Source: an uncultured Alphaproteobacteria bacterium (GTDB taxonomy: Bacteria; Pseudomonadota; Alphaproteobacteria; UBA7887). From it: 44,039 nucleotides of DNA. A model generated the notes under the pieces. The model ran no database searches and had not been told where the DNA came from. It saw only the letters and a program-made list of their open reading frames with translations. The translations under genes and the position numbers were made by a program. The stretch covers positions 1-44,039 of the forward strand of contig CACETT010000007.1 of NCBI GenBank assembly GCA_902562525.1, read 5' to 3'. This document shows positions 1 through 44,039 of this stretch, one piece after another. How positions within the stretch are numbered: the stretch's first letter is position 1; each line of letters begins with the position of its first letter.

Positions 1-1
1 A

Positions 2-526
2 TTGCCGAAGGAAGATGCTAAAGAGGAAGAAAGCGCAGAGGTGCTAGCGGAAGCTCTTGCTCGTCAGTTGCGCCGTCTAGACGCGATGAGAGATGCGGGG
101 CAACGTCTCTTCACATTAAATATATTAGGGCGAGACGTGTTTTGTCGTGGGGATCCGGAAGAAATGAAGCTAGTCTACCGACCTTTTTATGAGGCCTCTC
201 TTCATGAATTGCTAGCCTCGTACACTGCTCATAGACGCCGTGGGGTTCTCTCCAAGATGTCCATTGAGCCGAGCTCTATTTTTTCGGTAGAAGCGGCGGT
301 ACAAAGACTTTCAAGCCTTCTAGGCCAAACACTTAAGTGGCAGAACCTTAAAGAATTTTTGCCCATTGATCTTCTAGATAATCTAGTTGCTAGGTCAGCT
401 CTAGCCTCAACATTTGCCGCCTCGCTAGAACTTGCCAAAGAAGGGAAAATAGAGATGCAACAGTCAGCAAAGTTTGGGCCAATATATGTTCGCGCAAGGC
501 AATCGAGAACTGAACAAAATGGATGA
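2..526 (+). CDS. scpA: Segregation and condensation protein A, C-terminal part (5' end outside window)
   Basis: Protein resembles the ScpA C-terminal half (LRRLDAMRDAGQRL..., winged-helix end); overlaps the scpB start; ORF begins at the window edge. Confidence 0.85.
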   Translation: MPKEDAKEEESAEVLAEALARQLRRLDAMRDAGQRLFTLNILGRDVFCRGDPEEMKLVYRPFYEASLHELLASYTAHRRRGVLSKMSIEPSSIFSVEAAVQRLSSLLGQTLKWQNLKEFLPIDLLDNLVARSALASTFAASLELAKEGKIEMQQSAKFGPIYVRARQSRTEQNG

Positions 527-1139
527 TAAAAATAGAGATCTGCGCGTAGTGGAGGCATTATTATTTGCTTCGAAAGGCCCATTGTCGGAGCTGCAATTGG
601 CAGAGTATTTAGATAGTGGGGCCAACCTACCGGCTATTATTGAGACGCTCAGTGGGGAGTACCGAGACCGAGGCATAAATCTAATACAAGTCGCTGGTGG
701 TTGGGCGTTTCGGACTTCTTCCGACTTATCTCATGTATTGCATCGGGAGGCGGAGGTGGAGAGGAAGCTCTCGCGAGCAGCCATAGAGACCTTATCAATA
801 ATAGCTTATCATCAACCGGTAACACGGATAGAAATTGAACAAATCCGGGGTGTCTCGGTCAGTAAAGGAACTCTCGACATACTTTTCTCTGCAGGGTGGA
901 TAATGCCCAGAGGACGCAGAAACACCCCTGGACGGCCCGCCACCTGGGTAACCACTGATGGCTTTCTTAATCATTTTGGTCTGGCACAAATTGATGACTT
1001 GCCCAACGTGGATGAGTTGCGTGCCGCGGGACTACTGGATCGCGAAAACGCCCCACTACTTGCTGTGGAGACTACCCTAGACGCTGATGAACCGGCTCTT
1101 CCCGATGAAGAGGCCTTCGTTGAGCCAGAGCCTGAATAA
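519..1139 (+). CDS. scpB: Segregation and condensation protein B; start preferred at 519 (MDDKNRDL) rather than 474
   Basis: ScpB-like winged-helix motifs (ALLFASKGPLSELQLAEYL; ETLSIIAYHQPVTRIEIEQIRGVSVSKGTLDILFSAGWI). Confidence 0.93.
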   Translation: MDDKNRDLRVVEALLFASKGPLSELQLAEYLDSGANLPAIIETLSGEYRDRGINLIQVAGGWAFRTSSDLSHVLHREAEVERKLSRAAIETLSIIAYHQPVTRIEIEQIRGVSVSKGTLDILFSAGWIMPRGRRNTPGRPATWVTTDGFLNHFGLAQIDDLPNVDELRAAGLLDRENAPLLAVETTLDADEPALPDEEAFVEPEPE

Positions 1140-1269
1140 CCTCCTGCTTTGATTTGACTTAGTTGGTTATTGCTGGAGGCCTAATAAGCAAATCGATGCT
1201 TGCTGGGTCGTAAGGGGCCGAGCTAAACTGCGAGTGAGACTTAGTCGCGAAAATCAAATGAGGTATTGA

Positions 1270-2325
1270 ATGGTGTCTGGTTACAGGGAAAAGGATTGCA
1301 GATGGTTTCTCAAGGGCTTTGTTTGGATATTTGGAGTGCTTTGTCTCGGGGCCCCGCTCGCCGATAGTGTGGCAGAGGAAGTGAATGTTTATTCGGGACG
1401 CAAGGAGGCCTTAATCGGCCCAGTCCTTGCTGCTTTTACTGAGGAGACAGGAATCCAGGTTAACCTATTAACGGGAGATGCCGATCAGTTGCGGACCCGT
1501 CTGGAGGCTGAAGGGCGCAATTCTCCGGCCGATGTCCTACTTACTTCAGACGTAGCTAATTTGCATCGCGCTACTGCCGCCGGCTTATTCCAAGAACTTG
1601 ATTCAGAACTCCTAGAAAAACGTATACCGAGTAGGTATAGGGATCCGAATGGCAGATGGTATGGACTTAGCATTAGGGCTAGGGTAATTGCATATTCCAT
1701 AGACCGAGTGAGCAGAACTGAGCTATCGACCTATGAAGATCTTGCTGATGCTAGGTGGAAGGGTCGGGTGATAGTGCGTTCTTCGAGCAATGTCTATAAC
1801 CAGTCCTTGATAGCTTCTATGATTTCTGCACATGGAACGGCGGGCGCCGGAAAGTGGATAAGGGGCCTTGTTGCTAATATGGCCCGTAAGCCGCAAGGCG
1901 GAGACACTGACCAGATTAGAGCAGTTGCAGCCGGTGAGGCTGACGTTGCGATTGTAAATTCTTACTATTATGGGCGGCTTCTTGCATCTGAAACGGATCG
2001 GGATCGGCAAGTTGTGGGATCGGTAGGTATGTTTTTCCCTAATCAGGATAACCGTGGAACCCATGTCAATATATCTGGAGCTGGAGTTACAGCTCACTCC
2101 AGGAATAGGGCGGAGGCGGTTTTCTTGCTAGAATTTTTAAGTGGGCCGGTGGGACAAAAATTGTTTGCGGATCTTAACCATGAATTTCCGGTAAATCCGG
2201 AGGTTGCCCCATCCCAAATTGTTTCTGACTGGGGCTCGTTTAGAGCAGATAGTGTTCCGTCAGCTAAGCTTGGCGAATTTAATGGCGCAGCCGTCCGCTT
2301 GGCTGATCAACAGGGGTGGAGGTAG
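1270..2325 (+). CDS. Fe3+-type ABC transporter, periplasmic substrate-binding protein (FbpA/FutA-like)
   Basis: Signal peptide, then VNVYSGRKEALIGPVLAAFTEETGIQVNLLTGDADQL, typical of Fe3+ binding proteins; followed by permease and ATPase genes. Confidence 0.9.
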   Translation: MVSGYREKDCRWFLKGFVWIFGVLCLGAPLADSVAEEVNVYSGRKEALIGPVLAAFTEETGIQVNLLTGDADQLRTRLEAEGRNSPADVLLTSDVANLHRATAAGLFQELDSELLEKRIPSRYRDPNGRWYGLSIRARVIAYSIDRVSRTELSTYEDLADARWKGRVIVRSSSNVYNQSLIASMISAHGTAGAGKWIRGLVANMARKPQGGDTDQIRAVAAGEADVAIVNSYYYGRLLASETDRDRQVVGSVGMFFPNQDNRGTHVNISGAGVTAHSRNRAEAVFLLEFLSGPVGQKLFADLNHEFPVNPEVAPSQIVSDWGSFRADSVPSAKLGEFNGAAVRLADQQGWR

Positions 2326-2432
2326 CTCTTTAAGCGATCAAGTGGTTTTTGCCGTGGGCTTTGCTACGTTATTAGGAAATGAATACAATAAATCGAAGTA
2401 ATTGCGGTTCAGCCCTTTAACGGTGATTTTTA

Positions 2433-4097
2433 GTGAAAAGATTTTTTTCGAGCAGTGGGGTTACTTTGGGCTCTATGCTCCTAGCGGGAATTTTATGTCT
2501 TCCCACAGTAGTCATATTTTCTCATCTTTTTATCCCAATGGAAGAAGTTTGGCGCCATTTGGTAGATACTGTGTTGGTCCGTTATATTACCAATACGGTA
2601 TTTTTGGCTTTAGGCGTAGGTCTGATAGGCTTGACTGTTGGAACCTTGACAGGTTGGCTATCAGCTAACTTTGAATTTCCTGGACAGCGTTTGTTTCACT
2701 GGGCTCTTTTATTGCCTCTGGCTGTTCCTACTTACGCCACCGCCTTTAGTTACGGAGGACTATGTGAATTTTCGGGTCCCATCCAAACAACTCTTCGTGA
2801 TATTTTTGATTGGAATAAGGGCGATTACTGGTTTCCCGAAATGAGGTCTATTGGGGGTGCCATTTTTGTGATGTCATTTGTTTTGTATCCTTATGTTTAC
2901 CTTCTTGGTAGAACCGCGTTTGTTGGGCAGGCTAGAAATTATGATGAAAGTGCTCGAGTTCTGGGTCGGTCGTCCGAAGGTATCCTCAAAGATATATCGT
3001 TCCCTCTTGCACGGCCCAGCCTCATAGCTGGGCTAGCTTTAATGTTGATGGAGGCATTAAGCGACTTTGGGGCGGTTCAGTATTTGGCAGTCGATACCTT
3101 CACAACAGGCGTCTACAGAACCTGGTTTGCCTTAGGTTCTCCGGAGGGAGCAGCGAGATTAGCCTCAATGTTGCTGCTCATAATTTTTCTCATATTATTG
3201 GTTGAGCACCGGTCAAGAGGACAGGCGAAGTACTACCAAGTTACTGGGCGTAGTCACTTAAAAGAAAAAGTTGCGCTTGCTGGTCTAAAGGGAATTATTG
3301 CTACTTTTATCTGCTCTATACCGGTCTTTTTTGGATTCATACTTCCGACTGGGTATCTCTTATTTTTAAGTTTTCCTGCGTGGGAAATCATGGTGGTGGG
3401 TAGTTTTTTTGAGCACCTGTTGAATAGTTTTTCCTTGGCCACGCTAACTTCCTTTCTCGCTATGACATTCGCTTTGTTTTTGATTTATTCATCCCGCTTG
3501 GGGGCTGGGCCATTAAATACCATGCTTTATCGCATCGTTAGTTTGGGATATGGGTTTCCTGGCTCTGTCATAGCCATTGGAGTTTTGATCCCAATGGCTT
3601 GGTTAGATTATAGAATTGATGACTTCATGCGGAACGCATTTGGCATTTCGACCGGCTTAATCTTTACTGGGGGGATAGTAGTGGTTGTCTTTGCATATTT
3701 GGTCCGGTTTATGGCGCTCGGATTGCATTCCCTCCAATCGTCTATGGAGTCGTTGACTCCTAACTTGGATGCGGCGGCTCAAACATTAGGCGCAAATTGG
3801 CGACGACGTTTGTCGATGGTCCACATGCCACTAATTACAGGGGGTTTGCTGACAGGGGCGCTATTGGTTTTTGTTGACGTTATGAAGGAATTGCCCGCAA
3901 CCTTAATTCTTCGTCCTTTCAATTATGACACTCTGGCAGTCAAGGCGTATGAATTAGCCTCGGATGAGGCACTGGCTGCTGCTTCTTGTTATGCTGTAAC
4001 TATTGTAGTTGTCGGCTTGATCCCAATTATCTTAATAAGCCGATCTGTTGAAACTTCAGGTTCGTATGTAACTAAAGCTAGGTATGAAGATGGTTAA
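2433..4097 (+). CDS. Fe3+-type ABC transporter permease (fused two-domain FbpB-like)
   Basis: 554 aa hydrophobic protein with two permease EAA-like regions (ESARVLGRSSEGILKDISFPLARPSL; DAAAQTLGANWRRRLSMVHMPLI). Confidence 0.9.
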   Translation: MKRFFSSSGVTLGSMLLAGILCLPTVVIFSHLFIPMEEVWRHLVDTVLVRYITNTVFLALGVGLIGLTVGTLTGWLSANFEFPGQRLFHWALLLPLAVPTYATAFSYGGLCEFSGPIQTTLRDIFDWNKGDYWFPEMRSIGGAIFVMSFVLYPYVYLLGRTAFVGQARNYDESARVLGRSSEGILKDISFPLARPSLIAGLALMLMEALSDFGAVQYLAVDTFTTGVYRTWFALGSPEGAARLASMLLLIIFLILLVEHRSRGQAKYYQVTGRSHLKEKVALAGLKGIIATFICSIPVFFGFILPTGYLLFLSFPAWEIMVVGSFFEHLLNSFSLATLTSFLAMTFALFLIYSSRLGAGPLNTMLYRIVSLGYGFPGSVIAIGVLIPMAWLDYRIDDFMRNAFGISTGLIFTGGIVVVVFAYLVRFMALGLHSLQSSMESLTPNLDAAAQTLGANWRRRLSMVHMPLITGGLLTGALLVFVDVMKELPATLILRPFNYDTLAVKAYELASDEALAAASCYAVTIVVVGLIPIILISRSVETSGSYVTKARYEDG

Positions 4098-5166
4098 CAA
4101 TGAAATTGGGTTGCAATTTTCTGGTGTCAGCCATTCCTACGGAGCAGTACAAGTCCTTAATGACGTCAATTTGTCAGTGCCTGCTGGTTCCATAACCTGT
4201 CTTTTGGGTCCATCCGGCTGTGGGAAAACCACTTTTCTTCGTTTATCAGCTGGATTGGAGAGTTTGCAGAGAGGTGAAATTTTCTTTGATGGTGAGAAGG
4301 TTTCCGATGCAAATAGCAGTGTAGCACCGGAGATTAGGGGAGTCGGTTTAATGTTCCAGGACTACATGCTTTTCCCCCATCTTAGTGTACTTGAGAACGT
4401 GCGCTTTGGGCTCGGTGGCTTGTCCGTTGGCGAGCAAGTTAAGAAAGCCAAACTGGCTTTGGAGCAAGTCGGCATGGCCGAGTTTAGGAGCTATTTTCCG
4501 CACATGCTTTCTGGTGGAGAGCAGCAGCGGGTTGCGTTGGCAAGGGCTATTGCTCCTAGGCCCAAAATTCTTCTTTTGGATGAACCTTTTTCAGGGCTCG
4601 ACCAGCATCTAAGAAAGTCCCTGCGTAGTGATACCTTGCATCTACTCCAGGAGCTAGGCACTACTGCTTTGATGGTTACTCACGATCCCGAGGAAGCGCT
4701 TTTAATGGGGGACAGAATAGCCATCATGAGGACTGGGGAGGTTTTACAAGAAGGAACAGGAGCTGACCTGTACTCGCGCCCAACCAATGCATTCTGTGCC
4801 ACTTTTTTGGGTGAGACTTTGGAGTATCGGGCTTACGCTCAATCTGTTTCTGTGGACACGCCGTTTGGTCCCGTAGAGGTTAAAAAGGAGCTTATTGGAG
4901 GCGAGGTCAGGGTTTTGGTGCGTCCTGAGGCGATAACTTTTGGATCAGAAAATAGCGGGTTAGGGGTGAATTCTATGTTTGTCAGTGGTACCCTGACTGA
5001 GTTAAAGGAAGTAGGTCCATCTAGGAAGGTAACTTTGAAGCTCCATGGCTCGGGTTTTGAGATCCGGTTATTATCCTCTTGGAGGGGCTTTCCTGAGGTT
5101 GGCTGCGAGGTTGGTATGGTAATAGACTCCTCAATGATGTTTGTATTTCCGGCCGTGGAAGGGTAA
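4084..5166 (+). CDS. Fe3+-type ABC transporter ATP-binding protein (FbpC-like)
   Basis: Walker A GPSGCGKTT, signature LSGGEQQR, Walker B ILLLDEPFSGLD; C-terminal TOBE-like region; overlaps the permease gene. Confidence 0.93.
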   Translation: MKMVNNEIGLQFSGVSHSYGAVQVLNDVNLSVPAGSITCLLGPSGCGKTTFLRLSAGLESLQRGEIFFDGEKVSDANSSVAPEIRGVGLMFQDYMLFPHLSVLENVRFGLGGLSVGEQVKKAKLALEQVGMAEFRSYFPHMLSGGEQQRVALARAIAPRPKILLLDEPFSGLDQHLRKSLRSDTLHLLQELGTTALMVTHDPEEALLMGDRIAIMRTGEVLQEGTGADLYSRPTNAFCATFLGETLEYRAYAQSVSVDTPFGPVEVKKELIGGEVRVLVRPEAITFGSENSGLGVNSMFVSGTLTELKEVGPSRKVTLKLHGSGFEIRLLSSWRGFPEVGCEVGMVIDSSMMFVFPAVEG

Positions 5167-5254
5167 GAACTAATAAAGGCATAGCCTGAAGTAATCCTTC
5201 GGTTAATATGTTTATTTCTAAAGGGGGTGAGTTAGGCCCCCAGGAGAGTGTGAA

Positions 5255-5524
5255 ATGGGTGGCATTGGCATTTGGCAGATAGTGTTAATTCTAGCAATAG
5301 TTTTGATTTTATTTGGTGCCGGCAAGTTGCCTCGAGTGATGGGTGATGTAGCTAAAGGTGTAAAGAGTTTTAAAGCGGGCCTAAAAGAGGATCCCGAAGA
5401 AGAAGGGGTGAAAGAGGTTCAGAAATCTGCGGAGGTAGACATATCCCCTGAGCCTTCTCAGCAAGCAGCGGAAGCAGCGCCTGTTAGTAGTGCCAACGAA
5501 AACAACGAAACCTCAAAAGGGTAG
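5255..5524 (+). CDS. tatA: Sec-independent protein translocase TatA
   Basis: [43 protein letters not shown]. Confidence 0.95.
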
Positions 5525-5579
5525 CGCGATTTTTGGCGTTTTGCGGTGCTTTTAGTAAGGATTTCGTCTGGAGGCCGTA

Positions 5580-6224
5580 GTGCTTGATTTGGGTTGGAGT
5601 GAAATGGCGATTATTGCGACGGTGGCCTTGTTTGTCATCGGGCCTAAAGACTTGCCTAAGGCGCTTCGGACTGCAGGTCGGTATGGTGGCAAGGTAAAGG
5701 CTTTGGCGAGGGAATTTCAATCCAGTATTGACGAGGCAGTTAAAGAGGCTGAGAAGGACTTACACCTTGAGGAGGTAAAAAAGGGAGTTCAATCATTTAA
5801 AAACATGGATATGGACACGGCCCTTAATGCCACTGAAAAATTAGCTGCGCCAGAGTTACCAGCAGATGACGCCGCCCCAGAAGATAATACGAAAAATCAA
5901 GACCTATCAGATGAGGAAACCGGTGTTGGGGCAACGACGGTGACTGCTGCAGGACATTTTGCGCAGGTACAGCAAGCGGTAAAGGGCCAAGCGACGAGAG
6001 GAAAGGATGTCCAGCAAGTAGCCGATGAGGAGATTGCTGCTCATCAGGGTGTAGAGGCTAAAGAGGTTGAGGAACCAGGGAAAACGACCCTTCCACTGCC
6101 TACGGGAGTCCAACAGGTGGTGGAAGCTAGAAAAAAGGTAGAAGCTGCTGTTCGGGAGGAAGCCGATAGTCAAGAGAGTGAGCTGAGTTCGGCGACTCAA
6201 GAACCGCGAGTAGAGCCGCAGTAG
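5580..6224 (+). CDS. tatB: Sec-independent protein translocase TatB
   Basis: MLDLGWSEMAIIATVALFVIGPKDLPKALRTAGRYGGKVKALAREFQ. Confidence 0.94.
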   Translation: MLDLGWSEMAIIATVALFVIGPKDLPKALRTAGRYGGKVKALAREFQSSIDEAVKEAEKDLHLEEVKKGVQSFKNMDMDTALNATEKLAAPELPADDAAPEDNTKNQDLSDEETGVGATTVTAAGHFAQVQQAVKGQATRGKDVQQVADEEIAAHQGVEAKEVEEPGKTTLPLPTGVQQVVEARKKVEAAVREEADSQESELSSATQEPRVEPQ

Positions 6225-6231
6225 CAAGCTG

Positions 6232-7131
6232 GTGGCTACTTCCCAGGATCCAGATGAAAGAGAGTTGGGGCCAAAGGCTCCACTTATTGATCATCTAATT
6301 GAGTTTAGAAACCGTTTAATGTATTCGGTGATTGCACTCTTTGTGTTTTTTATTATCAGCTACATTTTTTCGGAACATATCTACTCATTTCTAGTTCGCC
6401 CATTAGCGAATATTTACGCTGACCTTGGCGTAGAGAATCCTCGTATGATATATACGGCCCTTCATGAGGCGTTTTTCACCTATTTGAAATTATCATTTTG
6501 GGCTGCAGTATTTCTCGCTTTTCCCGTGATTGCGACCCAAATGTGGATGTTTATAGCCCCTGGTTTGTATAAAAATGAGAAGGGGGCGTTTCTACCTTTT
6601 TTGGTTGCATCTCCATTGCTGTTTGCTGCTGGGGCCACCCTTGTTTACTCGTTTATTTTTCCTCTCGCCTGGCGGTTTTTTATGGGGTTCCAAACTGGAT
6701 CAATAGACGGTGGTCTGGCTATTGAGCTAGAAGCAAAAGTTAACGAGTACTTGTCTCTGGTGCTTAAGCTAATGTTTGCATTTGGTTTTGCTTTTCAACT
6801 CCCCGTCGCCTTAACCCTAATGGCTCGTGCAGGCTTGGTTACGGCGCAAGGGCTAGCAGAAAAGCGAAAATACTCCATAGTTATTGCCTTCGTTGCTGCA
6901 GCTATTTTAACACCTCCAGATATAATTAGCCAAGTCGGGCTAGGGCTTCCCATCCTCATTTTATATGAAATTTCCATAGTCCTCGCCCGGTTTGCAGAGA
7001 AGCGGAGAGCCATAAGAGAAAAAGAAGAGGAAGATCGCATTGATAGAGTTCTGGATGGGGATGACGGGTCAGGAGGGTCCTCCGAAGACGGAGATGGTTT
7101 TGAAGACACCGACTACAACGATGATCGTTAA
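6232..7131 (+). CDS. tatC: Sec-independent protein translocase TatC (GTG start)
   Basis: PLIDHLIEFRNRLMYSVIALFVFF and the multi-TM TatC pattern; follows tatA-tatB. Confidence 0.96.
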   Translation: MATSQDPDERELGPKAPLIDHLIEFRNRLMYSVIALFVFFIISYIFSEHIYSFLVRPLANIYADLGVENPRMIYTALHEAFFTYLKLSFWAAVFLAFPVIATQMWMFIAPGLYKNEKGAFLPFLVASPLLFAAGATLVYSFIFPLAWRFFMGFQTGSIDGGLAIELEAKVNEYLSLVLKLMFAFGFAFQLPVALTLMARAGLVTAQGLAEKRKYSIVIAFVAAAILTPPDIISQVGLGLPILILYEISIVLARFAEKRRAIREKEEEDRIDRVLDGDDGSGGSSEDGDGFEDTDYNDDR

Positions 7132-7181
7132 AATAGATCTGTGTCGACAATGAAAAAGATAAATAGAGGAACTTGCCGTTA

Positions 7182-8471
7182 ATGTTTGACCTTAAATGGA
7201 TTAGGGAGAATCCGGAGCATTTTGATAAGGGTCTTGCACGTCGAGGGATTTCGGCAAAGGCTGACGAGATTCTTTTACTGGATTCACAGAGACGGGAGTT
7301 GGTTACCAAGTGCCAGGCTCTCCAGCAGGAAAGGAATAAAACTTCAAAGTTGATAGGGGTGAATAAGGGTAAGGGAGAATCGATAGAGGCTCTAATGGCT
7401 GAAGTGGGCGACCTAAAGAACACGTTGCAAGAGGAGGAGCTTAGGGTCAAAGAGTTAGAGCGGACGTTGAATGCAGTTCTATCTCAGTTGCCTAATTTGC
7501 CAGGCACGACGGTGCCGGATGGTAAAGACGAAGGAAGTAATGTTGAGATCCGGAAAATTGGTGCACCTAAAAATTTTGAATATCCGGTTAAGTTTCACTA
7601 TGAAATTGGTGAGCTTCTGGGACAAATGGATTTTGAGCGGGCTGCAGTGATGTCGGGTTCACGTTTCGTTGTGTTGACGTCCGATTTGGCCCGGCTTGAA
7701 AGAGCGTTGGCTTCATTTATGCTTGATCTTCATGTACAGCAAAATGGGTATACCGAAGTTAGTCCGCCGTCCTTGGTTCGAGAGTCAGCGCTTTTTGGTA
7801 CGGGCCAACTTCCTAAGTTTTCTGATGATTTATTTGTTACTAAAGATGAAAGATGGCTCATTCCTACCGCGGAGGTTCCATTAACCAATATGGTGGCGGG
7901 TCGCACATTGGAAAAAGAGGAACTTCCCATTCGGCTGGTTGCCCACACTCCGTGTTTCAGGGCGGAGGCTGGGGCTGCAGGAAAGGATACTAGGGGAATG
8001 GTGCGCGTGCACGAATTTAGTAAGGTAGAGTTGGTGTCTATTACTACGCCAGATTCCTCAGACGACGAGTTAGAAAGGATGACGGCCTGCGCAGAGTCGG
8101 TTTTGAAGGAACTGGAGTTGCCATACAGGGTTATGCTTTTGGCGACTGGTGATATGGGTTTTTCTGCCCGTAGGACTTATGATTTGGAGGTGTGGATTCC
8201 AGGTGAAAAGCGTTATAGAGAGATTTCAAGCTGTTCCACTTGTGGGGATTTTCAGTCGCGGCGGCTGGGGGCGCGACTAAGTAAAGCTAGTGGACGAGCG
8301 AGTGGTTTTGTGCACACTTTAAACGGGTCCGGCCTGGCTGTAGGCCGGACTCTTGTAGCTGTTATGGAGAATTATCAAAATCCAGATGGTAGCGTTAGTA
8401 TTCCTTCAGCTCTACAACCATATATGAGGGGACTGGAGCGGATAACTGTTTCTGATCCAGCAAGCGGTTAG
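7182..8471 (+). CDS. serS: Seryl-tRNA synthetase (start preferred at ATG 7182)
   Basis: MFDLKWIRENPEHFDKGLARRG; class II motifs (FRAEAGAAGKDTRGMVRVHEFSKVEL; ISSCSTCGDFQSRRLGAR). Confidence 0.97.
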   Translation: MFDLKWIRENPEHFDKGLARRGISAKADEILLLDSQRRELVTKCQALQQERNKTSKLIGVNKGKGESIEALMAEVGDLKNTLQEEELRVKELERTLNAVLSQLPNLPGTTVPDGKDEGSNVEIRKIGAPKNFEYPVKFHYEIGELLGQMDFERAAVMSGSRFVVLTSDLARLERALASFMLDLHVQQNGYTEVSPPSLVRESALFGTGQLPKFSDDLFVTKDERWLIPTAEVPLTNMVAGRTLEKEELPIRLVAHTPCFRAEAGAAGKDTRGMVRVHEFSKVELVSITTPDSSDDELERMTACAESVLKELELPYRVMLLATGDMGFSARRTYDLEVWIPGEKRYREISSCSTCGDFQSRRLGARLSKASGRASGFVHTLNGSGLAVGRTLVAVMENYQNPDGSVSIPSALQPYMRGLERITVSDPASG

Positions 8472-8478
8472 GGTCCTT

Positions 8479-9240
8479 ATGAGGATACTGCTGGCGAATG
8501 ATGACGGTTTTGGGGCTCCAGGCCTGAAGTGCCTTGAAACTATTGCCCGCACCATAAGCAGCGATATTTGGATAGTGGCACCAGATTCAGATAAAAGTGG
8601 GGCTTCACATTCTTTATCGTTGGATGTTCCTTTACGCTATAGCCAGCTAGCTGATCAGATGTTCTCTGTTGCGGGGACGCCCACGGATTGTGTGCTCCTA
8701 GCTCTTTTGGAATTGATTCCTCCGCCTAAACCAGACCTTATTTTGGCGGGTATCAATGCTGGTGCTAATCTTGGTGATGATGTAACTTATTCCGGGACGG
8801 TGGCGGCAGCGATGGAGGGATCTTTGCATAAGATTCCTGCTATTGCACTAAGCCAAAACATGCTCAAATCGGCACCACTTAATTGGCAGCCTGCAGAACA
8901 GTATGGAGCTATGGTCATTAAGCGATTGCTTTCTTTGGGTTGGCCTCTTCATGTGATTATTAATGTGAATTTCCCCTCGACCTCACAAAGTGGTGTAAAA
9001 GGTATTACCCTCTGCCACCAAGGAAAAGGTAAGCCCGGCTCCAAGATAACTCGGCGCCTCGATCCAAAGGGAAGGGAGTACTGTTGGATTGATTCAGTCC
9101 GGTCTTGCGAGGAAGTGTCTGAAGATTCGGATCGATTTGCCATCGAGAACGGATTTATATCCCTCACCCCCCTAAGGTTGAATTTGACTGATGAAAAAGT
9201 TCTGGCAGCTCTTTCACGGGAAGTAGATTCGGTTATTTAG
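8479..9240 (+). CDS. surE: 5'-nucleotidase SurE
   Basis: MRILLANDDGFGAPGLKCLE; VAPDSDKSGASHSLSL; TPTDCVLLAL; INAGANLGDDVTYSGTVAAAMEG. Confidence 0.97.
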   Translation: MRILLANDDGFGAPGLKCLETIARTISSDIWIVAPDSDKSGASHSLSLDVPLRYSQLADQMFSVAGTPTDCVLLALLELIPPPKPDLILAGINAGANLGDDVTYSGTVAAAMEGSLHKIPAIALSQNMLKSAPLNWQPAEQYGAMVIKRLLSLGWPLHVIINVNFPSTSQSGVKGITLCHQGKGKPGSKITRRLDPKGREYCWIDSVRSCEEVSEDSDRFAIENGFISLTPLRLNLTDEKVLAALSREVDSVI

Positions 9241-9245
9241 TCAAG

Positions 9246-9878
9246 ATGAGCAAGATAACGGATACGGCGCGTCTACTTTTAAGCATCCGAAAGGAAGGCA
9301 TAACCGACCAGAAAATTTTGTCTGCCTTCGAGGCTATTCCTCGACATCTATTCGTACCTAAAGTATTTAGCGACCAGGCTTACGATGATATCCCGGTGCC
9401 CATAGCGTGTGATCAAACAGTTAGTCAACCTAGCTTGGTCGCCTTTATGATTAATGCATTAGAGGTTGGTGAACGGATGAAGGTGTTAGAGATTGGCACT
9501 GGGTCTGGTTATCAGACTGCGGTCCTTTCACTTCTGTGTCGTCGTATTTATTCAATCGAGCGCCATCGTCTACTTGAGCTCGATGCTGTTAAAAGGTTTA
9601 CTGCTCTGGACCTAGCGAACATCAGTTCTACCACCGGTGATGGATGGCTTGGATGGCCTAAACAAGCCCCTTTTAGTCGTATCATAGTGTCTGCTGCCGT
9701 GGCTCAAGTGCCTCAAATTCTTCTTGATCACATGGCAGATGGAGGGATTATGGTTATACCTATCGGTGAGACTGGAAAAGACCAGGTTTTATATCGTTTT
9801 AGGAAGTGTGGAAATGAATTTGAACAGGAACGGTTGATTCAGGTGCATTTCCTACCGTTGGTTTTAGGTCTACCATAA
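9246..9878 (+). CDS. pcm: Protein-L-isoaspartate O-methyltransferase
   Basis: VLEIGTGSGYQTAVLS SAM motif; IPRHLFVPKVFSDQAYDDIPVPIACDQTVSQPSLVAFM. Confidence 0.95.
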   Translation: MSKITDTARLLLSIRKEGITDQKILSAFEAIPRHLFVPKVFSDQAYDDIPVPIACDQTVSQPSLVAFMINALEVGERMKVLEIGTGSGYQTAVLSLLCRRIYSIERHRLLELDAVKRFTALDLANISSTTGDGWLGWPKQAPFSRIIVSAAVAQVPQILLDHMADGGIMVIPIGETGKDQVLYRFRKCGNEFEQERLIQVHFLPLVLGLP

Positions 9879-9916
9879 GGGGCAAGGAAGCTCTAGTTAC
9901 TTGCATAGAAATAGGT

Positions 9917-10771
9917 TTGTGCACAATGAAGGTGCCGCGTTGGTTTTTTTTGGTGTGGTTTTTGATTGTTCCCATGCTCTCCGCATGTTGGAAGCCCCCA
10001 ACAATAATCACTTATGTCCCTTTGCCGGAAAATTTAGGATCGCATCAACTCAATGATATTCGGCCTTTGCGTCCCATGGAGGAAAATTACGTTGTTAGAA
10101 GCGGCGATACTGTCTACGGAATTGCGAAGTGTTTGCAAGTGGGGCTAGTTGATTTGGTCGCTCTCAATAGTCTCGAACCTCCCTATACGATCTGGGTGGG
10201 ACAAATTGTGCTGATCCCAGAGGGGGCTGATTTCCGTCGATGTGAGGAGCAACAAAAATTAGTGGTGGATGGTACTGTCGGCAGTACGCCTGCTCAGGAA
10301 GTCCTAGATCTTAATCAGAGTTTGATAGTTTCCCCACCTGCTGTGGCTCAGGAGGAGTTTTCTGTTTTACCACAAGTTCCTCCGAGAGCCGGAAAGAAAT
10401 TTCTTTGGCCAGTTAATGGTAAAGTGATTTCCGATTTTGGTCCGAAGCCTGGAAAACTTCGAAACGACGGAATAAATATAGCAGCCCCGCTTGGAACGGT
10501 AGTTCGTGCGGCTGAAAATGGGGTGGTTGCATATGCCGGTAATGAGCTCCGGGGTTACGGCAAAATGCTGTTAATTAGGCATAAGGGCGGCTGGATAACT
10601 GCGTATGCCCATAACCACGAACTGTTGGTTAAACAGGGCAGAATTGTATCGAGAGGTGAGGCTATAGCTCGGGTTGGACAAACTGGAGGGGTAGATCGTC
10701 CTCAAACCCATTTTGAAATCCGGCGCGGCGAGAAGGCAATCAACCCAAATGAACATTTAAGTTGGGAATAG
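9917..10771 (+). CDS. LysM and M23 peptidase-domain lipoprotein (NlpD-like)
   Basis: Lipobox-like LSACW; LysM (YVVRSGDTVYGIAKCLQVGLVDLVALNSL); LytM-like C terminus (VAYAGNELRGYGKMLLIRHKGGWITAYAHN, THFEIRRG). Confidence 0.9.
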   Translation: MCTMKVPRWFFLVWFLIVPMLSACWKPPTIITYVPLPENLGSHQLNDIRPLRPMEENYVVRSGDTVYGIAKCLQVGLVDLVALNSLEPPYTIWVGQIVLIPEGADFRRCEEQQKLVVDGTVGSTPAQEVLDLNQSLIVSPPAVAQEEFSVLPQVPPRAGKKFLWPVNGKVISDFGPKPGKLRNDGINIAAPLGTVVRAAENGVVAYAGNELRGYGKMLLIRHKGGWITAYAHNHELLVKQGRIVSRGEAIARVGQTGGVDRPQTHFEIRRGEKAINPNEHLSWE

Positions 10772-10790
10772 GTCTCAGCTAATTTTTGCC

Positions 10791-11648
10791 TCATAAAATT
10801 TTCCCCATTCGTCCAGCCAGATCCTGGACGTACTGCCAGGCAACCCTTCCAGAACGGTTCCCTCTAGTCATCGACCATTCAATAGACTCAGATTTTAGGG
10901 TCTTTTTGTCGCTATCTAACCCGTAAAACTTGGCATAGCTTTCTACCATTTCCAAAAAAGTGTTTTGGTCGCAAGCGTGGAACCCTAGCCAAATTCCGAA
11001 GCGGTCGGAAAGCGAGATTTTGTCATCGATTATGTCAGAGGGATTAATGGAATTTCCCGCTTCTTCCTCAATAGACTCACGTGACATCATGTGTCGTCTG
11101 TTGGAGGTAGCATAAAATATAACGTTGGCCGGTCTTCCCTCAATCCCACCCTCAAGTACGGCCTTGAGGGCTTTGTAATCGGTTTCACCTGCATCAAAGG
11201 AGAGATCGTCACAGAAAACTACAAATTGCTTTGGGTAGGTTCGGAGGAGATTAAGTAAGATGGGGAGCGAAGCAATATCTTCCCGGTGAATTTCGACGAG
11301 TGCTATTGTATTGGGAATTTGATCAGCCACCTGTTTATGTACCGCTTTGATAAGTGAACTTTTACCCATCCCTCTGGCACCCCATAAAAGTGCATTGTTG
11401 GCTGGCAAGCCTCGTCCGAAACGCTCTGTATTTTCGAGTAATATCTTTTTTGAATGCTCGATGCCGCAAAGGAGAGATAAATCAACCCGGTTCACGTTTG
11501 GTACTAGTTTCAACGAGGAGTAGTTGGCATTCCATATGAAGGCATCACCTTTGTCAGGGGTCAGTGGAGCACTTGTTTCAGGAGACAATCTCTCCAGTGC
11601 ATCCGCTATTCGCCTTAGTTCTTCTCTAATTTCTTGATCAATAGTCAT
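10791..11648 (-). CDS. AAA ATPase of the DUF815 type
   Basis: Walker A GARGMGKSSLIKAV; FVVFCDDLSFDAGETDYKALKAVLEGGIEGRPANVIFYATSNRRHMM. Confidence 0.9.
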   Translation of the reverse strand: MTIDQEIREELRRIADALERLSPETSAPLTPDKGDAFIWNANYSSLKLVPNVNRVDLSLLCGIEHSKKILLENTERFGRGLPANNALLWGARGMGKSSLIKAVHKQVADQIPNTIALVEIHREDIASLPILLNLLRTYPKQFVVFCDDLSFDAGETDYKALKAVLEGGIEGRPANVIFYATSNRRHMMSRESIEEEAGNSINPSDIIDDKISLSDRFGIWLGFHACDQNTFLEMVESYAKFYGLDSDKKTLKSESIEWSMTRGNRSGRVAWQYVQDLAGRMGKIL

Positions 11649-11798
11649 TGATTTTCCAGGATTTTTCTCGACGGCGAGACCGTATCATACGGTTGGTTTT
11701 GGTCAACATTTGGGCAGAGAAAATTCTCGTCATTTGCAAACCGCACGGTGAGGGGTATAGTCGCGCAAATTCACACGTTCAAAGGAGTACACAAAGGG

Positions 11799-12167
11799 AT
11801 GTTGATTTCAGCAGCCTATGCGCAAGGGACGGGCTCGGCCGGTGGCGGAGATTTTTTTGTGCAAATCATGCCTTTATTACTTATATTTGTGGTGTTTTAC
11901 TTCTTGCTGATTCGACCCCAGCAAAAGAAGATGAAGGCTCATAGGGATATGGTGGGAGGTCTTCAGCGGGGAGATAAGGTCATTACAGGGGGAGGGTTGT
12001 TTGCGACAGTTTCGAAGGTAGAAGAGGATGTCTTGGTGTTAGAGATTGCTGATGGCGTGAGAGTTAAGGCGGCAAGGAACACCATAACTGAGGTAAATGC
12101 AAAACCAGTTCCCCGCAAGGATAATGATTCCAAAGAATCGGCGCCTGACGGAAATAATAATAATTAA
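11799..12167 (+). CDS. yajC: Preprotein translocase subunit YajC (start preferred at 11799 after an AAAGGAG at about 11781)
   Basis: MPLLLIFVVFYFLLIRPQQKKMKAHRDMVGGLQRGDKVITGGGLFATV. Confidence 0.95.
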   Translation: MLISAAYAQGTGSAGGGDFFVQIMPLLLIFVVFYFLLIRPQQKKMKAHRDMVGGLQRGDKVITGGGLFATVSKVEEDVLVLEIADGVRVKAARNTITEVNAKPVPRKDNDSKESAPDGNNNN

Positions 12168-12201
12168 CGAATTATTAGCAAATCTTTGGGTAAAATAAAA
12201 C

Positions 12202-13779
12202 ATGCTGACTTTTGAACGTTGGAAAATAGTCTTGGTTCTATGTGTGGTCGCGTTGGGTATTTGCTATTCAGTTCCCAATTTTTTTCCGCAAAAGGCCACT
12301 GGGACAGTCCCGGGTTGGTTTCCGCATAAACAAATCAATTTGGGTTTAGATCTGCAAGGGGGATCTCATCTTCTGCTTGAAGTTGATATAGGTGTGGTTC
12401 TTGAGGAACAGCTCGAGACCTTGGTGGATGAAGTTCGCATAAAATTGCGCGGCGAGAGCATAGGATATACGGGCCTTGGTAGAAACGGGGAGACGGTGCT
12501 ACTTACTATTGCAGATACGTCAGAGTTAGATAGGGTTCGGAACATACTGGAGAGTATAAGTGAAGAAGTATCGGTTGCAGCCGAGGCAGGTGGGGTTCTG
12601 GCCCTTGAGCTTACAGAAACTGCCCGTCGAGAAAGAGCCATAGCAACCCTTAGTCAGTCAATAGAAATAGTTCGGCGTCGTGTTGACGAAACGGGGACAA
12701 GCGAACCCAGTATCCAAAGGCAGGGGGATGATAGGATTTTGGTCCAACTTCCAGGCTTAGATGACCCCGAAAGGGTTAAGCGTTTACTTGGAAAGACTGC
12801 CAAACTAAATTTTCGAATGGTAGATGAGGCGACGCCTGCAGCGGACGCTTTGCAAGGGCAAATCCCCTCTGGGTCCGAGTTGCTGTATGACGTAGACCGT
12901 ACAACTGGTGGTGGAGAGCCCCGTCCCATCGTGGTGCGAAAGCGTGTGTCCGTGAGCGGAGATAATCTGGTTGATGCTCAGCCCACTTTTCAGGACAACC
13001 AACCTGTGGTTTCACTTCGCTTTGACGCAGTTGGTGCCCGCAAGTTTGGCTCCTTGACTAGGGATAATGTTGGTAAACGGTTTGCTATTGTCCTAGACGG
13101 TGCGGTAATTAGTGCCCCGGTGATTCGCGAGGCTATACCAGGTGGCAGTGGTATCATATCAGGTAATTTTACTACGGAGACGGCACAAGACTTGGCACTG
13201 CTTTTGCGTGCAGGTGCGTTGCCTGCGCCCCTTACAATACTTGAAGAGCGCACAGTTGGTCCCAGCTTAGGTGCGGATTCAGTAGCTGCGGGAAAAGTGG
13301 CCTCCGTCGTAGGAATGATTTTAGTCATTAGTTATATTATTATTTCCTATGGACTATTTGGTCTCGCAGCAGTGTTGGCTTTGGCCGTTAACATGGCTCT
13401 AATTATCGGGGCCCTTTCCATCTTACAAGCTACATTAACCTTACCCGGAATAGCTGGTATCGTGTTGACTATTGGAATGGCTGTGGACGCCAATGTACTA
13501 ATTTTTGAGCGAATTCGGGAAGAGGTGCGCAATGGCCGTTCGCCGTTTTCATCCGTTGATATAGGATTTAGGCAAGCATTTCGGACAATTGTTGATGCTA
13601 ATGTGACAACTTTGATAGCTGCTGTTCTTCTGTTTCAATTTGGTTCTGGGCCTGTCAAAGGGTTTTCTGTGACCCTCGCAATTGGAATCATGACTTCTAT
13701 GTTTACGGCCATTATGTTTACTAGAATGTTGATTGTGCTTTGGTTACATCGCGTCAAACCTCAAACCATACCTATATAA
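12202..13779 (+). CDS. secD: Protein translocase subunit SecD
   Basis: GLDLQGGSHLLLEVD; GMAVDANVLIFERIREE; upstream of secF. Confidence 0.97.
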   Translation: MLTFERWKIVLVLCVVALGICYSVPNFFPQKATGTVPGWFPHKQINLGLDLQGGSHLLLEVDIGVVLEEQLETLVDEVRIKLRGESIGYTGLGRNGETVLLTIADTSELDRVRNILESISEEVSVAAEAGGVLALELTETARRERAIATLSQSIEIVRRRVDETGTSEPSIQRQGDDRILVQLPGLDDPERVKRLLGKTAKLNFRMVDEATPAADALQGQIPSGSELLYDVDRTTGGGEPRPIVVRKRVSVSGDNLVDAQPTFQDNQPVVSLRFDAVGARKFGSLTRDNVGKRFAIVLDGAVISAPVIREAIPGGSGIISGNFTTETAQDLALLLRAGALPAPLTILEERTVGPSLGADSVAAGKVASVVGMILVISYIIISYGLFGLAAVLALAVNMALIIGALSILQATLTLPGIAGIVLTIGMAVDANVLIFERIREEVRNGRSPFSSVDIGFRQAFRTIVDANVTTLIAAVLLFQFGSGPVKGFSVTLAIGIMTSMFTAIMFTRMLIVLWLHRVKPQTIPI

Positions 13780-13788
13780 GTATTTGAA

Positions 13789-14739
13789 ATGCGCTATTTT
13801 CGCTTTGTTCCTGACCAGACCAATATCCAGTTCATGCGTGGTCGCCATGTAGCTTTTTTTATCTCATTGATATTAATCATAGGGTCTGTCGTAGCGTTTG
13901 CAGTGAAGGGTTTGAATTATGGAATAGATTTTAGGGGAGGTATTCTTATTGAGGTGAAGACACCTTTGGGAACTTCTGTCGCCGAAATGAGGGATAGTCT
14001 AGGGACTTTAGGATTAGGTGAGGTGAGCTTACAAGAATTTGGCGCGCCAGACGATATCCTGATCCGTATTGAACGCCAGGAAGGTGGGGAGGAGGCGCAA
14101 TTAGAGGCCGTGAGCGTTGTTAAAGAGCAGCTTTCTGAGAATTTTGGGTCTAATTTAGATTATAGGAGAACTGAGTTTGTTGGCCCTAAGGTTGGTGCTG
14201 AGCTAATCTCTGCAGGCATAAAGGCAGTTGTATCGGCACTACTAGCTATGATGGTTTATATTTGGTTCCGTTTTGAGTGGCAGTTTAGTCTCGGAGCGGT
14301 CGCGGCGTTGCTCCACGATGTAACTCTAACCATAGGTATGTTTGCTATTTCCGGCCTGGAATTTAACTTAGCAACTGTGGCGGCAATATTACTGATTGTT
14401 GGTTATTCATTAAACGATACAGTGGTTGTGTACGATAGGGTGCGGGAAAATCTGAGAAAGTATAAGAAACTCGTTTTAGTGGATGTATTAAATCGAAGTA
14501 TTAATGACACCTTAACCCGAACCTTAATGACTTCGATAACCACTATGTTAGCGCTTCTGGCCTTGTATACTTTGGGCGGGGCTGTAATTGCTGATTTCAG
14601 TATCGCTTTAATATGGGGTGTTTTGGTTGGGACTTATTCTTCCATATTTATTGCTGCACCCCTTCTTATAAAGTTGCGCCTACGGTCTTCCCCCGAAACA
14701 CCTAAAGAAGATGTCGATAAGCTTGGCGATTTGTCATAA
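13789..14739 (+). CDS. secF: Protein translocase subunit SecF
   Basis: GLNYGIDFRGGILIEVKT; VGYSLNDTVVVYDRVREN. Confidence 0.97.
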   Translation: MRYFRFVPDQTNIQFMRGRHVAFFISLILIIGSVVAFAVKGLNYGIDFRGGILIEVKTPLGTSVAEMRDSLGTLGLGEVSLQEFGAPDDILIRIERQEGGEEAQLEAVSVVKEQLSENFGSNLDYRRTEFVGPKVGAELISAGIKAVVSALLAMMVYIWFRFEWQFSLGAVAALLHDVTLTIGMFAISGLEFNLATVAAILLIVGYSLNDTVVVYDRVRENLRKYKKLVLVDVLNRSINDTLTRTLMTSITTMLALLALYTLGGAVIADFSIALIWGVLVGTYSSIFIAAPLLIKLRLRSSPETPKEDVDKLGDLS

Positions 14740-14742
14740 AAC

Positions 14743-15126
14743 TTGGCTGCAATGGAATTAGTGAGTTCGCCGGCCTCGGAGCAAGCCCTTGTCCAATCCT
14801 ATGGGCCAGGCCAATTCAAGATAGGAGAGCAGGTGTATCCACGCTCGATATTGTTGTTCTCAGGCGGTGTTTTTCAACTGGATGTCGAAAGCATCGATCA
14901 GCTTAATGAGACTGTCTTGGAAAGAGTTTTCCTGGCCAATCCTAAGTTGGATATTTTGTTATTAGGCTATGGATTAAGTAAGGGGCAGGTGGATTGCCAA
15001 TTGAGTAATGCTTTGCGCAATGCTGCTATAGGGTTTGATATAATGAATACTGGGGCGGCGTGCCGGACCTATAACGTGCTGGCTTTGGAAGAGAGACGTG
15101 TCGCGGCAGTTTTGATACCGCTGTAA
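14743..15126 (+). CDS. Mth938-like domain protein (DUF498 family)
   Basis: FKIGEQVYPRSILLFSGGVFQLDVES...LLGYG...GFDIMNTGAACRTYNVLALEERRVAAVLIPL; position after secF is common in alphaproteobacteria. Confidence 0.85.
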   Translation: MAAMELVSSPASEQALVQSYGPGQFKIGEQVYPRSILLFSGGVFQLDVESIDQLNETVLERVFLANPKLDILLLGYGLSKGQVDCQLSNALRNAAIGFDIMNTGAACRTYNVLALEERRVAAVLIPL

Positions 15127-15171
15127 AAGGTTGGTATAGCGGCGTCCGTGAGGCTTTTATCTTCCCAGATT

Positions 15172-16566
15172 TTAAATTACCACAGCTGGCTGCGATTTCT
15201 CCTCTATAGCGCTTCTTGAAAGCTTTTGGTCATTTAGCCACTTGTCTAAATCTAGCAGCGCTCTGCGAGTTATTTCTTGTCTTTTCTCTTTACGTGAGAG
15301 TTTCTGGTCTAAGGGCGGGAATAGCCCAAAATTGATATTCATGGGCTGAAACGTTGCCTCTTTACCTCCGCCAGAAATATGGGAAAGGAGCGCGCCCAGA
15401 GCAGTGGTCTGAGGTGGTTTATTTAGTGGTTGCTTCGTTTTCTCAAATCCAAAAAACTGACCTACAAGTAATCCAATCGCTGCACTTTCTACATAGCCCT
15501 CTACGCCAGTGATTTGTCCGGCAAATCTTATTTTATCATGGCTTTTTAATCGTAGTGTCGGGTCAAGCAATCTAGGGGAGTTAATAAACGTATTGCGATG
15601 GATGCCCCCCAGGCGGGCAAAGGAACAATTTTTTAGGCCTGGAATTAATTGGAAAAGGCGTGTCTGTTCGCCATATTTAAGTTTTGTTTGAAAGCCAACG
15701 ATATTATAGAGGGTGCCCAGCGCATTGTCTTGTCGAAGCTGAACAACAGCATAGGGCTTCTCATTTGTGTGAGGATTTGTTAATCCCACAGGTTTCATGG
15801 GGCCAAACCGTAGTGTTTCTGGTCCACGCTCGGCCATGACCTCTATCGGCAAACATGATTCAAAATATGGAGTATCTTTTTCCCACTCATGAAATTCTGT
15901 GCTTTCCGCATGAAGTAATTCATTCACAAAAGTTTCGTACTGGGCCTTATTCAGGGGGCAATTTATGTAGGCATCTGTATCTCCCGAGCTACCAATTTTA
16001 TCATATCTCGACTGAAGCCAGGCTATAGAGAAGTCGATCGTGTCTTTATGAACAATAGGAGCTATTGCATCAAAGAAGGCCAGATTGTCTTCGCCTGTCA
16101 TCGAATGTAAAGACTGAGCAAGGGGTGTGGATGTGAGTGGACCTGTCGCCACTATTACGGCGTCCCACTTGTCCAACGGAATACGGGTAATTTCATGCCG
16201 TTCAACCTCGATTGAGGGTTCTTTTTCGATACACTCTTGGATCATTTCTGAAAACCCTGCACGGTCGACTGCCAGTGCCGACCCCGCAGGAACGCGGTTT
16301 TTGTCAGCGCATTTTAAAACGACGGAATTGGCACGACGCATTTCCTCGTGAAGTAGTCCTACTGCATTATTTGAGGAGTCATCGGATCGAAAGGAGTTAG
16401 AGCAAACTAACTCTGCTAGTAGCTCCGTTTGGTGGGCATTTGTTGATTCCTTTGGTCGCATCTCGTGCAGGATTGCGGGTACCCCAAATCTTGATAACTG
16501 CCAGGCGGCTTCACAGCCTGCTAGACCGCCACCAATGATATTGACTGGAGTATAGTTTGTCTTCAT
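15172..16566 (-). CDS. trmFO: Methylenetetrahydrofolate-tRNA-(uracil-5-)-methyltransferase TrmFO
   Basis: [59 protein letters not shown]. Confidence 0.96.
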
Positions 16567-16709
16567 AGGATTCTATCCATATGATTTTTTGGTCAACGAA
16601 AAAGGTCTCAGAATATTAGTCCGCAACCCTAAAAAACTCATCATGCTTAATCTATTTTTGAACCCCTTGGCTATCCGTACTTACGCTGAGAAACCTATGC
16701 AGATTAGTT

Positions 16710-17891
16710 TTATAAATTTTGTGGATAGGGTCTTTGCTCGGGGCGATGCCGTATATGCCTAGCCCCGATCTTGTCTATTTTGTCGACACCCAGGAGGCTC
16801 ATATCCCTGTTTAGTTCATCTGATATTATATTCATAGCACGTGATACCCCGGTAAAGCCTCCTGCAGAAAGCCCGTACAGATAAGGTCTTCCCCCCATAC
16901 CACTTTTTGCTCCAAGAGCAATTGCTTTAACAATGTCTGTACCTCTGCGAATGCCACCATCCACTATTATATCGGCTCTGCCCCCAACTGCGTCGACAAT
17001 TTCAGGCAGAACACTCATCGGCGAAGCGGCATGATCGAGTTGCCTGCCTCCGTGGTTTGAAACAATGATGCCAGTTGCTCCAATTTTAACAGCGCGAGCA
17101 GCATCCTGGGCATTTAAAATGCCCTTAATGGCAAAAGGCCCTCCCCATTCTTTTATCATCCATTCTGCATCCTTCCAGGTTACAGAGCGATCAAATTGGC
17201 TATTAATATACTTAGCTCGGGAACCCACCCTCTTGCTGACGGAGCCAAGTTCGCTGGGAAGGTTTGCGAGATTTGGCTGTCCTTTCGATAACATGTGGAA
17301 GAGCCAATTTGGATGGCGAGCGAGATCAAGTACAAGTTTGGGCGTTAATTGTATTGGTGTGGCCATTCCATTGTATAGGTCGCGTTGTCGATTACCGTAT
17401 ACTTGCACGTCAATGGTTAGGCATAGGGCCTGGAAGTTGGCTTCACGGGCCCGTGAAATAAAGCTTTTAACGAGAGAACGATCTTTCCAGACGTATATTT
17501 GGAACCATTTGGGTCCAGTAGTGAGATGGCCAATTTCTTCGATAGATACACTCGAATTGGAGGATAACGAGTAAATTAGGCCGGCTTTCGCTGCTGCTCG
17601 TGCGACCGCCTTTTCGCCCTCGTGATGAAATATTCTACTCATTCCAGTAGGCGATAAAATGAATGGGAACGATACCTTTTGGCCCATCACCTCGGTGGAC
17701 ATATTAATCTTCGATACGTCCGTTAAAGCATCTGGTACCAGAGTGTATTGATCAAAGCTGTACCGATTATGGCGCAGGCTTACTTCATCGTCTGCGCCTC
17801 CGTCTAGGAAGTCAAAAATGGTTTTTGGAAGCCGCTTTTTTGCGGCTTTTCTTAAGTCATCGATATCGTGGCAGTTAGCTAATTTTCTCAA
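16710..17891 (-). CDS. FMN-dependent alpha-hydroxyacid dehydrogenase (LldD/glycolate oxidase family)
   Basis: ATGIIVSNHGGRQLDHAASPMSVLPEIVDAVGGRADIIVDGGIRRGTDIVKAIALGA. Confidence 0.93.
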   Translation of the reverse strand: MRKLANCHDIDDLRKAAKKRLPKTIFDFLDGGADDEVSLRHNRYSFDQYTLVPDALTDVSKINMSTEVMGQKVSFPFILSPTGMSRIFHHEGEKAVARAAAKAGLIYSLSSNSSVSIEEIGHLTTGPKWFQIYVWKDRSLVKSFISRAREANFQALCLTIDVQVYGNRQRDLYNGMATPIQLTPKLVLDLARHPNWLFHMLSKGQPNLANLPSELGSVSKRVGSRAKYINSQFDRSVTWKDAEWMIKEWGGPFAIKGILNAQDAARAVKIGATGIIVSNHGGRQLDHAASPMSVLPEIVDAVGGRADIIVDGGIRRGTDIVKAIALGAKSGMGGRPYLYGLSAGGFTGVSRAMNIISDELNRDMSLLGVDKIDKIGARHIRHRPEQRPYPQNL

Positions 17892-18261
17892 GATTACCTT
17901 TTTGCTCCAGAATATAAGGATTACTGATTCGGCTAACTCGGTTTACAGAGCCTGGGCCGTATAAGGATATGTATGCAATAATACATGATTAAGCTCTGGA
18001 AAAAAGTGCTGAGTGATTTGATATAAGGAGTGCAGCCATTTTTTGCCTCCCTTTGGATGAGTGCAAATTTGTGCGTAAAAAATTAGCTAGGGGTGGCAAA
18101 AAGTCTCGTCTAGAGGTATTATTAGTGCTAACACAGATCAGTGTTTGGCATACCAATGAGGCGGCGTGTAGCGGGCCAAAAGTCAAAATTCCGGACCCTG
18201 ATGGGACGAGAAAGGTTTAGCAAGTTTTGGCCCAGCGCAACCCAATTTCCGATAAGAATTT

Positions 18262-21018
18262 GTGAACGAAAATAGTCCAATACAAAATTCAGATATAACT
18301 CCTGTTAACATAGAAGAGGAGATGGAGCGGTCCTATTTGGATTATGCGATGAGCGTAATCGTGAGTAGAGCATTGCCTGATGTCCGAGATGGTTTAAAGC
18401 CCGTACATCGCAGAATTTTGTATGCGATGAATGAAAATGGTTACCACTGGAACCGAAGTTACCGCAAATCTGCCCGTGTGGTTGGTGATGTCATGGGTAA
18501 ATACCATCCGCACGGTGACGGTGCTATTTATGACGCAATGGTTCGCATGGTCCAGGATTTTTCCATGAGTCTAACCTTGGTGGATGGGCAAGGAAATTTC
18601 GGCTCCATGGATGGAGATCCACCGGCAGCGATGCGTTACACGGAAGTAAGAATGCAACAAGCTGCTACCACTTTGCTCGAAGATATTGAGCAAGACACCG
18701 TGGACTTTAAGGAAAATTACGATAATTCAGGGAGTGAGCCGGTGGTGCTTCCAGCCCGTTTCCCCCATCTTTTGGTTAACGGGGCTGGTGGCATTGCTGT
18801 GGGAATGGCTACTAATATACCGCCACACAATCTGGGAGAGGTAGTGAGTGCCACTCTGGCGCTGATAGATAACCCTGATATGGATGTCGCTGGTCTCATG
18901 GAATTTCTCCCAGGCCCTGACTTCCCTACTGGTGGAATAATACTAGGACGTAATGGCGCGGAATCAGCGGCTAAGACAGGCCGTGGCAGTGTGGTAATAA
19001 GGGGAAAAACTAAGTCTGAGCCTTTTGGGAAAGAGCGTGAGGCAATTATAATTACGGAAATCCCGTATCAGGTGAATAAATCACGCATGGTTGAGCAAAT
19101 AGCGGAGGCAGTTCGTGAAAAGCGGATTGAAGGTATCTCTGGCCTGAGAGACGAGTCAAACCGTGTTGGTGTGCGAGTAGTAGTAGAATTAAAGCGCGAC
19201 GCAACCTACGAAGTTGTTCTTAATCAATTGTTTCGATACACGTCTCTGCAAGTAAGCTTCGGAGTTAATACTCTTGCGCTTAACGGTGGTAGACCTGAGC
19301 AACTTAACCTAAAGGATATTCTCTCAGCGTTCTTGAGTTTCCGGGAAGAGGTGATTACTCGAAGGACACTGTATGAATTGGGGAAGGCCCGTGAACGAGC
19401 GCACCTTTTATTAGGATTGTCTGTGGCGGTGACAAATATTGACGACGTCATCGCCTTAATAAGAAAATCTCCTGATCCAAATAAAGCTCGTGAAGAGCTA
19501 ATGTCCAAGGCATGGCCGGCAAAGGACATACAGGGGTTTCTGGGAGCATTGGGTGAAGTTCAAAAAGATCCATCCGGGAAGGTGTATCAGCTAAGTGAGG
19601 CACAAGCGAAAGGCATATTGGAACTTCGTTTACAAAGGCTAACGGCCCTGGAAAGAGATAAGATCGCGGATGAATTGGGGGAACTCACAGAGCAGATCAA
19701 GGATTTTTTGGATATTTTAAAATCCAGAGGCCGGCTCTTAGATATAGTCCGAACTGAATTGAAGGAGGTCCAAGAAAAGTTTTCAGTTCCGAGACGAACG
19801 GAATTTCTAGAAGCCGAGTTTGAGTCCGATATTGAGGACCTGATTGAACAAGAGGATATGGTGGTCACAGTAACTAATAATGGCTATATCAAAAGGGTTC
19901 CATTAACGAGTTATCGGGCACAAAATCGTGGTGGCAAGGGGAAGGCCGCCATGGCCATAAGGGATGAAGACTTTGTGCGAGAGGTGTTTGTTGCCGATAC
20001 TCACCGGCCGGTTCTGTTTTTTACGACTACGGGAATGGTATATACTTTGAAGGTTTACAAACTCCCGATAGCCACGCCTCAGGCCCGGGGAAAGCCTATA
20101 GTGAATTTACTTCCTTTAAAGAGCGGAGAGTCTATTGCCACGATGATGCCATTACCAGCAGATAGGACAGCCTGGGATTCCATGAACGTAATGTTTGCTA
20201 CCTCTAGTGGAGATGTTCGGAAGAATGCGCTGAGTGATTTTACCAATGTGAAGTCGAACGGTAAGATTGCAATGAAACTTGAAGAAATAGATGGCGAGAA
20301 ACCGGTTACATTAGTTGGGGTAAGGTCCTGTACAGATGACCAAGATGTGTTGCTGGCAGTAACAAATGGTAAATGTATAAGATTTAAGGTGTCTGAGGTT
20401 CGAAGGTTTGCTAGTAGAAACTCTACTGGTGTTCGAGGAATAAGGTGTGCAGGCGATGATCGTGTAGTTTCGATGTCCATTTTGGACCATAATGAAATTG
20501 ATATGGTTGTTAGAGATTCATATCTTAAATATTCATCTTCTGTTCGGCGTTCGGATTCGCAAGAGACAGTTGATGTGGGAGATATCACTGCGGACCAGCT
20601 GGCCCTCCTCTCAAGTAAGGAAGAAATGATCCTGACTGTTACAGAGAACGGTTATGGAAAGCGATCATCAGCCTATGAGTATCGGATCACCAGAAGAGGT
20701 GGGCAAGGTATTATAAATATAGAAACTTCCGAGAGAAATGGGAAGGTTGTTGCCTCTTTCGCCGTAGGTCCTGAGGACCAGTTGATGCTTCTTACTGACG
20801 CAGGCAAACTCATTCGAATTCATGTTAATGGGATTCGGATTGCCGGGCGAAACACCCAAGGGGTAACCTTATTTAAAACAACGGATTCAGAGCGTGTGGT
20901 ATCCGTCATACGTTTGGCTGAAGAAGGTGAGATAATGGGGAATAATGATCTGGCGGAGGAAAGCCTGAGCGATTCTGAGGAATTGCCCAAGGGTGGAGGG
21001 TCGACGGGTGGCAACTGA
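18262..21018 (+). CDS. gyrA: DNA gyrase subunit A (GTG start)
   Basis: [59 protein letters not shown]-terminal GyrA-box-like segment [11 protein letters not shown]. Confidence 0.98.
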
Positions 21019-21517
21019 GAGAACAGGGCTTTACCCTGGAACTTTTGATCCTCCCACAAGTGGACATCTAGATATTATCAAGAGAGCTTTGCACGTTGTT
21101 GATAGGCTGATCATGGGTGTCGCTATTAATGCTGGTAAGTCACCAATGTTTGCTCTGGAAGAGAGGGTCGCAATGGTTGAGCAAGCTATCAAGGATTTGG
21201 GGGGTGACGCCGCATCACGAGTGGATGTAAGACCTTTTGACTCTCTTCTAATGCATTTTACAAAGGAGTGTGGGGCAACGATAATAGTGAGGGGATTACG
21301 GGCTGTATCGGATTTTGAATATGAATTCCAGATGGCTGGAATGAATGCTCACCTTGAACCAAATGTGGAAACAGTGTTTTTGATGGCTTCAGAACAAACC
21401 CAGTTTATATCGTCACGCTTGGTTAAGGAAATTTGTGTGCTTGGGGGGGATATTACAGATTTTGTTCCTTCTAATGTGAAAGAAAAGCTCATAGAGCGGG
21501 TTGGAAAATCTAGTTGA
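21008..21517 (+). CDS. coaD: Phosphopantetheine adenylyltransferase (GTG start preferred at 21008, overlapping gyrA end)
   Basis: [44 protein letters not shown]. Confidence 0.96.
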
Positions 21518-21549
21518 GATTACTCAAGACAACATATGAAAGGTGACAC

Positions 21550-22092
21550 ATGGGCAACTTAAAAATTTTACTGCCCGTAGTGCTGATATTAACAATGGCA
21601 GATAAAGACGTTGCAGCAACTGACTTAGAAAACACCATATTAATGGACTTAAAGAATGGTCAAGTTGTGATAGAGATGCTTCCCGAGTTTGCGCCCAAAC
21701 ATGTGGAACGTATTAAGGAACTAGTACGCCAAGAGTTCTACGATGGGGTGGTGTTTCACCGAGTTATAGAGGGCTTTATGGCTCAGGGTGGAGATCCAAC
21801 TGGGACAGGGACAGGAGGCTCTGGGCAAAATCTCGATGCAGAGTTCTCAGATGCGAGGCATGTTCGTGGAACTCTATCTATGGCTAGGTCGCAAAATCCC
21901 AACAGTGCCGACAGCCAATTTTTTATTTGCTTTGCTGATACCCCGCATTTAGATGGACAGTATACCGTGTGGGGACGTGTGGTGGAAGGCATGGAGTTCG
22001 TAGATCAAATAAAACGGGGTAGTGGCGGCAATGGTATGGTTTCTGACCCGGATAAAATTATTAAAATGCGCGTAGCGGGCGACTTGGATTAG
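21550..22092 (+). CDS. Cyclophilin-type peptidyl-prolyl cis-trans isomerase, probably exported
   Basis: N-terminal hydrophobic segment; FYDGVVFHRVIEGFMAQGGDPTGTGTGG; MARSQNPNSADSQFFICFADTPHLDGQYTVWGRVVEGMEFVD. Confidence 0.95.
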   Translation: MGNLKILLPVVLILTMADKDVAATDLENTILMDLKNGQVVIEMLPEFAPKHVERIKELVRQEFYDGVVFHRVIEGFMAQGGDPTGTGTGGSGQNLDAEFSDARHVRGTLSMARSQNPNSADSQFFICFADTPHLDGQYTVWGRVVEGMEFVDQIKRGSGGNGMVSDPDKIIKMRVAGDLD

Positions 22093-22112
22093 TTACCGGC
22101 TATCTTTTAAGC

Positions 22113-23150
22113 ATGCGTCTGGAACAATTTGACTTTGATTTACCAAAAGACAGGATAGCCAACCGACCCGCAGTTCCCAGAGATTCCGCAAGGATGTTGA
22201 TTGTGGATGAGGGTCTTTTGGATTCCTATGTAGCGCGTCTTCCCGAGCTTTTTGGAACGGGGGATATTTTAGTCGTGAATGATACGCAGGTTGTTCCGGC
22301 ACGATTAGATGGGTTTCGGGGTAGTGCCAAGGTGCAGATCACTCTAGATGCGCCGGTGAGTGGGTCAGAGTGGAGGGCTTTGGCCTTCCCCGCCAGAAAA
22401 TTAAGGCCAGGAGACGACGTGACCTTCCCAGATGGGCTGGGGGCTAAGGTTATCTCTCGGGGTTTAAGAGGTGAAGTCCTGTTGGACTTTCAGTCTCCCT
22501 CTTCTGAAATTTACGCGTACCTAGATGTGCATGGAATACTACCCTTGCCGCCCTACATAAGCCGAGCTGATGGTCCAGATGCGCGCGATTTAAGCGATTA
22601 CCAGACTATTTATGCTAAACATGTGGGCGCTGTTGCCGCACCAACAGCGGGACTTCACTTTAGTTCTGATCTGTTTGAGCGGTTACATCAAAAAGGGATC
22701 AGGGTAGCAAAAATCACCCTTCATGTGGGCATAGGAACATTCCGACCAGTCACTACTGACAATGTTTTGGATCATACTATGTCGGAGGAACGTGGGCTTG
22801 TTTCTGCTGAAGTGGCAGAAGTCATTAATGAGACGAAGAAAAACGGTGGTAGAGTTGTGGCCGTGGGAAGTACTGTGCTCCGTCTACTGGAGTCAGCCAG
22901 TGATAAGCAAGGCCGATTGCATGCTTTTAAGGGCGCTACATCGATTTTTATGACCCCAGGCTATAAGTTTACAACAGCAGATTTTCTAATGACAAACTTT
23001 CATCTTCCGAAGTCTACTCTTTTTATGCTGGTAGCTGCTTTTAGCGGCCTAGAGCGCATGAAGTTGGCCTACGCCCATGCGATAAAGAATGGCTATAGAT
23101 TTTATTCCTTTGGAGATGCGTCTTTACTAAAGCGAACTACTCAGAAATGA
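22113..23150 (+). CDS. queA: S-adenosylmethionine:tRNA ribosyltransferase-isomerase
   Basis: [62 protein letters not shown]. Confidence 0.97.
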
Positions 23151-24274
23151 GCTTATCGTTTTCTATTGAGGCGTCGGACGGTAAGGCTAGAGCTGGTCAA
23201 GTTAAAACAGCCCATGGAATCTTTAGGACTCCGGCGTTTATGCCGGTTGGTACTGGCGGTACTGTGAAAGCAATGACACCCGACTCATTGGCGGCGACTG
23301 GTTCCGATATCATTTTGGCAAACACGTATCATCTTATGTTGCGGCCAGGAGCGGAGATTGTGAGGTCTCTTGGTGGCCTAGGGAAAATGATGGGATGGCC
23401 TGGGCCAATTTTGACTGACTCTGGTGGTTTCCAAATTATGTCTCTGGCTAAGCTCAGGAAACTAACCGATGGTGGGGTTACATTTAAGTCCCATATTGAT
23501 GGGACTGAGCACTTTCTGTCACCTGAGAAAAGCATTGGAATCCAGGAGACCTTGAATGCAACTATTTCTATGGTTCTTGATGAGTGCACTGCTTATCCGT
23601 GTTCCAAGGAAGAAGCAGAAAAGTCTATGAAATTATCCATGGGTTGGTCTGCCCAGTCAAAAGATGCCTTCAATCCGCGCCCAGGTTTTGGACTTTTCGG
23701 AATTGTGCAGGGTGGTATCCATTTTGACCTCCGCAGGGAAAGTGCGACCTTTCTTGAAGAACAAAAATTCGATGGGTATGCCATTGGCGGGCTTGCAGTA
23801 GGGGAGGGTTCAGAAATTTTGCACGAGGTGGCTGGTTTCACTGCAGGGCTTCTTCCATGTGATAAACCGCGATATTTAATGGGGGTGGGAAGGCCAGAGG
23901 ATTTGGTTCAGGCTGTCTCGGTTGGCTGCGATATGTTTGACTGTGTATTGCCGACCCGCTCTGGTCGAACAGGGCAGGCGTTTACCCATCGAGGTACCGT
24001 CAATATCAGGAATAGTCGGCACAGATCGGATGCGCGACCATTAGACGAACTTTGTGATTGTCCTACTTGTCTAAGTTACACTCGCGGTTACTTGCATCAT
24101 TTAGTTCGATCAGGCGAGATATTGGGATCGATGCTTATGACATGGCACAATATTCACTATTATCAGGGTTTGATGGCATCGATCCGGAGACATATCTTAG
24201 GTGGAGAATTCAGCAGGTTTGAGGCTAGTTTTAGGGAATTATACTTGGAGGGCGACATTGAGCCCCTGACTTAA
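23147..24274 (+). CDS. tgt: Queuine tRNA-ribosyltransferase
   Basis: [33 protein letters not shown]; zinc site [16 protein letters not shown]; overlaps queA end. Confidence 0.97.
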
Positions 24275-24348
24275 CAAAGGTGTGGTGGTTTGAAAAAGCT
24301 ATTCTTGACCCACATAAGACGGGGACCTATGTTTCAGCGGAACTAAGG

Positions 24349-24424
24349 GCGCGCTTAGCTCAGTCGGTAGAGCAACTGACTTTTAATCAGTGGGTCGCAG
24401 GTTCGATTCCTGCAGCGCGCACCA
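24349..24424 (+). tRNA. tRNA-Lys, anticodon TTT, CCA encoded
   Basis: GCGCGCT acceptor pairs with AGCGCGC; D-arm AGCTCAGTCGGTAGAGC; anticodon arm ACTGA-CTTTTAA-TCAGT; T-arm GGTTCGATTCC; ACCA tail. Confidence 0.97.
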
Positions 24425-24572
24425 AATTTTTTCAAGTGCTTAACAATGATTGCTTATCTTTTTGATAGAGCCATTTGTGGTCGGGATTTGAAAATTATCA
24501 GTGGCTTGGACTTGGCCAAAAAGAACTGGCACGCTATCATCAGACCATCAACGACATTAGATCGTGGTGCAC

Positions 24573-25268
24573 ATGAGAACCAAGTTCAACTTCACCCGCC
24601 GCCAATGGCTGGCCTCAGCATTTGGTTTGTTGGGTATTGCAATATCCAGCCCACTGCTTGCTCAAACTAAAATTCGCCGTATTCCAACCCAGTATATCGC
24701 GGCATTGGCTCCAGAAGGGGCAACCTCGGGGACTGGCGCGGAAACTTGGGGCCTTTGGAAAGTTGACCCAGGCCCGATCGGTGTGTGGTTGCGTTTGTAC
24801 CAGGCTTTGCAAAAAGCTGGCAATATTGCACCGGCAGGTTGGCGGTTTGATATTGATGATTGGTGGCTGGATGAGAACGGTTTGATCATGAAGGCTCCAG
24901 AGTTTCCTATTCCAGCGGGGCAGTATTATGTGACTAACGGCGAGGGGAATATTTCTCTTCTGACGGTTGAAGAGCCAGACGGAGAAGGCAAGCAAGGCTG
25001 GACACTCACAGATAACAAAACCATCGCGGATGTCACACATGGCCCATGCCGGTCTGCGCGATATACGCCCGAAGGTGAGAGTGGCACGTGCTCGCCAGAA
25101 TATGCTGACCGATCTGCTTTTCCTCTAAAGCCTGGGGAATCTCCTCCGCTGGTCAGTGGATGTAATCGGAAAAGTTATGCTGTATTGATCGTTTTTGGGG
25201 TGGCGTCGGAAGGCACTTTGACGGATCTGTCAAAAGATTGCTGGCCACGCCATGTATGCGCCCAATAA
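24573..25268 (+). CDS. Exported protein of unknown function with apparent Tat signal
   Basis: N-terminus MRTKFNFTRRQWLASAFGLLGIAISSPLLAQ (twin Arg, hydrophobic core, Ala-X-Ala-like site); function not recognised. Confidence 0.75.
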   Translation: MRTKFNFTRRQWLASAFGLLGIAISSPLLAQTKIRRIPTQYIAALAPEGATSGTGAETWGLWKVDPGPIGVWLRLYQALQKAGNIAPAGWRFDIDDWWLDENGLIMKAPEFPIPAGQYYVTNGEGNISLLTVEEPDGEGKQGWTLTDNKTIADVTHGPCRSARYTPEGESGTCSPEYADRSAFPLKPGESPPLVSGCNRKSYAVLIVFGVASEGTLTDLSKDCWPRHVCAQ

Positions 25269-25276
25269 AAGAGCCA

Positions 25277-25678
25277 ATGCGCATATTTATAAAATATATA
25301 GTAATCCCAGTTCTACTTCTTGGTTTCACAGCTCCTGTGCATGCGGGAGAAATGGATGGGAAGGGTCTGGAATGTACATTTCTTGAAAACCCTTTGAATT
25401 TTGGAGCAAAATATTATCTTTTTGAAAATGGCAAGGTAGTACAGCCTTACGTGGACGATTCAACACCGCTAAGTATTAAAAGAGAAACCTATCAAGACGA
25501 TTATGAAGCCACTGCTAGCACTATTGTGTGGAGCACCTCATACACATTTGATAGAAAAAATCTCAAGCTATCAGTTAGCATGGGAATGGAGACCCAAAAG
25601 TACTACTGCCAAGTAATGACACCAGAAGAGATTGAATCAATTCTGCAAAAACAGATTAGAGCACTGAAAGAAGAATGA
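25277..25678 (+). CDS. Small exported protein of unknown function (start preferred at 25277)
   Basis: Sec signal MRIFIKYIVIPVLLLGFTAPVHAGE; motif MDGKGLEC...YYLFENGKV...FDRKNLKLSV...YYCQV shared with the next gene. Confidence 0.7.
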   Translation: MRIFIKYIVIPVLLLGFTAPVHAGEMDGKGLECTFLENPLNFGAKYYLFENGKVVQPYVDDSTPLSIKRETYQDDYEATASTIVWSTSYTFDRKNLKLSVSMGMETQKYYCQVMTPEEIESILQKQIRALKEE

Positions 25679-25696
25679 AGGAAAAAAAATAATGCC

Positions 25697-26086
25697 ATGA
25701 AAACGTTATCATCTCTGTTTCTAATTTTGTTTCTCTCCATTCCTGCTGCATGGGCTATCTCCATAGATGGTAAAGGTGTGTGGTGTGACAGAGGAAATAG
25801 TAGTTTTGGGTACTGGTTTTACGATGGCCAATCCACTGAATACGTTATTAGAGGTCATGAGGTTTTCGGCCACACACACAATCCCTTTGATTATCAAGAA
25901 CTTTTTAAGGCCGTCAGGATATTAGTAAACCACGATAAGGTTTTAGATAGAACAACACTGGAGCTAACTATTGGTAGTGGGAATTCAGCAAAGATATACC
26001 AATGTCACGTTGTTCAGACATTAGATGGATTGAAGCTAACTCTGCAACGAATCATTGATCTAGGAACATCTGACAATAAAGGTTGA
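25697..26086 (+). CDS. Small exported protein, paralogue of preceding gene
   Basis: Sec signal MKTLSSLFLILFLSIPAAWA; IDGKGVWC...YWFYDGQS...LDRTTLELTI...YQCHV parallels the upstream product. Confidence 0.7.
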   Translation: MKTLSSLFLILFLSIPAAWAISIDGKGVWCDRGNSSFGYWFYDGQSTEYVIRGHEVFGHTHNPFDYQELFKAVRILVNHDKVLDRTTLELTIGSGNSAKIYQCHVVQTLDGLKLTLQRIIDLGTSDNKG

Positions 26087-26367
26087 CTGAGAGACACCGC
26101 AGGAGATCCTAGTTCTAACTGCAGCATTAAATTTTTAATCACTCATATAGATAATTTTCCTTGACTGAATGAAGTGCTTCAAATGGCAAAAATTAAGCAT
26201 CTTCTGGATGAAACAGGCGGCGGAGAACGGTAATACTGAGGAAAGAGAACTCCTGGAAGAAAACAAAGATTCATCGATGCAGTCAAAGCTGCTAGAGGAC
26301 ACATGAAAAGGGGGTAATCATAGTTAGAGTGCAGGTTGTTAAAAAAAATTGTGACCGGTTCACCACA

Positions 26368-26401
26368 AAAGCTCGGGATAATTTTTATTATCCCAAGCTT
26401 T
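26368..26401 (-). terminator. Probable Rho-independent terminator of the 26418-26849 gene
   Basis: Stem AAAGCTCGGGATAAT / ATTATCCCAAGCTTT with one G-U pair on the minus-strand RNA, then TTTT; directly downstream of the minus-strand stop. Confidence 0.75.
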
Positions 26402-26417
26402 AATGGGGGGAAGTTAC

Positions 26418-26849
26418 TTAATTATCTGAGCAGCTGTGTGAAATAAGACCTACAAGAACGTCTTTATCAAAAGCATCTACCTGATAGGAGCATTCTCCAC
26501 TGGTATTTTCATACTTTCCGGTTCCTCCGTGGATGGTATTAATGCCTTCTGTGCCGGTACGTTTAGCAGTACTAAATTGTACGTCGCCATCTTGGTCGGT
26601 AGAGTTGCAATGTGCGAGAAGTTCCTTGCCTCTATAGCCAACACAAATAAAACTTCCTTTATTTCCTCGGCTATCAGTCCATACACCTTCTGCAACTAAA
26701 CCCATAAATATACCGTCAGAGGTCTCTACGCTTTTGGTCATCTCATATTTAACGGCATTCATCATAGTGTAGTCTTCTGCTGCAACGCTCTTTAGGAAAA
26801 AGAATGATGATGAAATGCACAAAGCGAAAATTTTTAAGTATATATTCAT
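26418..26849 (-). CDS. Small exported protein with DQDGD / GGTGKY motifs (possible small beta-barrel)
   Basis: Signal peptide MNIYLKIFALCISSSFFFLKSVAAE; CNSTDQDGD...GTEGINTIHGGTGKYENTSGECSYQ. Confidence 0.7.
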   Translation of the reverse strand: MNIYLKIFALCISSSFFFLKSVAAEDYTMMNAVKYEMTKSVETSDGIFMGLVAEGVWTDSRGNKGSFICVGYRGKELLAHCNSTDQDGDVQFSTAKRTGTEGINTIHGGTGKYENTSGECSYQVDAFDKDVLVGLISHSCSDN

Positions 26850-26991
26850 GTTACCCCTCCCAGGATTTGTTGTAATTCAATATAAATCATAAGAGGCTAG
26901 TCTATTGAAATTATAATTTATATTCAAACATTGGGATTTATCTGTTTAGGGCTTGGCTCCCATCTACGAAGATAATATGGAATGACCAATA

Positions 26992-28140
26992 TTAGTTATA
27001 GGCTTTTGACCTATCCTTTATGAAACCGTAGTTGGATAGTGGTTGATAGTCCATCGACAATTGTTGAAATTTACTCCAGTTAGAATACACGCGGTTTGTC
27101 AACGAATCCTCCTGCGCAGTTTCTTCTAGAACATCACGTGAAATTTTATACATTTGAGTAATAATATCTTGAGGATAGCTGCGAATTTCAACACCGTGTT
27201 TGTTCACTAATATTGGTAATGACTCGGCGTTCCTTGCAAAATATTCTGCTGGCGCATGATTATTACATGTAATGCAGGCGGCGTAGACTATGTCCTTGAG
27301 ATCCTGAGGTAGCCTGTCCCAGGCGCCTCGGTTCATCATGAATTCATTACACGTGCTGCCTTCATGAAATCCTGGTCCATAGTAATTTTTAGCAACCTTG
27401 TGGAAGCCGAAAGTTAGGTCATTCCACGGACCTACCCATTCAGCTGCATCTATCACCCCTGATTCTAGTGAGGGCATTATCTCACCCCCTGGCATGTTAA
27501 CGGCGGTGGCGCCCATTCGGTTAATGACTTCGGCAGCCAATCCGGGAATACGCATTTTTATACCCTTGAAGTCTTGGAGTGAATGTATTGGTTTCCGGAA
27601 CCAGCCTCCCATCTGCACGCCTGTATTTCCTGCTGCAAAGGCTTTTAGGCCAAATTCTCCATATGCTTCATCCCATAGTTCTTGTCCGCCACCATATTGT
27701 AACCAGGCATTATGTTCGGCAACCGTAAGGCCTCCCGGAACCGAGCAAAAAAATGGGAAGCTTTTATGCTTTGCTACCCAGTAATAGGAGGCGGAGTGGC
27801 CACATTCGGCAGTGCCTTCCCTCACTGCGTCAAAAACTTCAAAAGCGGGAACTAATTCGCCAGCGCCATATAATTTTATTTTTAGTCTGCCTCCAGACAT
27901 GGACTCAATTAGATCAGCTATATATTGGGCAGTCGTCCCCCCACCAGGAAAATTTTTTGGCCAACTAGTAACCATTTTCCACTCAAATCTATCTTGAACA
28001 ACCACAGGGGGTGTTCCATTTCTTTGGGCGGATTCCCTGGTTTGGGTTTCCTGATTTCTTTTTCCGGCAATAAGGCCAGCGATTCCAGCGATAACCCCAC
28101 CTGCTAAGGCGCCCGAGACAAAAGTCCTGCGTTCCATCAA
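26992..28140 (-). CDS. TRAP transporter substrate-binding protein (DctP family) with Tat-type signal
   Basis: MERRTFVSGALAGGVIAGIAG; FEWKMVTSWPKNFPGGGTTAQYIADLIESMSGGRLKIKLYGAGELVPAFEVFDAVREG. Confidence 0.9.
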   Translation of the reverse strand: MMERRTFVSGALAGGVIAGIAGLIAGKRNQETQTRESAQRNGTPPVVVQDRFEWKMVTSWPKNFPGGGTTAQYIADLIESMSGGRLKIKLYGAGELVPAFEVFDAVREGTAECGHSASYYWVAKHKSFPFFCSVPGGLTVAEHNAWLQYGGGQELWDEAYGEFGLKAFAAGNTGVQMGGWFRKPIHSLQDFKGIKMRIPGLAAEVINRMGATAVNMPGGEIMPSLESGVIDAAEWVGPWNDLTFGFHKVAKNYYGPGFHEGSTCNEFMMNRGAWDRLPQDLKDIVYAACITCNNHAPAEYFARNAESLPILVNKHGVEIRSYPQDIITQMYKISRDVLEETAQEDSLTNRVYSNWSKFQQLSMDYQPLSNYGFIKDRSKAYN

Positions 28141-28370
28141 TAATCTCCTCTACCCTTTTCCCCAGTAATATTTATATGGCTTATGTTTATTACCATGGCC
28201 ATACTGGGGCATACAGAGCTTTGTAAACCTTTTATGGAGTAGCTTGCAGGTTATTCGTAGCGTTGCGCATATTCCGTAGGGATTGTGGAGGCTTTGGATT
28301 AGCGTAATTTACTTTGAATTAGAGATGGAAAGCTGACCACCTATTACTGATCATTTAGATAGAGTTGTAG

Positions 28371-28772
28371 TTAGTTATTGCACGCGCTGCTTCGGCAAAG
28401 TTTATAGTTCCGCAAGTGCCCAAGGGCGATCATAGCTGCACCTATAAGTGTTAGAACTTGTTCGCCTCTTTCCCCAAGAGCGGAGTGACCAAAAGTTGCA
28501 GCAAGGATTAGAGAAGTTAGGCCAGCAAGCCCTATTACCGCAACCATAACATCCCTATGTCGTCGGCAACCTAAAGAAAGAGCCACTAAACTTAGCGGTA
28601 TGACTAACCACAATAACAACACGTGAAATAGTTCCTCCCCAAACAATGTTGTGCCCAATGCAGGAAAAAATCCCAGAAAAATTGGGAGGCAAAGGCAATG
28701 AATTGCACAGAAGGTAGATGTTGATACAGCTAATTTATCTAGTAAAGAAATGTGACGTGCCAGTGATATCAT
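28371..28772 (-). CDS. MerC-domain membrane protein
   Basis: LDKLAVSTSTFCAIHCLCLPIFLGFFP...LFHVLLLWLVIPLSLVALSLGCRRHRD; Cys-containing TM segments typical of MerC. Confidence 0.85.
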   Translation of the reverse strand: MISLARHISLLDKLAVSTSTFCAIHCLCLPIFLGFFPALGTTLFGEELFHVLLLWLVIPLSLVALSLGCRRHRDVMVAVIGLAGLTSLILAATFGHSALGERGEQVLTLIGAAMIALGHLRNYKLCRSSACNN

Positions 28773-28851
28773 TTTTTTATACTTTGTTTCTGGTTGGTTT
28801 CGTTAAAATTTGAATTAATTTCTGAGTAGACATCCTTTGTGTGGCCAAATA

Positions 28852-29616
28852 TCAAGATGCTTTGGTCGTAGTTTTCATATTTCGCATAATTATAGCTAAA
28901 AGGGTAATCACCGCATATGACACGACAGTTACAGGGCCTGATGGCGCATCCAAAACTATTGCCGTGATACTTCCAGTAATTACAGATAAGAGCCCGCATA
29001 TCCAGGCGGTTGCATGGGGATATCGTGTATTAAGTGCAGCCAAAGCGGGGAGTATAAGACTGGCAAATACGACGTAGACCCCAACCATTTGTACCGAAGA
29101 GGTGATTGCTATAGCAAAAATAATGTAAAACTTAATGCCATTCCGGACGGTGGGTTTTAGGAACCAGACAAGCAATATAATTGCATACACAGGGGCGTGT
29201 AATCCTATCTCTCTCCAGGTGACAAATAGCATCTGACCTGAAAGGAGATGCTGAATTTCTTGGCCACCACTAGGATGATCAGTTAAAAATAAAATGGCTA
29301 GTGATGCTGCTAATACAAAAGAAACTCCGATAAGGGCCTCTTGCTGAGCAGGGGCGAGAATCTCAGCTTTACTGAATAATAAACCTGCCAACAAAGCGCA
29401 ACTTAGAGCTATTGCCTGGCTCACAAATAAAGATGGTTCGGTAAGGAATATTGCGGCGACCACAAGGCCAAGCCCAGCAATTTGGGCTACGGCCAGGTCA
29501 ATGAATATGATGCCGCGCCTTAGTACTTCTATTCCTAAAGGCGCGTGTATCAAGGAAACCATGAGACCGACAGCTAAAGCCGGTCCCACAATGCTTATCA
29601 TCTCGCTACTGATCAA
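28852..29616 (-). CDS. Metal (zinc-type) ABC transporter permease, ZnuB-like
   Basis: ABC-3 family pattern (HAPLGIEVLRRGIIFIDLAVAQIAGLGL; LFVTWREIGLHAPVYAIILLVW; VQMVGVYVVFASLILPALAA); overlaps the binding protein gene. Confidence 0.88.
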   Translation of the reverse strand: MISSEMISIVGPALAVGLMVSLIHAPLGIEVLRRGIIFIDLAVAQIAGLGLVVAAIFLTEPSLFVSQAIALSCALLAGLLFSKAEILAPAQQEALIGVSFVLAASLAILFLTDHPSGGQEIQHLLSGQMLFVTWREIGLHAPVYAIILLVWFLKPTVRNGIKFYIIFAIAITSSVQMVGVYVVFASLILPALAALNTRYPHATAWICGLLSVITGSITAIVLDAPSGPVTVVSYAVITLLAIIMRNMKTTTKAS

Positions 29617-30514
29617 CTACCGCGCCGATTAGAAGAGCGAGGGAGCGGTCGAAGAGGCTAAACAAATCGATGGTATCTCCGTCTCCACCAATAGTGTAAG
29701 GCAAGGCCAGGGGAGGTGTGCCGCTTTTTTTCGATAGCCAGTCACTTGCATCTGCGGGATCGTAGGGGGTTCGAATAATTATATCAGCAGGATCACTGTC
29801 AAGTTGTTGCAGTAACTTCTCCAAATGTAAACTAGTGGGCGGAATTCCTGGTTTGGGCTCCAATGAGCCAACTTGGTTGAGGCCTAACCATTTGATCAAA
29901 TAGCTAAAGGACTTATGGTGCACTACAACTGCAGATCCTTTAAGAAAATATGATTCTTGTTCCCATTGAGTTATTGCTTTCTGCCACCGAGTTTTAAAGT
30001 CAAGCAGACGCTCTTTAAAAATTTTTGAGTTGTTGGGGTTTATTGCTTCTAAGCGCTTTGCCAACTCATCTGCTATTAACAGTATATTGTGTGGGTTGAG
30101 GTGGATGTGAGGGTTTCCTTCTGGGTGCAGGTCTCCCATACTTCGATCAATTGCTGTCGGTTTCTCTATGATTGGTACATACTCGGACGTCATCAAGTGG
30201 CCAACAGCACCGGGTTGCACAGCTGCTCCGGCTTTTTGCACTAAAATTGGAAGCCATCCAACTTCCAACCCAGCGCCCGAACAGATTATTAAGTCAGCCC
30301 TTCGTGCCTTAGCAATAAGGCTTGGGCGTGCACGAATAAAATGCGGATTCTGCTTGGCATGAGTGGCAGAAAAGCTTTGTACTTTATCACCGCCAAGTTC
30401 CTGTGCTAGAGCAGCCCATTCTGGTTCACAAGCAAAGACATTGATCTCGGCTTGTGCAGTGAGTGAGGTCATGAAGAATGACCCCACCACAGCTACAAAA
30501 AATATTTTTAACAT
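29606..30514 (-). CDS. Metal (zinc-type) ABC transporter substrate-binding protein, ZnuA-like
   Basis: Signal peptide; EINVFACEPEWAALAQELGGDKVQSFSATHAKQNPHFIRARPSLIAKARRADLIICSGAGLE; His-containing motifs NPHIHLNPHN and VVHHKSF. Confidence 0.9.
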   Translation of the reverse strand: MLKIFFVAVVGSFFMTSLTAQAEINVFACEPEWAALAQELGGDKVQSFSATHAKQNPHFIRARPSLIAKARRADLIICSGAGLEVGWLPILVQKAGAAVQPGAVGHLMTSEYVPIIEKPTAIDRSMGDLHPEGNPHIHLNPHNILLIADELAKRLEAINPNNSKIFKERLLDFKTRWQKAITQWEQESYFLKGSAVVVHHKSFSYLIKWLGLNQVGSLEPKPGIPPTSLHLEKLLQQLDSDPADIIIRTPYDPADASDWLSKKSGTPPLALPYTIGGDGDTIDLFSLFDRSLALLIGAVVDQ

Positions 30515-30522
30515 TGGTTTGC

Positions 30523-31767
30523 TTAGTACTTGTGGGCGCCGTGCGCACCAATGCTCATTACGTACTGAAGGATAAATTGGTTATCATTTAGTCCTCTAGT
30601 GAGTTTTTCGTGATTGTACTGCAAACGAATTCGACTAAATTCGCTGTTAGTCCAGTCCATCATAGCAGCATACGCCTTTGGGTTGTGCCCACCCGCATCC
30701 AGTGTGCTGCCGGCCAAACCAGCAGGAACGTTTGGTGCGCTCATATCAGAGTAGCGGGCGCCAATGCGCCACTGTTGGTTAAACTTATATACGGCTTGAG
30801 CGTACCAACCCTTAGAGGAGCCCGAAAAATTAACAGCCCCTGTAGCTGAGCCTGTATCTTGATAGGTTCCAGACTCATCGCGGTGAAAATATTCACCTTG
30901 AAGGGTCACTTCCTGAGCATTGGGGTTACCGGTTGGGGCCAACGTGTAACGGAAATCAGCAACAAGGAGATCCGAATCCCCAATAAATGTAACCGCATCT
31001 TCGTTGCTTGTGCGTCCCCCTGTTGGGTTTCCCGAAAGCATATAGCCTCCTATGCGCCAACTTTGGTTCAGGCCAATATCGCCGCCAATACGAGCAAATG
31101 CAGACCACTGGCGAAATAGTTCCCCATCACCACCGCCTAGTGGGAAATCGTCTCCACGGAATGACCCGCCACCAACCTCAGCGTATATATCGGTTGGCAA
31201 AATGTAAGAGAATTCTATGCCATCATCATTGAATGCTTTGTTGAGAAACACACGATAGGGAAGTGGGCGATCGGCAAAATCATCTGCATGGGCGTGGTGC
31301 TCGTTCAGATATCCCAGTGTCCAAAATGCCCGCCCCATTTTGGCGGCAAGACCAGTAGGTAGACCAGAGCCAGGCAGGGTTAGTCCATATGCTTCTTCCA
31401 GCTCCACTATGTCTGAGCCATCCTCGCGGACAATAGCAGCTGTTATACTGCCATAAAATTTGTCATCTACGCTGGCAGAAAAATTAATCTCTGACTCATC
31501 GATCTGAATTCCTTCGCGGCTACGTTCCCCTTCTTCTTCAACGCCAAATCCAGCAAACTCTGAGGTTGCGGCCGAGAATTCAGTCAATTTACCGTTGAGA
31601 ACTATTCCAACTGAAGGATTGAATTGGTTATCATAAATTGCTCTGGTTTTGACGGGGCTTGCGGGCGATGTTCCTTCGCTAGTTGCATGATCATCTGCCT
31701 TCGAAAATCCCATATTCCAGGTTAAAGTAGCTGCTGCGAAAGCAGCTATCAAATATTTGGTAAGCAT
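30523..31767 (-). CDS. Putative outer-membrane beta-barrel protein linked to zinc uptake (start preferred at 31767)
   Basis: Signal peptide MLTKYLIAAFAAATLTWNMGFSKAD; alternating barrel-like strands; HEHHAHADDF-like His motif (NEHHAHADDFADRPLPYR); 8 bp upstream of the znuA-like gene. Confidence 0.75.
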   Translation of the reverse strand: MLTKYLIAAFAAATLTWNMGFSKADDHATSEGTSPASPVKTRAIYDNQFNPSVGIVLNGKLTEFSAATSEFAGFGVEEEGERSREGIQIDESEINFSASVDDKFYGSITAAIVREDGSDIVELEEAYGLTLPGSGLPTGLAAKMGRAFWTLGYLNEHHAHADDFADRPLPYRVFLNKAFNDDGIEFSYILPTDIYAEVGGGSFRGDDFPLGGGDGELFRQWSAFARIGGDIGLNQSWRIGGYMLSGNPTGGRTSNEDAVTFIGDSDLLVADFRYTLAPTGNPNAQEVTLQGEYFHRDESGTYQDTGSATGAVNFSGSSKGWYAQAVYKFNQQWRIGARYSDMSAPNVPAGLAGSTLDAGGHNPKAYAAMMDWTNSEFSRIRLQYNHEKLTRGLNDNQFILQYVMSIGAHGAHKY

Positions 31768-31827
31768 TTTTGTCCCTTCTTTTATTTGTTGGCATCCAAA
31801 ACGCGCAAGAATGCGGAGTGTTGTCAC

Positions 31828-31841
31828 GTGAGCGCGCTCAC
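31828..31841. repeat. 14-bp perfect palindrome GTGAGCGCGCTCAC between zur and the OM barrel gene
   Basis: Reads identically on both strands; lies in the 135-bp gap between two same-strand genes. Confidence 0.6.
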
Positions 31842-31902
31842 TGTTTTCTCAAATTGAGAGCAGAACTTTTTGATGTATGAACTGTGTGTCGTTCCTAACC
31901 GC

Positions 31903-32421
31903 CTACGTTGCGGCTCTTGAACATGAGGAACAAAGTCCCTCTGACTCCATTACCAACCCCTCCATTCGGAAATTGGCAGCGCGGGCAATCCCACCTAGGG
32001 AGGTTTTGGCTGCATCCAGGGTTGTTTCAGCTACCGAACTGCATGTGCGACAAATTAGGAAAGCAGGGCTATGTTCTTTCGTCGGATGGGTGCAGGAAAT
32101 AAATGCGTTGAGCCGTTCAACCTTATGGGCTAGGCCGTGTTTCGTAAGGAACTCAAGTGCCCTGTATGCCAAGGGGGGTTGAGAGCCAAAGCCATTTTCC
32201 CGCAGTCGCTCCAGTATAGCGTACGCGCCAATGGCACGGTGTTCTTGTGCTAAGATTTCCAAGACTTTCCGACGAATTGGGGTGAAACGCAATTTTGCAT
32301 TTTTACAATATGCCTCTGCTGTGTTAATTGCGTCATCAATGCAATGGGCATGTTCATGCTCCTTAAGAGCAACAGGAGTGATGCCTACAGTAACGTTTTC
32401 CGAGGTCTTTTTTTTTGGCAT
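31903..32421 (-). CDS. zur: Fur-family transcriptional regulator, Zur-like
   Basis: RFTPIRRKVLEILAQEHRAIGAYAILERLRENGFGSQPPLAYRALEFLTKHGLAHKVERLNAFISC, CRTC and CSSC motifs; position in a zinc locus. Confidence 0.9.
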   Translation of the reverse strand: MPKKKTSENVTVGITPVALKEHEHAHCIDDAINTAEAYCKNAKLRFTPIRRKVLEILAQEHRAIGAYAILERLRENGFGSQPPLAYRALEFLTKHGLAHKVERLNAFISCTHPTKEHSPAFLICRTCSSVAETTLDAAKTSLGGIARAANFRMEGLVMESEGLCSSCSRAAT

Positions 32422-32454
32422 GCGTTTCTCATCTTAATGTGGTAAAACGATGTT

Positions 32455-32471
32455 ATGTTATAATGTAACAT
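32455..32471. promoter_or_regulatory. Putative Zur box in the zur / zrgA-like divergent intergenic region
   Basis: ATGTTA-TAATG-TAACAT: perfect 6-bp inverted arms, close to the known proteobacterial Zur operator form ATGTTATANTATAACAT. Confidence 0.8.
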
Positions 32472-32491
32472 TATTGAGGATTTTATCTAGA

Positions 32492-33169
32492 ATGTCAAAT
32501 ATATTGATTTCCTCCCCCGTAACGCTTGGGCTTCGGAACGGACTGTTATTGGGAGTATTTTTTAATGCTGTTGTCTCGAGCTCGGCGGCTTTTGCCGAGG
32601 AAACGCGCCAGCTGGACAGCCATGAACACGGTGTCGGAGAGCTTAACATAGCAGTAGATGGAAGCACCGTTGCTATCGAACTCCACGCTCCAGGTGCTGA
32701 TATAGTAGGTTTTGAATATGTCGCCAAGAGTTTTGACGATCGACTTACTGTAAAAAAAGCCCTGAAAAGTCTTTCTCATCCACTCGAGTTATTTCTCCTT
32801 CCCGACCCCGCTGAGTGTAGAGTGACGGAGGCTGAGGCTCATCTCGAAACTGAGGGGGTCCACGACGATCATGCGGATCACGACGATCATGCGGATCACG
32901 ACGATCATGCGGATCACGACGATCATGCGGATCACGACGATCATGCGGATCACGACGATCATGCGGAAGGCCCTGTGCATAGTGAATTTCACGCTACCTA
33001 CACGCTAGTCTGTAATAATTTGAGTGCTCTTACAGAGATTACATTTGCGTATTTTGATGCGTTTGAGAATGCGCTTGAATTGGAGGTGCAACTCCTAACA
33101 GCGTCTGGTGCGCAGGCCTTTGAAGTAAAGCGTGGTAAACCCGAGCTTGACCTTCGTGGAATGTTCTAA
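32492..33169 (+). CDS. ZrgA-like (DUF2796) His/Asp-rich periplasmic protein (start preferred at 32492)
   Basis: Signal peptide; QLDSHEHGVGELNIAVDGSTVAIELHAPGADIVGFEY; central (HDDHAD)n tract; C-terminal FEVKRGKPELDLRG. Confidence 0.88.
   Translation: MSNILISSPVTLGLRNGLLLGVFFNAVVSSSAAFAEETRQLDSHEHGVGELNIAVDGSTVAIELHAPGADIVGFEYVAKSFDDRLTVKKALKSLSHPLELFLLPDPAECRVTEAEAHLETEGVHDDHADHDDHADHDDHADHDDHADHDDHADHDDHAEGPVHSEFHATYTLVCNNLSALTEITFAYFDAFENALELEVQLLTASGAQAFEVKRGKPELDLRGMF
32861..32967 (+). repeat. Six tandem copies of the 18-bp unit CACGACGATCATGCGGAT encoding HDDHAD
   Basis: Units start at 32861, 32879, 32897, 32915, 32933 and 32951; only the end of the last copy differs (GAA instead of GAT). 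Confidence 0.98.
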
Positions 33170-33171
33170 TT

Positions 33172-33870
33172 TTGTCTGACGCCTCCATTATTAAGTTAAA
33201 TGATGTTCGGTTTCGTTGGCCGGGGTGGCCGCCCTTTTCCATTTCTGTGGATAAGTTGTCGGTGCGGGAAGGAGAAAAGATCCTCCTCTTAGGAGAGAGT
33301 GGCTCTGGTAAGTCAACTCTATTGTCTCTCATCTGTGCCACTCTTCTTGCAGATAGTGGAACGGTAGTGATTGGTGGTACAGAAATAAAGACGCTATCAG
33401 GTTGGGCTCGTGATAGATTTCGAGCAGAACAGATAGGTGTGATCTTTCAGCAATTCAATCTACTGCCATTTGGTTCGGTATTAGACAACATTCTCTTGCC
33501 ACTAAGATTTGCGCCGATACGTCGAAGGAATTGCAATGATGCCCCGCGGAAAGTTGTCGAGCTTTGCAAAGACCTAGGGCTGCCGGATAATGTTGAAACT
33601 ACAAAGGCGGCAAATCTAAGCGTAGGGCAACAACAGCGTGTGGCGGTGGCCCGTGCCCTGATTGGCCAGCCGCCCATCCTTATTGCTGACGAACCCACGT
33701 CTTCATTGGATGAAGCGAACCAAGATAATTTCCTAGACGTGCTTTTTGAGCAGGTTCGCGTCTACAATTCCACACTGTTAATGGTCAGCCATAATCCGCG
33801 CTTATCTGAAGGGTTTGATAGGGTTCTTCACATGTCGGAGATCGTGAATGTCGAGAGGGCGGTAGTATGA
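33172..33870 (+). CDS. ABC transporter ATP-binding protein, LolD/MacB-like (ZrgB-like), TTG start
   Basis: Walker A GESGSGKST, signature LSVGQQQR, Walker B ILIADEPTSSLDE. Confidence 0.9.
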   Translation: MSDASIIKLNDVRFRWPGWPPFSISVDKLSVREGEKILLLGESGSGKSTLLSLICATLLADSGTVVIGGTEIKTLSGWARDRFRAEQIGVIFQQFNLLPFGSVLDNILLPLRFAPIRRRNCNDAPRKVVELCKDLGLPDNVETTKAANLSVGQQQRVAVARALIGQPPILIADEPTSSLDEANQDNFLDVLFEQVRVYNSTLLMVSHNPRLSEGFDRVLHMSEIVNVERAVV

Positions 33871-35117
33871 TCTTTCGGCTTGTTGTTGGCTCTCTTATGG
33901 CACGGGGTGTTACAGTAGGTATGACGGTTCTCTCAATAGGGTTGTCCGTTGCGTTATTTCTTGGCGTAGATAAGGTAAAGACCGGAGCAAAGGCCAGTTT
34001 CTCAGATACTATTTCGGGAACCGATCTTATCGTTGGCGCGCGTTCGGGGTCGGTTCAACTACTTCTCTATTCTGTATTTCGTATTGGCAATGCGACCAAC
34101 AACGTAACTTGGGAAAGTTACCTAGACTTGAGGGCTAGACCTGAAGTGGAATGGATAGTGCCTATTTCCCTTGGCGATAGTCACCGCCAGTTTCGGGTCA
34201 TGGGGACCAATGTGGCTTTCTTTGAACATTACAAATACCGCCAGGGGAGAGCTTTAACGTTCCAAGATGGTATGGTTATGGAAGATCTCTTCGATGCAGT
34301 CATAGGGCACGATGTCGCCAAAGTTCTGGGTTACGCCGTCGATGATCCAATTGTTGTAGCACATGGTCTTGCCTCTTTTACCGAGCACAAGGATCAGCCC
34401 TTCCGCGTTTCCGGTATTCTGGAGAAGACCGGTACTCCTGTGGACCGAACTGTGATTGTTGCCATGGAGGCAATTGAGGCAATCCATGTCGATTGGAAAG
34501 GGGGAGCTAAAATCCCTGGGCAGACGACCCCGGTTGAGGTAATTCGCCAGATGGACCTAACTCCGGGTGCTATAACAGCCGCACTTGTTGGTGTGGAGAG
34601 CAGGTTGCAAACATTTAGTCTTCAGCGTGCTATTAATCAATATCCAGAGGAGCCATTGCTGGCAATCCTACCAGGCGTTGCATTGCAGGAGTTGTGGGGA
34701 ATAGTTGGCATTGCGGAGAGCGCTCTTCTGGCAGTTTCCGTAATGGTTGTTATTACGGCATTGATTGGAATGATGGCTACCGTTTTTTCTAGTTTAAATA
34801 CCCGTCGCAGGGAAATGGCAATCTTTCGTGCGATGGGTGCCAGCCCTGTCGCTATCTTCGGGCTTTTGGTTTTGGAAGCAATTCTTACAACTGCAGCTGG
34901 TTCGTTACTGGGATTGGGGTTCTTGTATGTTGGCCTATTTATTGCCCAACCGATGATTGATAGTGCGTTTGGTTTGTTTCTACCTATTCAGGCTCCGGCT
35001 GGGCGGGAGATGCTTGTTTTATTTGCCGTTATTGTAGCTGGGGCGGCTGTTAGCCTAATTCCTGCCCTACGTGCCTATCGCCTTTCCTTGGCCGATGGTA
35101 TGATGGTGAGGACATGA
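33867..35117 (+). CDS. FtsX-like ABC permease (ZrgC-like)
   Basis: MacB-type N-terminal TM and periplasmic domain, three C-terminal TMs with MMATVFSSLNTRRREMAIFRAMGASPVAIFGLLVLEA; overlaps the ATPase gene. Confidence 0.9.
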   Translation: MIFRLVVGSLMARGVTVGMTVLSIGLSVALFLGVDKVKTGAKASFSDTISGTDLIVGARSGSVQLLLYSVFRIGNATNNVTWESYLDLRARPEVEWIVPISLGDSHRQFRVMGTNVAFFEHYKYRQGRALTFQDGMVMEDLFDAVIGHDVAKVLGYAVDDPIVVAHGLASFTEHKDQPFRVSGILEKTGTPVDRTVIVAMEAIEAIHVDWKGGAKIPGQTTPVEVIRQMDLTPGAITAALVGVESRLQTFSLQRAINQYPEEPLLAILPGVALQELWGIVGIAESALLAVSVMVVITALIGMMATVFSSLNTRRREMAIFRAMGASPVAIFGLLVLEAILTTAAGSLLGLGFLYVGLFIAQPMIDSAFGLFLPIQAPAGREMLVLFAVIVAGAAVSLIPALRAYRLSLADGMMVRT

Positions 35118-35701
35118 ACGATCTTACACAAAGAAAATGGCTAGCTCTGTTATTGTTTTGTCTTGTTATTCCGCAGGCACTTCAAGCCGCCCCTCCATTG
35201 GAGATTTCGTGGGATGATCTTATACCGCCGGGTGTGCCCTATGCGGAGATCATCGGAGAAGGGGACCTCGATATCGAGAACGATTATTGGCGCAATCCGG
35301 TCTACGATGCTAACGCTACTAAGTTGAATGAGGAATTGGATGGTGCATATATCCGGATCCCAGGCTTTATTATTCCTCTTGAACTTGAGGCGACAGGGGT
35401 AACGGAGTTTGTTCTCGTTCCATATCTTGGTGCTTGCATACACGTGCCGCCTCCACCGCCAAATCAATTAGTGTTTGTGCGCACTACCACCCCGTGGCCA
35501 AGCGACGATCTATGGAGCCCCGTTTGGGTAATTGGAAAGATGAGTACAGAATTGATGACTACAGAGGTTGCCGAGACAGGTTATGCATTGCAGGCAGAGA
35601 ACATTGAGGTTTACGAATGGGAATCAGGAGCCTTGCCGAGGGCACAAAAACCGTTTTTGGTGCTCTTAAAGGATTTGATGAAGTTTGCCAAAGGTGACTG
35701 A
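35114..35701 (+). CDS. DUF3299 exported protein (ZrgD-like)
   Basis: Signal peptide; ISWDDLIPPGVPYAEI...LDGAYIRIPGFIIPLELEATGVTEFVLVPYLGACIHVPPPPPNQLVFV; overlaps the permease gene. Confidence 0.88.
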   Translation: MNDLTQRKWLALLLFCLVIPQALQAAPPLEISWDDLIPPGVPYAEIIGEGDLDIENDYWRNPVYDANATKLNEELDGAYIRIPGFIIPLELEATGVTEFVLVPYLGACIHVPPPPPNQLVFVRTTTPWPSDDLWSPVWVIGKMSTELMTTEVAETGYALQAENIEVYEWESGALPRAQKPFLVLLKDLMKFAKGD

Positions 35702-35746
35702 AGTAAAGTCGTAAATATTTTTGGTGTTGATGCCTTTCCGGTGGGC

Positions 35747-35792
35747 TTACTCTCTCCATAGGTATACCACTTTTGTGGCATCGGTAGAGTAA
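35747..35792 (+). other. Nested inverted repeats downstream of the zrg-like operon (possible terminator/RNA structure)
   Basis: Outer arms TTACTCT (35747-35753) / AGAGTAA (35786-35792); inner CCAC-TTTT-GTGG (35767-35778); TTTTTT follows at about 35804. Confidence 0.45.
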
Positions 35793-35905
35793 AGTAGGTT
35801 GTGATTTTTTATGCTAAAGACGTAAAAAAAACCATTTTAAGTATCGTAATAGGTTTCTAAAATATATATATTCCTTTCCTCATTAATTTCTGAAGGGAGA
35901 ATAGC

Positions 35906-36445
35906 ATGTGTAATTTGATTAGGACTACCTTGATAGCGATGGCGGCCAGTGCGTTTCTGGCAGCGTCGGCAACCGCTGCGGGGCTTCAGCTGGAACCTGT
36001 TGGATCGGTGAATCTTGAAATGCATAGCACTGGAATCGTTGACAACCAGAGGATTACGGGAACCTTTATGGGCGGCACCATAACTTTGGGGGATGGCCAG
36101 GGCACCGTACAGGGGTGTATCGAAGATGGCTATGTTAGCGAGAAAGGGAATATAGAGTTTGACTTGCGTTGCCATGTAACCATGGATGATGGCGCTGTTT
36201 TACTCATGAGTTATGCTGGAGTAATCGTACAAACCCCTACCTTCTGGGATGCACTCTTGGGGGAAGGAGCCTCTCCTGGAAATGGAATTAGTTATTGGGT
36301 GAGTAGAAAAAAAATGTCGACCACCAGCGAAAAATATTCTTGGGTTAACGACTATATAATTGTTGGCGATGGACAGTTTTTGAAAGGTCCTTCAGAGGCA
36401 GGGCCTGGCCAAGTAGTTTATGACTTATATAGGATTAAACAGTAG
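35906..36445 (+). CDS. Exported DUF3237-like protein
   Basis: Signal peptide ...AASAFLAASATAAG; DDGAVLLMSYAGVI and SEKYSWVNDYIIVGDGQF resemble DUF3237 motifs. Confidence 0.65.
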   Translation: MCNLIRTTLIAMAASAFLAASATAAGLQLEPVGSVNLEMHSTGIVDNQRITGTFMGGTITLGDGQGTVQGCIEDGYVSEKGNIEFDLRCHVTMDDGAVLLMSYAGVIVQTPTFWDALLGEGASPGNGISYWVSRKKMSTTSEKYSWVNDYIIVGDGQFLKGPSEAGPGQVVYDLYRIKQ

Positions 36446-36458
36446 GTCTATGTAAAGA

Positions 36459-36490
36459 AACCGTGGCGATACGGTACTTTCGCTACGGTT
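36459..36490 (+). terminator. Rho-independent terminator of the 35906-36445 gene
   Basis: AACCGTGGCGA / TCGCTACGGTT stem with one G-U pair, followed by TTCTTTTTT. Confidence 0.8.
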
Positions 36491-36604
36491 TTCTTTTTTG
36501 CTTCTTCGCGATCTTTCCACCAGATGTTTTTCTTATATTTGTGTTGAGGTGCTCGACGGATTGTCGTGTTAGAGCGCGTTATTTTCCCATTAAAAATTTT
36601 TGAT

Positions 36605-36645
36605 CCTCCATAAGAGACGCATTTCATGCGTTAAAATGATGGAGG
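36605..36645 (+). other. Two-tier hairpin followed by TAATTTTTCTT (terminator or 3' end of a small RNA)
   Basis: Outer CCTCCAT / ATGGAGG, inner ACGCAT-TTC-ATGCGT, then T-rich tail; sits in a gene-free stretch. Confidence 0.6.
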
Positions 36646-36769
36646 TAATTTTTCTTAATGTGATCCTGAATATTTCCGGTATTACTAGGTTGTCATTTTT
36701 GGATTTGGTAATAATAGTACTCAAATTATGCCTTAGTTCCGTTTCGATTATCTTTGTGGAGGTGTTTAA

Positions 36770-37135
36770 ATGTCTAACTTGGTGAGGTTAATAGGAATTA
36801 CTGTAGTGGGAATGATATACGCGGGTAGTGCAACAGCTGCGACGGTTAGTTGTATGTTTATGTCTGAGACGCAAATTACTAAAGATGGTGAGTGGCTGAA
36901 GACAGAAACAGATTTCATGAAGCTAATGGATATATTTGGGGATGGTCTAGAATTGCCTCTTGAAAATTCATTGCTGGGACAGCTAGACACGCAAGAACCT
37001 TTCCTTGCGGGTGAGACAGATAGAGGAAAGGTATACCTGATGGGTAGCGAAATGGGAGTCGAAGGAAAAAATATTTCTATAGAGGGTAATGTCATTACAA
37101 TTTATGACGGGATGTGTGACATAAATTTTGGGTAA
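36770..37135 (+). CDS. Small exported protein of unknown function
   Basis: Signal peptide MSNLVRLIGITVVGMIYAGSATAATVSC; GGAGG-like site upstream (GTGGAGGTGTTTAAATG). Confidence 0.65.
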   Translation: MSNLVRLIGITVVGMIYAGSATAATVSCMFMSETQITKDGEWLKTETDFMKLMDIFGDGLELPLENSLLGQLDTQEPFLAGETDRGKVYLMGSEMGVEGKNISIEGNVITIYDGMCDINFG

Positions 37136-37170
37136 CGAGTGTGTAAATGATGTCTGTATCTGAGGGTGCA

Positions 37171-37431
37171 ATGAGTAAACTTAATAAAGTGGAACGATTG
37201 AGTTACAGTGGGGGGCTTTTGGGGTTAATTTTTGCAAGTTCAAGGGGTAAGCTTGACGCCAAAGTCAAAGAAATGAACGAGGATGGCTGGAACGTTCACT
37301 TCATCCACCCGGATCAACCAAATTTATTAATTTGGATACTCCGAATTCTTATTCTAATAATTACCTTTGGTCTTTGGACAATTGGAAATAGTGAGCTGTT
37401 GGTGTTTGAAAAGGAGAAGCCAAGTCAGTAG
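37171..37431 (+). CDS. Small membrane protein of unknown function (start preferred at 37171)
   Basis: Soluble N-terminal part plus one TM (LLIWILRILILIITFGLWTIG); not clearly recognised. Confidence 0.55.
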   Translation: MSKLNKVERLSYSGGLLGLIFASSRGKLDAKVKEMNEDGWNVHFIHPDQPNLLIWILRILILIITFGLWTIGNSELLVFEKEKPSQ

Positions 37432-37488
37432 AGGTCTTGCTTTTTGAATATGGGGAAGAAAAACTAGGTTGGCTACAAGCGACGTGCT

Positions 37489-37965
37489 TCACTTAAGAAG
37501 CAGGCTCTCTTCAATAGGAATAAAGGCTGTGGCTGCATTGATTAGAGAATTGGCTGTTAGGCCTGGTACACCAAAAACTTCACTTTGCGTGTTGTATGCA
37601 GTTTTAATTTCTTTCAGTAATACATCAAAATCGCCGTCCCCAGATGCCAGAATAACAACGTCGCATTTTTGAGCATATTTCATTACGTCGATCGCTATGC
37701 CTACATCCCAATCACCTTTGGCAGAGCCGTCAGCTCGTTGGATGAAGGGTTTTACTTTTACCTTGAAACCAATAGCCCTAAGAATATTTTGGAATTCTGT
37801 TTGTTTTTTGTCTCCGCGAGAGGTGGCATACGCTATAGCGGTCACTATCTCTCTTTCTTGAGTAACTCGCGCCCAGAACTTATTATAATCAAAGTTTTGA
37901 CCATAGTTTTGTTTCGTAGTGTAATAAATGTTTTGGACGTCAACAAAAATAGAGGCTGTTTTCAT
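37489..37965 (-). CDS. NYN-domain (LabA/DUF88-like) PIN-like nuclease-fold protein
   Basis: MKTASIFVDVQNIYY (N-terminal Asp); DWDVGIAIDVMKYAQKCDVVILASGDGDFDVLLKEIK. Confidence 0.88.
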   Translation of the reverse strand: MKTASIFVDVQNIYYTTKQNYGQNFDYNKFWARVTQEREIVTAIAYATSRGDKKQTEFQNILRAIGFKVKVKPFIQRADGSAKGDWDVGIAIDVMKYAQKCDVVILASGDGDFDVLLKEIKTAYNTQSEVFGVPGLTANSLINAATAFIPIEESLLLK

Positions 37966-38021
37966 GATTGTTCACAGTATTATTCTATGTGCGAAATAAA
38001 TCCCTGCAGGTTTTGAGATGG

Positions 38022-39668
38022 TTAACCACGCACTTTTGAGAGTTTAAGAACAGAGCTCCAGGGATCGGGCATTTCGCCTATCGGAGCCTCGATAAGTACT
38101 GGAGCCTCCATTTTAAAGGCCTCCTCTAGACGGTCTTGCAAAGCTTGGGGAGAAGTGGCGCGGAGCCCCACCACACCAAAAGACTCGGCAAGTTTCGTGA
38201 AGTTTGGGTTTGTTAGATCACTAGCAATGGTCCGGTTTCCGTAACGTAATTTTTGTATGCGTTGGACGTTGCCAAAAGCGCCGTCATTAAAAACAACGGC
38301 AACTAAATTAATTCCATGACGAACAGCTGTCGACATCTCTTGCACGTTATACATAAAGCCACCATCACCATTTATGGAAAGTGCAGGTACGTTTGGGCGG
38401 GCTACTTTTACGCCCAATCCCGTAGCATATCCCCAACCCAGAGTCCCTTGATAACCGGAGCCGATAAAACTTCTTGGGCTATAAACTGGCATGGCGTAGC
38501 GGCTGATGTAGCTGACCTGTGTTAACTCATCAATGAAGATGCCGTTCTCAGGTAGGCCGTTTCGGATGGCTTCGACGTACGCTAGCTGGGGAGCTAGTGG
38601 GGCAAGCTTTTTGGTTGTTCTGGCACGAGCTTCATCAAGTTCTTCTCTGCGAGAATTGCGGATTGAATTGTGTTTAGGTAGGGCCTCTGCAAGGGCGTTA
38701 AGAACCGATGCTGCGTCGCCCACTATTCCTATCTCAGGCCTGGTAATGCGGCTCATTTCCTCTTGTGATAGGTCAATGCGGATGATTTTGAGTTCTTTAT
38801 CTACCCCCCAACGTTGTTGATGCGGCTGCATACGGGTTCCAACACCAAGCACCACGTCCGCGTTCTTCCAAAGGTCCTCACCCGTTGGCATAGTGATGGA
38901 GAGGTGGTGGCGCGAATCCAGCACTCCACGGCCCATAAAATATGCACAGACTGGTGCTTCCAACATTTCCGCAACATGCTGGACCTCAGCGCTTGCGTCT
39001 TGTGCCCCGCCACCAACTATTATCATCGGGTTCTTCGCAGCCCCTAAGAGTTTTGCTGCGTCTTCTACTTTATCGATATCGACAGGCGGGGTCTGGATAT
39101 CAGCCGGATGGTTTGGGATTACAACGGGAGCTCTGCGACCCCAGACGTCTATTGGACATTCAAGCCCGACAGGTCGTGGACGGCCTGCACCTAACTGGCG
39201 GAAGGCTTCTTGAGTGAGACGTGCTGCATCGCTTGGGCTTTCAATGCGCTCCGCCCATTTTGTCATGGTGCGCAAAATACCTATTTGGTCACGCACTTCG
39301 TGCAAGAGCCCGTAACCCCGGTCAATTGAAGCTAAGTTGATTTGGCCTAGCAACGCTAAAACTTTTGAGTTCGTGCTGTACGCTGTTGCTAGCGCTGCCG
39401 AAGCGTTAAGGAAACCAGGGCCCGGCACCACGCAAAAAGCGGATGGTTTTCCGGTTGCTAATGATGCGCCCAGGGCCATGTAGGCCGAAGCTTGCTCATG
39501 TCGGGTGTGAATAGGACGTAGTTCGTCTGTACGTGCATGCAGTGCGTCAAAGAATAAATCATTTTGAACGCCTGGTAGACAAAATAATGTGTCTATTTCA
39601 TTACGGATCAAACCGTCAACGACGGCTTCGCCACTGGTCATAGATTTAGTCGTTGGATTTTTATCCAT
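38022..39668 (-). CDS. Thiamine-pyrophosphate-dependent enzyme (acetolactate synthase large-subunit-like)
   Basis: HEQASAYMALGASLATGKPSAFCVVPGPGFLNASAALATAY; TPP motif INGDGGFMYNVQEMSTAVRHGINLVAVVFNDGAFGNVQ. Confidence 0.92.
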   Translation of the reverse strand: MDKNPTTKSMTSGEAVVDGLIRNEIDTLFCLPGVQNDLFFDALHARTDELRPIHTRHEQASAYMALGASLATGKPSAFCVVPGPGFLNASAALATAYSTNSKVLALLGQINLASIDRGYGLLHEVRDQIGILRTMTKWAERIESPSDAARLTQEAFRQLGAGRPRPVGLECPIDVWGRRAPVVIPNHPADIQTPPVDIDKVEDAAKLLGAAKNPMIIVGGGAQDASAEVQHVAEMLEAPVCAYFMGRGVLDSRHHLSITMPTGEDLWKNADVVLGVGTRMQPHQQRWGVDKELKIIRIDLSQEEMSRITRPEIGIVGDAASVLNALAEALPKHNSIRNSRREELDEARARTTKKLAPLAPQLAYVEAIRNGLPENGIFIDELTQVSYISRYAMPVYSPRSFIGSGYQGTLGWGYATGLGVKVARPNVPALSINGDGGFMYNVQEMSTAVRHGINLVAVVFNDGAFGNVQRIQKLRYGNRTIASDLTNPNFTKLAESFGVVGLRATSPQALQDRLEEAFKMEAPVLIEAPIGEMPDPWSSVLKLSKVRG

Positions 39669-39818
39669 TGTAGATTTCTCTATGGTTTTTATCTTACGAG
39701 AGATAAACTTGTTCTAGATAAGAGGTATATATAATTAACATAAAGTGGCGGATATATGCCAGCCATATACAAGTTGTACGGGGTAACCCATTAAATCAGT
39801 ATTTCGAAGGAGCTAGGT

Positions 39819-40568
39819 ATGTCGAAGATTTCAAATATTGACATGAGTCCTGTGGAGATTGCACAGGAAGTTCTTGATGGATTCAAGGAGATTCCCACGG
39901 CAACGGTGTACAATGGACTTAGAAATTTTGGATCCTCGTTTTGTGTGTGTGAGGGCATTCAAAATCTGACGCCTTTTGTACCTGGTAAGGAGCGGTTTGC
40001 AGCGAGGGCACGTACTTTGAAATTTATGCCGTTTCGGCCGGATATTGCGAGCGAGAATACGGGAGATGTTAATTCGCCAGAGTATCGTGCCATGGGACGC
40101 TGCGGTCCCGGAGATGTGCTGGTTGCAGACATAGGTGGACGGGTTCAGGACGTCGTGGCTGGGGATGTAAAATTATTGCAACTCGCGATGAATAATGCGG
40201 ATGGCGCGGTGATAGATGGCGCTATCCGAGATCTAGATGTCCTTCTGGACGAGAATTATGGACTAACTATATATGCCAAGGCACGCAGTTTTCACGGCAA
40301 CCCAAGCAGTCTCCCGGCGGAAGAAAATGTGCAAATTCAGTGTGGAGGAGCCTTAGTGCGTCCGGGTGACATAATGGTTGGGGATAATGACGGGGTTCTC
40401 GTTGTTCCCTCATGGTTGGCGGAAAAGGTTTTAGACTGGGCTGTTGAGCATGAGGGAGCAGAAAATTTGGTAAAAGAAAAGATAAAAGAAGAAAAAGCTA
40501 TACCTGGGAAGTATTATCCACCCACCCAGGAAACAATAGAAGAGTGGAGAAGAAAGAACTCGGAATAA
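39819..40568 (+). CDS. RraA-family protein (possible HMG/CHA-type aldolase)
   Basis: GPGDVLVADIGGRVQDVVAGDVKLLQLAMNNADGAVIDGAIRDLDVL; VRPGDIMVGDNDGVLVVP. Confidence 0.88.
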   Translation: MSKISNIDMSPVEIAQEVLDGFKEIPTATVYNGLRNFGSSFCVCEGIQNLTPFVPGKERFAARARTLKFMPFRPDIASENTGDVNSPEYRAMGRCGPGDVLVADIGGRVQDVVAGDVKLLQLAMNNADGAVIDGAIRDLDVLLDENYGLTIYAKARSFHGNPSSLPAEENVQIQCGGALVRPGDIMVGDNDGVLVVPSWLAEKVLDWAVEHEGAENLVKEKIKEEKAIPGKYYPPTQETIEEWRRKNSE

Positions 40569-40614
40569 GAATTGGCTGGTTTTTGAACAAACGTATGTAC
40601 GATGAAGTAATATT

Positions 40615-41505
40615 ATGATTATTAGATCTTGGTTATTCGTGCCTGGAGATAGTGAGAAAAAACTAAAAAGGGCGCGAGAGAATGAAGCTGATGCACTTAT
40701 TTTAGACTTGGAAGACTCCGTTTCGGATGACCGTCAGGAAATGGCACGTTCCATGGTTTGTGATTTTTTAAAAGCCAACATGGACCGGTCTCGGAAGAAG
40801 CTATATGTCCGATGTAACCCATTAGATACAGAACTGGCTCTGGCAGATTTGGCTGCAGTAATGCCAGGGCTTCCAGATGGTATTTGCCTGCCAAAGGTTT
40901 ATTCTGTGAAGGATGTTAATACCCTTTGCAACTATTTATCGGCGTTAGAGGCAAGGGAAGACATTGAACAGATGTCGACTAAGATTTTTCCTGTTTCGAC
41001 TGAAACTGCTGCCTCTGTTCTGACCTTCCATACCTATTTGGATGGAGTAAGCGACCGCCTGATTGGAATGACTTGGGGGGCAGAAGATTTAGCTGCTGCC
41101 CTGGGGGCTAGTGATAACCGTAGTCCAGATGGGGAGTATGACGACGTATATAAACAGGTTAGGGGGCTCTGTTTAGCGACTTGTCGTGCGATTGGTGTGC
41201 AGCCCATTGGGGCTTTGGTGACTAACTTTCGGGATGATAAAGCTTTAGAGGACGATTGTTTGCGTGACCGTAAGGCGGGTTTTATTGGAAAAATCGCAAT
41301 TCACCCCTCCCAACCACCAATTATTAATAAGGCGTTTACTCCGAGCAAAGACGAGATTTCCCATGCAGTCCGGGTCATAGAGCTTTTCGAAGCGAATCCT
41401 GGAGTGGGCACATTAGGAATGGATGGAAAAATGTTGGACATGCCTCATTTGAAACAGGCGCGAGCTATATTAGAGCTCTCAAGACACTTAGCCGATATCG
41501 AGTAA
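40615..41505 (+). CDS. HpcH/HpaI-family CoA ester lyase (CitE-like)
   Basis: RSWLFVPGDSEKKLKRARENEADALILDLEDSVSDDRQEMAR; GMTWGAEDLAAALGA; GKIAIHPSQPPIIN. Confidence 0.93.
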   Translation: MIIRSWLFVPGDSEKKLKRARENEADALILDLEDSVSDDRQEMARSMVCDFLKANMDRSRKKLYVRCNPLDTELALADLAAVMPGLPDGICLPKVYSVKDVNTLCNYLSALEAREDIEQMSTKIFPVSTETAASVLTFHTYLDGVSDRLIGMTWGAEDLAAALGASDNRSPDGEYDDVYKQVRGLCLATCRAIGVQPIGALVTNFRDDKALEDDCLRDRKAGFIGKIAIHPSQPPIINKAFTPSKDEISHAVRVIELFEANPGVGTLGMDGKMLDMPHLKQARAILELSRHLADIE

Positions 41506-41606
41506 TTGAAAAGCATAGTGAGGTAGAGGGCGCGAAATGACTCTACTGTTGGCACTATTATTAATTAAAAGCACTGCGCATTCTTTTAATTCAAGATCAA
41601 TCTAAT

Positions 41607-41644
41607 AATAACAGGCCCCCATCAATAGTTGGGGGCCTGTTATT
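41607..41644. terminator. Strong bidirectional Rho-independent terminator
   Basis: Perfect 15-bp stem AATAACAGGCCCCCA / TGGGGGCCTGTTATT with 8-nt loop, between convergent genes. Confidence 0.9.
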
Positions 41645-41657
41645 TTAGTATCGGGAT

Positions 41658-42158
41658 TTACGGCAATTCGTAATTAAAGCTTTGGTTGCAGTGTAATTCC
41701 CCATCAGTGCCGGCCCACGAGCACTTCCATGGCCCGCTCCCGGTGATGCCTTGATATTTTCCAGTGCCGCCTGCTATCACGTTGACGCCTTCTCCGCCAC
41801 CGTTATTTGCTGAGGGGTCACCATGGAAATCTGTGTAAATACGGTCACCATCTTGATCTGACCAGAAACAATACCCCTTATTACGAGTATCTCCATTGTT
41901 CACGAAAAAGCTGTAATGACATTGGGCGCCTCCCATGTGTAGTGGGCCGCTACCATTATCATTGTACGTAATGCCCCTACAAGTTCCTGTTCCGATCATA
42001 GCTCCATCGGCAGGTGTCGCCACGTGGTTGTTAGGACACGCCCAACCTGTGTGATAGCTTATGGTTCCCGATTTTGCCAAATGACCGTCTGCCCATGAGG
42101 CATTTGCAAATAGTACAACAGCAATTCCAGCAGAGATAATACCTAAAATAGTTTTCAT
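41658..42158 (-). CDS. Small exported protein with DQDGD / GGTGKY motifs, related to the 26418-26849 product
   Basis: Signal peptide MKTILGIISAGIAVVLFANASWA; CFWSDQDGDRIYTDF...GGEGVNVIAGGTGKYQGITGSG; SD-like GGGAGGAG on the minus strand. Confidence 0.75.
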   Translation of the reverse strand: MKTILGIISAGIAVVLFANASWADGHLAKSGTISYHTGWACPNNHVATPADGAMIGTGTCRGITYNDNGSGPLHMGGAQCHYSFFVNNGDTRNKGYCFWSDQDGDRIYTDFHGDPSANNGGGEGVNVIAGGTGKYQGITGSGPWKCSWAGTDGELHCNQSFNYELP

Positions 42159-42464
42159 TTTTTTTAGCTCCTCCCGAGCTTTTTTTTAACACCCAAATAA
42201 TTGGGCAACAAACAACACCTTGAAAAGGTGGTCCAAGAAACTAGTATAATTTGGCGTATCATAAAAGGTGAAAATTGGTCATTTTAGTCTAATTGCGTAC
42301 TTTTTTTGGTCGTCTTAGTGGGGGCATGCCGCCCATCACCAGTGCTTCGAGAAATTGCGTCGTTGACGGTGTTGAGGTGATGTTATTGCAGTCAAATTAA
42401 ACGACGGGCCATCGATGTGGTCTACTCCCTGTTTCTATCAATTTGAATATTAGTTTTCTTAAAA

Positions 42465-42481
42465 GGAGATCTAGTATCTCC
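42465..42481. terminator. Hairpin at the end of the DUF1501 gene, probable terminator
   Basis: GGAGAT-CTAGT-ATCTCC with T-runs on both sides (CTTTTTTT on plus; TTTT on minus); just past the minus-strand stop at 42490. Confidence 0.65.
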
Positions 42482-42489
42482 AGCTTTTT

Positions 42490-43749
42490 TTATCCAAATA
42501 TATTTAGCCCTGCAAACTCCCGGTGAAGAACATCCTTAGCTTGAACACCTAACCACTCATTGATAAGGCTAGCATAGACCCGTCGATAGTCCGTAGTATG
42601 GATAAGATTTCCATTGTCTAATTCAGTTAGGCTAGGGGGGGTTCCATATTGACCTCCTTTTACCTTGTTCCCTATCACGTAGACTGGTGTTGCAGTGCCA
42701 TGGTCGGTGCCCCCGCTAGCGTTCTCTGGGACCCGGCGGCCGAACTCAGTAAAGACCATCATGCTGATATCATCTCCCAGCCCAATCCGATCCATATCCT
42801 CTATGAATCCATGTATGGGGTCTGACGCATACGCAAGTAGGCGGGCGTGCAAGTCAAGTTGGTGCACATGTGTATCAAATTCATTATTTCGATATTGAAC
42901 ATAATAAAATTGGGTAGGCATTCCTGCCTCAATCAGTGAGGCAACTTTGCGTAAGTCTCTGGCGATAGGTACTTCCAATCCGTAGTTTACTGGTGTTGAA
43001 TAAGCCTCCCACGCGTTTCTGACGAAATCCGCGCTTTTCATGGCGCTTGTGGCAACATCACTAATAAAACTCAAGTTTGAGTTAGACGAGTTATCTGATC
43101 CTGTTAAAGAGCTTAGCAATGGCATTTGTTCATACCGGCCTTTTCTCAAAAAGCGTGATGGGTCATCAAAGACAAGGGGTGTATGAACTCCTGATCGTGC
43201 GGCAAGAGATTGCTGGCTCGCCACATTCACAATAAAATTTTCCACGGCTTTAGGACTAAGTGAATCGGCGGTACGCCCAATCCAGCCCAGCTTTTCTCCT
43301 GCTACGGGGACGCCTGTGTGCCAGAAACCCATAGCTGCAAAATGAGATAAAATGGGATTTTCATATCCACAGCCATGAATCAAAGCAAATCGACCATCTT
43401 TATAGAGACGTTCAAAACCAGTTAAGGAAGGATGAAAGCCAAAGTGATCATCGATTTTAAGAACCTGGTTAGCTGGGATAGCGAGTTGGGGCCGTTGTTG
43501 GTAGTAGGCATCATCTCCATAGGGTATCACAGTATTGAGGCCATCATTGCCCCCATCTAACTCTACCACCACCAAAATTCTTTTACGGTGGCCGCTGTCG
43601 ACTGATGATTTACCCTCAACCGGTGTTCCACTAACGGGCTCAGAAAATGTTAAGGGAAAGGTCGCGCTAGCGCCTATCCCGGCAAGACTTCCTCGCAAAA
43701 TATCCCTTCGGTTAAAGCGAGGAGAGTGGAGCCGGAGCCACGGATTCAC
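42490..43749 (-). CDS. DUF1501 protein with Tat-type signal
   Basis: FNRRDILRGSLAGIGASATFPL; LVVVELDGGNDGLNTVIPYGDDAYYQQRPQLAIP; MMVFTEFGRRVPENASGGTDHGTATPVYVIG. Confidence 0.93.
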   Translation of the reverse strand: MNPWLRLHSPRFNRRDILRGSLAGIGASATFPLTFSEPVSGTPVEGKSSVDSGHRKRILVVVELDGGNDGLNTVIPYGDDAYYQQRPQLAIPANQVLKIDDHFGFHPSLTGFERLYKDGRFALIHGCGYENPILSHFAAMGFWHTGVPVAGEKLGWIGRTADSLSPKAVENFIVNVASQQSLAARSGVHTPLVFDDPSRFLRKGRYEQMPLLSSLTGSDNSSNSNLSFISDVATSAMKSADFVRNAWEAYSTPVNYGLEVPIARDLRKVASLIEAGMPTQFYYVQYRNNEFDTHVHQLDLHARLLAYASDPIHGFIEDMDRIGLGDDISMMVFTEFGRRVPENASGGTDHGTATPVYVIGNKVKGGQYGTPPSLTELDNGNLIHTTDYRRVYASLINEWLGVQAKDVLHREFAGLNIFG

Positions 43750-43798
43750 GGTGCTAGCTCATTTACAAAAACATCCATTTTTTAGATCCTAGTACATT

Positions 43799-44032
43799 CT
43801 AAGAAAGTTGGTATTCAGGGGTGCTCATAATTAAATGAACGAGCATCCGAAGAGGCTCTTCTAGATAGGTAATTGATGTCTTTATATCTTTGGTCCCTAG
43901 TTCACGATTAAGAAATGCAGTTAGCCAAGTCTGATGTTCTAGAGAAAGCGGAACTCGAAGTAAGAGGTTGTGGAAATAACGAACTGCTTGGTCAGTTGTT
44001 TCAATTTTTTCATTCATTACTATTTCAACCAA
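43799..44032 (-). CDS. DUF1800 protein, C-terminal fragment truncated by window edge
   Basis: C-terminal pattern (RMLVHLIMSTPEYQLS) and position immediately upstream of DUF1501; no stop in the residual frame to the window edge. Confidence 0.7.
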   Translation of the reverse strand: MVEIVMNEKIETTDQAVRYFHNLLLRVPLSLEHQTWLTAFLNRELGTKDIKTSITYLEEPLRMLVHLIMSTPEYQLS

Positions 44033-44039
44033 ATTAATT

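Follow-up and report, generated by a model that had tools for sequence, protein, structure and literature searches.

The array analyzed here lies in a 44,039-nt window (the whole stretch of DNA under study), inside the first gene of an operon with the order zrgA, ATPase, permease and DUF3299 protein, in which neighboring genes overlap or nearly do so (Table 1). The last of these corresponds to zrgE, which is a DUF3299 gene in V. parahaemolyticus (PMC9817125). A Fur-family gene is divergent from zrgA, and genes for a ZnuA-like protein and a ZnuB-like permease complete what is, taken together, a zinc-uptake locus. Searches at the genus, family and order level recovered zrgA only in one congener (L051) and one further family member, and the congener retains the gene order of the window at this locus.

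Table 1. Features of the zinc-uptake locus, in window coordinates.
Feature	Position	Strand	Basis or remark
ZnuB-like ABC-3 permease	28852..29616	-	PF00950 4.3e-16
ZnuA-like zinc-binding protein (classical zinc SBP)	29606..30514	-	PF01297 3.1e-33
Porin-like outer-membrane protein candidate, between znuA and zur	30523-31827	-	
Zur-like Fur-family repressor, divergent from zrgA	31903..32421	-	PF01475 3e-6; Zur NF008646 1.6e-30
Zur-box-like palindrome TGTTATAATGTAACA, in the zur-zrgA intergenic region	32456..32470	.	Likeness to published Zur sites
zrgA, periplasmic zinc-binding protein, 225 aa, N-terminal signal peptide expected	32492..33169	+	PF10986, NF047873, PDB, fold
Six tandem 18-bp units, CACGACGATCATGCGGAT	32861..32968	+	Last unit ends GAA; core of ZrgA His-rich loop
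zrgC-like MacB/LolD-type ABC ATPase	33172..33870	+	PF00005 1.5e-31
zrgB-like FtsX/MacB-type permease	33867..35117	+	PF02687, PF12704
zrgE-like DUF3299 protein	35114..35701	+	PF11736 9.4e-40

The top NCBIfam match of the Fur-family gene is Zur (NF008646), under the cut-off of that model. The palindrome TGTTATAATGTAACA is a putative Zur site by its resemblance to published ones, and TGTTATAATATAACA stands at the same place in the congener. The divergent Zur-like gene and the palindrome conserved in the congener suggest that the zrg operon may be repressed by Zur and induced by zinc starvation. An alternative, longer start for zrgA (32450) lies upstream of the Zur-box-like site; the congener shares the start at 32492. 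The porin-like candidate gave no Pfam or NCBIfam match and is kept in the congener, as is a MerC-family membrane protein (28371-28772; PF03203, 1.5e-28) that adjoins znuB and is possibly part of the zinc locus. The znuB-like and znuA-like genes (28852-30514) have no adjacent znuC ATPase gene in the window genome or the congener. No ABC ATPase of the window genome scores above the curated ZnuC cut-off (many match below it), and none in either genome exceeds the curated AztA cut-off.

By sequence and predicted fold, the array-bearing gene is zrgA, a member of an already characterized zinc-uptake family. Its product matches Pfam PF10986 (2.7e-48; 164 bits against a cut-off of 27.4) and the NCBIfam equivalog NF047873 (203 bits, above the curated cut-off of 185), and its nearest solved relatives by sequence are PA4063 (PDB 7ahw, 9e-21) and V. 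cholerae ZrgA (8ezw, 3e-17). An AlphaFold model based on 26 homologues, with a mean pLDDT of 80.5, adopts the ferredoxin-like ZrgA fold, matching 8f1b, 8ezw and 7bgo with by-target TM scores of 0.86-0.91 and E values down to 3.5e-15. As family profiles, PDB matches and fold all point to ZrgA, a novel zinc-buffer protein is ruled out. In V. cholerae ZrgA, H35, H37, E66 and H184 form the conserved zinc site (PMC9820375), and alignment and spacing place its counterparts at H44, H46, E75 and H163. Among 60 homologues (counts that leave out L081, described below), H44 and H46 are conserved in 59, E75 in 59 and H163 in all 60, as are both members of the cysteine pair, C109 and C174.

The window ZrgA thus shares family, fold, site-1 residues and the cysteine pair with V. 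cholerae ZrgA (PDB 8ezw, 8f1b; zrgABCDE), and both proteins place a disordered loop rich in His, Asp and Glu before the fourth site-1 histidine. In both organisms, genes for the ATPase, the permease and ZrgE (DUF3299) adjoin zrgA. Unlike zrgABCDE, however, the window operon has no visible zrgD-like ORF, its zur-like gene is adjacent and divergent, and its loop is encoded by an almost perfect 18-bp DNA array. PA4063 of P. aeruginosa (PDB 7ahw, 7amx, 7bgo; PA4063-PA4066) has family and fold in common with the window protein (Foldseek E 5.6e-15), and its site b is site 1 of ZrgA, whereas its His-rich loop is shorter and less regular. ZnuA, of the cluster A-I zinc SBPs, likewise carries an unstructured, variable, His-rich loop near its zinc site, but its fold is unrelated to that of ZrgA (the ZnuA-like protein of the zinc locus is encoded by a separate gene), so the His-rich loops are likely convergent.

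Scanned from end to end with Tandem Repeats Finder, the window shows a single tandem array (32861-32967; period 18, 5.9 copies, 100% matches). A pattern search returned five perfect copies of CACGACGATCATGCGGAT and a sixth (32951-32968, ending GCGGAA) that departs from them only at the final base; this change at 32968 converts GAT to GAA and thereby Asp to Glu. The exact copy number comes from one assembly, a draft genome estimated to be 63% complete. The array is in frame and encodes HDDHAD five times followed by HDDHAE, contributing 12 His across residues 124-159 of ZrgA. The array pattern did not occur in any of 100 dinucleotide shuffles, which rules out chance as its source. Nor was its 18-base self-similarity reached in any of 10,000 synonymous-codon randomizations, whether the tract's own codons or those of the operon were used; repetition purely at the protein level is therefore ruled out as well, selection on the protein pattern being insufficient, and the DNA itself has been duplicated.

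The congener provides a direct comparison. Its ZrgA is 80% identical to the window protein and contains an array of four copies of a different unit, AHDDHG, of which the three full copies all read CACGACGATCATGGGGCC. Each full congener unit differs from every full window unit at the same three positions, and the array flanks are 85-88% identical between the genomes (311/366 and 175/198). Units thus resemble others of their own genome more closely than those of the other genome, which is the mark of concerted replacement. The initial annotation had described six near-perfect 18-bp repeats at 32861-32967 that encode an HDDHAD tract with 12 His and had probably expanded or been homogenized recently. 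The repeats and the tract are confirmed by the pattern search and the in-frame translation, and the history is supported by the congener, whose different unit has been homogenized within its own array. A search of plasmid DNA for a close copy returned only distant Phaeobacter ZrgA matches.

In the protein, the array lies between the two cysteines and ends four residues before H163, within a Cys-to-Cys stretch of 66 residues that includes 15 His. The literature describes a disordered, His-rich loop as a hallmark of ZrgA, and the tract is this loop; its mean pLDDT is 55-62 (in blocks covering residues 121-160) compared with 92-98 in the core, as expected for disorder. ZrgA of V. cholerae can bind as many as 10 Zn, of which 4-5, mostly weakly bound, are owed to the loop; with the loop deleted, the protein still sustains growth of a znuA-deleted strain when zinc is limiting (PMC9820375). 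The loop is thus not essential in V. cholerae, the one species in which its removal has been tested. The initial proposal of a flexible, metal-binding segment agrees, by homology, with the extra zinc bound by the V. cholerae loop (PMC9820375) and with the low pLDDT.

The loops of ZrgA homologues were compared with synonymous shuffles. Tested at periods that are multiples of three, 10 of the 53 loops with 36 residues or more (about a fifth) were more repetitive in DNA at p ≤ 0.01, where approximately 0.5 would be expected; no loop gave a strong score at any other period. Some homologues have only 27-32 residues between the cysteines, with almost no His, so certain lineages can do without the loop. 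One further sequence that entered the loop set, L081, carries approximately 16 DDH repeats followed by SGHDDHGHAHGEF, is not ZrgA-like and lacks cysteines where the aligned stretch begins and ends. It may represent the loop of a different zinc-binding protein, which suggests similar repeat growth in unrelated zinc proteins.

Variation between strains was assessed in Phaeobacter, in which ZrgA is encoded on large plasmids. Among 19 strains compared, loop length varies in frame within species, and all of the zrgA indels fall within the loop. Over 657 bp, P. inhibens P66 and P92 show no substitutions and differ by a 15-bp in-frame deletion, which lies between GCACAC direct repeats of the kind that slippage would leave. 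Other length differences amount to 12 bp in P. inhibens, 33 bp in P. gallaeciensis and 75 bp in P. piscinae. These alleles support a loop length that varies between strains in the ZrgA family; as the Phaeobacter loops are not perfect arrays, their variation serves as an analogy for the window array. Fast turnover and variable length of the loop are thus supported in relatives.

We consider it highly probable that the array encodes the loop of a ZrgA that operates in Zur-controlled uptake, that this loop holds zinc weakly without being strictly needed, and that it turns over quickly in frame. ZrgA would be the periplasmic zinc-binding protein of a ZrgABCDE-type system; zinc binding by the window loop and control by Zur are predicted by homology. 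The 12 repeat His and the neighboring Asp would most likely hold several zinc ions weakly and so raise the local supply beside the high-affinity site (H44, H46, E75, H163), a contribution that transport would not strictly require. The DNA repeats would arise and be replaced through in-frame slippage or recombination and, with loop sequence and length under weak constraint, unit and copy number would change quickly.

The alternative that survives best, though we judge it rather unlikely, is that the array is selectively neutral filler, produced by slippage in a little-constrained loop whose richness in His and Asp was inherited from an ancestral loop, and that the frame is kept only because a frameshift would ruin the gene. 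The tolerance of V. cholerae to loop deletion (PMC9820375) is consistent with this, as are the wide differences in unit, period and length among relatives and the short loops of some homologues, which hold 2-3 His. However, most of the independently rebuilt loops remain rich in His and Asp/Glu (L009, with (NEH)n, L029, L035, L060 and the congener), whereas pure drift should lose His in many loops; a few do show such a loss (L065 with 3 His, L077 with 1).

A less probable alternative casts ZrgA as a regulator of another transporter: it would sense or chaperone zinc in the periplasm, with the loop as a readout of zinc abundance, in line with the proposal for PA4063. The transporter genes of the window favor such a role, as the MacB/FtsX type to which they belong is more familiar among exporters and extractors. 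Precedent is provided by PA4063 itself, which binds two zinc ions with micromolar affinity and has been proposed to be a chaperone or sensor (PMC8561739), but zinc acquisition through the operon requires zrgA in V. cholerae, where the protein has sub-nanomolar to nanomolar sites (PMC9820375), making this reading improbable for the window protein. That copy number is an adaptive dial, with strains gaining or losing units and so tuning zinc buffering to zinc supply, a possibility raised in the initial annotation, is very unlikely: copy number does differ between the congeners (6 versus 4) and loop length is polymorphic within Phaeobacter species, but no link of copy number to zinc supply or fitness was found, and ZrgA still sustains growth of V. 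cholerae when its loop is removed (PMC9820375). We regard as extremely doubtful the related notion that the loop behaves like a contingency repeat, varying in frame, with zinc supply selecting its copy number; if true, it would give bacteria a heritable, quickly reset zinc-holding capacity.

The ZrgA family and its variable His-rich loop are already known; what is new here is evolutionary data on the turnover of that loop and an unusually clean repeat. The loop has been repeatedly rebuilt in DNA, yet it is rich in His and Asp in most homologues, which bears on what His-rich loops do in zinc-binding proteins. Culturable Phaeobacter strains carry natural in-frame length alleles, one pair of them otherwise identical in zrgA, and thereby offer a ready means to ask if loop length matters.
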